From positions 682,001 through 746,000 of the forward strand of contig NZ_CP009512.1 of the NCBI RefSeq assembly GCF_000970205.1: a stretch of DNA of 64,000 bases. Direction: 5' to 3'. Each line of letters begins with the position of its first letter. The first letter of the stretch is position 1. The position numbers and the translations under genes were made by a program. Positions 1 to 64,000 of this stretch are shown here, piece after piece. This stretch comes from Methanosarcina mazei S-6. Lineage in GTDB: Archaea; Halobacteriota; Methanosarcinia; Methanosarcinales; Methanosarcinaceae. Under the pieces are notes generated by a model. The model had not been told where the DNA came from and searched no databases. It saw nothing but the letters and a program-made list of their open reading frames with translations.

Positions 1-44
1 TACAATGGTCTGTACACAGATCATTTTTGCCCCACATTTTTCAA

Positions 45-395
45 TCAGGAGAAATTATCCATTTCGCACCATTTGCCTTCCCCTTCCCATACCCTCACCA
101 GAAGTGGAAAGCCAAATCTCTCCAGAAGGCGGGAATGAATGTGCTGGCAGAGGTGCTCGGAGCTGGGGAAGTCAAGGATATCATTTAACAGGGTATGGTC
201 ATACTCCTGAAGAGTCTCCTTTATGCCTTTTTTCAGGTCATAGAAATCTATCACCATACCGTTTTCCCTTACCTCTCCTTCCACTACCACTTCTATTTTA
301 TATGTGTGTCCATGAACTCTTCCGCACTTCCCGTGCCCTGGAAGGTAATGTGCGCTGTCAATATAATCAATAACTCCCAATCTCATATTTGCCAT
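45..395 (-). CDS. queD: 6-carboxytetrahydropterin synthase-like protein (QueD/PTPS family)
   Basis: A 116-residue protein of the 6-pyruvoyl-tetrahydropterin synthase fold. In the preQ0 pathway this family converts dihydroneopterin triphosphate to 6-carboxytetrahydropterin. The zinc-ligand pattern is visible: His in DSAHYL near residue 15 and the HGH pair in GRVHGHTY near residue 29, with the catalytic-type Cys in GKCGR between them. An acidic/His segment, EYDHTLLND, lies mid-protein as usual. The ATG follows AGGGGG. It is the last gene of a minus-strand group with queE, DUF366 and queC, which supports a role in archaeosine precursor synthesis. Length matches the family. Confidence 0.88.
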   Translation of the reverse strand: MANMRLGVIDYIDSAHYLPGHGKCGRVHGHTYKIEVVVEGEVRENGMVIDFYDLKKGIKETLQEYDHTLLNDILDFPSSEHLCQHIHSRLLERFGFPLLVRVWEGEGKWCEMDNFS

Positions 396-416
396 TTTAT
401 TCGTCCCCCTTTTCGA

Positions 417-1184
417 TTACAGGCAACCCCACATTCTGTGAGTCTGCGGAATGATTCGCGTGTCGGTTAGCTTTAGCAGGTTTTTCTGCAGTTTTAGAAT
501 ACCCCTTATCGATGCCTGATTGAACCGCGGAGTCCTTACCGCACTTCCCAGAGGCGTTTCGGGCTGGAGAACTATGCAGGATACATAGGATCCTATTGCT
601 TCTGCAGCCAGAGATACCGTATCTGTGTTTGTATCCCTGCCTATTACAATTTTGCAAAAACAGTCTCTTGAATTATTTTTTCTAAGGAGCCTGAAGCACT
701 CAATAGTGTTTTCCATATGTGCTTCCCTGGTTTCCGGGGAGATGTCTTTGAGAGCTTCCGGGAGCTTGAAATCTCCTGCCACGTACGCAACATTTTCGCG
801 CAGTTTTCTTGCCTGCTCAGGCAGAGTCATATTGGATTCAAGGTACAGAGGCACGGAAAGGTTCAGTTTCTCTATGAAATCCGCATGCAAAAGAGGCTCT
901 CCTCCTGTCAGGGATACAGAATGGAGATCTTTGAAAGGCTGAAGCATGGATTCCAGCTTTTCTATGTTTACGGGGTTTGAGACCTTTTCGAAAACTCCAC
1001 TGCCTTCAACCCTCTCGTAATCGCAGGTTCCAGGATTTCTGAAATTAGTATCACAGTAGTTGCAGCTGAGGTTGCAGCCTGAAAACCGGACAAAAGCCTG
1101 CCTCATGCCGACATACGGGCCTTCTCCCTGCACGGAACAGAAGACTTCTCTTAAGTTAGCGGGTTCATGGTTTGAAGATGACAT
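417..1184 (-). CDS. queE: 7-carboxy-7-deazaguanine synthase (radical SAM)
   Basis: A 255-residue radical SAM enzyme. It converts 6-carboxytetrahydropterin to 7-carboxy-7-deazaguanine, the second specific step to preQ0. The cluster motif CNLSCNYC (C-x3-C-x2-C) is near residue 38, preceded by the [18 protein letters not shown] segment typical of QueE. The SAM-binding [10 protein letters not shown] follows near residue 91. The ATG comes directly after the TAA of the DUF366 gene, so the two are probably translationally coupled. Family and context agree. Confidence 0.92.
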
Positions 1185-1745
1185 TTACGCCACTCCGAGA
1201 GGTCTGGACTTCCTGAGGTCCTTTTCTATATCCCCAAATTCACTTACATAAGCTTCCCCGATACCCTGCATCAGCCGTACAATATTTTCCTCGCCCTCAA
1301 TTCCGGCTTCTTTCAGGTTTCCGTATACCTCATGCGAGACGTTAATGCCGAAATGGATTTTCTGGGAAATAGCCGAGGTGCTGGCAATAGATACGGTCAG
1401 CTTCTTTCCTTTAAAAAACAGGTCGTCTCCTGCTCTTGAAGTGTTGATCCCAAGCTCTTCAAGGTATTCTCTGACTATTGCAGTAAACAGGCGCTGGCGT
1501 GAATAAATCAGTTTCATGTCGGTGGAATCGAAATGTTCTATTATGAAACTCAGCATGTCTTCAGACCAGATAGACTCGTTTGCTCTCCGGTCTTCAAGGT
1601 CAATCATATGCTCGATTTTAACGTCACACGCACCTCTAAAAACAATAACTGAATCTTCCTGCACTCCAAAGCTGCTATAAGCCCACAGGGAAGAAATCTG
1701 GCTTCCGTCGTAGTCAAGTTTTTCGGGTAAAATAATACACTTCAT
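1185..1745 (-). CDS. DUF366 family protein
   Basis: A 186-residue protein that I recognise as DUF366, an archaeal family of unknown biochemical role often found with queuosine/archaeosine genes. Visible features are an N-terminal strand (MKCIILPEKLDYDG), an acidic DLEDRRANESI segment and a C-terminal ISQKIHFGINVS stretch. It lies between queC and queE and abuts queE, so it is probably co-transcribed. A function in preQ0 or tRNA modification is inferred from position only. Confidence 0.75.
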   Translation of the reverse strand: MKCIILPEKLDYDGSQISSLWAYSSFGVQEDSVIVFRGACDVKIEHMIDLEDRRANESIWSEDMLSFIIEHFDSTDMKLIYSRQRLFTAIVREYLEELGINTSRAGDDLFFKGKKLTVSIASTSAISQKIHFGINVSHEVYGNLKEAGIEGEENIVRLMQGIGEAYVSEFGDIEKDLRKSRPLGVA

Positions 1746-1859
1746 GGAACTCTCTCTGCAATCTCTAAAATTGTTTCTTTATTTTCTCTACCGGATCTCA
1801 GCAGTGCCGTAATATCATAATTCTCAATTTGTTCATACTCCCTGTTCGGACCCGGTACT

Positions 1860-2555
1860 TCAGATCCCCAACCTTTCCAGAAGCGGGTCCTTTATACCAA
1901 TATTTTTGAATGCCCTTGCCCTGCGCACGCAGCTTTCACACTTTCCGCAGGGGATTTCCCCTCCGTGATAGCAGCTCCAGCTGTATTCAAGCGGAGCTTC
2001 TGCTTCAAGAGCTTTTTTAACGATTTCAGTTTTTCCCATTTCTGCCAGGGGAGCAAGCACTTTCACTCCGTTCTGTGTGGAGTAAGAAAAGGCATTGTCC
2101 ACCGCCTGTATGTAATCACGGGAATTATCAGGAAAGGTTCCGGCTTCTTCTCCGTTGAAGCCCACAACTATGTAATCACATCCCCTGCTTTCGGCAAAGC
2201 TCCCTGCGATGTTTAACATAACCCCGTTCCTGTTAGGGACCCAGACAGCCTTTGCAGAATACTCGGTAATCATGGAAGGGGAGTTTTCATCAATATCCTC
2301 AAAAGACAGGGAAGGGACTTCTTCATCCCTGTTTACAAGGGATGTATGTGTTATTTCTCCAAGCCAGTCCAGCTTTATTATCCTCTGCTCTATTCCGAAG
2401 TGTTCGCAGACCTTTTCGGAATATTCCATTTCCCGCTGCCCTGCTCTCTGCCCGTAGTCAAATGTAATTGCCATCTCAATTTCAAGGCTTTCGGCAGCAA
2501 TCGCAAGCGCTGCTACGGAATCAAGCCCGCTGCTCAGGAGGGTTATAGCTTTCAT
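1860..2555 (-). CDS. queC: 7-cyano-7-deazaguanine synthase
   Basis: A 231-residue QueC of the PP-loop ATP pyrophosphatase family. It turns 7-carboxy-7-deazaguanine into preQ0 using ATP and ammonia. The PP-loop [12 protein letters not shown] is at residues 6-17, [15 protein letters not shown] near 33-47, and a C-terminal zinc site of four Cys ([21 protein letters not shown]) is complete. The ATG follows GAAAGG. A 114-nt gap separates it from DUF366, and it is the first gene of the minus-strand group. Confidence 0.93.
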
Positions 2556-2742
2556 TCCTTTCTCACTGACTCTAATTTTATGGAAAATTTTCTTTATCTG
2601 GTACTCTCTGGAGGTTCTGTAAGTATTCCTCTGAGATTATTGGAGTAATATCTATATCTCCTATTTAAAAATAGCTCTTTCCTGAGCCTCAAAGTATGTA
2701 TTAAATATTCAGGGCGTCTAGTATTAAGTGAGGTGGGATTAC

Positions 2743-3243
2743 TTGATAGGAATTATTTCGGATTCGCATGATAACCTGGCAGCTATCCGGAAAGCTGTGG
2801 AATTCTTCAACAAAAAACAGGTAAAAGCAGTGCTGCATGCAGGGGATATCATTTCCCCTTTCACGGTAAGGGAATTTAAAGAACTAAATCCAAAACTCTA
2901 TTTCGTCTTTGGGAATAACGATGGGGATAGAGTAACCCTGACAAAGAAGTTTGAAGAAATAGGTGCCGTTTCCTGTGGGGATTTCGGGGATCTTACTATT
3001 GACGGGCTGCATATCGCCCTTTTACATGGGACAGACGAAACTCTTGTCAGAGCTCTTGCAAAGTCAGGAGATTTTGACGTTGTGGTCCGGGGGCATACTC
3101 ACAACGCAGGGGTCAAAATGATTGACGGGACGCCTGTACTAAATCCAGGCGAGTGTTCCGGGGTTCTGTCAGGAAAAGTTACGGTTGCAACCCTTGAGAT
3201 CGCAAACCTTAACGTTGAGATTACCGAACTGGAGCTTGACTGA
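2743..3243 (+). CDS. YfcE/MJ0936-type metallophosphoesterase
   Basis: A 166-residue calcineurin-like phosphoesterase of the small YfcE/MJ0936 type. Metal-binding motifs occur in order: SDSHDN at the N-terminus, HAGDI, FGNNDGD, LLHGTDE and GHTHNAG. I place the start at TTG 2743 because GAGGTG lies 7 nt upstream and this gives the normal MIGIISDSHDN N-terminus; an upstream GTG at 2728 would add five residues and overlap the ribosome site. The natural substrate is unknown. It is transcribed divergently from queC. Confidence 0.85.
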   Translation: MIGIISDSHDNLAAIRKAVEFFNKKQVKAVLHAGDIISPFTVREFKELNPKLYFVFGNNDGDRVTLTKKFEEIGAVSCGDFGDLTIDGLHIALLHGTDETLVRALAKSGDFDVVVRGHTHNAGVKMIDGTPVLNPGECSGVLSGKVTVATLEIANLNVEITELELD

Positions 3244-3307
3244 CCTTTATCTTCACTTTTATTTCAAAAATTATTTAAACAATAGCTCCTTAATGGTTTT
3301 AATAGCA

Positions 3308-3739
3308 ATGGAAGCCAAACAGAATGAGCAAAATGAGCCCCCGGGACAGAAAGAACCATTCCTGGAAAGCCTTCCCGAAACGAATAACTCTTCCGGAAAA
3401 AGGAGAAATACCCTTATTTTTGCGTGTTCCGGTTTATCAAATACAGGGAAACTTACCATGCAGGCAGCATCGACCCTGGCTTTCAGAAGACCTGACCTTT
3501 ACAGGGCTGCAGCTGCATTGAAGGGGACAGATGCGGTTGAAGACGCGTTATCCGAAGGTTTCAGAGTGCTGGTTCTCGACGGCTGTACGGACAGGTGTGC
3601 CACAAAAAAACTTGATGAGGCGGGAATACAGGCAGAAGTCTATCTTATGGTTACCGAGATTGGAATTGAAAAAACAAGACCTTTGGATGTAAAGCCGGAG
3701 TATATAGAAAAAATTATCCGGGCTGTAAAGGAAGCCTGA
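3308..3739 (+). CDS. DGC-domain putative zinc-binding protein
   Basis: A protein of about 143 residues with the DGC domain. It has FACSGLSNTGKLTMQAAS in the N-terminal half and the signature LDGCTDRCATKKLDEAG in the second half, where paired Cys are thought to bind metal. The first 35 residues are polar and not conserved-looking. No good ribosome site precedes either candidate ATG (3293 or 3308). A TATA-like ttatttaaac at about 3271 would put the transcript start near 3296, so the mRNA may be nearly leaderless. A paralog is at 18703-19086. Function unknown. Confidence 0.7.
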   Translation: MEAKQNEQNEPPGQKEPFLESLPETNNSSGKRRNTLIFACSGLSNTGKLTMQAASTLAFRRPDLYRAAAALKGTDAVEDALSEGFRVLVLDGCTDRCATKKLDEAGIQAEVYLMVTEIGIEKTRPLDVKPEYIEKIIRAVKEA

Positions 3740-3765
3740 ATCCGGTAAATTTTCGAGCTTTCTGC

Positions 3766-3822
3766 GGTTCTGTTTTCCTTTAAGGGTTCTGATTTCCTTT
3801 AAGGGTTCTGATTTCCTTTAAT
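3766..3822 (+). repeat. T-rich tandem repeat, 19-bp period x3
   Basis: Three copies of a unit ggttctgatttcctttaag, with ggttct starting at 3766, 3785 and 3804, lie between the convergent DGC and phosphoesterase genes. In the sense of the upstream plus-strand gene every unit carries a T-run, so the array could serve as repeated U-tract terminators (inference). Confidence 0.8.
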
Positions 3823-3834
3823 TGTACCTTTTCC

Positions 3835-4536
3835 TCAATATCCCCGCCTGAGGATGCCTGTCAGCTCCTCTGCGTGAGGCATTCTTTCTTCTATTTTGGC
3901 GCAGACCGCATCAATGTCATACTTCAGATGCAGGAACTCCACCTCTCCTGTTTCAGTATCTAAAACAGCACAGCTCGCCCCTGTATCTCCGTCTCTTGGC
4001 TGTCCTGCTGAACCCGGATTTATTATTGTAAGGTTTCCTATTTTTCGGTTCATGGGAATGTGAGAGTGTCCGACAACGAGAAAATCAGCCTCCACAGGCT
4101 CTGCTGCTCCTTCTATCATTCTCAAAACCTCTTCATCGGAGGTTTCGGGTTTTATGTATTCGAACATAGAGCGCGGGCTCCCGTGGGTAAAGTAAAAACT
4201 TTTTCCGCCAATTTCTTCTTTGATCAGCAGAGGAAGTTTTTGCAGGTACTTCATCCCTGCTCTGTCAAGAATTTTCCAGGTATATTCCCGGGTTGCAATT
4301 GAGAGATGTTTGTACCTGTAACCACACTGGCAGTCAACTTTAAAGGCAACCGCATTGTCGTGATTACCCCTGATGGTAGTGATATTCTTTTTTTGCAGGA
4401 GGTCTATGCACCTGTCTGGGTCAGGTCCGTAGTCCACGATATCTCCAAGGCAGACTGCCCTATCATAGGGAACGTCAAGAACTGTCTGGAGAGCTTCATA
4501 ATTTCCATGGATATCAGCGATCAGTAACAGTCTCGT
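3835..4536 (-). CDS. metallophosphoesterase (MJ0912/YvnB-like), apparent ACG start
   Basis: A calcineurin-like phosphoesterase with motifs LLLIADIHGNYEAL, CLGDIVDYGPDP, TTIRGNHDNA, YFTHGSPR and VVGHSHIPM. The first in-frame ATG (4437) would remove the first two metal motifs, so the real N-terminus lies upstream. The frame opens after a TAA. Seven nt beyond a perfect GGAGG comes ACG (4536-4534), reading T-R-L-L-L-I-A-D, exactly where an ATG for MRLLLIAD would stand. I annotate from this triplet (233 aa). Either ACG initiates, CTG 6 nt downstream does, or the start codon is mutated. The substrate is unknown. Confidence 0.75.
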   Translation of the reverse strand, partial: TRLLLIADIHGNYEALQTVLDVPYDRAVCLGDIVDYGPDPDRCIDLLQKKNITTIRGNHDNAVAFKVDCQCGYRYKHLSIATREYTWKILDRAGMKYLQKLPLLIKEEIGGKSFYFTHGSPRSMFEYIKPETSDEEVLRMIEGAAEPVEADFLVVGHSHIPMNRKIGNLTIINPGSAGQPRDGDTGASCAVLDTETGEVEFLHLKYDIDAVCAKIEERMPHAEELTGILRRGY

Positions 4537-4596
4537 TTATTTACCTCCTGGTTTTTACTTCCTCTGGATTCTAATTTTTCTTTTCATTCCGAGCTT

Positions 4597-6525
4597 TCAG
4601 CCGTGGAGTCTGCGCATTCCAACTCCCATTACAAGCAGATTTGTTTCCATTGGCGGATGGTTCCAGCCTTCAGGTGAGATGGTCTTTTTCTCAATGGAAA
4701 TTTCAACCTGGTCTCCACTGAGCCCACATTCTTTCATATAATCTTCAACGAGCTTTTTTCCAAGTTCTGTTGCAGTATTCAATGCTTCTGTGTATACATC
4801 GAACCTCTGCCTGCTGCCGGGTGCAAAAACAAGGAAATCCTTCTCAGGAGACATCAGGCTTGCAGGCCTTATAAGGATCTCCACTCTTTTGATGCCTTTT
4901 CCTGCAAGAGCCCCTGCAGCATTTCCTACCTCGGCATGTTCGGGAACAATAATTTCGGCGTCTATAAATTCCTCCAGTTCTTTCCTGTGTGAGCGCACGG
5001 GTCCTCCGAGCAGGACAACAGGGACTCCAAGCTTGAACTTTGCCTGGTAATTCCCGTCCAGAATTTGCTCAACAGCCGTATGCGGGACTCCCTGCAGGAT
5101 ATATGAGAGGAGATGGAGCGACATATTCCTTGCAACCCTCTTTTTTACTGAGGTGCAGAACTCGTGTGGTGTCATGCGCATGAGCCTTGCAAGCCTTTCT
5201 GCTCCTATTCTGGAAGCTTCTTCGTTCCAGGCTGTATATTCCCCGAGCACGTGAAGAGCATCTGTTGGTGTAAAACCTATAGCCTGGATAAGCCTCTTTT
5301 TAATGAGGGAGTCCAGGGTTTGGGGGTGAAGGTCTTTTCTGATAAGGGTTTTTATGTCATTCACGGAAACAGGCTCGTCTCCTATTACGCCGAGGACTTC
5401 AGATTCAACCTTGCTAATCTCACCTGCGGTATAGCCTGACCTGACAAAAAATTTTGTAGGCTGGATATTTTCTCCCAGGTCTTCTCTGGCAGGCATGGGC
5501 GTCCTTTTGAGCGTATTCAGAAAATCCTGATACTGAGCTGCAGCTACTGCAAGAGGCATAACTCTCCGTGGTCCAAGGTGGAGCCCCCTGTCCACTGTCC
5601 AGACATGGCTGTCTCCTCCTGTAGCTGTTGTCTCCATTCTTATAGCTCTGACTCTTGTCTTCCAGCCGCCGACAATGGCTCCGTCGTCACTCAGGTCAGG
5701 GACTCCCATATAAATTGAAGAAATATCAGTGCTCGTCCCACCTACGTCAACAACTGCGCAGGTTTGCAGCCCTGAAAGGTAAGAAGCTCCCACAAGGCTT
5801 GCTGCAGGGCCTGAAAAGATTGTTTCTATTGGTCTTTGCAGGGCGTCTTTTATCCCTATAACCGAACCGTCGCATTTGAGCATAAGAAGCCTTGCATTAA
5901 TCCCCCTTTCTGTCATGTCTGCAATAATGGACTTCACAAACTGCCTGGTTATGGGGATCAGCTGGGCATTGAGGAAAGCTGTTACTGACCTCTCATAGGC
6001 TCCCAGTTCCTGGGAGAGTTCGTGCCCGCAGACCGCAGGAAGTCCTGTAAGTTTCATTATGCAGTCTCTTGCTTTAAGCTCATGTTCAGGGTTGCGTGTA
6101 CTGAAATAGGAAGAAATAGCAAAAGCAGATACTTTGTCCTTTACGCTCAGGGCAAATTTTTCAATGGCTTTCAGGTCAAGAGAGGATACTTCTTCTCCAT
6201 TGTGGTTATGCCCCCCTCCTGCAAAAAGCACATGTCCTGTCGGGAATTCCTTTTCAAGAGGGTGGTCCCCGATAAGGATAAGAGCTACAGGAAAACCGTT
6301 CCCTTCAAGTATGGTATTGGTGGAAAGGGTGGTTGATACGGATACGAGTTTTATGTTTTTGAGATACTCCGGATTAAGCCCATCAATTACCTTTTTGATG
6401 CCGGCAAGTGGGTCGGGATAGGTGGTCAGTGCTTTATTTGAGTCTGCAATTTTCCCATCAGAATCCCTCACAAGTACTGCGTCTGTATAAGTGCCCCCGG
6501 CATCGATTCCAAGGCTATAGTGCAT
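4597..6525 (-). CDS. HyuA-type hydantoinase/oxoprolinase family protein
   Basis: A 642-residue ASKHA-fold ATP-dependent hydrolase of the hydantoinase A/oxoprolinase family. The N-terminal phosphate-binding signature GIDAGGTYTDAVLV is at residues 6-19, STTLSTNTILEG near 64, and the second phosphate motif VDVGGTSTDISS near 260. A glycine-rich VVLLGGPVRSH near 505 and the C-terminal EHAEVGNAAGALAG complete the fold. No HyuB subunit gene lies next to it, so the reaction is uncertain. The upstream 359 nt to the alcohol dehydrogenase is AT-rich and holds both divergent promoters. Confidence 0.8.
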   Translation of the reverse strand: MHYSLGIDAGGTYTDAVLVRDSDGKIADSNKALTTYPDPLAGIKKVIDGLNPEYLKNIKLVSVSTTLSTNTILEGNGFPVALILIGDHPLEKEFPTGHVLFAGGGHNHNGEEVSSLDLKAIEKFALSVKDKVSAFAISSYFSTRNPEHELKARDCIMKLTGLPAVCGHELSQELGAYERSVTAFLNAQLIPITRQFVKSIIADMTERGINARLLMLKCDGSVIGIKDALQRPIETIFSGPAASLVGASYLSGLQTCAVVDVGGTSTDISSIYMGVPDLSDDGAIVGGWKTRVRAIRMETTATGGDSHVWTVDRGLHLGPRRVMPLAVAAAQYQDFLNTLKRTPMPAREDLGENIQPTKFFVRSGYTAGEISKVESEVLGVIGDEPVSVNDIKTLIRKDLHPQTLDSLIKKRLIQAIGFTPTDALHVLGEYTAWNEEASRIGAERLARLMRMTPHEFCTSVKKRVARNMSLHLLSYILQGVPHTAVEQILDGNYQAKFKLGVPVVLLGGPVRSHRKELEEFIDAEIIVPEHAEVGNAAGALAGKGIKRVEILIRPASLMSPEKDFLVFAPGSRQRFDVYTEALNTATELGKKLVEDYMKECGLSGDQVEISIEKKTISPEGWNHPPMETNLLVMGVGMRRLHG

Positions 6526-6884
6526 ATTAAAAATGGCTCCTTTTTTATTGTTTTTGTTTTTGGTTGTTTTTTGTTTACTGCAATCGAGTATGGAATTGCA
6601 GTAGCTTTTTACATTAAAATTAACTTGGTTTAGGTATGCCGAACATCAGATAAAAGGAATTGCTTATCACTGTTAACATCAAATCCGGAGCCAGAATTTC
6701 AATACATGGCTTATTTTTTAAGTCCCTCAAATTAAATTCTGTAACAGTTATATAGTTTCATGTGTTTTTTATAAAAAAACTAATATAAAAATACTTTCTA
6801 TTATCTGGTTATTCTCTGTTTCTCTGCATATGCAGGGAAGGTGAAAAAGCTGGCAGAGAAACTTCACAGGATTGGGGTGATTTT
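6526..6884. other. divergent intergenic region, no gene seen
   Basis: AT-rich DNA between the divergent HyuA-type and alcohol dehydrogenase genes. It holds T-runs just after the HyuA start and A/T stretches near 6770-6790 that could be TATA elements. No ORF with a ribosome site was found. The dehydrogenase ATG at 6885 follows GGGGTGATTTT. Confidence 0.6.
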
Positions 6885-8225
6885 ATGAAAGCCGTTGTTT
6901 ATAGAGGACCGAATCAGGTTTCTGTAGAAGAAGTCGAAGATCCGAAAATAGAGCACCCGGCAGATGCCATAATCAGGCTTACTTCGAGTGGCATATGCGG
7001 AAGCGACCTTCATATGTATGAAGGAAGAACTGTTGAAAAGCCGGGAAAAGTTCTTGGGCATGAGCCTCTAGGGGTTATAGAAGAGGTGGGGGACGCCGTG
7101 ACCTCTTTTAAGAAAGGGGACAGGGTTGTCGTTACTTTTAACATTGCCTGCGGGCACTGTTTGAACTGTATTCGGGGTTTTACCAGCGCCTGCCTGACTG
7201 TTAATCCTGAAAGTGCAGGAGGAGCTTTTGGATATGCCAAAATGGGTCCTTATAGAGGGGCTCAGGCTGAATTTTTAAGGGTGCCGTTTGCCGACCTGAA
7301 CTGTACGAAACTTCCAGGGTCTCCAGGGGATAAATGGGAAGACGATTTCATTATGCTGTCGGATGTATTTCCTACAGGTTTTTTTGCTACGCAGCTTGCA
7401 ATGGTAATGCCAGGATTTCCTGTCGCGGTTTTCGGGGCAGGACCTGTAGGTTTGCTCTCAGCTTATTCCGCAATACTGCAGGGGGCAGCTCAGGTTTTTG
7501 TCGTTGATTACATTCCTGAGAGGCTGAAGCTGGCAAAGAGTATTGGTGCTATTCCTGTAGATTTTACACTTAGCGACCCCGTAGCCATGATTGAGGCATT
7601 AAGGTCTCAGCATTCGAGAGTGGATACCGTGCTTCCGGGCGAGGAAAAACTGCAGGGAATCATGTCCAGTATAGAAAACCTTGCCAAGAGTATAGGTGCT
7701 AACCTTGAACTCGCCAGGAGCGATCCCGTAACTATGATTCAGATGTTGAGGGCAGGAAACCCTGCAATTGTTCAGTCCCTGATTCCAGGTGAGGAAAAAA
7801 TGAAAGGTGTGATGTCCGGTATAGACGCAGTCGGATATCAGGCAAGAGACAGGCAAGATCCCTCAAGGGAAAATCCAACGCAGGTGATAAGTGATCTGGT
7901 GAGGCTTATCAACCCGACCGGTCACCTGGGAGTTATCGGGGTCTACGTGGCAGATGACCCCGGAGCTTATAATGAACGCGCTAAGAAAGGGGAGTATATC
8001 CTGCCTTTTGGACAGCTCTGGGAAAAAGGTATAAGTGTAGGAACAGGCCAGACTCCGGTTAAGAAACTTCAACCGATGCTCAGGGATATGATAATTGCAG
8101 GCGTGGCAAAGCCAAGCTTTATAGTAAGTCACAAAATCTCCATAGAGGAAGCGCCTGATGCCTACAGGGAGTTTGCCAAACGCTCAGAAGGCTTTACAAA
8201 GGTAACAATTCAGTTTGAAAAATAA
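6885..8225 (+). CDS. zinc-dependent alcohol/formaldehyde dehydrogenase with internal duplication
   Basis: A 446-residue medium-chain zinc dehydrogenase resembling glutathione-independent formaldehyde dehydrogenases. Catalytic zinc ligands are seen in GICGSDLHMYEGR and LGHEPLG. Structural zinc Cys are in CGHCLNCIRGFTSAC. The nucleotide-binding motif is GAGPVGLLSAYSA, with the acidic VVDYIPERL after it. The C-terminal segment (GIDAVGYQARD to FGQLWEKGISVGTGQTPV) is typical of that subfamily. Unusually, residues 216-265 are repeated as 266-315, which lengthens the NAD domain by exactly 50 residues. Cofactor and substrate are inferred; activity with the duplication is unknown. Confidence 0.85.
   Translation: MKAVVYRGPNQVSVEEVEDPKIEHPADAIIRLTSSGICGSDLHMYEGRTVEKPGKVLGHEPLGVIEEVGDAVTSFKKGDRVVVTFNIACGHCLNCIRGFTSACLTVNPESAGGAFGYAKMGPYRGAQAEFLRVPFADLNCTKLPGSPGDKWEDDFIMLSDVFPTGFFATQLAMVMPGFPVAVFGAGPVGLLSAYSAILQGAAQVFVVDYIPERLKLAKSIGAIPVDFTLSDPVAMIEALRSQHSRVDTVLPGEEKLQGIMSSIENLAKSIGANLELARSDPVTMIQMLRAGNPAIVQSLIPGEEKMKGVMSGIDAVGYQARDRQDPSRENPTQVISDLVRLINPTGHLGVIGVYVADDPGAYNERAKKGEYILPFGQLWEKGISVGTGQTPVKKLQPMLRDMIIAGVAKPSFIVSHKISIEEAPDAYREFAKRSEGFTKVTIQFEK
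7530..7829 (+). repeat. 150-bp in-frame coding duplication
   Basis: Two adjacent 150-bp units inside the dehydrogenase gene encode LAKSIGA...SDPVAMIEALR...LPGEEKLQGIMSSI and LAKSIGA...SDPVTMIQMLR...IPGEEKMKGVMSGI. The reading frame is preserved. The copies have diverged at many positions, so the duplication is not recent, but motifs and spacing are clearly the same. Confidence 0.9.
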
Positions 8226-8592
8226 ATTTTTAAATTTCTTTTTTCAAATTTCTTTTTTCAAATTTATCCTTTCAAATTTAATTTTTTAAATCTAATTTTT
8301 TAAATTTACCTTTTCAAATTTTTTTTCTGCTTCTAACAGGCTGGTTGAAACCTAAAGTAGTATGGATCTCCTTTATATTTGTCAATTATTGTTTTCTTTT
8401 TTCCGAATATAGAGTTCCCTTTTATTAGAGTGAAGTGAATTTTACTATATGCGTTTTACTATATGCGTTTTTTCTGAATTTCCAGCCGGAAACCTGAATG
8501 AAATGGCGGGGTTGAAATGGTAGTAATTTTTTAAGGAAAAAATATATTACTTCGGGGTCTGAAAAGTAAAAGAAATAGCTTTTGTTCGGATC
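8226..8592 (+). terminator. T-rich degenerate repeats after the dehydrogenase; rest empty
   Basis: From 8226 to about 8330 the sequence is a string of units like ttttttcaaattt with 14-17 nt spacing, T-rich in the sense of the upstream gene and starting right after its TAA. This is a good archaeal U-tract terminator candidate. The remainder to 8592 holds no ORF; ttactatatgcg is duplicated at about 8441-8466, and the methyltransferase promoter is probably here. Confidence 0.6.
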
Positions 8593-9330
8593 ATGGGTTT
8601 AAGACAAACTTACAAGGAATTCATCGATATGACGCCTGAAATACCTCCCAAAAACTTTACTCCCCACCTTCCTGAGGATTATGATGCCAGAATCTCCGGT
8701 GTTCTTCCTTATTATTCGTCTTTTCACCAGGAGACTATCAACCTTGTCAAATCACTGCCCTCAAGCCCGAAAATCTGGATGGATACCGGGTGTGGGACAG
8801 GTTCCCTGATAAATAAAGCGATTGAGGAATTTCTCGATACAAAATTCCTTTTACTCGACCCTTCTGAAAGCATGCTGGAGCAGGCTAAGGGGAAATTATC
8901 ATTCTACCCGGATGGGAAGGTGGAGTTCCTGAAGGCTTCCTCCACCCAGGAATTTTCTCAGGAACTGGAAGAAAAGCCGGACGTTATCACTGCCATACAA
9001 TGCCACCATTATCTCAGCCTGGAAGACCGTTCCCGAGCCACCAGAGTGTGTTATAATCTTCTGAAAGAGGGTGGAATTTACATTACATTCGAGAACATCA
9101 GGCCCCTTACAGAAGAAGGAGTCGCCGTGGGAAAAAGGTACTGGGGCAAATTTCAATCCCTGCATGGACGGAAAGAAAAGGAAATACAAACACATCTTGA
9201 GCGTTTTGATACCGAATATTTCCCAATAACTGTCGAGGAACACCTGAAGCTGTTGAGAGATACAGGGTTCAGGACTGTGGAACTATTCTGGTACTCTTAT
9301 ATGCAGGCTGGATTTTATTGCATTAAATAA
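8593..9330 (+). CDS. class I SAM-dependent methyltransferase
   Basis: A 245-residue methyltransferase. The SAM motif I is IWMDTGCGTGSL near residue 60, followed by the acidic loop LLLDPSESMLEQA and motif IV-like DVITAIQCHHYLS. The C-terminal half has GGIYITFENIRPL and a Tyr/Trp-rich end. The substrate cannot be read from the sequence. It stands alone, convergent with the helicase gene. Confidence 0.8.
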   Translation: MGLRQTYKEFIDMTPEIPPKNFTPHLPEDYDARISGVLPYYSSFHQETINLVKSLPSSPKIWMDTGCGTGSLINKAIEEFLDTKFLLLDPSESMLEQAKGKLSFYPDGKVEFLKASSTQEFSQELEEKPDVITAIQCHHYLSLEDRSRATRVCYNLLKEGGIYITFENIRPLTEEGVAVGKRYWGKFQSLHGRKEKEIQTHLERFDTEYFPITVEEHLKLLRDTGFRTVELFWYSYMQAGFYCIK

Positions 9331-9424
9331 CTATGAAGATTAAAACCTTGAAACTTTGAAAAAAGAAACAGGAAAACGGGATAAAAGAACGAATTGAGAA
9401 AAAGAAAAGGGAAAAAGAAGCGAC

Positions 9425-11188
9425 TTAATAAGAGTCTTTCTTTTTCGTGCTTCTTGTACTTCTGGTACTTCTTGAGTAATTTGTGCTTTTTGTGCCGCGA
9501 GATTCGCCTCTAGAATCCCCTCTGGATTCACCGCTTCTGGAATTGCCTCTAGAAGTGCCTCGATTATCGCTTCTGGTCTCCCCTGAATCCTTTGAGCTTC
9601 TTCCCCTGGATTTCTGGGCGAGTTCCACGAAGGGTTTGCTTCCTCTCCTTTTGTTTTTGAATATTTCGATCAGGGCTTCAGCCTGAGCAAATGGCAGAGT
9701 TACAAAGGAGAAATGCGGGAAAATTTCTGCATCCCTTACTTTGAGTTCGCCGTCCCCGAGTTCTTCCTGAATGAAATACGACAATTTGTCCGGAGTCATG
9801 CCGTCTGCTTTACCCATAGCTATGAAGAGCCTGGATTTGCCTTTCCTGTCGACATAGGAGCTGCCGCTGGAGATTTCAGTGTACATGCTTTCATCGAACT
9901 TGTCTTTGAAGGTGAACTTCAAAAGGGCAGCCAGAATTTTTTCTGCAGGGTATTCTTCAAGGAGCTTCTGGCTCATCTCAAGGCAGTCCCCGTACTCTTC
10001 CGTCTTTATGGTCTCTTCGAGTTCTGTTCTTACTCTGGCCCTTTTGGCTTTAATTACATCTTTTATTTCGGGAATGTGGCCTTTCTTCATTTCGGACTTT
10101 GAAGTCTTTTTAATGTAAGTAAGCCTTCTGAATTCCGTGGATGTGACAAAAGTAATGGCAGTTCCCTGCTTGCCTGCCCTTCCTGTCCTTCCTATCCTGT
10201 GCACATAGGACTCCGGGTCCTGGGGCAGGGCATAGTTGATGACGTGGGTCAGGTCCATAATGTCGATGCCTCTTGCGGCGACGTCGGTTGCTGCAAGGAT
10301 GTTTATCTTCTGCTTCCTGAACTTGTTAAGGATCTTTTCCCTCTCCTGCTGGGAAAGGTCTCCGTGCAGGGCATCGGCTAAATAACCCCTGTCGCTGAGT
10401 TTCTGGGCAAGCTGGCTTGTGTCAGTTTTTGTCCGGCAGAACACGAGCCCGTAGAATTCGTCTTCAATGTCGATAATCCTGCAGAGAGCTTCGAACTTGT
10501 CGCTTTCCTTGACCTCAAAATAGATCTGTTCGGTCAGGGTTTCTGTAAGTTCCTCTTTTTCGATTGTAATGTGCTCATAGTTCTGCATATGCTTCTTGAC
10601 GATTCCAAGAATTGCCTTTGGCATTGTGGCTGAAAAGAAAAGCATCCTCTTATTCGGGCCGGTTGATTTTAAGATCTCTTTTATGTCGTCAATAAAGCCC
10701 ATGTTCAGCATTTCATCGGCTTCGTCAAGAACGAAATATGCGATATGTTCGAGGTTGAGGCTCTTTCTTTCGAGGTGGTCGATGACCCTTCCAGGAGTTC
10801 CTACAACAATGTCCACGCCGCTCTTCAGCACGCGAAGCTGCTGGGTCATGGACTGTCCTCCATATATAGGGACAATGTATAGTTTCTTGTCTCCTTTTAT
10901 GGAGTTAAGTTCTTCTGAAACCTGAATTGCGAGTTCCCTTGTAGGGGTCAGGATTATTGCCTGAACGTGTCCTGATTTCTCAGGAATTTTCTCTATGATG
11001 GGGGCTCCGAAGGCTGTCGTTTTTCCTGTTCCTGTCTGGGCCTGCCCTATAATGTCTGCTTCTCCTTTCAAAAAAAGCGGAATGACTTTTTCCTGAATCG
11101 GGGTTGGTTCTTCGAAACCTTTCTTTTTGAGGGCTTTCAATGTACTGTCCGAGAGCCCAAGTGCCTTAAATTTTGCTAATTTTTCCAT
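9425..11188 (-). CDS. deaD: DEAD-box RNA helicase with RGS-rich tail
   Basis: A 587-residue ATP-dependent RNA helicase. The Q motif GFEEPTPIQ, Walker A AQTGTGKT, PTRELAIQ, TPGRVIDH, DEAD (VLDEADEM), SAT, HGDLSQQER, ATDVAARGIDI and HRIGRTGR are all present in order. A DbpA-like RNA-binding domain follows at about 450-525 (SRLFIAMGKADGMTPDKLSYFI). The last 60 residues are a basic Arg/Gly/Ser repeat tail. Members of this group unwind structured RNA, often at low temperature. A 528-nt gap lies upstream, so a long 5' leader is possible. The 3' flank is T-rich in the gene's sense. Confidence 0.93.
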   Translation of the reverse strand: MEKLAKFKALGLSDSTLKALKKKGFEEPTPIQEKVIPLFLKGEADIIGQAQTGTGKTTAFGAPIIEKIPEKSGHVQAIILTPTRELAIQVSEELNSIKGDKKLYIVPIYGGQSMTQQLRVLKSGVDIVVGTPGRVIDHLERKSLNLEHIAYFVLDEADEMLNMGFIDDIKEILKSTGPNKRMLFFSATMPKAILGIVKKHMQNYEHITIEKEELTETLTEQIYFEVKESDKFEALCRIIDIEDEFYGLVFCRTKTDTSQLAQKLSDRGYLADALHGDLSQQEREKILNKFRKQKINILAATDVAARGIDIMDLTHVINYALPQDPESYVHRIGRTGRAGKQGTAITFVTSTEFRRLTYIKKTSKSEMKKGHIPEIKDVIKAKRARVRTELEETIKTEEYGDCLEMSQKLLEEYPAEKILAALLKFTFKDKFDESMYTEISSGSSYVDRKGKSRLFIAMGKADGMTPDKLSYFIQEELGDGELKVRDAEIFPHFSFVTLPFAQAEALIEIFKNKRRGSKPFVELAQKSRGRSSKDSGETRSDNRGTSRGNSRSGESRGDSRGESRGTKSTNYSRSTRSTRSTKKKDSY

Positions 11189-11716
11189 GTACTCACTCTA
11201 GAATTTACGATTATTTTCTACAGGCTCTGCAGATTGCAGACCTGCTGTTTACATACTATCTGCCGCAGTCCGTCAGTTTTCTTTACGGAAAGGCCCATTT
11301 ATTAAAATCGGTACACGCTACCAGCTAAAGCAGGTAAACACGCCGCATAAATGGTTAATCTCCCCGGCACTGCGAAAAATTGCCTAAAACCAGGGAAATT
11401 CAGAATCAGTATAAATAAACTTACGCAGCAAAAAATGGCTTTCTTGGATAAGTTCGGGACACTTTTTGAATTCTTCCCCGTGATACAGGCAAATGAGTAA
11501 CCAGACCGTTGTCTTTTACTCCAGTGAATACACACTAGACCCATTTCCTGTATATAACCTTTTGCTACCTATCAGGCAGAACTCCCTGAAAAAAGCTGTA
11601 AAACCCGGTTAAATTCGGGAGAAAACTTGAATTATAATAATTGTTAATCCAGAACCGGATGTATATTTGCTCTGATTTATATTTATTAAGTTTTAATTTT
11701 TTGTGCCAGGGCCTCT
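11189..11716 (-). other. long region upstream of the helicase gene; possible 5' leader
   Basis: 528 nt between the helicase start and the next minus-strand gene. An 80-codon ORF inside it (11302-11544) has no ribosome site or protein-like pattern and I do not call it. A hairpin is seen at 11221-11244. Archaeal deaD homologs are known to have long regulatory leaders, so the region may be transcribed. Confidence 0.4.
11221..11244 (-). promoter_or_regulatory. hairpin in the helicase leader
   Basis: An interrupted palindrome with arms CAGG/CCTG and CTGCA/TGCAG around a 3-nt centre, 33 nt upstream of the helicase ATG. In an mRNA leader it would fold into a stem of nine pairs with a small asymmetric bulge. 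Role not known. Confidence 0.45.
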
Positions 11717-12142
11717 TTAATACCAGCCCTTTAAGTGAAGCTCGTCCGTCAGCATTTCCTTTAACAGGTTAAGCCTGTCTATGGAATTCCTTATCTGCTC
11801 GGGCTTGTCCTGAAGTTCCTCGCATCCGGTTTCTTCCTGGATGGTTGTAACCCTCAGGAGTTCGGCAAAATTTACGCATTCGTCCAGGAAGCTGTTAAAC
11901 AGCCTGCGTGCCTGCACGAAATAATCAGAGGTCCTGAAATCCGGCTGAAGGGTTTTTTCATACTCTGCCCTTTGCTTCATCTCTGCAGCCAGTACACGGG
12001 CTTCAACATAGTCCCCTGTATTCAGAAAGTTTCCCAGATTCTGCAGGGTTGTCCCTATGTGCTGGATAAAATATGCAACCTCAAAAGCCCATTGTTTGTC
12101 GTAATCCGTTCCGGAGCCGGAGTTAAATGAAGATGAGTTCAT
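11717..12142 (-). CDS. hypothetical helical protein
   Basis: A 141-residue acidic protein I do not recognise. It looks almost wholly alpha-helical with no signal peptide or membrane segment and ends in HLKGWY. The composition and a possible AGGAG 13 nt before the ATG support a real gene. The TATA-rich, T-rich stretch at 11640-11700 is its 3' flank. No function is proposed. Confidence 0.6.
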   Translation of the reverse strand: MNSSSFNSGSGTDYDKQWAFEVAYFIQHIGTTLQNLGNFLNTGDYVEARVLAAEMKQRAEYEKTLQPDFRTSDYFVQARRLFNSFLDECVNFAELLRVTTIQEETGCEELQDKPEQIRNSIDRLNLLKEMLTDELHLKGWY

Positions 12143-12342
12143 CTGGAAAGGTCATCTCCTGCCATTTCCTATATTCACTTCTTCTCTGCTATTTCATACT
12201 TCTCTTTTACTTCTCTTTAACCTTTCCGGAATTAAATCAGTTATTTTTGGTACTTACCTGCTGGTTTTTAAGGCATGTTTTCATATCATTAAGCAGGAGC
12301 CGGGAATATATTCAGAATTAACCGGGATATGGAGGCAAAATT

Positions 12343-12495
12343 ATGGAAGACAAAAAGAACATCGTGCCGGAAAAGAAGAGTTCTGAAATAGATCAACTGG
12401 AAGACGAGGAAGACCTTCTGTATACCCATAAGCCCGAAGCACGGGGCAATGAAATGCGCTGGAACAGTAGCTTATGCAGAAAATCCGGGCGCTGA
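12343..12495 (+). CDS. small acidic protein, possible frameshift near the end
   Basis: A 50-codon ORF starting MEDKKNIVPEKKSS with GGAGG 7 nt before the ATG, an excellent site. The acidic middle (QLEDEEDLLY) looks coding. After about 12440 the +1 frame reads HGAMKCAGTVAYAENPGAEDD then TAA, which looks more protein-like than the annotated end ARGNEMRWNSSLCRKSGR. A one-base indel may have changed the C-terminus. Function unknown. Confidence 0.5.
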   Translation: MEDKKNIVPEKKSSEIDQLEDEEDLLYTHKPEARGNEMRWNSSLCRKSGR

Positions 12496-12568
12496 GGACG
12501 ATTAATTAACGCTACTCATTTTCTCTTTGAATATAATTCCAGTTTTCACTTTAACAGAATGAATTCTT

Positions 12569-12703
12569 ATGCGCTGTCAGTTCCTTGTTGACATACACGC
12601 CCGGAGAGCTGTTGCTTCAGGGACTGAAAAGAAAGAATTCGCCGAAGCAATAGCAGTTGCCACATTTGTTGTGGTATCTCTATTTTATTTCCCGGAAGGT
12701 TGA
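12569..12703 (+). pseudogene. remnant of a carboxymuconolactone decarboxylase-family gene
   Basis: A 44-codon ORF whose first 32 residues align without gaps to residues 44-75 of the intact CMD/AhpD-like protein at 15905-16270. The remnant reads MRCQFLVDIHARRAVASG where the intact protein has MRCQYCVDVHSQRAVANG, and both continue to AEAIAVA. The second Cys of the redox CxxC is lost (CQFL for CQYC). The N-terminal 43 residues and the C-terminal part are missing. I see no ribosome site. This is a decayed paralog or duplicate fragment. Confidence 0.75.
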
Positions 12704-12731
12704 GACGTTTTCAAAATACGAATCTCCTGCC

Positions 12732-12775
12732 GTATGTTCTATATCTTCTTCCTGTATGTTCTATATCTTCTTCCT
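12732..12775 (+). repeat. 22-bp direct repeat x2
   Basis: The unit gtatgttctatatcttcttc plus ct occurs twice in tandem with no mismatch. It is pyrimidine-rich on the plus strand and lies just after the CMD remnant, like the other T-rich arrays after plus-strand genes in this window. Confidence 0.85.
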
Positions 12776-13319
12776 GTATCTTTTTCCTGAAATATTCATA
12801 TTACCGGAGATCCCGGGTAAATTACATGATTCCGGATAACTGTCTCTAAATATGTTCTATCTAATATCTTTTATATATGCTACTCCATGTTTATTTGAAC
12901 TTGCATTAAGTTTCCATGTCTGAATCGCGAACTGAAATGCATTCAGGTTTATGAAAAGAATATTCAGACTTTTTGACTTAATGCTGGGGTTTTGAATCGA
13001 TTGCTTAAGAACAAGGAAACTGGCATTTGATAAATCTCTCCGGATAATATCTTCACTTCAGTCCTGATCAGCCTGATTTACATGAATCCGGATATTACTG
13101 TATTTTTGAGAAAATGGAAAAACAAAATAGCATTAGGAATTACTCTATCCGGGAAAAATATCTCCACTCCGATACATATAAATATTTAATAACATATGGG
13201 TGAAATTAAATCTCTTCTTCTCTTTAACTATAGGACCAGCTTATACATAAAATGAACCTTTCAGCGTGGCATCTTAACATGAAGCAAATTCATTAAAAAC
13301 AGGAACAGGGGTATAAAAT

Positions 13320-14018
13320 ATGTCGGAATCGAGAAATGTTTGGGAAGAATTTTTTGCAAACAAGAAAAGTGGTGGGCACAGGTCATCTGCGGAAGAATTT
13401 ATATCCAAAGAGGCCAGGGAAAAGCTGTACCATCTGGATGGAGGCAAAACACTTCTCGACTTTGGATGCGGCGCAGGAGAGCTTCTGGTTTATTATTCTC
13501 TCGAATATGAAAAGCTCGTAGGAGCTGATTTTTCCGCATCAATGCTTGAAGAGGCAGGCAAAAGGATCAGGGAAAGAAAAAGGGACAATATAACTCTAAT
13601 TCTGGCTAACGATAAAACCTTATGGGAGAAGCTTGACACTTCCTTTGACCGAATCACCGCAGCAGGTGTTATCCAGTACCTCACAGACGAAGAAGTTGAT
13701 GATTTCATTGCCAATGCTTCCAGGCATCTGAACAAAGGAGGCAAAATTGTCCTTTTTGATCTTCTGGACCCCCGACTATATCCCCTCTGGAAAATAGGGC
13801 TATTTTCACGAGATTTCGGAGCAGATAAAATTCTTCGCAGAATTCTTTTTGACGCTCGTACAACTCTCCTGGCGGCTCTTAAAAATCGTCCAAAAGATAT
13901 TCTCGGATACACCCATAAGCCCTACACAATAGAAAAAATCGCAAATAAACATGGTTTTAAGATGGAGTATGTCCAGTCCATGTATTACGAATATAAGTAT
14001 CACGCAATAATTTCTTAA
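13320..14018 (+). CDS. class I SAM-dependent methyltransferase
   Basis: A 232-residue methyltransferase with motif I LLDFGCGAGELL near residue 44, acidic loop LVGADFSASMLEEA, and DRITAAGVIQYLTDEEVDDF, GGKIVLFDLLDP further on. The C-terminal part (HKPYTIEKIANKHGFKMEYV) is common in small-molecule or lipid methyltransferases. It is followed after 88 nt by the deacetylase-like gene in the same direction, so the two may form an operon. Substrate unknown. Confidence 0.8.
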   Translation: MSESRNVWEEFFANKKSGGHRSSAEEFISKEAREKLYHLDGGKTLLDFGCGAGELLVYYSLEYEKLVGADFSASMLEEAGKRIRERKRDNITLILANDKTLWEKLDTSFDRITAAGVIQYLTDEEVDDFIANASRHLNKGGKIVLFDLLDPRLYPLWKIGLFSRDFGADKILRRILFDARTTLLAALKNRPKDILGYTHKPYTIEKIANKHGFKMEYVQSMYYEYKYHAIIS

Positions 14019-14106
14019 AAGAGATTCTACTGTTATCTAAAAACTTTCTTTCCGAATTTTTATCTTTTCAGATAAACCTTGACTGCCGTTTATTGGAGGA
14101 GTTAAC

Positions 14107-15819
14107 ATTTCCCCTGAAACAGTTAATCCATCAAGTCCCAAAAACATTGATCAGGGTAGTATTACCCTGTTTTCACAGGATTTTTCCAAAATTCACAGCG
14201 TCCCGGATAATATTTTTATTGCAAAACTTTTGAAAAATAAAATACATGATCGGTTTTATTCGACAATTTACGGGGAACTACAACCGCAAATTCTTTTTAA
14301 CAATGTCACAGAAGGGCTTGTGTATAAAACTATACGGTCTCCATGTTTATCTCCACGCAGTTTACTTCCGGTGACAGACACTATTTTTGATTCCGGTCCA
14401 GGCAGGCGTGCGGGAGATGCCCTGAAAATTTTTGACAGCCTTGGATTCTGTGAAGCAGCGTCTCTTTCCTCTGTTCATTATCACGGACAGCAACGGCAGG
14501 CAGGGTCACTTTACATCTGCAGGCTTATACCAATGGTTAAATGTACCTATCAAATATCAATGGATATAAAAACGGATGATGCCCGCAGTTTTATCGAACT
14601 TAACAGCCCGGGTTCAAAACTGGTAATTAAGGAAGTAAATAACAGGGTTTTATTAATAAGTTATTTCGAAAGTTCTTCAGGCGACATCAGGTCCGAGACC
14701 ATAACTCTGGGGAACTCCTCTGAGAAACTGGACTTCGAAATTGCGTTTGACGGGTGCAGCAAAACAAACACAATATCTACCAGAGATGGCAAATCCATTG
14801 TGACCCCCTTTTATAATTTCGAGAGGCAAAGGCTTCCTTATGTGGATTTCTCAAACGGGTATCTGAAATTCACATCCTTTATCACCGGAAAAGGAAGGTA
14901 CATGGACATCAGCATCTACAATCTAAACCAGATAGCAGACCGAAAATTAGTAACCTCTGTCGGAGACTCCAGGCTGATTCCTTTCGGAATTGACGGTCCT
15001 CATGTAAGGAATACAACAGAGCAGGGAATACGTTATCTTAACAGCAAAAATAACAGAGGCACGATCTGGTTTGATATAGATCTCCTTGAGCAGTGCAGCG
15101 AGTCAGACATTGAGTACCTGCGAAGTCTGGTTTTTGATAATTCCTGGGATACCGGGGTACATTATTCTAAAGAATTGAACGCCTTCCCGCCTGAAGAGGC
15201 TTATAAGATTATGGACGAGGGCTATTCATATGTTTATGAGAAAATCGGGCAAAAACCTACAGGCTGGTGCTCGATGAGAAACAAGGATAATATTAAGCAT
15301 GCCATTTATGCCTATGAAAACCTGGGGATGTTCTGGAGAAACGGAGACTCTGGAGTTCATGCGGAAAAAAACGTTGGAAACCTGGATGACAACACATGGG
15401 AGTGGTGGGAATCTGCTTCAAAAGCGGGTATGGCGTACCCTTCTTTTACTCATGAACTTGACCTTGATCCGGCTATAAAATATTCGATAAGCCGCTCGAA
15501 ATTCCTCAACTGGGTCGATACTTACAATTCAAATGGTGCCTCAATAGTCTCTTTTTATGAGTACGGTCAGATAAGCCGTAACACCCATGAAGCCCGATTT
15601 GATATCCTTCAGCATACTGACAACTCTGTCATTTTCATCGCACACACAAACGGCTGCGACGCCCTGGCAAATGTAAATATAATGGCTGAAAAAGGCACAG
15701 GGGTCTACGATAATACCTCAGAAAAATCCCTTGACTACAGGGTAGATCAGGACAAATCGGTTACTTTCAGGGTTGAAAACAAACATACCTACAGCGTATA
15801 TCTGCATAGTGCTGAATAA
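14107..15819 (+). CDS. polysaccharide deacetylase-like protein of unknown function, apparent ATT start
   Basis: A large protein (about 570 residues from the position used). The central part (TIWFDIDLLEQC, then WDTGVHYSKELNAFPPEEAYKIMDEGY and WCSMRNKDN) resembles the NodB/glycoside-hydrolase-deacetylase fold, but the canonical metal motif is not clear. The N-terminal half looks like a beta-rich accessory domain. No signal peptide is seen. The first usable NTG is TTG 14230, but coding-like sequence continues upstream to GGAGGA at 14095. Seven nt after that GGAGG stands ATT (14107), giving ISPETVNPSS. Start and function are uncertain. Confidence 0.6.
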   Translation: MSPETVNPSSPKNIDQGSITLFSQDFSKIHSVPDNIFIAKLLKNKIHDRFYSTIYGELQPQILFNNVTEGLVYKTIRSPCLSPRSLLPVTDTIFDSGPGRRAGDALKIFDSLGFCEAASLSSVHYHGQQRQAGSLYICRLIPMVKCTYQISMDIKTDDARSFIELNSPGSKLVIKEVNNRVLLISYFESSSGDIRSETITLGNSSEKLDFEIAFDGCSKTNTISTRDGKSIVTPFYNFERQRLPYVDFSNGYLKFTSFITGKGRYMDISIYNLNQIADRKLVTSVGDSRLIPFGIDGPHVRNTTEQGIRYLNSKNNRGTIWFDIDLLEQCSESDIEYLRSLVFDNSWDTGVHYSKELNAFPPEEAYKIMDEGYSYVYEKIGQKPTGWCSMRNKDNIKHAIYAYENLGMFWRNGDSGVHAEKNVGNLDDNTWEWWESASKAGMAYPSFTHELDLDPAIKYSISRSKFLNWVDTYNSNGASIVSFYEYGQISRNTHEARFDILQHTDNSVIFIAHTNGCDALANVNIMAEKGTGVYDNTSEKSLDYRVDQDKSVTFRVENKHTYSVYLHSAE

Positions 15820-15904
15820 GGCGTAACCTGAATATCAACTAAACTTGGTATATGACTCTCCTTCTTTTATAAACTGAAATCGTATTATTGAGCGGAGGAA
15901 TAAA

Positions 15905-16270
15905 ATGCCATTCATGGATGAAATACTGCCTGAAACTGCTGAAGCATTCGGAAAACTGAGAAGTTCTATCTTTGAAGGTGGAGAACTTGACCGCAAAACC
16001 AAGGAACTTATAGCCGTTGCCTCCTCAGTCCTGATGCGTTGCCAGTACTGTGTTGATGTTCATTCTCAAAGAGCTGTTGCTAATGGAGCAAGCAAAAAAG
16101 AAGTTGCAGAAGCCATTGCTGTTGCCATGTTTATAGCCGGAGGCTCTCAGCTTAACTGGGCGAATAACTACGGCGAAAACGTTTATGATATCATCTTTAA
16201 GGAGAAAAAACCCCTGGAGTCCGGAAAAGAGAAATCGGATGAAGAGAAAGGCTGCTGCTGCGGTAAATAA
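15905..16270 (+). CDS. carboxymuconolactone decarboxylase/AhpD-family protein with CCCC tail
   Basis: A 121-residue CMD-family protein. The redox motif CQYCVDVH is at about residue 46-53, as in AhpD-like alkylhydroperoxidase proteins. The ATG follows GGAGGAATAAA. The last residues are GCCCCGK-like (EKGCCCCGK at the C-terminus), an unusual Cys-rich tail that may bind metal. It is convergent with the arsenite permease gene. A decayed copy of this family lies at 12569-12703. A thiol redox role is inferred. Confidence 0.85.
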   Translation: MPFMDEILPETAEAFGKLRSSIFEGGELDRKTKELIAVASSVLMRCQYCVDVHSQRAVANGASKKEVAEAIAVAMFIAGGSQLNWANNYGENVYDIIFKEKKPLESGKEKSDEEKGCCCGK

Positions 16271-16354
16271 ATAACGGGCTAAGGCTTTGAGTTCGTTTTA
16301 TCAATTGATTTTCAATCTGTTCTATTTTTTGCTTTTTTCCCATGTCTAATCTCA

Positions 16355-17407
16355 TCAGAACTTGAACTTCTCCCTGCTCCTTTCCATAATTTTCACAAGG
16401 GAAAGCATAACAGGCACTTCCACAAGCACTCCCACAACTGTCGCGAGAGCTGCCCCTGATTCCATTCCAAATAGAATTAAAGCTACTGCTACCGCCAGTT
16501 CAAAGAAATTGCTGGCACCGATAAAGGTCGAGGGTGCAGCTTCCATATAAGGGATTTTAAGGTATTTCGCTCCTGCATAACCTATCCAGAAGATCAGGTA
16601 AGTTTGCAGAACAAGGGGGATCGCAATCAGGAGGATATGCAGAGGGTAATTAATGATGTTGCTTCCCTGGAATATAAAAATCAGGACAAGAGTTATCAAA
16701 AGCCCGGCAGGAGTGATCCATTGTGTTTTTCGTATAAGTTTATTTTCAAACCAGGAAATGCCTTTTTTCTTTATCATTACCTGCCTTGTCAGCACAGCAA
16801 GACCGAGAGGAATTGCCACATAAAACAGGACCGAGACAAAGATTGTCATTAGAGGAACAGGGAAGTCAGTTGTGACTCCGAGCAGGAATTTTCCCAGCGG
16901 GGCGAAAAGGACCAGGATTATAAGGTCATTTACTGAGACCTGAATTAAAGCATAGTTAATATTTGCTCTTGCAAGGTAGGTCCAGACAAGTACCATCGCC
17001 GTACAGGGGGCAAGCCCCAGAAGAATCATGCCTGCAATGTACTGTGCCTGAAGGTCAGCAGGGATCAGGGCTTCAAAAAGAACGCTCATAAAAAACCACG
17101 CAACAAAAGCCATTGTAAAGGGCTTTATCAACCAGTTTACGACAAGGGTCAGGACGAGGGGTTTCAGGTTCGCTTCGACATTCAAAATCTCTTCAAAATT
17201 AATTTTAAGCATTATAGGATACATCATGATCAGGAGTACTACAGCTACGGGGATCGAAACTTCTGCAATTTCAATTCCACCAAGGGCGCGCGCAAATCCT
17301 GGAAAAGCATATCCCAGTGCGGTTCCGAGTATGATGCAGACCGCAACCCAGATAGATAGGTATTTACTGAAAAAGTCGAGCTCCCTTTCTTCAGTTCCCT
17401 CAGGCAT
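16355..17407 (-). CDS. ACR3-type arsenite efflux permease
   Basis: A protein of about 350 residues with ten hydrophobic segments of the ACR3/bile-acid-sodium-symporter fold. The diagnostic segment GLAPCTAMVLVWTYLARANINYALIQ with its essential Cys, and VSVNDLIIL after it, are present near the middle, together with NFEEI near the N-terminus. The ATG at 17407 has GGAG 6 nt upstream and overlaps the end of the UspA gene by 8 nt; an in-frame ATG further up would overlap more. Arsenite export is the family role. Coupling to UspA suggests a stress operon. Confidence 0.85.
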   Translation of the reverse strand: MPEGTEERELDFFSKYLSIWVAVCIILGTALGYAFPGFARALGGIEIAEVSIPVAVVLLIMMYPIMLKINFEEILNVEANLKPLVLTLVVNWLIKPFTMAFVAWFFMSVLFEALIPADLQAQYIAGMILLGLAPCTAMVLVWTYLARANINYALIQVSVNDLIILVLFAPLGKFLLGVTTDFPVPLMTIFVSVLFYVAIPLGLAVLTRQVMIKKKGISWFENKLIRKTQWITPAGLLITLVLIFIFQGSNIINYPLHILLIAIPLVLQTYLIFWIGYAGAKYLKIPYMEAAPSTFIGASNFFELAVAVALILFGMESGAALATVVGVLVEVPVMLSLVKIMERSREKFKF

Positions 17408-18287
17408 ACTCTTCTCCTTCGTCCCACTCTTCTCCATCAAATTCTTTGCTCGCAGGGATAATTAATACGGGTTTTATGGTTTTTCGGAGAACGCTTTCTG
17501 CCGTGCTCCCGAGTATCAGGTCTATCAAATCCCCTTTCCCACGGGAAGTCAGCATAATCATAGTGGCCTCTTCTATGTTTGCAAATTTGACAATTTCGTC
17601 GGATGGGATGCCCTCAACAACAAGGTACTGGCTCTTTATGCCAGTAAGCTGCTCTTTTATTCTCCCTAGTTTTCCTTTTGCTTCTTCTCTCTGTTCATCC
17701 AGCAAATCCATGTCTTTTATGTTATCTATTACGTGCAGGAGCAGGACTTCTTTTACTATCCCCCCAAATTCCTGAAGCTGCTCTATCGCTTTCATTGACT
17801 CTTTCGAAAAATCAAGAGGCACAAGAACCCTTGAGAAAGTTGCCCTGCATGCATTTTTATAAAATTCTTTCCCTTCTTTCAGGGCATCGTACTTCTCAAC
17901 AAGCAGAATCTTCTTTGAACTGCGTGCAATGTGTTCCGTAGTCCTCCCAAGAAATCTTCCTTTTATGAATCCCTTAGCTGTGGCTCCCATTATTATGGCA
18001 TCAACATTTTTCCGGTCCGCGGTTTCTGAAATTGTCCTCTTAATATCTCCTACCACTACCAGAGCTTCGGTTTCAAGCCCCAGTTCCTCTGCAAAGCCCG
18101 TGTAGTCCTCAATTCTTTTCTTTGCATTTCTCTCAAACATGGGGGCAAGCCCCTGGCTTTTATGTATGTCCACAACGTGCAGAAGAATAACCTTCTTCAA
18201 TCCCGCATTTTTAAATTCCCCTATGCAGCCAAGCAAGTCTTCCTTTTCAATGGTAAAGTCTACAGGAACAAGTACAGTTTCAATCAA
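17400..18287 (-). CDS. tandem universal stress protein (UspA family)
   Basis: A 295-residue protein with two UspA domains, residues about 1-140 and 155-285. ATP-binding glycine motifs are visible in both: MGATAKGFIKGRFLGRTTEHI in the first and TSRGKGDLIDLILGSTAESVL in the second. Each begins with a beta strand, VLVPVDFTIEKE and VLVPLDFSKESM. It is the first gene of a two-gene unit with the ACR3 permease. The role is stress response with nucleotide binding, with no specific partner known. Confidence 0.9.
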   Translation of the reverse strand: MIETVLVPVDFTIEKEDLLGCIGEFKNAGLKKVILLHVVDIHKSQGLAPMFERNAKKRIEDYTGFAEELGLETEALVVVGDIKRTISETADRKNVDAIIMGATAKGFIKGRFLGRTTEHIARSSKKILLVEKYDALKEGKEFYKNACRATFSRVLVPLDFSKESMKAIEQLQEFGGIVKEVLLLHVIDNIKDMDLLDEQREEAKGKLGRIKEQLTGIKSQYLVVEGIPSDEIVKFANIEEATMIMLTSRGKGDLIDLILGSTAESVLRKTIKPVLIIPASKEFDGEEWDEGEEYA

Positions 18288-18702
18288 TCCGATTCCCCCT
18301 GTTTCAGGCTATAATAACATTTTAATCGAGCCTTCCCGTTAAAGCCCCTTTTAATAGTATTCTTCTGTCAATATAAATAAGGTGTGCAAACTTTCGATTT
18401 TGGGGTAAAAGAAGATAAAAACAATGCAATGATAAAATGGTTAAAGAAAACAGCTGGAATAAAGACAATAAGGATAAAAGTCCGGAATAAAAAATCCAGA
18501 CTGGACGGACTCAAAAAAGCTTTTGAATAATCTTGAATAAAAAGGGTAAAGGTATAAAGAAAAAATGGGTAACGAAAAAAGATATAGAGAAAAAAATGGA
18601 TAATGAAAAAAGATATAGAGAAAAAAATGTGTAAAGATAAAAAAGTATAACGAATGTGTGATGAGGTCACCTAAGATAAAAAGTATAACGAAAATATGGG
18701 TG
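18288..18702 (-). repeat. A-rich (U-rich in transcript) repeats 3' of the DGC gene
   Basis: 415 nt between two minus-strand genes. From 18405 to 18690 the plus strand is very A-rich with direct repeats: gaaaaaagatatagagaaaaaaatg occurs twice at 31-nt spacing (gatatagag at 18581 and 18612), and agataaaaa.gtataacga occurs twice near 18634 and 18673. In the direction of the DGC gene ending at 18703 these are T-runs, fitting a multi-site terminator. The part near 18300-18400 is probably the UspA promoter. Confidence 0.6.
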
Positions 18703-19086
18703 TCACTCGGATTGCAGTATCTCTTTTACTTTGTCCCTTGCTTCCTTAACTTCTTCGTCTTTAAGATCCAGATCTTTGTTCTTTTTGATTCCTAACTCGG
18801 AGATCACAATATGCCTGTCCGGGGTAAATCCTGCAAGTTCAAGGGTCTCTTTCGTGCAGTTTAAGGGGCAGCCGTCAATAGCTATAAGCCTCTCGGAACC
18901 TTCGGCCGATTTCAGGAGCCCGTTGATCCTGCCGCCAATCCCGACGGTGCACATCATTTTCCCGACTTCCTGCTTTGTAAGTTCGACTGCAATTTTGTTC
19001 GCTATCTGACCGACGTTGGACGCTCCGCTGCAGGCAAAGATTCCGACATTTGCCGAGCCGCATGAACATTTTGTTTCTTCTGCCAT
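18703..19086 (-). CDS. DGC-domain putative zinc-binding protein
   Basis: A 127-residue DGC-domain protein. The N-terminus has a Cys pair (KCSCGSANVG), followed by FACSGASNVGQIANKIAV and the signature AIDGCPLNCTKETLELAG. It is the third gene after the YraQ/ArsP-like permease and a thioredoxin-like protein, an arrangement that suggests handling of metal, metalloid or sulfur species. It is a paralog of 3308-3739. Biochemical role unknown. Confidence 0.78.
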   Translation of the reverse strand: MAEETKCSCGSANVGIFACSGASNVGQIANKIAVELTKQEVGKMMCTVGIGGRINGLLKSAEGSERLIAIDGCPLNCTKETLELAGFTPDRHIVISELGIKKNKDLDLKDEEVKEARDKVKEILQSE

Positions 19087-19116
19087 TATTTTTCTCTCCT
19101 GTTTGTTTAGTGACTC

Positions 19117-19359
19117 TCATTTGGTGATCCATTTCTTGATGTCTTCCACGCTTGGGACTTTTCCTGCGACTTTGACGTCTCCGTCAATAACAAGGGCAGG
19201 CGTGACCATAACTCCATATCCAAGAATTTTATCAAAATCCTCTACCTTGACAATTTCAGCATCAACGCCCAGTTCTTTGACTGCTTTTTCTGCCAGTTCC
19301 TTTGTTTTTTTGCATTTGGCACATCCAGTACCCAGTATTTCGATTTTCATGTATTTCAC
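19117..19359 (-). CDS. thioredoxin-like small disulfide protein
   Basis: An 80-residue protein of the MTH895-type thioredoxin-like family. The redox motif GTGCAKCKKT is at residues 8-17, VTPALVIDG gives the cis-Pro region near 52-60, and a C-terminal helix follows. It lies between the permease and the DGC gene and is probably co-transcribed. A thiol-disulfide role supporting the neighbouring permease is inferred. Confidence 0.88.
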   Translation of the reverse strand: MKYMKIEILGTGCAKCKKTKELAEKAVKELGVDAEIVKVEDFDKILGYGVMVTPALVIDGDVKVAGKVPSVEDIKKWITK

Positions 19360-19466
19360 CTGAACATTTTATTAATTTTATTTATTCTCTATCATTTTTT
19401 TATTTGATCTCTAGCCTTCATTTCTTCTTAGGGTTATTTAGATCTTGTTTGTTTCAGTATTATTTT

Positions 19467-20519
19467 TTACACAATCGTAAGTCCGAATATATACCCCGAA
19501 ATAGTTGCAACCACTATTACGAAGAAAATATAAGTCATTCCTTTTTTTATTCCCATTACCCGGTTGATAACAATCATACTTGGAAGGCTAAGTGCCGGAC
19601 CTGCAAGAAGCATGGCAAGAGAAGGTCCTGTTCCCATTCCAAGCAGGGTAAGAGCTTTGATGATAGGGACTTCCGTAAGAGTGGAGAAGTACATAAGGGC
19701 TGCTGCAATAGATGCGACAAAGTTAGAAGCAATGGAATTCCCTCCTACCAGAGATGCTACAATCTCTTTTGGGAGCACTTCAACTATAATGCCTGCGAAA
19801 AATACACCTATAAGGAGCAGGGGTGTGATCTGTTTTATCAGGAACCAGGTCTCTCCCATCCAGCTTTCAAGCTCCTCTTTTGAGAACCACTTAATAGACA
19901 GGTATGCAGTAAGAGCTATCAGGGGTATCCAGGCAATTATTTGATTTGTGAATTTCCAGCCCCACGAGGACATGAATTCCGGTGCTACAAGAACTGCAAT
20001 TAGCAAAATAAAAAGTTCAACAGTGTGTTTGTGTTCTTCTTCTCCAAAGGTTTTTATGGAACTCTTTTCCGCTTCTTTCCTTTCGTAAATCAGAGACATT
20101 GTAAGGCCTATAAACACTGACATAATTACAGCCAAAATGGCTCTTGCAGCTCCGATATCATATCCCAGGATTTTTGCGGTATAAACAACTGCAAGGATAT
20201 TGATTGCCGGGGCAGAGAAAAGAAAAGTGGTTGCAGGACCTATTCCTGCTCCTCTTTTGTATATCCCCGCAAAAAGAGGAAGAGCCGTACAGCTGCAGAC
20301 CGCAAGAAGGCAGCCTGAAACCGCAGCTACGGTATATGAGATATATTTTGGGGTATCCGCGCCAAAGAACTTCAATACGGATTCTTTGGAAAAGAGGGAG
20401 GCTATTGCTCCAGCTAGAAGAAAGGCAGGTAGGAGGCACATCAGCACATGCAGAGCTAGATACTCCTGAAGCGACTGGAACCCGACCGATATGAGATACA
20501 TAAGATAATCAATGGTCAT
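19467..20519 (-). CDS. YraQ/ArsP-like (DUF318) permease
   Basis: A 350-residue membrane protein with about eight to ten hydrophobic segments. The diagnostic motif GCLLAVCSCTALPLFAGIYKRGAG, with vicinal-type Cys, and FLFSAPAINI follow it; a second half with GNSIASNFVASIAAALMYFSTLTEVPI mirrors it. ArsP members export trivalent organoarsenicals, other members are uncharacterised. It is first in an operon with the thioredoxin-like and DGC genes, under a promoter carrying two palindromes. Confidence 0.83.
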   Translation of the reverse strand: MTIDYLMYLISVGFQSLQEYLALHVLMCLLPAFLLAGAIASLFSKESVLKFFGADTPKYISYTVAAVSGCLLAVCSCTALPLFAGIYKRGAGIGPATTFLFSAPAINILAVVYTAKILGYDIGAARAILAVIMSVFIGLTMSLIYERKEAEKSSIKTFGEEEHKHTVELFILLIAVLVAPEFMSSWGWKFTNQIIAWIPLIALTAYLSIKWFSKEELESWMGETWFLIKQITPLLLIGVFFAGIIVEVLPKEIVASLVGGNSIASNFVASIAAALMYFSTLTEVPIIKALTLLGMGTGPSLAMLLAGPALSLPSMIVINRVMGIKKGMTYIFFVIVVATISGYIFGLTIV

Positions 20520-20553
20520 TTTTCCACCAGGTTTTTTCAGATTTCTTGTTATT

Positions 20554-20573
20554 ATTTCAAATATATTTGAAAT
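20554..20573. promoter_or_regulatory. operator palindrome 1, permease promoter
   Basis: A perfect 20-bp palindrome ATTTCAAATATATTTGAAAT, 35 bp upstream of the permease ATG. It covers the predicted transcription start, about 25 nt beyond the TATA box at 20576-20585. It shares arms ATTTCAAA-N4-TTTGAAAT with operator 2. Confidence 0.8.
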
Positions 20574-20575
20574 AA

Positions 20576-20585
20576 ACTATATAAA
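20576..20585 (-). promoter_or_regulatory. TATA box of the permease operon
   Basis: ttttatatag on the minus strand, placed exactly between the two palindromes. A protein bound at both would cover the TATA box and the transcription start. Confidence 0.65.
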
Positions 20586-20592
20586 ATTTCCT

Positions 20593-20612
20593 ATTTCAAA
20601 TTATTTTGAAAT
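20593..20612. promoter_or_regulatory. operator palindrome 2, permease promoter
   Basis: ATTTCAAATTATTTTGAAAT, the same inverted arms as operator 1 with a different 4-nt centre. Centre-to-centre spacing is 39 bp, about four helical turns, so two dimers could bind the same face. An ArsR/SmtB-type repressor is the most likely kind of protein, but none is encoded here. Confidence 0.78.
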
Positions 20613-20704
20613 AAGTTTGGAGCCTGTATTTCATGTCTACTGCAGATCTCCTGAAGGGTTCGAATATGAGTTTATTTATATATTTTCTGTAGCGTTTTAT
20701 AGGG

Positions 20705-21071
20705 ATGAAAATTAAAGTCGAATCAAGCTGTATATCCAGAAAAAGGTGTTTTCTTTATACTATTCTTCTGTTCATCCTTGCAGGTGTTTTTGAAATCGGA
20801 GGAGGATATCTGGTCTGGTTGTGGTTAAGGGAAAATAAGGGAGCATTATTCGGGCTTCTGGGAGGGCTGATATTTAGCTATCTATGGAGTCATCCCAACC
20901 TTTCAATCGGCAAATTTCGGAAGAGTTTCTGCTGCATACGGAGGAATTTTTATTATTTCCTCTCTTATATGGGGCTTTTTTGTCGATAAAAAGAGACCTG
21001 ACAGATATGAGGTTACAGGTGCATTGATAGCACTTGTGGGAGTTTTTGTAATGTTCTATACCCCTCGCTGA
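20705..21071 (+). pseudogene. UPF0060/YnfA-family membrane protein, frameshifted
   Basis: The first frame reads a hydrophobic YnfA-like start ([29 protein letters not shown]) and then runs into the unrelated [10 protein letters not shown] end at 20989. From about 20874 the +1 frame continues the family exactly: [26 protein letters not shown], then [25 protein letters not shown] and a TGA at 21069. One base too many (or two missing) near 20873 breaks a gene of about 120 codons. A TATA-like ttatttatatatttt at 20671-20685 lies 20-25 nt before the ATG. It is divergent from the permease operon. Confidence 0.85.
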
Positions 21072-21162
21072 ACCTGAGAGAAGAGAGCTGGACTGGTAAG
21101 TTTGTCTCTGAAAACCTTAAATTTCGGGACACGTAATCCAGTCCTCATTTCCCTGCTGCCTT

Positions 21163-21447
21163 TTACGCCTCTTTTGCTACTTCTTTCATCATTTCTCCCA
21201 CAAGGGTTGCTTTTTCGCAGTGGGAAGCCTCTTTGGGGCTGCAGTTTATGAGGATACTCATCAGCCTGTCTGCTGTCCTGTAGTATTTCATGTCTTCAAG
21301 CCTGGTCAGAAGTTTGGATAGACTTTCGCTGAATTCTCTGCATTTTTCATGGTCACATACCGCCTGTTCATGCAGACGGTTCGCGCGTTCCAATTCATCA
21401 ATTATCTCAGATGGGATTTTTTCTGTCATATGAAACCGTCCTGTCAT
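21163..21447 (-). CDS. hypothetical helical protein
   Basis: A 94-residue protein, not recognised. It is predicted to be helical, with His and Cys residues (HEQAVCDHEKCREF and LINCSPKEASHCEKA) that could bind metal. Starts at 21447 or at an internal ATG 18 nt downstream (MTEKIPSEII); AGGACGG before the second makes it equally plausible. It stands alone between the YnfA remnant and amtB. Confidence 0.55.
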   Translation of the reverse strand: MTGRFHMTEKIPSEIIDELERANRLHEQAVCDHEKCREFSESLSKLLTRLEDMKYYRTADRLMSILINCSPKEASHCEKATLVGEMMKEVAKEA

Positions 21448-21614
21448 GTGACCCTTAATTTATTGTCTTCCAGGCATCTCTTAAAACGTATATTCATGTT
21501 TACAGTGTTCCTTTAAATCCTCTATAAAAGCAGCGTAAAAGTTCTCAGGAATTATAATTCCCTCTTCTCTTTATCAGACATACTTTCTCTAAAAAACATG
21601 TTTTTCTGCGAACT

Positions 21615-21722
21615 AAAAAACAGTTAAGAAATAAAAAACAGTTAAGAAATATAAAACAGTTAAGAAATATAAAACAGTTAAGAAATAAAAAACAGTTAAG
21701 AAATAAAAAACAGTTAAGAAAT
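21615..21722 (-). repeat. 18-bp tandem repeat x6 downstream of amtB
   Basis: Six copies of aaaaaacagttaagaaat, with cagttaag at 21621, 21639, 21657, 21675, 21693 and 21711. Two copies have one base change (atataaaacag). In the sense of amtB the array is T-rich with a run in each unit and lies right after the hairpin terminator. No spacer variation, so not a CRISPR. Confidence 0.92.
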
Positions 21723-21724
21723 AA

Positions 21725-21760
21725 AAAAATCTGTTTGAGAGCCAGGGTGAAGATTCACCC
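21725..21760 (-). terminator. hairpin plus T-run after amtB
   Basis: A perfect 16-bp palindrome GGGTGAAGATTCACCC starts 4 nt past the amtB stop, followed in the gene direction after 17 nt by a T7 run. It looks like an intrinsic-type terminator, with the 18-bp array beyond it as a possible back-up. Confidence 0.7.
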
Positions 21761-21764
21761 GAAC

Positions 21765-22964
21765 TCAAATGTTGTATGCTGCTTCACCATGCTGGGTTTT
21801 GTCAAGCCCTATGATTTCTTCGCTTTCACTGACTTTGAGCCCTATCGTTTTATGGAGTACAAATCCTATCAGCAGGGTGCAGGCCATTGCGTATACAATT
21901 GTGATAACCACGCCCTGAAGCTGAATCATCAACTGGGCAGAGTTCCCGAGAAGTAGGCCTTCTCCGCCTACACTTGCATATACGCCTGTTAATATCGCAC
22001 CGACTATTCCGCCGACTCCGTGAACTCCAAATGCATCAAGTGAATCGTCGTATCCTAGCCTGTTTTTGAACATCACAGCCTGGTAACATATGAAGCTTGC
22101 AATCGCACCTATGGCAATCGCGGCTACTGGAGTGACAAATCCGGCAGCAGGAGTTATCCCTACAAGCCCTGCCAGGATGCCGGTTGCAAACCCGAGTGCG
22201 GTGGGGCGTCCAAGGTGCGCCCATTCAAGCGCCATCCAGACAAAACCTGCTGCAGCGGGAGCAACGAGCGTGGTCATGAATGCAAGGGCTGCTATTTCGT
22301 TTGCAGCAAGAGCCGAGCCTGCGTTGAACCCGAACCACCCGAACCAGAGAAGTCCGGCTCCGAGGAGGGTCAGGGTAACGTTGTGCGGCTTCAGGGAATC
22401 AACACCATATCCCCTTCTCTTGCCGAGGTATGCCAGTATTGCAAGTGAAGACATACCTGCAGTTATGTGGACAACCGTACCGCCTGCAAAGTCAAGGGCT
22501 TCTCCGGTAAGGAATCCGCCGCCCCAAACCCAGTGACATACCGGGGCATAGACAATAAGGCCCCAGAGCAGGATGAACGCGATGTAAGACTTGAACTTGA
22601 CACGCCCTACTATGGCACCGGATATAAGTGCAGGAGTAATTATTGCGAACATTCCCTGGAATGCAACAAATGCATAGGTGGGAATCGTACCTGTTACGGA
22701 GTAAGGATCAATCCCGCTCAGAAACACATTCTCAAGGCCGCCAATAAACCAGTTGCCTTCTGAAAACGCAAGGGAGTAACCTATTATTATCCATTCAAGA
22801 GCCAGGACGCCCATTGCAACGAATGAATGCATCATGCTGCTCAGGACGTTTTTACGCTGGACAAGCCCTCCGTAGAACAGTGCCAGCGCAGGAACCATTA
22901 ATAATACCAATGCCGATGAAAGCAATACCCATACAGTGTCTGCTCCGTTTATAGCCATTTTCAA
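21765..22964 (-). CDS. amtB: ammonium transporter AmtB
   Basis: A 399-residue ammonium channel with 11 expected membrane segments. Family motifs are present: ADTVWVLLSSALVLLMVPALALFYGG at the start, DFAGGTVVHITAG (pore His region), WFGWFGFNAGSA, and DDSLDAFGVHGVGGIVGAILTG near 310-335 with the second pore His. It starts 4 nt after the glnK stop, the standard glnK-amtB arrangement in which GlnK plugs the channel when nitrogen is plentiful. The order is that of the glnK1-amtB1 pair known in M. mazei. Confidence 0.95.
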   Translation of the reverse strand: MKMAINGADTVWVLLSSALVLLMVPALALFYGGLVQRKNVLSSMMHSFVAMGVLALEWIIIGYSLAFSEGNWFIGGLENVFLSGIDPYSVTGTIPTYAFVAFQGMFAIITPALISGAIVGRVKFKSYIAFILLWGLIVYAPVCHWVWGGGFLTGEALDFAGGTVVHITAGMSSLAILAYLGKRRGYGVDSLKPHNVTLTLLGAGLLWFGWFGFNAGSALAANEIAALAFMTTLVAPAAAGFVWMALEWAHLGRPTALGFATGILAGLVGITPAAGFVTPVAAIAIGAIASFICYQAVMFKNRLGYDDSLDAFGVHGVGGIVGAILTGVYASVGGEGLLLGNSAQLMIQLQGVVITIVYAMACTLLIGFVLHKTIGLKVSESEEIIGLDKTQHGEAAYNI

Positions 22965-22968
22965 CCCC

Positions 22969-23313
22969 TCAAATTGCCTCAGGTCCGGTTTCGTTCGTGC
23001 GGATCCTTATCACGTTTTCAAGTGGCAGCACGAAGATCTTTCCGCTTCCAACGTAACCGTCACTGCCTTTTGCTCCAGTTTTTATTGCCTCAATTGTTGG
23101 CTCAAGGAATTCGTCATTTACAGCGATTTCGATCTTGATTTTTTCAAGCAGGTTTGCATCATATTCCATCGCTCTGTAGATTTCCATATATCCTTTTTGA
23201 GCGCCATAGCCGGAAACGGATGATACAGTCAACCTGCTCACTTCGATTTTCTGAAGCTCTCTTTTGACTGCATCAAGCCTTTCAGGCCTTATCATTGCAA
23301 TTACGTATTTCAT
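22969..23313 (-). CDS. glnK: nitrogen regulatory PII protein GlnK
   Basis: A 114-residue PII protein. It senses ATP/ADP and 2-oxoglutarate and controls AmtB. I use ATG 23313 (MKYVIAMIRPERL) because GGTGG lies 5 nt upstream; a GTG at 23322 would add three residues and overlap that site. The T-loop runs through GYGAQKGYMEIYRAMEYDANLL with the Tyr corresponding to Y51, and TGAKGSDGYVGSGKIFV is the B-loop with the nucleotide-binding GKIFV. Divergent from the methyltransferase at 23517. Confidence 0.95.
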   Translation of the reverse strand: MKYVIAMIRPERLDAVKRELQKIEVSRLTVSSVSGYGAQKGYMEIYRAMEYDANLLEKIKIEIAVNDEFLEPTIEAIKTGAKGSDGYVGSGKIFVLPLENVIRIRTNETGPEAI

Positions 23314-23327
23314 CGCGACCACCAGTA

Positions 23328-23341
23328 GGTATCCTCTATCC
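23328..23341. promoter_or_regulatory. candidate operator upstream of glnK
   Basis: On the minus strand, GGATAGAGGATACC, an imperfect dyad sharing GGA-N8-ACC with the candidate nifH operator (GGAAGCCGGTAACC). It lies 15-28 nt before the glnK ATG. A TATA-like ttaaatag at about 23352-23359 precedes it. It could be an NrpR site, but it does not match the ideal GGAA-N6-TTCC well. Confidence 0.35.
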
Positions 23342-23516
23342 TACTTTATTCTATTTAATTCTATCTAAATATGTGCTAATTATTTGAACAGTTTGGGGCA
23401 AAAACCTGTAAAAATATTCGTTATTGAATTCGATCAACCCGGGTTCAAAACCCAGACTTCCCCTTTTCATCTCTTCTATCAGAGAATTTTTATTCCCTGA
23501 AATCAAATTCAGAGCT

Positions 23517-24398
23517 ATGTTTGGAGAAATCGGAATTGTAAGAAACGAGGCAGATGAAACTTCCCTGCAAATCCTCTCCCTTTTCAGGGAAAGCATAAGC
23601 GAAATTCGCCTGAATGAACCTGAATCAGTATCAGCATACTTCAGCCCCAGCTATTCGTATTATATCGTGGTGCATACTCCTCTGAATTTCAAATTCTCTG
23701 AAAAAAGAGAAGAATGGAACCTGCGGTTTTGCAGGAATGTCGGAGTCTCCATTGTGGAACTGGTTACAGCCGATGCCAGCAGTGCTTACGTGAGGGGTTT
23801 GATGGCTGTTAACGGGTCAAAAGTCTATTCTATCCTTCCTTTCATCTCAATAGATGCAGAAAAAGCAAAAAAAGCTAAATTCCCTGAAGACCGCATGTCC
23901 GGTGTAAGGGGCAAGGTGATCCCATCCGTGCTTCCGGAAATAAAAGGGGAAACTATCCTTGATATTGGCTGCGGTTTCGGGACACTCACAATGGAGCTTG
24001 CAAAAAATAACCCTGAATCGCAGGTTTACGGCATTGACCTTCATGATTCCCTCACAGGCCAGGCAGAAATGAATGCTGAAGTCCTCGGATTGCCAAATGT
24101 TGAGTTCAGGACAGGAAGCGCCTATGCCCTGCCTTTTGAAAAGGACTCGATAGACGCTGTAACCTGCTTTTTAATGCTCCATCACCTGGAGGATATTAAG
24201 TTCGCACTTTTTGAGATCAAAAGAGTGTTGAAAAAAGGCGGGTCATTAACTGCAGTTGAGCCGCTGGCACACCAGCACCATCACGGGCCCCAGCTTTCGG
24301 AAGCCGAATGGAAAGAGCTTTTTGAGGAAGCAGGTTTTGGTACGGAAACCGAAAATATGGAAGGAGCAGTTGTTTTGAGAGCCGTGAAAAGAGAATAA
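23517..24398 (+). CDS. SAM-dependent methyltransferase with N-terminal extension domain
   Basis: A protein of about 293 residues. Residues 1-130 form a domain I do not recognise. The methyltransferase domain begins near 145 with ILDIGCGFGTLTMELA, the acidic VYGIDLHD, then DAVTCFLMLHHLEDI and KKGGSLTAVEPL. A His-rich HQHHHGP follows, which could bind metal. An upstream TTG (23424) would add 31 residues; neither start has a clear ribosome site. It is divergent from glnK-amtB, but no nitrogen role can be read from it. Confidence 0.75.
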   Translation: MFGEIGIVRNEADETSLQILSLFRESISEIRLNEPESVSAYFSPSYSYYIVVHTPLNFKFSEKREEWNLRFCRNVGVSIVELVTADASSAYVRGLMAVNGSKVYSILPFISIDAEKAKKAKFPEDRMSGVRGKVIPSVLPEIKGETILDIGCGFGTLTMELAKNNPESQVYGIDLHDSLTGQAEMNAEVLGLPNVEFRTGSAYALPFEKDSIDAVTCFLMLHHLEDIKFALFEIKRVLKKGGSLTAVEPLAHQHHHGPQLSEAEWKELFEEAGFGTETENMEGAVVLRAVKRE

Positions 24399-24809
24399 TA
24401 TTAATATTGAGATGAGTGATTTTAAAAATGGATTGAAAGATTTTCAGAACATGATTATGAATTTTATTTTCTTTCAATCCATCTTATCAGCTGTTCATCA
24501 AAATAATAATTTATCTCAATAACAATTCCTTGGTCGTTCCTCATTAGCTGGTTGATATTTTATCGTTGAATAATCTTTGTTCATCTGCACCTGCTTTCTG
24601 AGCTTTCCCGTGTACAGGAAATTGAGTGTACATTAAACATAAAGCGAGAGTGGAAAGCGAATATATGAATATCTGGAAAATATCAACTGATTATTGGGGG
24701 GCCACCAAAAGCTTCGGTATTAGCTTTTTACCTTTCTAAAGGCCTTTCTTTTGCAAATTGGTGAGGTGCATTCAGTATTTACTTATATGCTTATCATTAG
24801 ACTCCTATT
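24399..24809 (+). other. intergenic, with a strong inverted repeat
   Basis: Contains the 13-bp inverted repeat at 24428-24482. The rest, 24490-24780, has no ORF of note. A TATA-like ttacttatatgc at 24780-24791 sits 20-30 nt before the ATG of the next gene, so that mRNA may start at or next to its ATG. Confidence 0.55.
24428..24482 (+). terminator. 13-bp inverted repeat after the methyltransferase gene
   Basis: ATGGATTGAAAGA at 24428-24440 and TCTTTCAATCCAT at 24470-24482 form a perfect stem with a 29-nt AT-rich loop, 30 nt after the stop codon. It may be a transcript end structure or a small RNA; no U-tract follows, so the terminator label is tentative. Confidence 0.55.
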
Positions 24810-27638
24810 ATGTCGCAATCGGTAAGGTACACGTGCTTTATTCTTATTGCGGTATTTTTTGGAGCGTTGTCTCCAGCCGCCGGATCCCTTTCTGAATCTG
24901 AAGCTGCATCTACAGATATGAACGACACTATGATGTCGGCTAACCTTACATACTACACAGAACAGCTACCGCCTTATAATTACATGGATAACGGTACGCT
25001 GAAAGGCATTTCTATCGATCTCCTTGAGGCGATCACCGAGAAAATGGGGAAGAAGGTGACCAGGGAAGAGATACATCTCGTTTCCTGGACTGAGGGGTAT
25101 CAGGCTGCTCTCACCCGGAATAATACGGTTCTCTTCGTTACAGCAAGAACTCCCGAAAGAGAGCAGTCCTTCAAGTGGGTAGGGCCTATTTATTCTGATA
25201 AGTACGTTCTGTTCGCCAAGAGAGACCCTGGAGTCACAATAGACGGCCCTGAAGATCTGAAGGAATACCGGATTGGAGTTATCAGCGACGATGTAGCGGC
25301 TCAGCAGCTGCTTAATATTGGGGTAAACCAGAGCCAGATCGTGCCCAAAAGCAACGCATCCGCAAACATCGCCGCACTCGAGAATGACGAGATAGATCTC
25401 TGGGCATGTCCTGAGGAAGCAGGGAGGCACTTCACTGAACAGGTAACCGGGAACTATTATGCCTACACAGTTGTGTATCAGTTAGAAGCTCAGGATCTTT
25501 ATTATGCCTTCAATAAAAATACCTCTGATTCAGTCATTAAATCCTTCCAGCAGGCACTGGATGCTCTTAAACAGGAGAAAGACTCTGCAGGCATCAGCAA
25601 ATATGATCGGATCCTCGGGCAGCATATCCCATCGGTAGGCCTTGCCCGGCTCAATTACCTGACCGAAGAGTGGGCTCCATTCAATTACCAGGAGGATGGA
25701 AATGTCACCGGCATCTCTGTAGAGATACTTGAGTCCGTTTTCAAGAATATTGGCGTAAACCGTTCAGGGGCAGATGTCCGCATCGTCCCTCTGGCAGAAG
25801 GTTTCAAGATCGCACAGAACAATTCCAGCACGGTTCTTTTCTCTATTGTCCGCACAGCGGAACGCGAGCCCCTTTACAAGTGGGCAGGACCTTTTACCAG
25901 AGCCAGCTTTGTCCTCTATGCACCGATAAGCAGTAATATTACAATATCTTCTGCAGAGGACCTCAACCAGTACAGGATCGGTACAGTGGAGGCTTCCATC
26001 GAAAACGACCTCCTCGCCAGCCAGGGTGTGAGCGAATCACAGATTGTCAATGGCGAAACACCCGAAGACCTCCTTCAAATGCTGGCTGATGGTGAGATCG
26101 ATCTCTGGGCAACCGGTGACCTTGCCGGGAGACACCAGATGTTACAGAGTTCAGAGGATCCCAACAACTATGAGATCGTGTATACTCTGAGCGAGAACGA
26201 TTTCTATTATATCTTCAGCAAAGACGTCCCGGATGCGCTGGTCCTTGCCTTTGATAATGCGCTCGAGACAGTGCGGAAGCAGAAAGATGAGCAGGGAGTC
26301 AGCGATTATGAGAGGATAATTTACCGGAATCTGGGGGTTGGATGTGCCAGGCAGGCATTCACCGACGACCTGGTGGTGGAGCTTGTAAATACAACTGCAG
26401 CAGCAATAGAGAATAACGCTGCAGATACTTTCCGACGCATCAACGCGGGTGAAGCACCATATCGAAACCAGGAAGATCCGAGCCTCTATGTCTTCGTCTA
26501 TGATATGAATTTGACTATGGTTGCTCATGCAGACAATATTCAGGTTGTCGGCGAGAACTTCAGGGGCAAAACAGATGTAACTGGCAAGCCTTTCCGTGAT
26601 GACATTTTAGAAGGAGCACTGAATAACGGGACCGGCTGGGTAGATTACGTCTATATGCATCCTGTCCAGGCGAACCTGTACTATAAGACAACTTACTACA
26701 GGTTAACCCGGGGAAGCGATGGAAACTCCTACATTGTGTGCAGCGGCAATTATAAGGACTGCCATAACGAGTCCGAGGCAACACCGGCTAATAATTCCAC
26801 TGCATCTCCCGAGGAACTTGTAGCATTCGTCGAGAAAGCCTTCGAATATGCTCATGTGAACGGACAGGAAGCAGCTTTCCGTGAGTTCAACAATCAGACA
26901 GGCCAGTTCGTTGATGGCGAACTCTATATTTTCGCATATGATACAAACGGCACCACTCTTGCTCTTCCCTTCCAGCCCGAAATTATCGGGACCAACCGGT
27001 GGAATCTCACGGACGCGAATGGAACACTTTTTATCCAGGATCTGATATCTACAGCAAAGTCAGGAGGGGGTTTTGTTCAATATCTCTATGCAGACCCTGC
27101 AGACAACTTCACTGTCAAACAAAAACTCAGCTACGTGATGATGGTAAACCAGAGCTGGATACTTGGGGCTGGAATTTATAATCCGCCTGAGAATTCATCG
27201 ATCGTGAATGCGGGGATAGATCCCCAGGTTAGAGAGAGCCTGAAATCTTTTGTAGGGGAGGCGATTGACTATGCTAATACGAGTGGAAAAGATGCAGCGA
27301 TCGCGAAATTCAATGACCAGAATGGGACTTTCGTCCGCGGCAACCTCTATGTCTATGCCTTTGATTACAACGGGACGACCCTGGCGCTTCCCTACCAGCC
27401 CCAGCTGATCGGAACCGACCTTTCCGGACTTCAGGACCCCTACGGGGTGAATTATACAAAGGTTGAGATCTTCCTCGCACAGCAGGGAGGGGGTTTCCTC
27501 TTCTACCACTACTACAATCCGGCCCGCAATATGACCCCTGAACCAAAGATGAGCTACGTCCAGAAGGTTGACGACACCTGGTGGCTCGGGGCCGGGACCT
27601 ATATCGAGGACCTGAACGAGACCACTCAACCATATTAA
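24810..27638 (+). CDS. secreted protein with two solute-binding domains and three Cache-like domains
   Basis: A 942-residue protein. The N-terminal hydrophobic segment (CFILIAVFFGALSPAAG) is a signal peptide or anchor. Two family-3 solute-binding domains follow, about residues 45-268 (LTYYTEQLPPYNYMDNG) and 275-505 (LNYLTEEWAPFNYQEDG), each with the EREQ/EREP..KWAGP segment. Three Cache-type domains occupy about 508-660, 663-800 and 805-935, the last two being close repeats (LYIFAYDTNGTTLALPFQP and LYVYAFDYNGTTLALPYQP). There are many N-x-S/T sequons. There is no C-terminal membrane segment, kinase or methyl-accepting domain, so its signal output is unclear. Codons are richer in C/G at third positions than in neighbours, hinting at transfer. 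Confidence 0.8.
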   Translation: MSQSVRYTCFILIAVFFGALSPAAGSLSESEAASTDMNDTMMSANLTYYTEQLPPYNYMDNGTLKGISIDLLEAITEKMGKKVTREEIHLVSWTEGYQAALTRNNTVLFVTARTPEREQSFKWVGPIYSDKYVLFAKRDPGVTIDGPEDLKEYRIGVISDDVAAQQLLNIGVNQSQIVPKSNASANIAALENDEIDLWACPEEAGRHFTEQVTGNYYAYTVVYQLEAQDLYYAFNKNTSDSVIKSFQQALDALKQEKDSAGISKYDRILGQHIPSVGLARLNYLTEEWAPFNYQEDGNVTGISVEILESVFKNIGVNRSGADVRIVPLAEGFKIAQNNSSTVLFSIVRTAEREPLYKWAGPFTRASFVLYAPISSNITISSAEDLNQYRIGTVEASIENDLLASQGVSESQIVNGETPEDLLQMLADGEIDLWATGDLAGRHQMLQSSEDPNNYEIVYTLSENDFYYIFSKDVPDALVLAFDNALETVRKQKDEQGVSDYERIIYRNLGVGCARQAFTDDLVVELVNTTAAAIENNAADTFRRINAGEAPYRNQEDPSLYVFVYDMNLTMVAHADNIQVVGENFRGKTDVTGKPFRDDILEGALNNGTGWVDYVYMHPVQANLYYKTTYYRLTRGSDGNSYIVCSGNYKDCHNESEATPANNSTASPEELVAFVEKAFEYAHVNGQEAAFREFNNQTGQFVDGELYIFAYDTNGTTLALPFQPEIIGTNRWNLTDANGTLFIQDLISTAKSGGGFVQYLYADPADNFTVKQKLSYVMMVNQSWILGAGIYNPPENSSIVNAGIDPQVRESLKSFVGEAIDYANTSGKDAAIAKFNDQNGTFVRGNLYVYAFDYNGTTLALPYQPQLIGTDLSGLQDPYGVNYTKVEIFLAQQGGGFLFYHYYNPARNMTPEPKMSYVQKVDDTWWLGAGTYIEDLNETTQPY

Positions 27639-27848
27639 CCGACAGAAAATTATCCCGGACAATCAAACGGTCCGGGGGATTTATTTTTTCATTTAACAAT
27701 GAACTCACCACTAACTATAAATTAGTCCTCTTGAGCGAGCAAAGCGAGCGAAAAGGACCCCGTCCTCCCGAGACGGGACTCGGGCGAGACGGAACTCGGG
27801 CGAGACGGAACTCGGGCGAGACGGAACTCGGGCGAGACGGAACTCTGC
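27639..27848. other. convergent intergenic region with GC-rich repeats
   Basis: Between convergent genes. It contains agacggg/cccgtc-type inverted elements near 27757-27777, cgagcaaagcgagcg, and then the 16-bp GC-rich tandem array. Base composition is strikingly higher in G+C than the flanks. Confidence 0.7.
27778..27841. repeat. 16-bp GC-rich tandem repeat x4
   Basis: Four exact copies of actcgggcgagacgga at 27778, 27794, 27810 and 27826, with a degenerate fifth copy before them. The array sits 7 nt from the end of the modC 3' half. GC-rich repeats of this kind are unlike the T-rich arrays elsewhere in the window. Confidence 0.92.
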
Positions 27849-28763
27849 TTAGAAAACAATCATATCCGAAGTCCTTAGCCTGACCGTGCATTCGTCTCCG
27901 GTCTCTATTTTTAGTGAATCAAAGACTCTGTTTGCAACCTCTACCTTCAGGACATCTTCGCTTTCCGCGAGTATGAGAGACATTATCCGGCTGGTGCCTT
28001 TGTTTACCACGCTCATTATTGTCCCGTCGAACAGGTTTTTCCGGTTTTCCTTCCGGATAGCATGGATATTCTTCCTGCACACAAGCTCAATATTCTCAGG
28101 CCTGATGCCCCAGCTAACCCTTTCTCCTGCCGTGCGTTCGATATAGGGGGCAGTTATCCCGGTTCCCAGAGACCAGAGGAAAGTACATTCGGCTCCCTGC
28201 CCGTGTCCCTCGATTACCGCATCATCAAAAAGGTTTGAGAAGCCCACAAGTTCTGCAAGATAGCGGCTTTTAGGATGGTAGAATATGTCCTCAGGAGAGC
28301 CCGTCTGCTGCACCCTGCCGCCGTCAAAGACTATCATCCTGTCAGCCATGGTAAATGCTTCTACAGGGTCGTGCGTGATGAAGATTACAGGAATTCCAAG
28401 TCCTTTCTGGATCATGCGCAACTCTTTTCTCAGTTTTACGCGGACAACGGTATCCAGGGATGAAAATGGCTCGTCCAGGAGGAGGATTTCCGGATCAGGC
28501 GCGAGAGCCCGGGCAAGAGCAACTTTCTGTTTCTGCCCGCCGGAGAGCTCATCAGGGTAGGCAAACTCAAGCTCTTCAATTCCCACAAGGACCAGCATTT
28601 CGTTTGCCCTTTTCGTTTTTTCCACGGATCTTAGACCTTTTAACCCGAACTCGATATTCTGCCGGACATTCATGTGCGGGAAGAGAGCATTTTCCTGAAA
28701 CATGTAACCGATTTTCCGTTTCTGAGGGGGCAGGTTTATTACAACGGGAGCGCAGAGGGTCAC
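27849..28763 (-). pseudogene. modC: molybdate ABC transporter ATPase ModC, 3' half (separated by insertion)
   Basis: The C-terminal 300 residues of ModC. After eight codons from the inserted element it continues the family at INLPPQKRKIGYMFQENALFPHM (Q-loop), then the signature LSGGQKQKVALARAL, Walker B EILLLDEPFSSLD, the His-loop FITHD and a C-terminal regulatory region with GIRPENIEL and a molybdopterin-binding-type end. Walker A is missing and lies in the fragment at 28980-29246. A GTG start with GGAAGGGG 5 nt upstream is present, both inside the inserted element, so this half may still be translated. It is the end of the nif-mod gene set. Confidence 0.88.
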
Positions 28764-29008
28764 GAATACCCCTTCCTTTAGGTAGGGGATGAAGTGAACC
28801 CTCGCCTCTTCGTTTTTCTCTTTAAATCTCTAAATCATAGCTTCCTTGTATAATAATCGTAAATCGGACCGGAAACCGAGGCAAATTTCAATCACTTATG
28901 TTCATGAAACCTTGTTAGAGGATGCTTAATTATCTGTCCCCGAGTAACCGGGCGGGCGGCCCGAAGCATACCCCATCCTTTAGGGTGGGGTGGCCGCCCG
29001 CAGTTTGA
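28741..29008 (-). mobile_element. small non-coding insertion in modC (IS200/IS605-like MITE, inferred)
   Basis: About 265 bp that interrupt modC between codons for SRKKI and NLPPQ. Near each end is a hairpin of the same type and orientation: ataccccttcctttaggtagggg at 28767-28789 and ataccccatcctttagggtgggg at 28968-28990. Similar terminal hairpins occur in IS200/IS605-family ends, where both ends fold alike. No transposase ORF is present. Exact ends were estimated from the coding break and could shift a few bases. Confidence 0.65.
28952..29001 (-). repeat. nested hairpin at the element end
   Basis: Outer arms GCGGGCGGCC (28952-28961) and GGCCGCCCGC (28992-29001) are perfect 10-bp inverted repeats that enclose the inner hairpin accccatcctttagggtggggt. 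The outer arms lie immediately before the codons of the 5' modC fragment and look like the recognition or end structure of the inserted element. Confidence 0.75.
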
Positions 29009-29246
29009 TTTTCTTTCTGCTGTCGAAATAAATACTACCGTTTATTTTTATAGCACCTGCATCCGGGATTTCCAGCCCTGCTATACAGCGGAGAGCCGTA
29101 GTTTTTCCCGAACCCGAGCAACCAAACAGGACTGAAAAACCGGAATCGGCATCAAAGCTGCAGTTCATTGAAAAGCTCGGGTTTTCTCCTTTCTTCCCAT
29201 GTTTTCTTCCGTAGAATTCCTTCTCAATGTCAACTTCAATAGTCAT
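28980..29246 (-). pseudogene. modC: molybdate ABC transporter ATPase ModC, 5' fragment
   Basis: 88 codons holding the start of ModC (MTIEVDIEKEF), the Walker A loop FGCSGSGKTTALRCIAGLE and GSIYFDSRKKI, then nine codons of the inserted element to a TAA at 28980. It starts 15 nt after modB ends, as in an intact modBC operon. Without the signature and Walker B motifs this piece alone cannot form an ABC ATPase. Confidence 0.88.
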
Positions 29247-29260
29247 TCAGCCTTCACCTC

Positions 29261-29926
29261 TTATTTTTCAGCAAGCCTGCTGGTTGCTGCAATGGTCAGG
29301 AAGGATATGGCAACCAGAACTATCACAAGCAGGCTGGCAAGTTCATTATTTCCGGTCTGGTATGCCCCATAGATGGAAAGAGGCATTGTGCCTGTCTTTC
29401 CCGGAATATTTCCAGCAACCATCAGGGTTGCCCCAAACTCTCCGACTGCTCTTGCAAAACTCAGAATACAGCCTGCGATGACGCCTTTTTTTGCAAGAGG
29501 CAGGGTTATGAAGAGAGCAGTTTCCAGTTCGTTTCTCCCGAGGATACGGGCTGCTTCCTCAACACTCCTGTCCACAGTCCCTATGGCTGAGGCGGCAGTT
29601 TTTACCATCAGGGGCAAAGAGACTACAAAGGCTGCAATGGCTGCTGCCTGCCAGGTAAAAAGTATGCCTTTTCCCGTAATTTCGGTAAAGATATTTCCTA
29701 AAATTCCGTTTTTACCGAGGAGAATAACCAGAATATAACCGGTTACAGTTGGTGGCAGAATAAGGGGAAGGGTCACGAGCGCATCAGCCAGCCATTTTCC
29801 GCTAAACTCTTTTTTTGCCAGCACATAGGCGATCAGAATACCCAGAAATGTCACAAAGAAGGTTGAAACTGCGGCAATTTTGAGAGTAAGCAAAAGAGGG
29901 CTCATGACCACCTGAAACATTTCCAT
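29261..29926 (-). CDS. modB: molybdate ABC transporter permease ModB
   Basis: A 221-residue membrane protein with about five to six hydrophobic segments. The EAA loop EEAARILGRNELETALFITLPLAKKGVIAG is near residue 140. PLILPPTVTGYILVILLGKNG and FARAVGEFGATLMVAGN are typical ModB segments. It lies between modA and modC, downstream of nifN. It would form the channel for molybdate. Confidence 0.93.
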   Translation of the reverse strand: MEMFQVVMSPLLLTLKIAAVSTFFVTFLGILIAYVLAKKEFSGKWLADALVTLPLILPPTVTGYILVILLGKNGILGNIFTEITGKGILFTWQAAAIAAFVVSLPLMVKTAASAIGTVDRSVEEAARILGRNELETALFITLPLAKKGVIAGCILSFARAVGEFGATLMVAGNIPGKTGTMPLSIYGAYQTGNNELASLLVIVLVAISFLTIAATSRLAEK

Positions 29927-30032
29927 TAAATCCCTTCCAAATTTTCAGGCCCTGTTCTGGTTAAAAGCCTGAATCTTATCCTTACTTTTTCAATTTACAA
30001 AGTCCTTCAATCTGTAATTTTGATTTTCTAAT

Positions 30033-30851
30033 TCATGGCTTCTTAAAGCCGTGTTCTGCCAGAATTTCCTGCCCTCTTTTTCCGATAACGAAATTAACGA
30101 ATTTTTGTGCTTTTTCCTTGCTTGAGGATTCGTTTATTACCGCTATGGGGTAAATTATAGATTCGTTAACAGGAACTGTAAGTGCTATTTCATACAGGTC
30201 TTTCCGGCAGTTTTCTGCATCTGTAATGAACACAAAACCCGCATCAACTTCTCCGGTTTCCACATAAGTGAGCACCTGCTTCACAGTTTCTCCAGGGATA
30301 ACTTTACTCTCTATCTCGTCCCAGATCCCTGCATCTTCCAGTGCATGTTTTGCGTACTTGCCTGCCGGCGTAGTTTCAGGGTTTCCTATCGCAATTTTTT
30401 CTACGCTGTGTGCAGTCAGGTCTTCTAACTTTTTCGGGCTTTCTGAGCGGTTTTTCTCAGGCACCACCATTACGACGGTGTTTGCTGCAAAATCTCTTCT
30501 TGAGCTTTCTTCGATCAGACCTTTTCCAGAGAGGAGGTCCATATCACTCTCCGAAGCCGAAGCAAACACATCAACAGGTGCTCCTGACTCAATTTGCTTT
30601 CGAAGTGTTCCCGAACCTGCAAAATTCAGTTCGACCTTTGTGTCCGGGTTCTCGGCTTCGAATTCTCTGGCAATGTCAGTGAAAGCTTCAGTAAGGCTTG
30701 CTGCAGCCGAAACGGTGATGGTGGCTGTTTCTTCTTCTGTCTCATGGGAGACTGCAATAAAGGTAAGTACGGCAAGACAGAGAATTGCTGCAAAAGCCGG
30801 AAGTATCAGTTTTTTTGCCTTTCTGTCGCTTTTTTCCCTTCTGCCGCTCAC
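30033..30851 (-). CDS. modA: molybdate-binding protein ModA
   Basis: A 272-residue periplasmic-type binding protein. A hydrophobic segment (ILPAFAAILCLAVLTFIAVS) acts as signal or anchor, then ITVSAAASLTEAFTDIAREFE, NFAGSGTLRKQIESGAPVDVFASASESDM and TTPAGKYAKHAL, all typical of ModA. It starts with GTG that overlaps the nifN stop by 4 nt (GTGA), so it is coupled to the nif operon. It binds molybdate outside the cell. Confidence 0.93.
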   Translation of the reverse strand: MSGRREKSDRKAKKLILPAFAAILCLAVLTFIAVSHETEEETATITVSAAASLTEAFTDIAREFEAENPDTKVELNFAGSGTLRKQIESGAPVDVFASASESDMDLLSGKGLIEESSRRDFAANTVVMVVPEKNRSESPKKLEDLTAHSVEKIAIGNPETTPAGKYAKHALEDAGIWDEIESKVIPGETVKQVLTYVETGEVDAGFVFITDAENCRKDLYEIALTVPVNESIIYPIAVINESSSKEKAQKFVNFVIGKRGQEILAEHGFKKP

Positions 30852-32428
30852 TGCAATTCCTCTGCATATTCGTTTTCTGCTCCATTACCGGCATATATTT
30901 CAGATTCCGGCTGTACAGGCGCGGTGAAAGTATCCGTAGCTTCAAGGATGATGTTTGTGATCCTGTCCAGAAGTTCCAGGGCTCCCCTGTACCCGACAGT
31001 AAGGATGCGCTGTGCGCCTACCCTGTCATGGATTGGCAGTCCAACCCTTACAAGCGGGATGTCGAGTGCTCTGGCAATATATCTCCCGTTGGAGTTTCCT
31101 ATCAGGATTTCAGGACTGCATTCCTTTACTGCATCTTTAAGGCTGTCAAAGTCAATCCCGTCCAGAACTACAGGTTCCAGTTCCGGCCTGATCTCTTCAA
31201 AGATTTGTTTTATTCTCTTTTCGAAGTTCCGGCTTTTGCTTCCGGTTGTTACCAGGACGGGATTCATCCCGAGTTCCAGCATGAAGGTCGTCAGGCTAAA
31301 TACAGTGTCCGGGTCCCCGTAGACCGCTGCCTTTACTCCATAGAGGTACTTATGCACATCTACCATGGCATCGAGTAGCCTTCCCCTTTCTTTCTGGTAT
31401 TTCTCAGGGATAGGGCATCCAAGGATACGGACCAGTTCCATAAAGAAAAGGTCGGTGTTTGAGAGCCCTATGGGGATGGGGACGTTGTGTCCGGGAACCC
31501 CGTGGGAAGTTTCGAGGTATTTCACAGCCAGGTTCGTGCTGACAACACCCAGGCCCAGGCTTGCCCTGCTGTCAGGCATATCGGCAATCTCCGAAAGCGG
31601 AGTGCCTCCGGGAGCGATTTTTGGAAGATGGTCCCGAAGTGGTGCATCAAAGGTATCGGAAATGTCCGGGAGAAAGATGTAGCCCCCTGCGGTCTGTGCA
31701 AGGATCTCTTTCATTTCCCTCACATCAGCCGGGGAGACGCTCTCGACAGGGATAATGTTGAGCTTGCCGTTTGAAGTTTTAATCGGATAGGGTGCTTCTT
31801 TCTTCATGCCAGGACTTTTTGCATTCCCCATGCTTTCCCTTGCCTTTTCTTTTTCCAGGATGTCCGTATACCCCATAATTTCCATGTTTTCCATGTAATC
31901 CATGATTTCGGTGTCTTCCGGGATTTTCGGTTTTTCCGGACTTTCAGGTTTTTCCGTAAATTTCCTTACAATGGCATCCAGGGATTTTATATATCCGCTG
32001 ACATGGCTTTCCCCATAGCTGGGAGTGGAAACCGGAATGATTATTATATCTTTTTCAGGGTTGTCTCCGATCCCTTCTTCCTCTTTGAATTCCCTGATAA
32101 TCGCAGGAACATCATCGCCGATCGTTTCTGCAAGGCAGGTGGTCGCAACACCTATCACCTTCGGTCTGTACCTGTTGATGACGTTCCTGAGTCCCTTTTT
32201 CAGGTTTTCCCTGCCCCCGTAGACAGCCCCTTTTTCGCTCAGGGAGCTTGAGGCAATATCCACAGGCTCCCTGAAATGGTGGGCAAGGTGCAGGCGCATA
32301 TAGGTGCTGCATCCCTGGGAGCCGTGGTAGAGGATCATGGTGTTTTCAATTCCTTTAAAGGCAAGGGCACTTCCCATGGGCTGGCACATAACACAGGGGT
32401 TCACGGTTGCATAGTTTCTTTTAGTCAT
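30848..32428 (-). CDS. nifN: nitrogenase iron-molybdenum cofactor biosynthesis protein NifN
   Basis: A 526-residue NifN, a partner of NifE in the scaffold on which FeMo-cofactor is finished. NPCVMCQPMGSALAFKGIENTMILYHGSQGCSTYMR carries the N-terminal Cys ligands, then TTCLAETIGDD near 117. From about residue 165 to 230 it has a charged, Glu/Lys/Met-rich insert (from EKPESPEKPKIPEDTE on) that is not part of usual NifN, and the family resumes at KLNIIPVE. The C-terminal half is standard. It is followed directly by modA. Confidence 0.9.
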   Translation of the reverse strand: MTKRNYATVNPCVMCQPMGSALAFKGIENTMILYHGSQGCSTYMRLHLAHHFREPVDIASSSLSEKGAVYGGRENLKKGLRNVINRYRPKVIGVATTCLAETIGDDVPAIIREFKEEEGIGDNPEKDIIIIPVSTPSYGESHVSGYIKSLDAIVRKFTEKPESPEKPKIPEDTEIMDYMENMEIMGYTDILEKEKARESMGNAKSPGMKKEAPYPIKTSNGKLNIIPVESVSPADVREMKEILAQTAGGYIFLPDISDTFDAPLRDHLPKIAPGGTPLSEIADMPDSRASLGLGVVSTNLAVKYLETSHGVPGHNVPIPIGLSNTDLFFMELVRILGCPIPEKYQKERGRLLDAMVDVHKYLYGVKAAVYGDPDTVFSLTTFMLELGMNPVLVTTGSKSRNFEKRIKQIFEEIRPELEPVVLDGIDFDSLKDAVKECSPEILIGNSNGRYIARALDIPLVRVGLPIHDRVGAQRILTVGYRGALELLDRITNIILEATDTFTAPVQPESEIYAGNGAENEYAEELQ

Positions 32429-32440
32429 CTCATTGCCTCC

Positions 32441-34048
32441 TCATACCTCACTCTCAACTACAGCATCCTGTCCGGAGTGTAAAAACTCCGGTTTCGGGGC
32501 TAGACCCTTACACTTCTTTGAGTATGGTTTTTCGGAAACTTCTTCTTTGATTGTGGCTTTTTCCTGTCCCGATTCTACCATGGTTTTTTTCGGCTCCAGG
32601 GGTTCGGGGTTAAGGGTCCTCTGCCTGACAGCTTTCCAGACAGGGCTGTTAATGGAAGCATCCACTTCCTTTGCAAAGTTTACAAAGCCGTCAAAGCCTT
32701 CGAACTCCACCACCCTGTCGTGGTTGAAATCGCAGAAAGCAACGCCCAGCTTGTATGCGATAAACCTCTCTTTCACGCCTGCAACCATCAGGTCGGCTTT
32801 CTGTTTCACGAGCAGGTCTGCAAGTTCCAGGGGGTTTGCATCATCCACAATGACCGTCCCGTCCCGGACCGAATAGCTGATCTGCTCGTAGTCTTCCTTT
32901 TTCCCGGTCTGGGTCCCTATAATGACCACTTCCATGCCCAGTTCCGCAAAACCTTTGATAAGCGTGAGAGCTTTGGCAGGGCCTCCCATATAGATTGCGG
33001 CCTTTTTCCCTTTGATACTCTCTCTTACACGGGAAATTTCAGGCATGATACGGTTTGTTTCGGCTTCAAGAATCTTTTCTGCTTTCTTTTTCATTTCTTC
33101 CGAGCCGAAGTATTCCGCAGTTTCCCGAAGAGCAATGGAAATATCTTCGATTCCGAAGAAGCTTACAGTCTGATATGGAATCCCGTACTCCTGCTGCATC
33201 CATTTTGCAAGATAGGTCATTGATCCGCTGCACTGGACGAGGTTGAGGTCTGCTTCCGCTGCCCTTGAAATGGATTCGGCAGTCGAATCTCCGGTCATGG
33301 AGACTATGACTTCGATTCCCATCTTTTCAAAGAGGGGTTTTACGAGCCAGACATCCCCAGCCACGTTGAAGTCCCCGAGGATATTGATCTTCGGTTTTTT
33401 GATTTCCATCTTCTCGATTTTTGAGTGTTTAATATCCGGTTTTTTAGATTCAGACCTTATTTCGGATTTTTTTTCTACAGTCTTCTTTTCAGGTCTTTTT
33501 ATAAGCTGCTTTAAGGCATTGCATGCAGCTTTGTATCCGTCGGACTTGTTGCCTTTGAACCCTTCGGACTTTACAGGGATTACCGGGATATTGTGCTTCT
33601 TGCTTGCTGTTTTGCATACGGCTTCCAGGTCATCTCCGATAATTCCCACAATGCATGTAGAATACACGAAAATGACAGGAGGGCGGTAGATGCCTGCCAG
33701 CTCATCAATTGCATTTGAGAGTTTTTTCTCTCCTCCGAAGACAACATCGATCTCTTTCATGTCCGTGCTGAAACTGCTGCGGTTCGTTTCGACTCCGCTG
33801 GACTTTGCACCCCTTATGTCCCAGGTATACCCTGCACAGCCTATGGGGCCGTGGACCAGATGGACTGCATCGGTTACGGGGTTTAAGACAACTCTTGCTC
33901 CCGAATATACACATGCCCTCTGGCTAATGGCTCCTGCAAGAGAGTTATTGTCGCAGGCAAGGGGAATTTCCTGCCCCTTTTCCTGTTTTCTGGTAATATA
34001 CGGTTGCCTTTCTTCGAGCGTATCCACTATCCCGGTTTTCTCAATCAT
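32441..34048 (-). CDS. nifE: nitrogenase iron-molybdenum cofactor biosynthesis protein NifE
   Basis: A 535-residue NifE. RACVYSGARVVLNPVTDAVHLVHGPIGCAGYTWDIRG, STCIVGIIGDDLEA and VQCSGSMTYLAKWMQQEYGIPY are family segments. It has a Lys/Glu-rich insert at about residues 195-240 (KRPEKKTVEKKSEIRSESKK) before INILGDFNVAGDVW, and a C-terminal tail of about 60 residues (from PEPLEPKKTMVESG) rich in Lys/Glu. It is separated from nifN by 12 nt. The role is a scaffold with NifN. Confidence 0.93.
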   Translation of the reverse strand: MIEKTGIVDTLEERQPYITRKQEKGQEIPLACDNNSLAGAISQRACVYSGARVVLNPVTDAVHLVHGPIGCAGYTWDIRGAKSSGVETNRSSFSTDMKEIDVVFGGEKKLSNAIDELAGIYRPPVIFVYSTCIVGIIGDDLEAVCKTASKKHNIPVIPVKSEGFKGNKSDGYKAACNALKQLIKRPEKKTVEKKSEIRSESKKPDIKHSKIEKMEIKKPKINILGDFNVAGDVWLVKPLFEKMGIEVIVSMTGDSTAESISRAAEADLNLVQCSGSMTYLAKWMQQEYGIPYQTVSFFGIEDISIALRETAEYFGSEEMKKKAEKILEAETNRIMPEISRVRESIKGKKAAIYMGGPAKALTLIKGFAELGMEVVIIGTQTGKKEDYEQISYSVRDGTVIVDDANPLELADLLVKQKADLMVAGVKERFIAYKLGVAFCDFNHDRVVEFEGFDGFVNFAKEVDASINSPVWKAVRQRTLNPEPLEPKKTMVESGQEKATIKEEVSEKPYSKKCKGLAPKPEFLHSGQDAVVESEV

Positions 34049-34213
34049 CTATTTCACTCCCCTCTGCTTCTGTTTTCAGATTTTTACCTGTTTTCAGAAC
34101 TGCAGCGGCGGTTTTCCACTTTTTCCAATTTTGAATTTATCAGTTTGCTGTCATCTCTGAGATTTTCAGGTCAGTACCTTTCAGATCACTACCTTTATAT
34201 TCAGGCTCCTTTG

Positions 34214-35584
34214 TTACTGGATTGTTTCAAGTAACCAGTCCGGTGCGTCCCTGTCTTTCCTGTCAAGCAGGGTATTTCCTATGCGCTCCACCAGTCGTGC
34301 AGCTCCGGCGTACCCCATGATCGGGAAGTAGTGCAGGTTTGCCCGGTCCATTATCGGGAATCCTACCCTTACAAGGGGCACATCCTCTGCCCTTGATATG
34401 AATTTCCCGTATGTGTTGCCGATGAGGAGGTCCACGGGCTTTCGCTTGATGATCTGGTGGAGCATGAAGAGGTCCCCTCCCGAGATAATATCGGCTTCCG
34501 GGTACTCGGAACCTGTGAGTCCTTCTACTTCTTTTTTGAATTCAGAGTTCTGGGTGCCGGTAAGCACCACACCCGGTTCCATGCCCATTTCCATCACAAG
34601 GCTCGTAAGCCCTGAAATTATGTCCGGGTCCCCATAGATGGCAACCTTTTTCCCATGGTAATGAGGGTGAGCATCGGTCATCATATCTACAAGCCTGCCG
34701 CGTTCATCCTCGAGTTCCGGAGGGATCGCCACATTGGCAAGTTTTGCTGCGTTCATTACGAAGCGGTCGGTGTTCCTTATCCCTATAGGGGTAGGCCCTA
34801 TTTTTGCCGGAACCTTAAACTTGCTTTCCAGGATTTTTGCTGCTGATCCTCCTGCCATCCTGCAGAGGGCTATGGTCCCTGCAGAATTTGCGGAATCCTC
34901 TATATCTCCGATCGGAGTCCCTCCTTTCGGGTACATCCCCGGCTCTCCGGTAAGGGGAGCATCAAAAACATCGGTTGTGTCCGGGAAGACGATGTTCGGA
35001 ATTCCCATGATTGAGAGTATGCGCTTTATTTCCCGGATATCTCCGGGTTCCACGAAGCCGGGGATAAGGTTGAGTTTTCCGTTCGGCTTGGTTTTTCTGG
35101 CAAAGGTGGTCACAAAGGACTTTACCATATTGTCATAGCCGGTTATGTGAGTGCCCACGTAACTTGGAGTGGAAGCCGCACAGATCTTGATTGATGGGTC
35201 TATGAGTTCTTCAGCCCTTACGTCTTCAATGATAACTCCCACGTCGTCTCCTATGGTTTCTGCCACGCAGGTTGTATGGATGGCAATTACTTCAGGTCTA
35301 TAGATTGCAGTCAGATTTCCAAGGGCTTCCTTGAGGTTTGCTGCGCCTCCGAAAACTGCGGTACCTTCTGAGAAACTGCTGGTAGTTGCGACAGGGTTCT
35401 CGCGGTAGTGTCTGCTCAGGCACATACGCAGGTACGAAAGGCAGCCCTGTGAACCGTGGCTGTGAGGCATGCAGTTGTGGACACCAAGAGCCGCATATAC
35501 CGCACCTATTGGCTGGCAGATCTTTGCAGGATTGATGGTTACTGCTTCTCTGGTTATCTCTTCACATGGGGTATAGTCTAACAT
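34214..35584 (-). CDS. nifK: nitrogenase molybdenum-iron protein beta chain NifK
   Basis: A 456-residue beta subunit of MoFe protein. P-cluster Cys are in NPAKICQPIGA, GSQGCLSYLRM and TTCVAETIGDD. It lacks the N-terminal extension of proteobacterial NifK, as other archaeal forms do. It is downstream of nifD with a 13-nt gap and the ATG after GGAGGG. It houses half the P-cluster and forms the alpha2beta2 enzyme. Confidence 0.95.
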   Translation of the reverse strand: MLDYTPCEEITREAVTINPAKICQPIGAVYAALGVHNCMPHSHGSQGCLSYLRMCLSRHYRENPVATTSSFSEGTAVFGGAANLKEALGNLTAIYRPEVIAIHTTCVAETIGDDVGVIIEDVRAEELIDPSIKICAASTPSYVGTHITGYDNMVKSFVTTFARKTKPNGKLNLIPGFVEPGDIREIKRILSIMGIPNIVFPDTTDVFDAPLTGEPGMYPKGGTPIGDIEDSANSAGTIALCRMAGGSAAKILESKFKVPAKIGPTPIGIRNTDRFVMNAAKLANVAIPPELEDERGRLVDMMTDAHPHYHGKKVAIYGDPDIISGLTSLVMEMGMEPGVVLTGTQNSEFKKEVEGLTGSEYPEADIISGGDLFMLHQIIKRKPVDLLIGNTYGKFISRAEDVPLVRVGFPIMDRANLHYFPIMGYAGAARLVERIGNTLLDRKDRDAPDWLLETIQ

Positions 35585-35597
35585 TTTTCGTCCCTCC

Positions 35598-37196
35598 TTA
35601 TTCTTCTCCTTCTCCTTTCCAGGGCGGGCGTATGAACCTCCAGGTGGGGCTGTGCATAGCCATGTCTATGTCCCTTGCGAAATTTACAACTCCGGAAAAA
35701 CCGGTATAGCGTCCGCTGTAGTCATAGGAATGGATCTGCCTTGAAGGGATCCCGTGCTTTTGAGCCCAGTACTTATCCTTGATCCCTGAGCAGAAAATGT
35801 CAGGTTTAAGGGTTTTCAGGAGGGCTTCGGTTTCGTGGTGGTTGAGGTCATCTATAACAATGGTCCCATCTTTCATTTCCGGGAAGAGCCCTTCATAGTC
35901 CATGAGACCGATTTTCTTTTTCAGCTCCTCAATCCTTTCAGGACTGACTGCCGGTTTGACATTTTCATCCTTTTCGTAGTGTATATCTTCAAGGATCGAA
36001 CCAAGGGCTTTTTCCTGCATGTGGGGAATGATCTGTCTGCCCTCATAGTCGTCCCTGTGAGCGAACTGGTAGCCTGCAACAACCACTTTCATGCCGAGCT
36101 CTTCAAAGAGGTTCGTGTAGTGATGGCTTCTTGAACCTCCTGCATAGATAAAGGCGGTTTTTCCCTGGAGCTTCTTTCTGTATTTCTCTATCTCGTCTCT
36201 GTACTTTGCAGTTTCTTCGGCAATGATTTCTTCAGTTTTTCTGGTGATTTCAGGGTCGTCAAAGAACTCTGCCATTTTCTTGAGTGACTTTTCAGTAGCT
36301 TTTGTACCTATGTAATTGACCTTCAGCCAGGGAATCCCGTATTTCTCTTCCATCATGCGGTTTGTGTAGTTGATGGAGCGGTGGCAGAGCAGGATGCTGA
36401 GTTTTGCTCTATGGGCCTGTGCAAGTTTATGGAATGACCCGTCTCCGGTAAAGGTTGAGACAATCCTGTACCCTATTTTTTCAAGGATCGGCTTAATTTC
36501 CCAGAGGTCTCCTCCGATATTGTATTCTCCGAATATGTTGATGTCAAACGGGGTGGGGTTTTTGATATCCTCGGTCCCGATAAGGTTCTCCATCAGGGCG
36601 TTGCTCGCAATATGGTGTCCGGCTGACTGGCTGACTCCCCTATACCCTTCACATCGGGCAGGAATTACTTTTATACCGTGTTCTTTTTCAGCTTCCCTTG
36701 AAACTGCTTCAATGTCGTCTCCTATAAGCCCGACAGGACAGGTTGCGCAGATGGTAACTGCTTCGGGATTGAAGATTTTTACAACTTCGTCAATGGCTTT
36801 CTTTAGCTTTTTTTCTCCTCCAAAGACAATATCGGTCTCCTTCATATCCGTGCATACGCAGTAATTCATGTAGTTGTCTTCGCCCTCTTCTGCCTTTGCA
36901 AAGTTTCGCCTGGTCCCCCAGGTGAAAAATGCGCAGCCTATGGGCCCGTGGACGATATGCACCATGTCTTTGATCGGCCCGAAAACCACACCTTTGGTGC
37001 CAGCAAAAGCACATCCGCGGTTTGTAAGGATTCCGGGGATTACCTTATCGTCGGCTTCAATGTGCTGTTCGGTGGAACAGTCCCTGACAACTATGTGTTT
37101 TCTCCTGTTTCTTGCAGCCTTTTCCGGGAGCGCTTTCATCATATTTTCAACAAGCTGCTGTTTGTCTCCAATCTCAGAGTTAATTTCCGCTCCCAT
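35598..37196 (-). CDS. nifD: nitrogenase molybdenum-iron protein alpha chain NifD
   Basis: A 532-residue alpha subunit of MoFe protein. P-cluster Cys are seen in NRGCAFAGTKGVVFGPI, GPIGCAFFTWG and CATCPVGLIGDD. FeMo-cofactor ligands are conserved: Cys in LLCHRSINYTNRMMEEKYGIPW and His in IHSYDYSGRYTGFSG. It has the insert typical of archaeal NifD (about 380-420). It starts just after the nifI2 stop. It reduces N2 to ammonia. Confidence 0.96.
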   Translation of the reverse strand: MGAEINSEIGDKQQLVENMMKALPEKAARNRRKHIVVRDCSTEQHIEADDKVIPGILTNRGCAFAGTKGVVFGPIKDMVHIVHGPIGCAFFTWGTRRNFAKAEEGEDNYMNYCVCTDMKETDIVFGGEKKLKKAIDEVVKIFNPEAVTICATCPVGLIGDDIEAVSREAEKEHGIKVIPARCEGYRGVSQSAGHHIASNALMENLIGTEDIKNPTPFDINIFGEYNIGGDLWEIKPILEKIGYRIVSTFTGDGSFHKLAQAHRAKLSILLCHRSINYTNRMMEEKYGIPWLKVNYIGTKATEKSLKKMAEFFDDPEITRKTEEIIAEETAKYRDEIEKYRKKLQGKTAFIYAGGSRSHHYTNLFEELGMKVVVAGYQFAHRDDYEGRQIIPHMQEKALGSILEDIHYEKDENVKPAVSPERIEELKKKIGLMDYEGLFPEMKDGTIVIDDLNHHETEALLKTLKPDIFCSGIKDKYWAQKHGIPSRQIHSYDYSGRYTGFSGVVNFARDIDMAMHSPTWRFIRPPWKGEGEE

Positions 37197-37197
37197 A

Positions 37198-37575
37198 TCA
37201 CACCATCTCCTTATTCACGGTTGCTTCTCCGCTTTCTCCGGTCCTTATGCGGTATGCTTCGCTGATACTTGATACGAATATTTTTCCGTCTCCCGGATGT
37301 CCGGTCTGGTTTACCTCTATAATTTTCCGAACCACTTCGTTTACATTTTCATCATCCACCACAATGGTGAACATGCGTTTTGGAATGAAGTGAATACAGG
37401 TCTCTGCTTCCTTTTCAGGTTCTGGCAGAGGTGGGTTAAATTCAAAGCAGAGTCCTTTCTGTTTTCCGCGGCCCATCACCCTTCTCACGGTAAAGGAGGG
37501 AAAGCCGCATTCAAGGAGGACATCCTTGGTTTTCTGGACTCTGTTCATCCTGATTATTGCCGTAATCTCTTTCAC
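37198..37575 (-). CDS. nifI2: PII-like nitrogenase regulator NifI2
   Basis: A 125-residue PII-family protein. I use GTG 37575 ([14 protein letters not shown]) because GGAGG sits 8 nt upstream; the TTG at 37590 overlaps that ribosome site. The T-loop region is [27 protein letters not shown], longer than in GlnK as usual, and [18 protein letters not shown] is the C-terminal nucleotide site. With NifI1 it binds and inhibits nitrogenase when ammonium is present (ammonium switch-off in methanogens). Confidence 0.94.
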
Positions 37576-37599
37576 GGATTTTTCCTCCAAAAATCCGGC

Positions 37600-37917
37600 T
37601 CAAAGTCCGGGCTTTCCAGTCCTTATGGTGTAGGCTTCTTCAACCGGGTTTACGAATATTCTTCCGTCTCCGTATTTTCCGGTCCTGGCTGCTTCCATTA
37701 TGGTCTGTACAACTCTGTCCCTGTGTTCATCTTCGACAACCATCATGAGCATGGTCTTCTGCAGTTCGTCATAGTGCACGTCTGCAATATGGATCCCTTT
37801 TTGTTTCCCTCGCCCGAATACTTCCATTTTTGTAAGGGAAATGCAGCCCTCTTTTTCAAGGCTCTCGACAACCTTTGGCTCCATTCCGGGCCTTATGATC
37901 GCACGTATCATTTGCAT
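37600..37917 (-). CDS. nifI1: PII-like nitrogenase regulator NifI1
   Basis: A 105-residue PII-family protein with MIRAIIRPGMEPKVVESLEKEG, the T-loop EVFGRGKQKGIHIADVHYDELQKTMLM and DGRIFVNPVEEAYTIRTGKPGL. GGAGG precedes the ATG by 10 nt. It is the partner of NifI2 in post-translational control of nitrogenase. Between nifH and nifI2. Confidence 0.95.
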   Translation of the reverse strand: MQMIRAIIRPGMEPKVVESLEKEGCISLTKMEVFGRGKQKGIHIADVHYDELQKTMLMMVVEDEHRDRVVQTIMEAARTGKYGDGRIFVNPVEEAYTIRTGKPGL

Positions 37918-37986
37918 TTCTTTATCTCCTCCGTCTGGTTCGGTGTTAACTCAGCAGTTAAGGCTCTTAATTCCTGCATTCTGCAA

Positions 37987-38811
<825 letters not shown>

Positions 38812-38841
38812 TTACCTTGCTCCTCGTTTTATTTCTTCACC

Positions 38842-38855
38842 GGAAGCCGGTAACC
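38842..38855. promoter_or_regulatory. candidate NrpR operator of the nif operon
   Basis: In nif direction GGTTACCGGCTTCC, which matches the methanogen NrpR consensus GGAA-N6-TTCC at all positions except AA to TT in the left half. It lies 34-47 nt before nifH, at the transcription start predicted about 25 nt beyond the TATA element. A repressor bound here would block initiation. The NrpR assignment is an inference from the motif. Confidence 0.6.
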
Positions 38856-38870
38856 GTTGTACTATCTCAT

Positions 38871-38882
38871 ACTATTTAAATT
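38871..38882 (-). promoter_or_regulatory. TATA box of the nif operon
   Basis: aatttaaatagt on the minus strand, with an A-rich stretch (agaaa) before it as a BRE. It is 20-30 nt upstream of the candidate operator. Together they form a compact repressible promoter. Confidence 0.65.
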
Positions 38883-39001
38883 TTTCTATAAAATGAAAAC
38901 TTCCTTTCGTTTTAGTTTGTGTTTCCGGTTTTCAGGAAAGGTTTAATAAACAATTCTTAAGTAAATTGCAGAGGCAAAATAAACAACAGGAAGACTCTTT
39001 C

Positions 39002-40192
39002 ATGATCCCGGAGACCTCTTATGACATCGTGGTGGTGGGCGCAGGCCCCGCAGGTTCCACTGCCGCATTATATGCTGCAAAGAAAGGAGCCTCTGTACTT
39101 CTCCTTGACAAAAAAAGGGAAATCGGAAGCCCTATCCAGTGTGCGGGATTTCTCCCTGATGCCTCGGAGGTTAAGGCTCTTTTGCCTGAAGCTGACCTTC
39201 CAGGAGCGCTGAAAAATTATCCTGACTCCTGCGTGCTGCAGCCAATCAGGACCCAGCGCATTATTCCCCCAAACTGCAATGCAAAAGAATTTGCTGTGAA
39301 GGGGGCGGTCCTTGACAGGAGAAGGTATGACCAGTACCTTGCAGAGCAGGCTGCAGAGGCAGGGGCTGAGCTTATGGTTAAGACCCGCGTTACAAAAATA
39401 CAGGGTACGACTGTTGAAACATCAGGAATTTTCGGAAAACACACGATCAGGGCAAAAGCGATCATCGGAGCTGACGGTCCCAACTCCCTTGTCGCAAAAT
39501 CCAGGGGCCTTATTATGAAACCAGAAGCAAGAGAAACATCCGTAGCCATAGAATACCAGGTGAGGAACGTTGATATTGACCCGGATGCCCTTGAGATGTA
39601 TTTTGGAAAAGATTATGTTCCTGGCGGGTATGCATGGGTTTTTCCTGAGGGAAAGGACAGGGCAAATGTAGGAATCGGAATCCGGAGTTGCATGGCTGAG
39701 AAAGGGGTTTCTGCAAAAGAGTACCTGCACCGTTTTATAAAGAAACACCCTGTGGCAGGCCCAAAGCTGAAAAACGCCGTTATAATGAATGTCATTGCAG
39801 GTATTATCCCTGTTAATGGAGCTCCTGCAAATACCGCAACAGCAGATTCCCTGGTCGTCGGGGACGCAGCCGGACATATCATCGCAACGAACGGTGGTGG
39901 AATTCCTCCTGCCATGATAGCTGGAAAAATTGCAGGGGAAACTGCAGCCGAATTTGCAGCCGGGAAATGCGATCTTGAAGAGTATGACAGGCGATGGAGA
40001 GCTCAATTCGGGCAGGCGCTTGAAACTTCGGTACAGGCAAGGCAGATAATGGACGGCATAATGAAATCCGATGCCCTCATGAATGCGGCTTTCAGGTTTA
40101 TTTCCCCGGAGCAGATGAAGGTCATGCAGTGCGGAAAACTCCCAGGACCTGTAAAGCTCGGGCTTCAAGCCCTCAGCCGCGGGAAAAAATAA
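39002..40192 (+). CDS. geranylgeranyl reductase family FAD-dependent oxidoreductase
   Basis: A protein of about 396 residues. The FAD-binding Rossmann motif DIVVVGAGPAGSTAALYAAKKGASVLLLDK is at the N-terminus, PIQCAGFLP follows, with IIGADGPNSLVAKS and VVGDAAGHIIATNGGGIPPAMIAGK near 290. Members reduce the isoprenoid chains of archaeal lipids. ATG 39002 has AGGAAG upstream; an upstream TTG (38966) is less likely. It is divergent from nifH and shares its intergenic DNA. Confidence 0.87.
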   Translation: MIPETSYDIVVVGAGPAGSTAALYAAKKGASVLLLDKKREIGSPIQCAGFLPDASEVKALLPEADLPGALKNYPDSCVLQPIRTQRIIPPNCNAKEFAVKGAVLDRRRYDQYLAEQAAEAGAELMVKTRVTKIQGTTVETSGIFGKHTIRAKAIIGADGPNSLVAKSRGLIMKPEARETSVAIEYQVRNVDIDPDALEMYFGKDYVPGGYAWVFPEGKDRANVGIGIRSCMAEKGVSAKEYLHRFIKKHPVAGPKLKNAVIMNVIAGIIPVNGAPANTATADSLVVGDAAGHIIATNGGGIPPAMIAGKIAGETAAEFAAGKCDLEEYDRRWRAQFGQALETSVQARQIMDGIMKSDALMNAAFRFISPEQMKVMQCGKLPGPVKLGLQALSRGKK

Positions 40193-40247
40193 ATTTACAG
40201 GTTGGAAGTCGGGAAATACTCCTGTTCAATCTGTTTTCCTGACTTTT

Positions 40248-40435
40248 TTATTCATTACTGGTTTTATTCATTACTGGTTTTATTCATTACTGGTTTTATT
40301 CATTACTGGTTTTATTCATTACTGGTTTTATTTTCGTTTTCTTCTTCTTTTATCGTTTCTTTCTTTTATTTTCGTTTTCTTCTTCTTTTATCGTTTCTTT
40401 CTTTTATTTTCGTTTTCTTCTTCTTTTTGCATATA
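40248..40435 (+). repeat. two adjacent T-rich tandem arrays
   Basis: Directly 3' of the reductase gene. First, ttcattactggtttta in five exact copies of 16 bp starting at 40251. Then a 38-bp pyrimidine unit (ttttcgttttcttcttcttt then tatcgtttctttctttta) in two full copies plus a part, starting at 40331, 40369 and 40407. Both arrays are T-rich in the sense of the upstream gene and together span the gap to the convergent TPR gene. Confidence 0.93.
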
Positions 40436-40449
40436 TTTTTTGTCCTGCT

Positions 40450-40782
40450 TTATCTGCCTTCAGCCGGACTTTCTGCCGCCTTTATTTTCCTTAATTCAGT
40501 TTCAGCATCCTCTTTATTGTACTTTGCTTCCAGATAATTTGGTCTTATCTCAAGAGCTTTGTTAAACGAGGTAATGGCTTCTTCATACCTTTTGAGAACC
40601 ACAAATTCAAGCCCTCTGAGGTTCCAGGCTCCTGCAAAGTCAGGTTTTAATGCCAGTACCTTGTCAAAATACTCTATTTTTTTCTCAGGATCGGTTTCTG
40701 CTGTTGCAAGCCCGTACCATTCCTCTACGGTCTTTCCCTCTATCTTCTTTTTAAACAGTTTGTCCAGAAACGCCAATAACAT
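40450..40782 (-). CDS. small TPR-repeat protein
   Basis: A 110-residue protein with about two and a half tetratricopeptide repeats: GKTVEEWYGLATAETDPEKKIEYFDKVLALKPDFAGAWNLRG and VLKRYEEAITSFNKALEIRPNYLEAKYNK. A hydrophobic first helix (MLLAFLDKLFKKK) precedes them. TPR modules bind protein partners; the partner is unknown. It stands alone. Confidence 0.82.
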   Translation of the reverse strand: MLLAFLDKLFKKKIEGKTVEEWYGLATAETDPEKKIEYFDKVLALKPDFAGAWNLRGLEFVVLKRYEEAITSFNKALEIRPNYLEAKYNKEDAETELRKIKAAESPAEGR

Positions 40783-40785
40783 CAC

Positions 40786-41063
40786 TTCCCATTAAATATA
40801 CGCCGGGTCTATAGAAATAAGTAGTGCTTCCCGTGTCTCCCACTGATTGAAAAGAAAGTTCCTTCTCAGATTGCGATGTGGAATTAAAAACCGGAAGACG
40901 TCTCAGAGAGATGAAAACAGAATTCCAATATAAAACTTCGTCTTAATTTATTATATATGAGTGGGTATGTAAATATATAAACATCTAAATAAACATCTAA
41001 CTATATAAAAAACAAGTAAATAAATAATCAAAAAAATAAATTAAAAAAAGAAAGTTTGCCTGC
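40786..41063 (-). other. AT-rich gap, U-rich end of the membrane-anchored gene
   Basis: 278 nt. From 40960 to 41055 the plus strand is nearly all A/T with aacatctaaataaacatctaa repeats, T-rich in the direction of the gene ending at 41064. This fits a transcription end. No ORF. Confidence 0.5.
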
Positions 41064-41981
41064 TTATATTGAAAGCAGGGCACTTTCGTTATACACGCTC
41101 TCAAAGTCTGAACTTATTACCAGTTTAGTAATGTTGTCAAGGGTAGTTACGTTGTAAGCCACTCCACGCTCGCTTGCGTTCGTCTGGTAAGCCGTGATTT
41201 TTTCGTTCACTACCGGCTCCGGATTAAGGTAGATTGTGGTCTGAACGTAACTTCCGTCATCCAGTTTTTTGAGGTCTCTGTAATACTGTTCGGCAGGGGC
41301 ATCTGAGGAGTTTGTCTTTTTGACCACTTCCTGGTAGATGCTTCCTTCAAGGTCTGCCTGGCTCAAAATCTGGTCATATTCTGCAGTTGATGTTTCGTTT
41401 CCTTCAATGACATTTATAACGCCAGCTACAGTATCAATAGGACCTATTATTGCCGGGCTTCCAACAACGTTCCAGATGTTGTAAGTGCCGTTTGTACGGT
41501 CGAGGATCTGATATCCTTCATAAGGCATTGCCTTTGTGTCCATAGGCATGCTGATCCTTTGTTCAGGAATCTGGTGCAGCTCAAAGCCGCTCTCATTTCC
41601 GTAATTTGCACCGTATCTTTTCGTCACATCAGCACCGTAAGAGAAAGAAACATTCATAGTCTGTCTGTTTCCAAAAACGGATTCAAGTGGAGTTCCTTCG
41701 GTTTTTTGAAGGTCCACGTACACTGCATTTGTCACTCCTTCAGGAGACATTTCCAGTCCGTCAGCGATCGAACTGAAATCGTGCTGGACATGTTTGCCCG
41801 GAACCTGTGAGAAAGGAACTGTGATAAGTTCGCCACCGGTTTCCGAAGTGGGGGCTTCGTCCTCATTACTATTATTTGAAGTTCCCGAGAAAAGTATCAT
41901 AAAGGCAGAAAGAAACATTGTTGCTGCCAGGAAGATAGCCAGATATTTCTGGTTTTTTGTTGCTGGATCCTTTCGTTTCAT
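41064..41981 (-). CDS. membrane-anchored extracellular hypothetical protein
   Basis: A protein of about 305 residues, not recognised. A basic start KRKDPATKNQKY is followed by one membrane segment (LAIFLAATMFLSAFMILFSG), then an outside domain of about 270 residues with many N-x-S/T sequons (NSS, NET, NTS, NES). GAGG lies 8 nt before the ATG at 41981. An ORF start 51 nt further up lacks a ribosome site. The function is unknown; it looks like a surface protein. Confidence 0.7.
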   Translation of the reverse strand: MKRKDPATKNQKYLAIFLAATMFLSAFMILFSGTSNNSNEDEAPTSETGGELITVPFSQVPGKHVQHDFSSIADGLEMSPEGVTNAVYVDLQKTEGTPLESVFGNRQTMNVSFSYGADVTKRYGANYGNESGFELHQIPEQRISMPMDTKAMPYEGYQILDRTNGTYNIWNVVGSPAIIGPIDTVAGVINVIEGNETSTAEYDQILSQADLEGSIYQEVVKKTNSSDAPAEQYYRDLKKLDDGSYVQTTIYLNPEPVVNEKITAYQTNASERGVAYNVTTLDNITKLVISSDFESVYNESALLSI

Positions 41982-42124
41982 AAATGAAACCTCATAACAT
42001 AAGATAAATTCTTCTGAATGTATAAAACACACATGTTATCTAAATCTATTGTATTCGCACTTATATTACTATTCTATTATAAAAATAATTTTACCCTAAC
42101 TTTTGAAAAAAAGAATTCGGGATA

Positions 42125-42168
42125 AAAAAGTCTTTCTGAGATAATTGAGGTTTTATCTCCTTATCTCA
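42125..42168 (-). terminator. hairpin plus T-run after pyk
   Basis: TGAGATAA (42137-42144) and TTATCTCA (42161-42168) form a perfect 8-bp stem beyond the pyk stop. Reading in the gene direction the hairpin is followed by CTTTTTTATC. Intrinsic-type terminator candidate. Confidence 0.6.
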
Positions 42169-42190
42169 ATTCTGGAATGTTCTGCCCTTT

Positions 42191-43624
42191 TCAGTCAAGG
42201 GTCAGGATCTTGAGCATATTCGTACCTCCGGGTTTTCCGGAAGCAGGGCCCTGGGTAAAAATCACGAGATCTTTACTTTTCGCAAATCCCAATTCTTTTG
42301 TTCTTTCCGTTGTCTCTTTTTCCCAGCTTTCAATAGATTCGTTTACGGCAACAGGATAAACCCCGTAAGACAGGGAAAGGAACCTGCAGGTCTTAGGAAC
42401 GCGGCTGAAAGCCAGAATCCAGGGGTCAGGATTAAAGCGCGAAATCCTGCGGGGAGTCGCTCCGCTCCTTGTCGGGGTAAGTACGGCTGCAACAGGCAGT
42501 TTCTGCAGGGCTTCATAAACCTGTAAGGTGATTACCTCATCCACTGACATCTCCCTGGCAGTTATGGATTTGATCATTGTGTCAAGCCCCCATTTAGTCC
42601 GGGAGCGCCAGTTTTCAGTGGTCTTTGCAATCTTTGCCATCATCTCGACAGCTTCCACGGGGTAGTTTCCGACTGCTGTTTCTTCCGAGAGCATAACAGC
42701 ATCCGTGCCGTCAAGGATAGCGTTTGCAACATCCGTGGCTTCGGCACGCGTGGGTCTTATATTATCTGTCATGGAAGCCAGCATATGGGTTGCAGTAATC
42801 ACAGGAATTCCAAGGAGTTTTGCCCTCTGGATAAGTTCTTTCTGGACTGAAGGGACTTCCTGGATAGGAATTTCAACTCCCAGGTCTCCCCTTGCAACCA
42901 TAAGGGCATCGGTCTCGTCAAGGATTTCTCTTATATTTTCTACAGCCTGCCTGCGTTCTATTTTTGATACTATATTTACCTGCTTTCCTCTGGAAGCGGC
43001 AAAATTTCTTACTTTTCGGATATCTTCTGCATTTTCTACAAAAGAGATGCTGAAAGTGTCAATGTCCTCTTCAAGGGCAAATTCCAGGATCCTGAAATCT
43101 TTTTCAGTCACAGCGTCAAGAAAGATCTTTGCCCCTGGAAGGTTCAGCCCTTTGTGCGAATAAAGCTCTCCTCCGATAAGGACTTCACAGAGAACGTCTT
43201 TTCCTGTAACCTCCTTGCAGAGGAGCTGTATGAACCCGTCACTGAGGTAGATAAGGCTCCCAGGGGTTACGCTTTCCGGAAGCTGTTTGTAACTGACAGG
43301 GATTCTCTCTTCGTTTCCCGGAGTGTCGTCAATTGTAAGGGTTATCGGGTTCCCTTTATGGAGCATAACAGGCTCTTTTTCGAGTTTGCCTATGCGTATT
43401 TTCGGGCCAGGCAGGTCTGCAAGGATTGCAATTGTCCTGCCAAGTTCATCTGCAACCTTACGGATAATTCGGACAACCCTTGAGTGGCTCTCAAAGTCTC
43501 CGTGAGAAAAATTTATCCTTGCCACGTTCATGCCCGCAAGCATAAGCTTCCTTATCATCTCTTCAGAAGAAGAGGCAGGTCCTATTGTACAGACGATCTT
43601 TGTTTTATGATCCGGGATTTCCAT
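42191..43624 (-). CDS. pyk: pyruvate kinase
   Basis: A 477-residue pyruvate kinase. Key segments: KIVCTIGPASSS at the N-terminus, MNVARINFSHG, ADLPGPKIRIG, a B domain, then DIDTFSISFVENAEDI, VSKIERRQAVENI, DALMVARGDLGVEIP and the cation/ADP region MLASMTDNIRPTRAEATDVANAILDGTDAVMLSEETAVG. It makes pyruvate and ATP from phosphoenolpyruvate. It is 104 nt downstream of an aldolase gene in the same direction, suggesting linked sugar metabolism. Confidence 0.96.
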   Translation of the reverse strand: MEIPDHKTKIVCTIGPASSSEEMIRKLMLAGMNVARINFSHGDFESHSRVVRIIRKVADELGRTIAILADLPGPKIRIGKLEKEPVMLHKGNPITLTIDDTPGNEERIPVSYKQLPESVTPGSLIYLSDGFIQLLCKEVTGKDVLCEVLIGGELYSHKGLNLPGAKIFLDAVTEKDFRILEFALEEDIDTFSISFVENAEDIRKVRNFAASRGKQVNIVSKIERRQAVENIREILDETDALMVARGDLGVEIPIQEVPSVQKELIQRAKLLGIPVITATHMLASMTDNIRPTRAEATDVANAILDGTDAVMLSEETAVGNYPVEAVEMMAKIAKTTENWRSRTKWGLDTMIKSITAREMSVDEVITLQVYEALQKLPVAAVLTPTRSGATPRRISRFNPDPWILAFSRVPKTCRFLSLSYGVYPVAVNESIESWEKETTERTKELGFAKSKDLVIFTQGPASGKPGGTNMLKILTLD

Positions 43625-43728
43625 GGTTATACAGCCTCAAATTTTTCTGGATTTATCCCTTTTTGAAAAATTTGGAATTTATTTCATGCGCTTTCAGAAA
43701 AATCCTGCCCAGGCCCTTCTGGTACAGT

Positions 43729-44652
43729 TTATTCTCCACTGTAAATCCTGAGGGCATCTTCAACGCTTGCATCTTCGACAGTTATGGCATAAACAGCATT
43801 GCACATGCGGACAGCTTCATCCAGGGGCTTCTGGTGGATATTTCTACCGGTTGCATTCCCCTGGGCTCCGGAGATGTGTATCTGGTCGTGGAGTTTTTTG
43901 AGGAAAGCTTCTGCTTCGTCGCTTGACCCTCCGGCGCAAACTACTTTCGTACGCCCGGCTGCTTTGACTGCTTCCTTGAAGATCTCGGCAGACTTTTCTC
44001 CTTCCTTCTTGGGATAATTAACCTTTACAAAGTCCGACCCAAGGCAGGCTCCTACTCCAGTTGCTCCTGCAATCAGGTGCGGGTCCTTTTCATCTTTTAC
44101 GGCAGCTCCACGCGGATAGATCCAGAGTACGGACAGCATCCCGTGCTGGTGGGCATCATAAACTACCTGGGCAGCCTGAACAAGCATCTCGGCTTCAAAT
44201 TCGCTCCCAAGGTAGATTGTATAGCCGACACCAAGGATGTTGAGCCCGCTGTTCTCCCTAAACTCGGCTACCTGGTCAATATCATACCAGAGGTTGCTGA
44301 AAGGGTCAGCCTGTTCGGTTTCAACCAGATTGGTCTTGGAGTTTACCTTTACAAGATAGGGAATATCCTTATAGTCCATGCCGTAGCGGGCAATAAGCCC
44401 TAGCTGGGTAGCGAAAACCCCTATTTTTGACTGAGCTGCAATCCTGAAAAGGTGTTCAGGGTCAGCGTCATCTTCAGGGACTTCCGGTCCAAAAAAGTCA
44501 TCGTTCAGGTGTTCTACTTTCTGGTCCCCTGCAAAAAGCATCAGCTTTCCGCTCTCTTTTGTTATTTCCATGTAGTTTTTTATGTAAGTTTCGCGCATTG
44601 CTTTCGGGACATCTAAAGGTACGGTTACGTCTTCTTTTTTAATTGGAGCCAT
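43729..44652 (-). CDS. class I fructose-bisphosphate aldolase-like protein
   Basis: A protein of about 307 residues of the archaeal DhnA/LsrF-type class I aldolase family. Visible are LFAGDQKVEHLND near the N-terminus, LWIYPRGAAVKDEKDPHLIAGATGVGACLGSDFVKVNYPK containing the likely Schiff-base Lys, and VVCAGGSSDEAEAF, typical phosphate-binding loops. Two candidate ATGs (44658, 44652); GAGG spacing favours the second. A role in glycolysis or gluconeogenesis is inferred from family and the pyk neighbour. Confidence 0.83.
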   Translation of the reverse strand: MAPIKKEDVTVPLDVPKAMRETYIKNYMEITKESGKLMLFAGDQKVEHLNDDFFGPEVPEDDADPEHLFRIAAQSKIGVFATQLGLIARYGMDYKDIPYLVKVNSKTNLVETEQADPFSNLWYDIDQVAEFRENSGLNILGVGYTIYLGSEFEAEMLVQAAQVVYDAHQHGMLSVLWIYPRGAAVKDEKDPHLIAGATGVGACLGSDFVKVNYPKKEGEKSAEIFKEAVKAAGRTKVVCAGGSSDEAEAFLKKLHDQIHISGAQGNATGRNIHQKPLDEAVRMCNAVYAITVEDASVEDALRIYSGE

Positions 44653-45122
44653 GTTCATAAACCTCAGTCTTATTAAATAGCAGTCAATAGGATGTAAGTA
44701 GTAGTGTCAGAACGGTTCAGTTAGAAGGTAGGTTCAGTTAGAGGGTAGATAGTAATATTGGAAGTAATTTATTTACTTTATTCTTCTCTACTATATTTAT
44801 TAATTCTTCCAGTTCGAAATTGAATATAATTTCAGGAGTTTTCCCCTGTTCAAAACTTCCTGATATCTCCCGAACCCTTGCTGCCAGTAAAAAACTATTC
44901 GATTCTCGATTATTAAGCGTTTCGGAAATTTAAACCCTCGTTCAATTGAGAGTGTAAAATAGCTACGAAATATAAATCGAAAATAGCAAGCAGAATATAA
45001 CTCAAAAATAGTAAACAGTTAATGGCTGAAGAAATGAAAATCAAAAATTGTAAGCAATATTATGAATCAAAAACTGAATATCCGGCAAACGAATAATTCT
45101 TACAAAAAAGCAGTGAATTTTA
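44653..45122 (-). other. intergenic between aldolase and tRNA genes
   Basis: AT-rich, with short direct repeats (ggttcagttaga twice at about 44716-44745) and A-rich stretches at 44940-45100. The aldolase promoter is probably near 44760-44820 (ctatatttattaatt). No ORF was supported. Confidence 0.5.
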
Positions 45123-45195
45123 CGCCGCTTGCAGGGCTCGAACCTACGACATTCTGGTTAACAGCCAGACACTCTACCAACTGAGTTAAAGCGGC
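45123..45195 (-). tRNA. tRNA-Asn (GTT)
   Basis: 73 nt folding into a standard cloverleaf. The acceptor stem is GCCGCTT/AAGCGGC with discriminator G. The anticodon loop CTGTTAAC carries GTT. TTCGAGC is the T-loop. CCA is not encoded. It is identical in sequence to the tRNA at 45465-45537. Confidence 0.96.
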
Positions 45196-45283
45196 TTTAT
45201 GATTGGAATGTTATTCCATTTTGATTTTTACCCTTAACCTTCTCATAAAAGAGATTCCTGGGATATAAATTTTATGGGTTTTA

Positions 45284-45358
45284 TGGGCCTGACCGGATTT
45301 GAACCGGTGACCGCTCGGTTATGAGCCGAGCGCTCTAACCTGACTGAGCTACAGGCCC
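45284..45358 (-). tRNA. tRNA with CAT anticodon (Ile2 or elongator Met)
   Basis: 75 nt. The acceptor stem is GGGCCTG/CAGGCCC with discriminator A. The anticodon stem is CTCGG/CCGAG with loop CTCATAA, so the anticodon is CAT. The GGGCC acceptor stem and A73 resemble archaeal tRNA-Ile2, whose C34 is modified to agmatidine; an elongator tRNA-Met cannot be ruled out. It lacks the three G-C pairs of an initiator. CCA is not encoded. Confidence 0.93.
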
Positions 45359-45464
45359 TCTTTGTTCTATGATGTTCAATAGTTTTAAGTACGCTTTAAT
45401 AATAAACTTTTTGTAAGTGTTTTTATTTTCTTAAAAAATCGCTGTAACCTGTGCAAAAGATTTA

Positions 45465-45537
45465 CGCCGCTTGCAGGGCTCGAACCTACGACATTCTGGT
45501 TAACAGCCAGACACTCTACCAACTGAGTTAAAGCGGC
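45465..45537 (-). tRNA. tRNA-Asn (GTT), second copy
   Basis: Identical over 73 nt to the tRNA-Asn at 45123-45195. First of three minus-strand tRNA genes spaced about 75-110 nt apart. A strong TATA box lies about 65-75 nt upstream. CCA is not encoded. Confidence 0.96.
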
Positions 45538-45600
45538 TTGCAGGATAGGGTTTATCAGTTATTGCTTACCCTGTCGCGAACATTCCTAAAGCGACAATTG

Positions 45601-45614
45601 TATTTATATATTTC
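45601..45614 (-). promoter_or_regulatory. TATA box of the tRNA-Asn gene
   Basis: On the minus strand gaaatatataaata, a near-consensus archaeal BRE/TATA. Transcription would start about 25 nt on, near 45577, giving a pre-tRNA leader of about 40 nt. Confidence 0.7.
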
Positions 45615-46041
45615 GCTTGAAACTCTTTCCACGGGCAGCTTTGTATCGTTAATACAGGGTTTTATAATATATTTCTTTATTATCCCCTCCAAAGCAACTT
45701 TTTAATTCACAATATCCTGCCCTTCCGGATCAACTTCATTAAATCTCATTAATATACAATTCTTAACCCTCAAACCATTACTTTTGTTCTGCTTTCCGGC
45801 TTCTTATCAATCCCCTGCGGCTGGTCTCCGGTTAAAAACCGATTTTACCTTATCTCCTCTAACTGATAACTGCCAGCAGATAATCACGCGGTTAGTATTT
45901 CCGGTAATGGATTTGATACCATTCAACTATCATTTTTTATTCGATTAAAATTTGGTCTGATACTTATTCAACTAACTCTGTTATTACACTGGCTCTTTTT
46001 TTCTATTTGTTTCTGCTCTTTTTATAATGGGGGTTTGATTA

Positions 46042-46326
46042 ATGGAATCCTTTTTCCTTCTAATTGCTTATAAAAATACCTATTTTCTGGCTAAAACTTA
46101 TATCCTTTCAAGAATAATATATTTGGTATTTGATGTAAAATTCGTACAGCGAGCGGACAGGTCCAATTTTAAGCAATATGCCTATCAGCTTAAAATGCCT
46201 TATCTGAGGCTTTGTCCGGGGGAATTCGATTCGTTTAAGCATGAAAGTCCAAAAAGGCTTTTAAATTGTTTATTAAAGGGTTTGATGCCATCGGTGTTCT
46301 CTGCACAGCTAGGTATTCTATATTAG
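46042..46326 (+). CDS. doubtful small ORF
   Basis: A 94-codon ORF (MESFFLLIAYKNTYFLAK) with gggggtttgatta directly before the ATG, a possible ribosome site. The protein has a hydrophobic start and basic middle without recognisable pattern. It may be chance, but the same gggggttt leader recurs before the zinc-ribbon gene at 46399. Confidence 0.25.
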   Translation: MESFFLLIAYKNTYFLAKTYILSRIIYLVFDVKFVQRADRSNFKQYAYQLKMPYLRLCPGEFDSFKHESPKRLLNCLLKGLMPSVFSAQLGILY

Positions 46327-46398
46327 GTCTTCAGGGCATGTTACGGGAGAATCCTGCTGTATTCGAGAACTTCTGGCTTACAATCCACAACTCTAAAA

Positions 46399-46563
46399 AT
46401 GAAAATTCAAGGGGGTTTATTAACGAAACATCTAAAAATATGTCCAAAATGTCATGCCAAGTTGAAAATAAGCGCTGACGGTAAGACCCAGTATTGCAGT
46501 ATCTGCAAGTACTGGACAAAAATAGGCACTGCAAGGCTCGATTCAATTATGATTTACGAATGA
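46399..46563 (+). CDS. small zinc-ribbon protein
   Basis: A 54-residue protein with two Cys pairs: ICPKCHAKLKI and YCSICKYWTKIG, a classical rubredoxin-like zinc ribbon. The first ATG (46399) has no ribosome site; AGGGGG stands 7 nt before an ACG (46423) that would give a shorter form starting T/M-K-H-L-K-I-C. The stop is followed after 9 nt by the next zinc-ribbon gene, so the two form an operon. Function unknown. Confidence 0.7.
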   Translation: MKIQGGLLTKHLKICPKCHAKLKISADGKTQYCSICKYWTKIGTARLDSIMIYE

Positions 46564-46572
46564 GGAGTTCCA

Positions 46573-46788
46573 ATGGAAATATCTGTTAGTCATAAATTTT
46601 GCAGTGAATGTGAGTCCAGGCTAAAACGCCAGGTAATAGGTTCTAACGTCTTCTACTACTGCCGGAATTGTGGGCGTGTGAGTTCGGAAGCATGTTTTGG
46701 GGGAGTTAACATGCTCCAGGTCCAGAAACCACTACCTTCCCACGAGGTATCTTCTACAGCGAGCCTTAAACTTTCTGAAGATGCCTGA
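46573..46788 (+). CDS. small zinc-ribbon protein
   Basis: A 71-residue protein. The N-terminal half is a zinc ribbon with KFCSECESRLK and YYCRNCGRVSS; the C-terminal half is polar. GAGG lies 6 nt before the ATG. It is the second of two zinc-ribbon genes. Role unknown; binding to nucleic acid or protein is typical of such domains. Confidence 0.72.
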   Translation: MEISVSHKFCSECESRLKRQVIGSNVFYYCRNCGRVSSEACFGGVNMLQVQKPLPSHEVSSTASLKLSEDA

Positions 46789-47041
46789 AAAGCTATAGTA
46801 GAATCCTAACCTGGAAAATAAATTAGTTAAAATTCCATAATCTGAAAAAATTACTTTTTTTAAACTGAGCCTGAAATGGCTTCTGATTTTTCCTTTTTTA
46901 ACCCTGATTTTTTTTGTTTTTATTCTTTTATCTGTGATTTCCTGTGTAGTGATTTCCTGTGTATTATGTAAGAAAAATTCAGCTGACTTCTATATAAAAA
47001 AATATAAATTTTGTAAAATTTATTTTTTAAGCAGTTTTTCT

Positions 47042-48091
47042 TCAGTGCCCAGCTTTAAGCAGTTTGCAGACATTTTCCACTTCTGTCCTGAACTGGTCCT
47101 GAGTAATACCGAAAAGCCCTGCAAGATACATGGCTCCGCCGGCACCAGCACCTTCTTTTATAGTTCCGGTCTCATACCTGTGAAGCCCTTTCATGCTGGA
47201 CTTGCCAAATCCGGGGTCTGCAACATAAACTACAGGTACGCCAAGAGTTGTGGTCAGCTGAATGAAATTTGCGGATTTGTCTTCCACAACATAGCGGGTA
47301 GTTGCAATTGCAATTTTTTCCGTATTTAAGCCCATGTGTTTAATGAGAGCATAAACAGCTGCCATTTGAGTTCCGCCGGCAAGGACAACGCTGGTATCAG
47401 TGTCCTGAAAACCCGCAACAAGCCCTGCAACTGCAGGCATCATGGGGTCTCCCATGCAGGCAATAGCTTTCATGGGGTCGTCTTTAAGGCAGCCAAATGT
47501 AAGGCCTGAAGCTTTCATCCCCTCTTCGACAACCTGTTTTTTAAGCTCAAGAGGGTTTTCATCTGCGCTACTGCTGACATTCCCATTATACCCGAGCGCC
47601 ATTAAAACTCCCATTGCCGTTGTTGTGCCTCCGGGAATGCTTTCCCCGATCACCACGTGGTCTGCCTGGTTTCTGAGCCGCTTTGCAAGGAGCTTCGCCC
47701 TTTCGTATATACCCTGCACATCCATTACTGCAACAGGCTCTCTTATGTCTTCTCCGGGATTTGCTTTCAGGTCGATGCACGGGACATCCGGAGTCACTAT
47801 TAAGCCCGAATTTATAAAATGGTAGGGAGCGTCCGTAAGCTTCAGCGCCGAACGGGTCATAATTGCAGGGGTAGGCGTGTCATAAGGAGGAGTCATGGGA
47901 AGCACCGGTACACTGATAATGTTTCCTGTTTCCATAAGTTCCGCATCCCCCGCAGGCGTGTAGTCTGTAAGTTCAGCTGTTTTTCCTGCTGCCGAGAGTT
48001 TTGGAATATGTGCTGTCTTCGTGCTGGAAAGTACGCACAAAAACATCGGTTTTTTAGGTTTTTCTGTTACTTCCGGTTCTATCCAGGCCAT
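47042..48091 (-). CDS. cobT: CobT-like nicotinate mononucleotide phosphoribosyltransferase (UPF0284)
   Basis: A 349-residue protein of the archaeal CobT-like family (TIGR00303 type). It is expected to act in lower-ligand activation for corrinoid synthesis, needed in large amounts by methanogens. Visible are [24 protein letters not shown] near 150-175, [20 protein letters not shown] near 245 and [15 protein letters not shown] near the C-terminus. It stands alone. The exact base used is not known. Confidence 0.78.
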
Positions 48092-48620
48092 TCATATCTC
48101 CTCTATGAAATTTTGAAGATAAGTTTTTAGAAAATTTCAATATATTTTTTCCGGGATTCTGTACAGACCTTCAGATTCAATACTAAACATCGAGGTTAAT
48201 ACGAAACATCGAGGTAAATTGGTGTATATTTTCCCGGAGTCTAGTGAAGAATTCTTCTACTTAGTATTTAATATTTATCTGCGATCAATTATAATTTAAT
48301 TATATTCAACTTAATTTTACTTTATTTTGCCTCATTTCCGTGCTCAGAAGATTTGCATTCATGCAGCCTGTACTAAAGATCAATTGACTAAACGTGTAAA
48401 ACCGTTCCTAATGAATATATACGACATTGAAAATAGTCATAAGAACACAAAAAATTCCTGCTTTTATTCTCTAATCTGCTCCAATCCGCAGGTTCAGGTA
48501 GATCCTGACAGAATGAAAGCGGAAATAAAAAAAGCAGAAAACACCCGGAGGATGTTTTCTGGATACAGATCTTGGACTTTCCAGATTTTGCCCAGTGTCT
48601 TAGAAGAGCTTTTACAGGTC
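48092..48620 (-). other. intergenic between cobT and proS
   Basis: 529 nt between minus-strand genes. Near cobT is a direct repeat aaacatcgaggt at about 18-nt spacing (48186 and 48204). TATA-like aatataaattaa sequences lie at 48260-48310. The proS terminator hairpin is at 48524-48561. No gene found. Confidence 0.55.
48524..48561 (-). terminator. hairpin plus T-run after proS
   Basis: A perfect 9-bp inverted repeat CAGAAAACA / TGTTTTCTG (48535-48561) with a 9-nt loop, followed in the gene direction by CTTTTTTTATTT. Sixty nt past the proS stop. Intrinsic-type terminator candidate. Confidence 0.7.
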
Positions 48621-50063
48621 TTAATAGGTCCTTGCAACGTAAACGCGAGTTTCGGTTTCCTCTCCGCAGGCAGGGCATTTTTCTTTTCCTTTACTTCTCG
48701 GGGTCAGGGGAATTCCCAGGATTCCTGCTCCTATATGGTCTTCCATTGCAAGCCCGCATTCCCTCTTGCCGCACCAGGGGATTGTTGCAACTCCTTCCTG
48801 GATCTTTTCTTTTACCTCGTCAAGATCGACACAGTCAAATATGCGGCTTTCAAGTTCAGACCCGGCTTTCTCGTAAAGGCTTTTCTGGATTGCTTCAAAC
48901 TTCAGGCGAACCCCGGCTTCTATCTCGAGCAGAGTTATCTGGTCCTTTTCTCCCGTGTCTCTCCTGACTGCAACCGCAACATTATTTTGCAGGTCACGAG
49001 GTCCAATTTCAAGCCTGAGAGGGACTCCTTTCATTTCCCATTTGTAATATTTCGCTCCCGGGCGCAGGTCACTTGCATCGACCTCTACTCTGATCCCTGC
49101 TTTCTTCAGGCGTTCCTGAACATCTTTGCAGGCTGCGAAAACCTCTTCTGCTCCTTTCTTGAAGATGATGGGGATAATGACTACCTGGACAGGTGCTATT
49201 TCCGGGGGAAGGACGAGCCCCTTGTCGTCTCCATGAATGGAGATTGTGGCTGCAATAGACCTCTCTGAAATCCCGTAACAGGTCTGGTGGGCATAGCGCT
49301 GTTCGCCGTCAGGAGCCTCGTATTTTATATCAAAGGTCTTTGCAAAGTTGTCGCCCAGGTGGTGGACAGTCCCTATCTGAAGGGTCTTCCCGTCAGGCAT
49401 AACAGCATCAAGAGCATCGGTATAGTCCGCTCCAGGGAACTTGTCCCAGTCAGGTCTCCTTGAACGAAGCACAGGGACTGCCAGCCTGCGGTATATCTCA
49501 GTGTAAAGCCCGATAGCTTCCTTTACCTGGGCTTCTGCATCTTCCCAGGTGGCATGTACGGTGTGGGCTTCTTTGAAGGAAGTGATCTCCCTGAGCCTGA
49601 TAAGAGGCCGGGTATGCTTTGTCTCATAGCGGAAGGTGTTAACTATCTGATATAGCTTCAGCGGGAAGTCAGCGTGCGATCTGACCCATTTTTTATACAT
49701 CGGATATATGGCAGTCTCACTTGTTGGGCGGAGAGCCAGTGGTATGTCAAGAGGGTCTTTTCCTCCGTGTGTGACCCAGTAAACTTCGTTCTCAAAGCCT
49801 TTGATGTGCTCGGCTTCCTTCATGAACTCGTTTTCGGGGATAAGTAGAGGAAAAAGTGTTTCCTGATGTCCACTGTTGTCAAGGATTTCCCTTATGATAC
49901 TGTAGGTATTCCTCCTGATGGCAAAGCCGAACGGGTACCATACGTAAAGCCCTTTTACAGGATAGCGGACGTCCATTATTTCTGCCATCCACAGGAGTTC
50001 ATTGTACCAGTCGCTGAATGCCTCTTTTGGAGGAAGTGCTGCTTCTTTTTCGCTTTCTGCCAT
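48621..50063 (-). CDS. proS: prolyl-tRNA synthetase (archaeal/eukaryal type)
   Basis: A 480-residue class II synthetase without the bacterial insertion domain. Motif 2 is [28 protein letters not shown], motif 3 region [22 protein letters not shown], and there is a C-terminal zinc-type domain ending [18 protein letters not shown] with Cys at CGKREC and CPAC, as in archaeal ProS. It charges tRNA-Pro. Long intergenic regions on both sides. Confidence 0.97.
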
Positions 50064-50539
50064 ACCTTCACCATATTATTGTGATTTCAGTTAGTTCTTA
50101 TGATAAACCGAATTATGAAGTGTTTTAATCAAGTATGCTACTATGAAGTGCTTCAATCAAGTATTCTACTATGAAGTTTTTTATCAAGTATGCTGCTGTC
50201 TATTATCTTATAATGAGACGTCTTATAATGAGGCGCTGGTGAATATAATCGCATTTTATTATTTAATATATCTGGGTTGGAGGCTGCAGGTTTTGCAGGA
50301 GGTGGTACTATTAATTCCCAGAAATCCGGCACTTCCCTTTCAATCAGTTGCCTGAACCTGAAATCCTTTTGAAGGGTTTTCAGGGTTTTACACATCTGGT
50401 GTACTCGCAGCGCCCGGTTTCAACAGGAAGCCTGTACAGCCCCTGGCATGCTTGCATTTATGAGGCAAAAGTAAATAACTATAATGGGGGGTTTGCCCCC
50501 TGAATCTTGGCCGGGCTGTTAAAAAATCGGAAAAAAGAA
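50064..50539. other. intergenic upstream of proS
   Basis: 476 nt. Next to proS is a set of short direct repeats (atcaagtatgctactatgaagt and variants, three partial copies at about 50130-50195; cttataatgag twice). An 80-codon minus-strand ORF at 50153-50395 is not supported. Terminator signals for the ZPR1 gene (ttttttccgattttttaaca) are at 50515-50537. Confidence 0.5.
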
Positions 50540-51184
50540 TTAATCTCCTCCGAGGGGCTTGACATTGTCCGAAATATCATGCGCAAGTTCGGATTTGTCA
50601 ACATCGAAAACTATCATACCGGTATTCAGCTTCTCTGCTTCTTCTTTTGAGAGTTTGGAAGCTACAGCCTTTTTAGAAATTATTGCGCTGTTCCCGAGAG
50701 GGTCTTCAATGATGACCGTGATTGCCCTCCTGCCTTCAATCACTTCATTGAGCATGCACAGGAGTTCCTGGCTGCGGGCAAATTTTTCTTCATCTTCCCG
50801 TACCCATCTGCTCGCTGTCATAAGGACGTTCTGAACCCTCTGAAGCACACCCTCAATATTCGTTATATAAGAATCAGAAACCGTGCCTGGCTCGACAACT
50901 ATTCCCATCTCAGGGATTCGGATCGTTCCTGAGGTTGAACGGATGACTCTTGCATCGAGGTCTTCAGGGCTCTCAACTGACAGCTCATAACGCATGGGCT
51001 CTTTGCTGGAGAGGATCATAGTGTCTGCAAAGCGAAAACTGCAGGGGCATTTTGCACTTACGTACATGATCTCCCCGAAATACGGAATATTATCTCTCTG
51101 CCATGTCATTATAAGCTCTTTCTGACACAGGGGGCAGGAGATCCTGGTCTCAAAGCTTTCATCCTTAAAACATTTATGACTCAA
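50540..51184 (-). CDS. ZPR1-type zinc finger protein
   Basis: A 214-residue protein with one ZPR1 zinc finger: ISCPLCQKELIM and AKCPCSFRFAD supply C-x2-C...C-x-C, followed by the beta-helical hairpin domain (SGTIRIPEMGIVVEPGTVSDSYITNIEGVLQRV). Eukaryal ZPR1 binds elongation factor 1A, and archaeal forms may do the same. The start is TTG overlapping the sepF stop (TTGA), with GGTGG upstream. Co-transcribed with sepF. Confidence 0.87.
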   Translation of the reverse strand: MSHKCFKDESFETRISCPLCQKELIMTWQRDNIPYFGEIMYVSAKCPCSFRFADTMILSSKEPMRYELSVESPEDLDARVIRSTSGTIRIPEMGIVVEPGTVSDSYITNIEGVLQRVQNVLMTASRWVREDEEKFARSQELLCMLNEVIEGRRAITVIIEDPLGNSAIISKKAVASKLSKEEAEKLNTGMIVFDVDKSELAHDISDNVKPLGGD

Positions 51185-51561
51185 TATTTTCCACCAATGA
51201 TCTTTGATCTGTCGATTTTAATGCCGGTAGGAGTTACGATTACGGTGTTTCCTTTAACACCTGCGATATCTCCGTGGACATCAACAACAACGTCTTTAAG
51301 CTCCTTTAAAACCCTGTCCCTCAGAAGGTCATCGCCTTTTATGTTTGAGATGTCAACCATGAGAATATTACCATTATAAACTTCCTGCTTAAGTGCAGAT
51401 ACCTGGTTAATGCTTGAGATTTCTGCAATTTTTACGTAAGTTTCTGCCGGTTCTTCCTCCAGAACCTCTTCATATTTGCTGAGATCGATTTCAGTATAGT
51501 CTTCGGCACTGGTCGAACTCTTTACATTGCCGCCAAGGATTTTGTCTATAAGTTTTGCCAT
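51181..51561 (-). CDS. sepF: cell division protein SepF
   Basis: A 126-residue SepF. The N-terminal MAKLIDKILGG is an amphipathic membrane-binding helix, followed by an acidic linker and the SepF core domain (VSALKQEVYNGNILMVDISNI and VVVDVHGDIAGVKGNTVIVTPTGIKI). It anchors FtsZ to the membrane in archaea. The ftsZ gene is at the other end of this window. It is the first gene of a pair with ZPR1. Confidence 0.92.
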   Translation of the reverse strand: MAKLIDKILGGNVKSSTSAEDYTEIDLSKYEEVLEEEPAETYVKIAEISSINQVSALKQEVYNGNILMVDISNIKGDDLLRDRVLKELKDVVVDVHGDIAGVKGNTVIVTPTGIKIDRSKIIGGKY

Positions 51562-51735
51562 CTACGCACGCCTTTTGTATTTTTTTAAATTTAGATAGTA
51601 TCTGTCCTATATTGGGATCTATATTAATTAATTTTGCTATTATAAAGCTACACTGGTTCCCGACCTGTATTCGAAGATTCTTTCAGTTTTATGAAGAAGG
51701 ATTTTTTCCAGGGGGAATGCTTTTTTCTGGCACTC

Positions 51736-52221
51736 TCAGAACTCAAAACTCCAGATTTTGTCACCTACATGGCTTATTGACTTTATGGCTTTCCCCGATT
51801 CTGAATCAACCATCTGCTGCCCTTCCATAAGGGCTTTTCCTATGGCAAGAGGTTTTCTGTGTGTTTCTTCCACTACAATTACAAAATCCCCTTCTTTTAT
51901 ATCGGGATCAGCTTCCACGATCCCCGGAGCCATGATGTCTGCCCCGTTTGATACAAAGCGAATTGCCCCTTTATCCACAACAACAAGGCGTTTCTGTAGC
52001 CCCATCTCAAGAGCTCCGCGGACTGTGGGAAAAAGATGCTCCTCTATTTCAAACAGAAGAGGCCTGCCTTCAACAAGGATAAGGGAATACTCATCAAGGG
52101 TAACCTTTTCAAGTGTTTTGTTTTCCAGGTCTTCCATTTCTTTACCGAAGGCGGACTCAAGGTCTTTTAGCATCTTGTTCTTTATATTTTTCCTCAGCTG
52201 AACTCTTGACTTTACTTTCAA
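51736..52221 (-). CDS. PUA-domain RNA-binding protein
   Basis: A 161-residue protein. A basic N-terminus (KSRVQLRKNIKNKMLKDLE) leads to a pre-PUA region and a C-terminal PUA domain (LVVVDKGAIRFVSNGADIMAPGIVEADPDIKEGDFVIVVE). It resembles archaeal MCT-1/TIF-like proteins that bind ribosomal RNA or tRNA. It is separate from sepF by 174 nt. Function in translation is inferred. Confidence 0.85.
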   Translation of the reverse strand: MKVKSRVQLRKNIKNKMLKDLESAFGKEMEDLENKTLEKVTLDEYSLILVEGRPLLFEIEEHLFPTVRGALEMGLQKRLVVVDKGAIRFVSNGADIMAPGIVEADPDIKEGDFVIVVEETHRKPLAIGKALMEGQQMVDSESGKAIKSISHVGDKIWSFEF

Positions 52222-52373
52222 TCAATCACCCGATTTCAAAAGGTTGAGCTTATTCATAGGATAGGGTCCTGAGCCTTTTAAAGCTTATGTGGAAACTCAG
52301 ATATTATCGGACTCAGATGTTCAATTTCCTGTACATTTTTATTAATTATTTCCGGATTTTGTTTATAAATGTT

Positions 52374-53534
52374 TTATTCAAATTTAACAAAAAGCGTCGT
52401 GAGAAGCACCAGGCCACTTCCAAGAAACACGCTTTCATAGCCTAAAGGTCCTATAAACAAACTTCCAAATACTGGAATAAGCCCGAGACCTGCATAAATT
52501 CCTGTATTGAATAATCCCATCGCGATCCCGCTCGAGCTCACTCTGGAGACTGCAGCAACAAGCCCAAGGACTGCTGCCCCTCCTCCTGCACCAATAAGGA
52601 AGAATGCCAGTAAAGGCACTTTTAGAGAAAACAGGATCCCTGCTGCTGCAAGGACTATTCCTGCTCTTATTATACTTTTATTCTTTGCCTTTGTTTTTCC
52701 TGCAGCAAGTGAACTCAACATTGCAGCCAGATATGATGCTGAAATTGCAAATCCAAGTTCCGGTTTTGTCAGGAAGCCGGCACTGTAGTCTGCATAGTTT
52801 GAATTCAGCACTCCTGTGGCTCCGTAAAGGACGACTGAAATTCCCCAGAGTTTCCAGAATCCGTTTTCAAAAAAAGTCTCCCTGGTTTTTTCCAGATACA
52901 TGCCGGGTTTGAAGCCTGTCCGGTTTTCATGCGGCTCTCCCGGGGGTTTAACTCTTTTTGAAGTCCCATATTCGTCCTTTTTTCTGCCGGAGTTGTCCGG
53001 GGTTTGTCCCCGGGTTTCGCGAAGGAGGAAGATGAAAGACAGGAAGGCAAGAAGGGTGAAGATGTTTATTGCAGTCTTGATCTCCAGTTCTGCAAGCATC
53101 CCTGAGAAAAATACTCCTGCAGCCAGTCCTGCATTTAACAGGAAATTGAATTCTCCCAGACTCTGATGGCTGTCTTTCCAGTCTGCAATCATGGAATAAG
53201 CAGCAGGGAAAAAAGCCCCGCAGCCCAGACCCTCCACGAAGCGTGAAATGCCGAGGACCCAGAGGTTGTCGGAGATCGAAATAAAAATCCCGGAAATGAG
53301 GGTGAGTGTGATTCCCAGGCTCACCACTTTAAGGTTTCCTATCCTGTCTGCAAGTATTCCAAAAGGGAGAAGGGTGAGAAGGGCTCCTATAAAATATCCG
53401 GAATAAAGTAAACTTGAAACCGCAGGGCTCGTGCTGCCTTCTCCTGCAAGTTCGGGAAGGATAGGAATTACCGCGTTAGAGAGGCCCTGGATTGCAAAGA
53501 CTGAAGAGTAAAGTAAGAGTTTTTTCGAGTTCAT
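52374..53534 (-). CDS. MFS transporter, paralog A
   Basis: A 386-residue transporter with 12 expected membrane segments. The MFS loop motif GILADRIGNLKVVSLG follows segment 2, and FVEGLGCGAFFPAAYSMIAD is in the fourth segment. A charged loop of about 45 residues (GRKKDEYGTSKRVKPPGEPHENRTG) separates the halves. It is clearly related to the next gene (AIQGLSNAVIPILPELA in both). Substrate unknown; drug- or metabolite-type exporter. Confidence 0.85.
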   Translation of the reverse strand: MNSKKLLLYSSVFAIQGLSNAVIPILPELAGEGSTSPAVSSLLYSGYFIGALLTLLPFGILADRIGNLKVVSLGITLTLISGIFISISDNLWVLGISRFVEGLGCGAFFPAAYSMIADWKDSHQSLGEFNFLLNAGLAAGVFFSGMLAELEIKTAINIFTLLAFLSFIFLLRETRGQTPDNSGRKKDEYGTSKRVKPPGEPHENRTGFKPGMYLEKTRETFFENGFWKLWGISVVLYGATGVLNSNYADYSAGFLTKPELGFAISASYLAAMLSSLAAGKTKAKNKSIIRAGIVLAAAGILFSLKVPLLAFFLIGAGGGAAVLGLVAAVSRVSSSGIAMGLFNTGIYAGLGLIPVFGSLFIGPLGYESVFLGSGLVLLTTLFVKFE

Positions 53535-53653
53535 GGTTTTTCTGTTATTCGCATTTGATCAGTAATTAATTTCTGTAATTGCCTTCAGGAAACTGATAAT
53601 ACCGGGGATGCCCTGGAAGCGCTCTGATGCATATAAGAATGCAGGATCTCTTT

Positions 53654-54787
53654 TCAATTTTTCAACAGAAGAGCCACTGTAAGAATACAGCCGTTTACCA
53701 GAAATAATTCTTTCAAACTCAGGGTCTCTGTCAGGAACCCTGCAACAATTGGAAGTAAGGAAAGCCCTGCATATATAGTTGTATTAAATAATCCCATTGC
53801 AAGCCCTCTGTCCGCATTCATTCTTGCTACAGCCAGGGCAAAGCCTACCATTGCAACCCCTGATCCGCCTCCAAGGCTTGAGAATCCAAAAAATGGATAT
53901 TTGATCGCAAAAAAAGCCCCAAGGGCAGAAAAAGCCAGGCCTATGCGGATTATTGTTTTTTCCTTTACTTTAAAACGTCCTGCCAGAAGGGAAGTGACCA
54001 TAGCGCAGATGTAGAGGCTTGCAATTGCGCCTCCGAGCCGGGCTTTTGACAGAATTTCAAGGCTGTAGTCGGGGTAGTAAGCTATGAGAACTCCAACTGC
54101 TCCGTTAAGCAGGAACGAACCCAACCAGATCCCTGAGTTACGGCGGGAAATGAGCCCTGTAATTTTTATGAAAGAATGCTTGAAATGGGATTTTAGAGAA
54201 TCCTGGCCTGACAGTGATTTTGGGTTCGTTCCTGTTTTTTTCGGGTTAAATAGTTCCTCGAGCCTGTAAAGGAGGGGAATTCCCGAAAGCAGGGCAAACA
54301 AAGTGAATATGAGGACAGCGCTTTTCAGGAAGATGTCTGCAAGCAGGCCTGAGAACAGAGCTCCCGCAGCCAGACCTGCATTGAAAAGAAAGGTGAATTC
54401 TCCCATACAGCGTCCGGGGTCTTTGCACTTTGAGAGTGAGGAAAATGCTGCAGGGAAAAAAGCTCCACAGGCAGCACCTTCGACAAACCTGGAAAAAATA
54501 AGAATCCACAGGTTTTCGGATAAAAATATAAAAACTCCTGAAACAACTGTAAGGGCGATACCAAGCCCTATGAACTTCAGGTTTCCGAACCTGTCAGAGA
54601 GGATGCCGAAAGGGAGCATTGTTGCAAGGGCTCCCAGAAAGTACCCTGAAAAAAGCAGGCTTGATGCAAACTCACCGTACATACTGTGGTAGCGGGCTGC
54701 AAGTTCCGGAAGAATAGGGATTACGGCATTGGAAAGACCCATGATTGCAAAAACTGCAACATAAATCAATCGCCTGTCAGGGTGCAT
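53654..54787 (-). CDS. MFS transporter, paralog B
   Basis: A protein of about 377 residues with 12 membrane segments, a tandem paralog of the 52374-53534 gene. GILSDRFGNLKFIGLG and FVEGAACGAFFPAAFSSLSK match it. The start at ATG 54787 aligns the N-termini of both copies; a TTG six codons up is possible. The two genes probably arose by duplication and stand 119 nt apart. Substrate unknown. Confidence 0.85.
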   Translation of the reverse strand: MHPDRRLIYVAVFAIMGLSNAVIPILPELAARYHSMYGEFASSLLFSGYFLGALATMLPFGILSDRFGNLKFIGLGIALTVVSGVFIFLSENLWILIFSRFVEGAACGAFFPAAFSSLSKCKDPGRCMGEFTFLFNAGLAAGALFSGLLADIFLKSAVLIFTLFALLSGIPLLYRLEELFNPKKTGTNPKSLSGQDSLKSHFKHSFIKITGLISRRNSGIWLGSFLLNGAVGVLIAYYPDYSLEILSKARLGGAIASLYICAMVTSLLAGRFKVKEKTIIRIGLAFSALGAFFAIKYPFFGFSSLGGGSGVAMVGFALAVARMNADRGLAMGLFNTTIYAGLSLLPIVAGFLTETLSLKELFLVNGCILTVALLLKN

Positions 54788-55020
54788 AAAACTAAAAACT
54801 CGCAATCTCGTATAAGTTTCTTATCGTAGATCTTTTTCCAGAGCCTGTTATTTCCTTTTTGAATGCCTGAGATTTTTTCTTTTAGACATATAAAAAATCT
54901 ATATGTGGAATCTGAATTTGTTAATAATGTTCTGGCATGATATTTCTTATATTATATTAGACTGGTACGAAATGCATAGCTATTTATATAATTAATTTGA
55001 ATAGGGGTAATGTGAGTAAT

Positions 55021-55093
55021 GTGAGCGGGAAACTTTTTTCACATACCATACCCCCCACTCCCCATATGACCCCCCACTCCCCAACCCGCTCAC
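55021..55093. repeat. inverted repeat enclosing a C-rich direct repeat
   Basis: GTGAGCGGG (55021-55029) and CCCGCTCAC (55085-55093) are perfect 9-bp inverted arms. The 55-nt interior carries cccccactcccca twice (around 55051 and 55070). A gtaatgtga repeat precedes it. G+C content is far above the surroundings. It would form a stable RNA stem on either strand; nature unknown. Confidence 0.8.
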
Positions 55094-55157
55094 ACTACTT
55101 CTAATTACTCTTTATTTTTTATTCACTTTTACCGGGGCTTGTTACGGTTTTATTGCT

Positions 55158-55340
55158 TCAGCGGGTCTTTTCGCAGAGCCAATCGATAAATCTCTGGTGT
55201 TCACCGGTCAAAAGCCTGCTTTTTTCTGTTTGATGCAAAAGGTTATAATGAAACTCCTTACCTGACAATTTCACCTCTACAAATTGCTTTTTTCCGGGGT
55301 AGTTTCTGTCTGTTATAAACTTATATAATATTTTTATCAA
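55158..55340 (-). CDS. doubtful small ORF
   Basis: A 60-codon ORF from TTG (MIKILYKFITDRNYPGKK) to a TGA-type stop. It is basic and reads protein-like (GEHQRFIDWLCEKTR at the end), but there is no ribosome site or known family. It could be a small gene or a chance ORF. Confidence 0.3.
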   Translation of the reverse strand: MIKILYKFITDRNYPGKKQFVEVKLSGKEFHYNLLHQTEKSRLLTGEHQRFIDWLCEKTR

Positions 55341-55711
55341 AATCTGTTTTATCTATTTAAAAATAATGAAATTGATCCTTTATTATCTTTTCTATTTTTA
55401 TCTGATTGTCCTGTTAATTCCAGGTTCTTTATTGTCTTTATATATGCTATTAAATCCGTAAATTTTCCCTTTTTCTATCCTGAACATTTTTAATAAATTA
55501 TTTACTAATCTCAATTCCTTTTGAAGATTTTTAATAGCTATAAAAAAAGTGCATTATACCGGTACAGGACTAAAAAGCCAGCTAATTTTTACAGAAATGC
55601 TAATCAAAATTTTATTATCTCCTTTTTTACTTCATAAAATTAAATGATTCTTCTGAACAGAAGGTTATGAGAATCAGGATTTGATAGAATAGGGAAGTCT
55701 CGACGTTCTTC

Positions 55712-57727
55712 TTATAAGAAGCCGCCGCCTATTATAAGCGGTGAGAAAAGAATTGCCACCATGTTAACAACCTTTATCAGGGAATTGAGGGCAGGTCCCG
55801 CAGTATCTTTGAAAGGGTCCCCTACGGTGTCCCCGACAACTGCAGCTCTGTGAGCTTCCGAACCTTTCCCACCGTAATATCCATCTTCAATCAGTTTTTT
55901 TGCGTTATCCCAGGCTCCTCCTCCGTTGTCCATCATGAGGGCAAGCATGAACCCCACTACAATCAGCCCTGTAAGAAGCCCTGCCAGTGCTTCAGGACCC
56001 AGGAAAAATCCTGTAAGAAGGGGGATGATAACAGCAAGAAAGCCCGGCATGGCCATATCGTGAAGGGCTGCTTTTGTTACGATGTCAACGCAGCGCCCGT
56101 ATTCCGGCTTTGCGGTACCTTCCATAATCCCGGGGATTTCCCTGAACTGCCTGCGGACTTCATTTACTACTTCAAAGGCGGCTTTTCCCACCGCACTCAT
56201 CATGACAGCGCTGAATAAAAAAGGAAGTACGGCTCCGAGAAGAATGCCTGAGAGCACTACAGGGCTGTCGAGGCTGATAGACTGGCTCTCAAGGCTTACT
56301 TTGTTTCTGTAGTCCGCAAACAGGGCAAGTGCTCCCAGGGCTGTCGAGCCTATGGCGTATCCTTTGGTAACAGCTTTGGTTGTATTTCCCACGGAATCTA
56401 GCTCGTCCGTAACTTTTCTGACCTGAGCCGGAAGGTTTGCCATCTGTGCAATTCCGCCTGCATTGTCCGTAATGGGCCCGTAGGAGTCCAGAGCAACTAT
56501 CATGCCTGCGGTTGAGAGCATTGCAACGGATGCAATAGCGATTCCGTAAAGCCCTGTTCCGGGGTCTGCAGATCCTCCCACTATAAAGTACGAAACCAGG
56601 ATGCCTGCAGCAATCACTACAGCAGGTACCAGGGTGCTTTCAAATCCTGCTGACAGCCCTGAAATTATATTGGTTGCAGCCCCTGTTTCCGAAGAGGCTG
56701 CTATTGTCTTTACCGGTCTGCAGCTTTTAGAAGTGTAATATTCGGTTACTATTACCATGAGCACTGTAATTACAACGCCTGCGACCGTCACATAGAAAAA
56801 TCTGCTATCTCCCATCAGGAAACCGGTTATATAATAAAAAGCAATCAAACTGAGCACCGTAGAGCCGCCAACGCCTCTGTAGAGAGCACTCATGACTTTG
56901 CCTTCTTTTTCTACCTTCACAAAAAATACGGATATAATGGATGCAAAGATTGCGGCAGACCCGAGCATCAGAGGGTAGAGTACGGCGTTTTTGTAAGTGC
57001 CAATAATAAGAGAACCGAGGAGCATGGCAGCAAGTGAAGTTACCACATACGTTTCAAAAAGGTCTGCTCCCATACCTGCACAGTCCCCCACATTGTCTCC
57101 TACATTATCTGCAATAACAGCAGGGTTTCTGGGATCGTCTTCCGGAATTCCGGCTTCAATTTTTCCAACAAGGTCAGCTCCCACATCTGCTGCTTTTGTA
57201 AAGATCCCGCCGCCTGCACGGGCAAAAAGGCTTATAAGGCTGGCTCCGAAACCAAAACCAACAACCAGGTCAGCATCTCCATAGAGGATATAAAGACTGC
57301 TTGTTCCTAGAAGTGCGAGCCCTATAACTGCAAGTCCTGTTACAGCCCCTCCGCGGAATGCTATTTTCAGCGCTTTCCCGGCCCCTCCTGATGCAGCACT
57401 GGCAGTCCGGACATTTGCCCTGACTGAGATGCTCATTCCTATATATCCCGCGGCAGCAGAACTTATGGCACCTGCCAGAAAACCAGCGGCTATTTTCAAT
57501 CCCTCGTCAAGCAAAAATAGGATCAATAACGAAATAATAACAGAAACCACTGCAATCGTTCTGTACTGGCGCTTCATGTAAGCTGTGGATCCTTCCTTAA
57601 TTGCTTCGGCAATTTCTTTCATCCTCTTATTGCCGGCGTCTTCTTTCAGGATGCTTTTTGCAAAAAAAGCGGCAAAGGTCAGACTTATTAAGCCTGCCAG
57701 AGGAGCAGTGAATATTAACCTTTCCAT
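55712..57727 (-). CDS. hppA: membrane-bound pyrophosphatase, K+-independent type (H+-PPase)
   Basis: A 671-residue ion-pumping pyrophosphatase with about 16 membrane segments. Signature motifs are [47 protein letters not shown] and the C-terminal [22 protein letters not shown]. The segment GNTTKAVTKG has Lys and Thr at the two positions that mark the K+-independent class (K and T in place of A and G/A). So it probably pumps protons. It corresponds to the bacterial-type enzyme of the two known in M. mazei. It is divergent from the second PPase with a 909-nt gap. Confidence 0.93.
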   Translation of the reverse strand: MERLIFTAPLAGLISLTFAAFFAKSILKEDAGNKRMKEIAEAIKEGSTAYMKRQYRTIAVVSVIISLLILFLLDEGLKIAAGFLAGAISSAAAGYIGMSISVRANVRTASAASGGAGKALKIAFRGGAVTGLAVIGLALLGTSSLYILYGDADLVVGFGFGASLISLFARAGGGIFTKAADVGADLVGKIEAGIPEDDPRNPAVIADNVGDNVGDCAGMGADLFETYVVTSLAAMLLGSLIIGTYKNAVLYPLMLGSAAIFASIISVFFVKVEKEGKVMSALYRGVGGSTVLSLIAFYYITGFLMGDSRFFYVTVAGVVITVLMVIVTEYYTSKSCRPVKTIAASSETGAATNIISGLSAGFESTLVPAVVIAAGILVSYFIVGGSADPGTGLYGIAIASVAMLSTAGMIVALDSYGPITDNAGGIAQMANLPAQVRKVTDELDSVGNTTKAVTKGYAIGSTALGALALFADYRNKVSLESQSISLDSPVVLSGILLGAVLPFLFSAVMMSAVGKAAFEVVNEVRRQFREIPGIMEGTAKPEYGRCVDIVTKAALHDMAMPGFLAVIIPLLTGFFLGPEALAGLLTGLIVVGFMLALMMDNGGGAWDNAKKLIEDGYYGGKGSEAHRAAVVGDTVGDPFKDTAGPALNSLIKVVNMVAILFSPLIIGGGFL

Positions 57728-58636
57728 AAATTTCCTATCCTCTGGTATTTGTACTCCTTCAAATTCCCTTGTTTTGTGGTCCTTTCCAGTACTCCTATCC
57801 TTTAGCTGTAATTCTCCTTGGTTATCTACAGTATTGAATCCGCAATTATATTTATTTTAAATTTATAATGATTTTTACATCTCAATTTAAATTGTTCTGA
57901 AGAATTGTTTTTAAGTTACAATACTTTATTTTTAGAAAGCGTGTAAGTATGTGCTTTTATCTATAATTTTATGCTATTATGTCAAAAAATCTTTATTATC
58001 TTTTTTACACAATTAACTGCGTATTTGATAATTTTTTCACTCCTTATTTGCTAATCTTTTTCGTTCCTTATTCGATAATTTTTCTCGTAACCGAAAATTT
58101 TTCCTGTTCTTTATTTTCACTCTTGGTATTTTTTCAATTCTTTTATTGGGGAGCGTTATTCCGTAAACCGATACTTCAGAAGTCGGGGGTAAAAATAGAA
58201 ATTTCTCTTTTCTCCTATTCTTCGGATATCTATTTATCCTATTAATAAGGTAATAAGTTGCCGTATGCCTATATCTGCCTGTAGAATCATGGTTTGTTGG
58301 TCTGAAAATTGAGGGACAGGAACCTTTTAAACCATTAAGTGTTTAACCGTGGAAAACACCTGTACCGGTGAAAGTTATCTGATCAGGAAAATCAGTTTAT
58401 TCACAGCAACTGTTATATAGGATTGAAATAACGTGCGTATTTACAACTAGAAATCGTGCCCGTTTAAAACCGAAAATTCTTACTAACTAGAGGCTGAAAC
58501 CCTCAATTCCTCCAGATTTCAATGGAGGATCGAGTATCAATTTATATACAAAGACTCATTTATTATCGCAAAAATTACTACGGAGATTAATACTTTAAAG
58601 TGCTTTTGATGTGTTTTCTGGTAGGATGGTTTAAAT
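57728..58636. other. divergent promoter region of the two pyrophosphatase genes
   Basis: 909 nt, AT-rich, with T-runs at 57970-58150 that produce a spurious hydrophobic ORF (57979-58245). A TATA box and a dyad for the plus-strand gene lie at 58508-58550. No other gene seen. Confidence 0.55.
58508..58550 (+). promoter_or_regulatory. dyad and TATA box upstream of the second pyrophosphatase
   Basis: TCCTCC-N10-GGAGGA (58508-58529) is a perfect 6-bp inverted repeat, followed 11 nt later by the TATA-like tttatataca (58541-58550). The probable transcription start near 58570 leaves a leader of about 65 nt with GGATGG before the ATG. The dyad could be an operator or activator site. Confidence 0.5.
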
Positions 58637-60667
58637 ATGGATATGTTAATCTACCTTACACCAATATGTGCCCTTATTGGTTTAATTTTTGCAGGTATAT
58701 CCTACAAAAATGTCCGAAATGAAGGCGAGGGTAACGAACTTATTAAGAAAATTACGGCGGCAATTCATGGTGGAGCTATGGTCTACCTTAACAGGCAATA
58801 CCGCGCTATCGCTGTCTTTGTCGTTTTTATTGCAATTGTACTTGCGTTAGTTCTGCCGAACGGAGTTCTTACCGCCGCATGTTTCGTGTTTGGTGCAGTG
58901 CTTTCCGCAACAGCCGGATACGCAGGGATGCTTACGGCCACTATTGCAAATGGAAGGACCACAAATGCTGCCACAAGAGGCATCGGCCCTGCTTTTAAAG
59001 TTTCATTTGCATCAGGCACCGTCATGGGAATGAGTGTCGTGGGCCTTGGTCTCCTTGGATTATCTCTTTCATTTATAATTCTTGGTAATATCTACACAGA
59101 TATGGATCTGTTCACCCTCCTGAACATTATTGCGGGCTTTTCATTCGGAGCTTCGTCTATAGCTCTCTTTGCCCGTGTAGGCGGCGGAATATTCACCAAA
59201 GCTGCTGATGTCGGAGCTGACCTTGTAGGTAAGGTTGAAGCCGGGATCCCTGAAGATGACCCCAGGAACCCTGCTGTTATTGCTGACAATGTAGGAGACA
59301 ATGTAGGAGACATTGCGGGAATGGGTGCTGACCTCTATGAGTCCTATGTGGGTTCAATCATTGCAACCATGCTTCTTGCAGCATCAACCGCAGCAGCAAC
59401 TTTCCCCGGGATTCCTGTTATGAACGTTGTTATGGTCCCACTTGTTATCGCAGCTGTTGGTATTCTGGCATCTGTTATAGGGACTTTTTTTGTACGCACC
59501 AACAAGACAGAATCTTCAGCAATCCATATGGCATTTAATATGGGACTGATTGCCGCGATCGTTCTTACTGTCATTGCTTCATACGTCGTTACAGGCCATC
59601 TCCTTGGAGGATACGGGCTTAACGTCTTCTTCTCAACGGTTGCAGGACTGGTTGCAGGCTTCCTTATCGGACAAATCACCGAGCACTATACATCATATGA
59701 CAAAAAGCCAACTCTCACTGTTGCCCATTCCTGCCAGACAGGTTCTGCTACAAATGTTATTACAGGATTTGCAAAAGGGATGGAGTCAACTCTCTGGCCC
59801 GCTGTCATCATCAGCATTGCAATTTATATCGCATTCCAGCTCGCAGGTCTTTACGGCATAGCTATTGCAGCAGTCGGAATGCTCGCAACACTCGGGATTT
59901 CCCTCTCAGTCGATGCTTACGGTCCTGTAGCTGACAATGCAGGTGGCATTGCAGAGATGTCCCACCAGAAGAAAGAGGTGCGCCAGATTACCGATACCCT
60001 TGATGCAGTAGGAAACACCACGGCAGCTATGGGTAAGGGATTTGCAATCGGTTCGGCAGCTCTTACTGCACTTTCACTCTTTGCTTCATATGCTATTGCA
60101 GTAGGCCTCACTTCTATTGACGTTATGAACCCTAACGTATTCATAGGGCTTATAATAGGCGCAATGCTTCCTTTCCTCTTTTCGTCCATGACCATTCTGG
60201 CTGTCGGAAATGCAGCAGGTGAAGTGGTGGTCGAAGTGAGGAGGCAGTTTAAAGAGATCAAAGGCCTTATGGAAGGCAAAGCTGACCCCGACTACAGTAA
60301 ATGTATTACAATCTCCACGCATTCTGCTCTTAAAGAGATGATCCCGCCCGGAATTCTTGCTGTTATTGCACCTATTCTGGTAGGACTTGTACTCGGCGCA
60401 GGGGCTCTCGGTGGGCTGCTTGCAGGCTCCGTGGTTTCAGGTTTCATGCTTGCAATTACAATGTCCAATGCAGGAGGTTCCTGGGACAATGCAAAGAAAT
60501 TCATTGAACTTGGAAACTTCGGCGGAAAGGGTTCTGATGCCCACAAAGCGGGTGTAACCGGCGATACGGTAGGTGACCCTTTCAAAGACACCGCAGGACC
60601 TGCAATCAACATCCTCATTAAGCTCATGAGTATTGTGGCTCTTGTGTTTGCACCGCTGTTTATTTGA
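58637..60667 (+). CDS. hppA: membrane-bound pyrophosphatase, K+-dependent type (Na+-PPase likely)
   Basis: A 676-residue ion-pumping pyrophosphatase. It has the same core signatures as its neighbour ([47 protein letters not shown] and [16 protein letters not shown]). Here the key segment is [10 protein letters not shown], with Ala and Gly at the class-marking positions, which indicates K+ dependence. M. mazei is known to have a K+-dependent Na+-pumping PPase, so sodium transport is the best guess. The 3' flank is T-rich (tttttccc repeats to 60715). Confidence 0.94.
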
Positions 60668-60806
60668 TTTCCTTAAATTTTTCCCTTTTTTTCCCTTTTT
60701 TTCTTTTTAATTTAGTCTGGATCTTTGCCTGTTTTGTTCTGGTCTTCCTTTCCAGGTTTTCTTTTGCTCAAGTCTGAGGAAAGTATGTTTTTCGTGTTTC
60801 TGATTT

Positions 60807-61064
60807 TTATGGTTTCATATTGCTTTTCCGGGAATCCAGAGAATATGCCCTTTCTCCAGAGTCCAGGTTTTCTGGTTTGATGGTTCGCTGGTTAATTCTC
60901 CACAGCTTAAGCTCTTTTACATGCCGGGGATGAATCTCAGAACAAAAATAGCATAGCTTCAGCTCTTCGTTCCTTTCTGTCCCATAGGCAAGCCTCTTTC
61001 CTGTTTGCACTATGATAAATTCTTCACACACGAGATTTTTCACACACAAAGGCTCTTCGTACAC
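60807..61064 (-). CDS. possible small protein with Cys pair
   Basis: An 85-codon ORF starting from GTG (MYEEPLCVKNLVCEEF). KLCYFCSEIHPRHVKEL offers C-x2-C and His that could bind zinc. No ribosome site is clear and the C-terminal third looks like non-coding sequence. Called with low confidence. Confidence 0.3.
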   Translation of the reverse strand: MYEEPLCVKNLVCEEFIIVQTGKRLAYGTERNEELKLCYFCSEIHPRHVKELKLWRINQRTIKPENLDSGERAYSLDSRKSNMKP

Positions 61065-61283
61065 GATGGTTATTTATGTATCGAATTGCCAAAAAGGAAT
61101 ACAGTTTCCTATTTGAGGATTTAAGAATAAAAATCTTTCGGTTTTACCCAATGTCCTGAAAAAATCCAATTTTAATCAAAAATTATCTCTTAGCTGGAAT
61201 CCCACTTCTGTTTTTTAGCTTGCTTCTCCAGTAAAATAAGGCATCTACTCCATCCAGGCAAAAAAGAATTTGTGCAGAGAAAA

Positions 61284-61375
61284 AATAATCTGAATTAGAA
61301 AAATAATCTGAATTAGAAAAATAATCTGAATTAGAAAAATAATCTGAATTAGAAAAATAATCTGAATTAGAAAAA
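61284..61375 (-). repeat. 18-bp tandem repeat x5
   Basis: Five copies of aaataatctgaattagaa; taatctgaattag begins at 61286, 61304, 61322, 61340 and 61358. T-rich in the sense of the minus-strand gene that ends at 61417, 40 nt away. Same period as, but different sequence from, the array after amtB. No spacers. Confidence 0.92.
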
Positions 61376-61416
61376 TATTCCGAGTTTAGAACAGCCCTTT
61401 TTCCGGAAAGGAGAGC

Positions 61417-61875
61417 TCAGTTAACTCCCCTTACCTGAAGCAGCTGGAATTCAATTTCATCAGGAATAGTGGCCAGGAATACGAAAGTATTGTACCCCAG
61501 TTTCTGGACTTCTTTAATCGCATTCGCCTGATTTTCATCCAGGTCTCTCGAGTTACTTACTATACAGAAAGATTTTCTGTTTCCGGTATTTACAAGGAAA
61601 TTAAAAGCCGTCCCATAGGTATTGAGGAAGGCAACCAGATTCTTAAGCTCATCCCAGCTATTGCACATATGGAGATTCTTGGATCCCATATTCTCCACAT
61701 ACCAGTCCCTGCTGACATAGGAATAGGACGCGTACTGTTCGTTAAGTTCATCAAAAGCTCTGATGATTTTGTTAATGTCTTTTTTCAGGTTTACCCATTT
61801 CCAGTTCTGTGTCGTGAAATAGCGGCCTGCCACTATCTCAAAGATTGACTGTTTATCTTCATTCTCCAGTTTCAT
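61417..61875 (-). CDS. hypothetical protein
   Basis: A 152-residue protein, not recognised. It begins MKLENEDKQSIFEIV at ATG 61875, with AGGAGA 9 nt upstream; a longer ORF upstream overlaps the end of the next gene and has no ribosome site. It looks like a mixed alpha/beta cytosolic protein (NTGNRKSFCIVSNSRDLDENQANAI, FVFLATIPDEIEF). It follows the DHPS-like gene in the same direction, probably in one operon. Confidence 0.65.
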   Translation of the reverse strand: MKLENEDKQSIFEIVAGRYFTTQNWKWVNLKKDINKIIRAFDELNEQYASYSYVSRDWYVENMGSKNLHMCNSWDELKNLVAFLNTYGTAFNFLVNTGNRKSFCIVSNSRDLDENQANAIKEVQKLGYNTFVFLATIPDEIEFQLLQVRGVN

Positions 61876-61912
61876 TTTCTCACATCTCCTTTTTTTGCCT
61901 GCTTTCCGGTAT

Positions 61913-63394
61913 TCAAAATATATCGTCCTGGGCGTAACTCCGGTTGAAGCGCAGAGCAAGTTCGGCTTTTTCCAGTTCTCTTCCAAGATATGCAGCGTGA
62001 TCCAGGCTCGAGACCAGTTCGAGTTCAATCAATGTATCCATAACTTCCCTGGCGCTTTCTCCTGCAATTGCTGCTTTCTCATGTTCGGCTACAATGAGTC
62101 CGCCATTTCCGTTAATTTTATCCGGCACAATCCTGACTCTTATTGGGCCTGCAGGGTCCTGACGCCAGTTTTTCGAAGCTCTGGCAGTAATCACTTTTTT
62201 GGGGAGGGGGCTGTCAGGGCGTTTTCGTTTTTCCTTTATGAAGAGGAGGTCAATGCCAAGATCCTTGGGGGAGCTTTCCCTTATCCTGCAAAGCTGCATC
62301 ATCTCAGAGGCTTTTTTCAGCTCTCCTATGGAGCCCTGGGCTTTATCGCTGTACTCGGGGGTAAAAAGGATACTTGCCCCGGTTTCGGCTCCTATTCCGC
62401 AGAGTGTGGCATTTACTCCTATCGTATCCACGTCCATGAGTTCGGTTACATTGCCTGCCCCAAAGAATAATGGAATGTCAGGATATCTCCTGTGAAACTC
62501 ATGGTAGCGAACAATGGATTCCGTTATATTATGGCCTACAGGGTCAAGGATAGGGTCGGCTATAATTCTTTCAATCCCGAGCCTGCGTGCGGATTCGATA
62601 TTATTTACAAGGCTTTCCAGACTGTTTCCTTCATCAGGAATTATGACTGCTGCAACACCTGCTTTTGCAACCACGGAGCCTGCTGTTTCCATATTTGTGC
62701 TGTTAAGGCTCAGAACAAGGTCTGCTCCTGCTTCTATTCCTTCCTTTATCAGCTCAGGGTCAAGGGTATCTATACTTATCGGAATATCTGTGAGAGATTT
62801 TGCAAGGAATACCGTACTTCGGACCTGTCCCGGAAGGGTGTTAAGTGTAGCTCCGAGGTCGATAATATCTGCTCCACGGGCGATAAAAGCTTCGATTTTT
62901 ATCTCCAGGTCAGCAGGGTTCAACTCGGCTGCTCCTACAATCTCTCCCATAACTTTCATTCGGGAGTTTCCTCCCAGTTTTACTCCTCTCAGGCTAAGTG
63001 GAGAAACGGCTTCTTCTTCGGCTTCTCTTATAAGCTCAAGAGCTTCTTCCTTTCTTACGTCTGCAAGGAGCTCACAGGCAGGGACCTTTACGGAAAACTC
63101 CACTTCTTCTGCAAAACGGAGCACAAAGCCAAGGTCATAAGCATGTTTAGGGCCCAGCCGGATTTTACAGTCAAGCTCGTCCGATACCTTTGAAAAATCA
63201 CCCGGTACAAGTCCGGGAAGCAGAATGAGGTCATATTTTTTTGATAATCCGGCTTCCTCAAAGGCTCTGGTAAGTTTTTTCGGGGTGATAAAGGCAGCAA
63301 TGTCGATATCTGCTACAAGGACGTCTGCTTTTTCTCCAGCCGCTTTTCTCACGGTATTTTCCGCAAGCCGCCCTGTTGCAATCAAAATTTCCAT
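61913..63394 (-). CDS. dihydropteroate synthase-like protein
   Basis: A 493-residue protein of the archaeal DHPS-related family (TIGR00284 type). Residues 1-160 are an extra N-terminal domain (MEILIATGRLAENTVRKAAGEKADVLVADI). The TIM-barrel part follows with ARGADIIDLGATLNTLPGQVRS, IPISIDTLDPELIKEGIEAGADLVLSLN and IADPILDPVGHNITESIVRYHEF. It may act in tetrahydromethanopterin-type pterin synthesis, but its substrate is unproven. Followed by the 152-residue gene. Confidence 0.83.
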   Translation of the reverse strand: MEILIATGRLAENTVRKAAGEKADVLVADIDIAAFITPKKLTRAFEEAGLSKKYDLILLPGLVPGDFSKVSDELDCKIRLGPKHAYDLGFVLRFAEEVEFSVKVPACELLADVRKEEALELIREAEEEAVSPLSLRGVKLGGNSRMKVMGEIVGAAELNPADLEIKIEAFIARGADIIDLGATLNTLPGQVRSTVFLAKSLTDIPISIDTLDPELIKEGIEAGADLVLSLNSTNMETAGSVVAKAGVAAVIIPDEGNSLESLVNNIESARRLGIERIIADPILDPVGHNITESIVRYHEFHRRYPDIPLFFGAGNVTELMDVDTIGVNATLCGIGAETGASILFTPEYSDKAQGSIGELKKASEMMQLCRIRESSPKDLGIDLLFIKEKRKRPDSPLPKKVITARASKNWRQDPAGPIRVRIVPDKINGNGGLIVAEHEKAAIAGESAREVMDTLIELELVSSLDHAAYLGRELEKAELALRFNRSYAQDDIF

Positions 63395-63594
63395 GTTTTT
63401 TAGATAGAATAGCTAATAAAAAAGAGTATCTATCTGTAGCTGCCTCAAAAAATAGCTTCCCGGTCAGGAAAACTCTAACTTTCCGCTCCGAGGAAGATTT
63501 GTTTCTCCAGGTCTCCGGTAGCTCCCCGAATATCCTGAAAAAATAACTGAGGGAGCCCGAAAACCTGCAGATTCGGGCTTTTGCCTTAACGTAA

Positions 63595-64000
63595 TTAATT
63601 TATGAAATCAATAATTGATTCTTCGTGCTTTTTTCTCAGAGGACCTGCAGTCCCGGCTTTCCTGGCTTCAAGTGACAGCCTTCCAAATCTTTTTTCCTGG
63701 ATAGGGTCAGCTTCGGCTCTGGACTCCAGGATTCCAGCTCCTGCCTGAGGGCCCAGGATCTGGGCAGACTGGACACCGGTCATTATTGCCATTACCCGGA
63801 CCTTACCTTCATAATCATCCCTTATCCTTGCGCCCCATATCACATTGGCGTTCGAGGAAAGTTCATAGGTAAGCATGGAGGCAATTTCTTCGGCTTCCTT
63901 CAGGCTGAGGTCAGGCCCGCCTGTTACATGGACAAGGCTACCGGTTGCGCCCTTATAATCAACATCAAGCAGCGGGTGGTTAAGGGCAGTCCTCACGACT
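63595..64000 (-). CDS. ftsZ: FtsZ, C-terminal part (runs off the window)
   Basis: The last 135 codons of FtsZ; the N-terminal GTPase domain lies beyond position 64000. [27 protein letters not shown] and [32 protein letters not shown] match the FtsZ C-terminal subdomain, and the end is a basic tail. FtsZ forms the division ring; SepF of this window would tether it. The apparent start at 63996 is internal. Confidence 0.9.

Follow-up and report, generated by a model that had tools for sequence, protein, structure and literature searches.

Gene content of the locus

The window discussed here is a stretch of 64,000 nucleotides, bases 682001-746000 of a 4.14-Mb, one-contig Methanosarcina genome (G000). 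The GlnK1 protein of this genome matches PDB entry 8tge, an M. mazei protein, along its entire length, so that the species is probably M. mazei. It includes an operon for an ArsP-type permease, a small thioredoxin and a DGC-domain protein (Table 1), and the profile matches confirm the gene content which an earlier, sequence-only reading had given it. The permease belongs to the ArsP family by its PF03773 match; its best NCBIfam matches are the SO_0444 Cu/Zn (111.9 bits, cut-off 300) and SaoE (106.8 bits, cut-off 325) efflux families, both below the equivalog cut-offs. The 416-bp gap behind the DGC gene holds a terminator-like hairpin, and the universal-stress-protein (Usp) pair beyond it may be transcribed separately. 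It is followed by a gene for an ACR3-family arsenite efflux transporter, which the sequence-only reading did not mention.

Table 1. Features of the permease operon, its promoter and the adjoining genes (window coordinates)
Feature	Position	Strand	Basis or remark
Outer putative operator	20592..20613	.	9-N4-9 palindrome TATTTCAAA-TTAT-TTTGAAATA; abuts BRE
BRE-like GGAAA, directly 5′ of TATA box	20587..20591	minus	sequence, conserved; functional role inferred
TATA box TTTATATA of permease operon	20578..20585	minus	sequence and column conservation with operators
Inner (promoter-proximal) putative operator	20552..20575	.	perfect 24-bp palindrome TTATTTCAAATA/TATTTGAAATAA
ArsP_1 (YraQ/ArsP-like) permease, 350 aa, first gene of operon	19467..20519	minus	PF03773, 276.5 bits (cut-off 32.3)
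Small thioredoxin, MTH895/ArsE family	19117..19359	minus	PF13192; TIGR00412, 113 bits (cut-off 62)
DGC-domain protein	18703..19086	minus	PF08859, 124.1 bits (cut-off 27)
Universal-stress-protein pair	17400..18287	minus	PF00582; 416-bp gap before, may be separate transcript
ACR3-family arsenite efflux transporter, co-directional	16355..17440	minus	TIGR00832, 376.4 bits (cut-off 282.8)

The relative G008 carries on one strand the genes for ArsP, thioredoxin, DGC, an ArsR-family protein (ArsR-B), a second ArsP-type protein, a thioredoxin, Usp and an ACR3-like protein; in our genome ArsR-B and the second permease lie at 3.05 Mb. From this gene order, the window resembles a G008-type array whose middle block has moved away, and the ACR3 gene probably belonged to the array ancestrally. 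ACR3 is found directly behind the permease at two further loci (L185 and L213), and an arsenite methyltransferase (ArsM) occupies the place behind the permease in genomes of the f3 type and in ANME-2.

The paired palindromes

The 20-bp palindrome ATTTCAAA-N4-TTTGAAAT is present exactly at 20554-20573 and again at 20593-20612, 39 bp apart from centre to centre, as the sequence-only reading had described. Both copies extend into the slightly longer palindromes listed in Table 1. The TATA box which it had placed between them is likewise there, with a BRE-like element in addition, and the order on the minus strand is outer palindrome, GGAAA, TATA box, two bases, inner palindrome, leader and the ATG at 20519. 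Counted from the TATA centre, transcription would be expected to start approximately 27 nt further downstream, near 20554, which agrees with the earlier placing of the start within the nearer copy. The promoter shows the layout of an ArsR-type operator, namely inverted repeats that overlap or touch the core promoter elements.

A lone palindrome of this kind is unremarkable: approximately 1.35 perfect 8-N4-8 palindromes of any sequence are expected by chance in 64 kb. The window also contains four matches to the 20-mer with up to three mismatches where 1.49 are expected, so that one degenerate copy carries no meaning. The part that is not chance is the occurrence of the identical sequence twice at a fixed spacing. 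It goes beyond chance because no third perfect copy was found across the 4.14-Mb contig, because the pair recurs in other genomes, and because it is conserved against diverged flanks. A paired pattern, TTCAA-N6-TTGAA occurring twice at 16-28 bp, was found in 30 of the 60 genomes searched, our own included and with one (G015) that looks like a chance match; the reversed pattern, used as control, was found in none. In an alignment of 12 Methanosarcinaceae upstream regions with the 39-bp spacing, column identity is 92.5% and 94.2% for the operators and 93.9% for BRE/TATA, compared with 54.9% and 66.0% for the flanks. By this comparison of sequences the pair is a phylogenetic footprint. The inner operator is conserved in all Methanosarcinaceae orthologues compared, and the outer one is conserved as well, having been lost in a single genome (G006). 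The spacing is 39 or 40 bp in Methanosarcina and 37 to 40 bp in the other genera compared; since 37-40 bp corresponds to 3.5-3.8 turns, cooperative binding on the same face of the helix is not argued here.

A scan of 84,980 species places the pair in front of ArsP in most of the named archaeal matches. It precedes an ArsP-type permease in Methanosarcina, Methanolobus, Methanococcoides, Methanomethylovorans, ANME-2 and Methanocella, and precedes thioredoxin-DGC in genomes without ArsP. Of the 119 loci in the paired-pattern scan, 80 are bacterial by their titles, have no ars-type match nearby and resemble unrelated palindromes. That the palindromes are RNA hairpins, a terminator or A+T-rich symmetry arising by chance is extremely unlikely. 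Random perfect palindromes are indeed frequent enough, as calculated above, but the sequence itself, beyond its symmetry, is conserved across families. The outer copy lies upstream of the TATA box and hence outside the operon transcript, the neighbouring genes are divergent and so share no terminator, and an Rfam search gave no match at threshold. The results of the paired-pattern search, the column comparison and the species scan refute this reading, unless the conservation has another cause.

The candidate regulator

No gene with an HTH_5 (ArsR) match was found between 682 and 746 kb. The earlier statement that no regulator adjoins the operon thus holds for the window, but not for order-level relatives. 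In G041, G049, G052, G053 and G057 a gene of one ArsR clade and the ArsP gene are transcribed divergently from either side of the pair; the ArsR gene lies directly upstream of ArsP in G039 and approximately 1.2 kb upstream in G050. An ArsR gene also adjoins the permease in contigs of Methanolobus and Methanomethylovorans, and is part of the operon in Methanocella. The permease-linked ArsR proteins of G032-G057 form a single clade (support 98/97) with a protein of our genome that we term ArsR-A, apart from seven other ArsR proteins of that genome; G032 appears as a long branch. Within the clade, the divergent ArsR found in Methanolobus and in family f3 makes up a subtype of its own, sharing 32-50% identity with our ArsR-A. 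ArsR-A is a 121-residue protein encoded at G000:C1:571791-572156, unlinked to the operon, and its gene adjoins a NikR-like gene in the Methanosarcinaceae. A recognisable operator in front of the ArsR-A gene itself was not found in Methanosarcina, so autoregulation is not seen in this genus.

Within the genus, each of the 21 genomes with operators has an intact ArsR-A (19 recognised by the paired pattern, together with G003, which has one mismatch, and G006, which has the inner site only); the gene is missing or broken in seven of the ten genomes without the pair. The gene is interrupted by stops in G005 and G012 and has deletions through the core CVC region in G019; searches of G010, G017, G022 and G024 did not find it. 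Fisher's test of this co-occurrence gives p = 4.6e-5 (a value which ignores relatedness and includes some incomplete genomes; p = 0.0014 for genomes of at least 90% completeness). Counter to co-inheritance, G023 (complete) and G009 (75% complete) keep ArsR-A with no target found, and G044 has the pair with no ArsR-A found. G015, also counted among the ten, keeps the gene together with one operator. ArsR-A pseudogenes were recognised at L367, L366 and G012:C9:26726-27055, all in genomes lacking paired operators.

ArsR-B (G000:C1:3053912-3054223) was initially favoured as the regulator, since it sits in the operon of three relatives (G008, G025 and G027, after DGC); it also carries a CAC motif. 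It was demoted on account of a different palindrome of its own and of its distribution. G032, G033, G034 and the pair-bearing order-level genomes lack a clear orthologue, ArsR-B is present in six of the ten genus genomes without the pair, and its co-occurrence with the operators is weaker than that of ArsR-A (p = 0.0067; 0.054 for genomes of at least 90% completeness). We therefore regard it as quite unlikely that the same operators are bound by another ArsR, among which ArsR-B would be foremost. The palindrome upstream of ArsR-B in G008 (L130:13900-14200) is ATATCAA-N6-TTGATAT, which is probably its own operator and part of a separate regulon.

We conclude, with a probability of about 75%, that the palindromes are paired operators of one dimeric ArsR/SmtB repressor, in this genome probably the unlinked ArsR-A, which an inducer would release. 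A dimeric repressor occupying both sites had been proposed by the sequence-only reading, and is the reading best supported by the pair, its conservation and the linkage in relatives from which it is predicted.

Further sites of the proposed regulon

An operator profile built from 32 operators gave three clear sites in our genome, the pair itself (24.3 and 22.9 bits) and a site at 3044644 (25.4 bits); the next match scores 18.7 bits, and matches of this score and lower are treated as unproven. One of them, at 3889339, precedes a citrate-synthase-like gene without a matching TATA geometry, and another, at 2795733, sits in coding-like sequence. The site at 3044644 is a near-exact copy of the 20-mer (19/20) and has an identical TTTTATATAG box (TATA) at the same distance as in the permease promoter. 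The sequence-only reading had counted the lack of any further copy of the motif against its proposal, and this copy removes that objection. The site at 3044644 lies approximately 300 bp before a gene for a SAM-dependent methyltransferase, an arrangement conserved in G008. A short way beyond this site, the relic of a permease-like gene is preceded by a decayed site (14.3 bits); the G008 homologue of this gene has the full pair.

Among relatives, the pair also precedes genes of the TauE (sulfite-exporter) type in G025 and G027 and is near one in G033. Paired or single operators occur upstream of a zinc-finger/TauE pair in G033 (L131:5870-5920) and of an FmdE-domain gene in G057 (L134:1995), which suggests a wider regulon in other families. 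G015 keeps one operator, before another ArsP-type gene. Wherever a single site is retained (3044644 in our genome, G006 and G015) it is the inner one, from which the inner site seems to be primary.

In the absence of inducer, one ArsR-A dimer would cover the transcription start by occupying the inner copy, and another would lie on the outer copy, against the BRE. With both sites occupied, TBP/TFB and RNA polymerase should be excluded from the arsP-thioredoxin-DGC promoter. Binding and repression, as opposed to activation, are what the positions predict. The outer site does lie upstream of the BRE, where archaeal activators can help TBP/TFB, and repression is assigned from position and from the habit of the family; ArsR/SmtB proteins are mostly repressors. 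That the pair recruits an activator is nevertheless highly unlikely, given that the predicted start lies within the inner site, which is also the one retained where only one remains.

Our genome also has, at 3.041-3.061 Mb (L136), a second island of the ars-like type, in which at least four ArsR genes occur along with genes for ArsP-type permeases and thioredoxins.

The putative sensing site and inducer

ArsR-A matches NF033788 (HTH_metalloreg) with 77.7 bits (cut-off 55) and HTH_5 with 59 bits (cut-off 22), which places it in the ArsR/SmtB family. Its predicted model (pLDDT 90.3) has the winged-helix ArsR fold, and the best PDB matches are SmtB, CadC and CzrA. The motif C59-V-C61 is invariant in 17 ArsR-A homologues and, in the predicted model, falls where helix 60-67 begins, which corresponds to the alpha-3 metal site. 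The ArsR of R773 has its site at Cys32, Cys34 and Cys37 (PMC12607644). ArsR-A shares the Cys-X-Cys arrangement at the start of alpha-3, but an invariant Val64 stands at the position of the third cysteine and our protein contains two cysteines only. A site with two thiolates fits a soft metal or metalloid, but is also compatible with a disulfide switch.

Metal(loid) sensing is likely, in view of the ACR3 pump in the window and of ACR3 or the arsenite methyltransferase in the operons of relatives. The inducer would most likely be a thiophilic metal or metalloid, for example As(III)/Sb(III) or a methylated arsenical; on binding to Cys-Val-Cys at the start of alpha-3 it would cause the regulator to leave the DNA, and the detoxification operon would be made. 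Of the ArsR-type metalloid or thiol sensor suggested earlier, the ArsR type is now supported, while metalloids enter by association with the ACR3 and ArsM neighbours. It is possible, though doubtful, that ArsR-A reads the operators in response to thiol/redox or sulfur stress, or to Cd, Pb, Cu or Zn, with no part for metalloids. The two close cysteines of CVC could form a disulfide, the operon encodes a thioredoxin, and TauE-type genes carry the pair in two relatives and lie just behind it in G033; a metal is suggested by CadC, a Cd/Pb sensor, among the nearest solved folds and by the sub-threshold Cu/Zn and SaoE matches of the permease. A non-metalloid signal is opposed by the ACR3 gene of the window, by the genes that follow the permease in relatives (ACR3 directly behind it in some, ArsM in others) and by the assignment of the thioredoxin to the MTH895/ArsE family.

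A more specific version seems rather unlikely. It supposes that a two-cysteine ArsR, responsive to methylated or otherwise organic arsenic or to some other organometal produced by methanogens, reads the two-operator bracket around the TATA box, whose retention spans Methanosarcinales and Methanocellales. From its unlinked locus beside the NikR-like gene, this ArsR would control a small trans regulon of ArsP-type permeases and a methyltransferase.

Comparison with known systems

CadC carries a CxC motif, as does ArsR-A, and CadC of Staphylococcus aureus pI258 is among its closest solved folds (TM-score 0.74-0.75 for the predicted model). Unlike CadC, our ArsR-A lacks N-terminal cysteines, and the cargo is different. 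In methanogens, the repressor NrpR acts on two palindromic operators at one archaeal promoter; the motif and the protein family differ from those described here, and the NrpR signal is nitrogen. Bacterial ArsR/SmtB ars operons (R773 ArsR, Bacillus ArsR/AseR; PMC12607644) are alike in the family of the dimeric winged-helix repressor, in CxC in alpha-3 (with the third cysteine of R773 ArsR that ArsR-A lacks), in an inverted-repeat operator at the promoter and in ArsP/ACR3/ArsM cargo. They differ in that here two operators bracket an archaeal BRE/TATA and, in Methanosarcina, the candidate regulator gene lies elsewhere in the genome. Another winged-helix regulator of a methanogen, likewise with modulation through cysteines, is MsvR of Methanosarcina acetivorans (PMC3729527). 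ArsR-A reaches 29.4 bits where the MsvR cut-off is 220, and is a different regulator. M. mazei also has MM2441, a regulator of the ArsR family that sRNA162 controls; it is linked to methylamine genes (PMC3510493) and is not claimed as regulator of the operon.

The literature searched gave no experimental description of such an operator in Methanosarcina. As judged from sequence comparison, the system is an archaeal counterpart of the detoxification operons under ArsR control; its operator is doubled around the TATA box and its probable regulator is unlinked. Its novelty is modest; beyond the sequence-only reading, the analysis contributes the pattern of conservation, a candidate regulator with its regulon, and the connection with ACR3. 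It gives a methanogen genus a concrete predicted detoxification regulon, for which the operator sequence and its geometry, the target operons and a candidate regulator can be named, and the promoter could serve methanogen genetics as a metal(loid)-inducible one.

Other features of the window

A UPF0060/YnfA homologue on the plus strand (20705-21071) is apparently frameshifted, its N-terminal part lying in one frame and the remainder in another; relatives have longer, tandem copies at the corresponding place. Between two genes at 21600-21730 there is an array of tandem repeats of approximately 17 bp (aaaaaacagttaagaaat).
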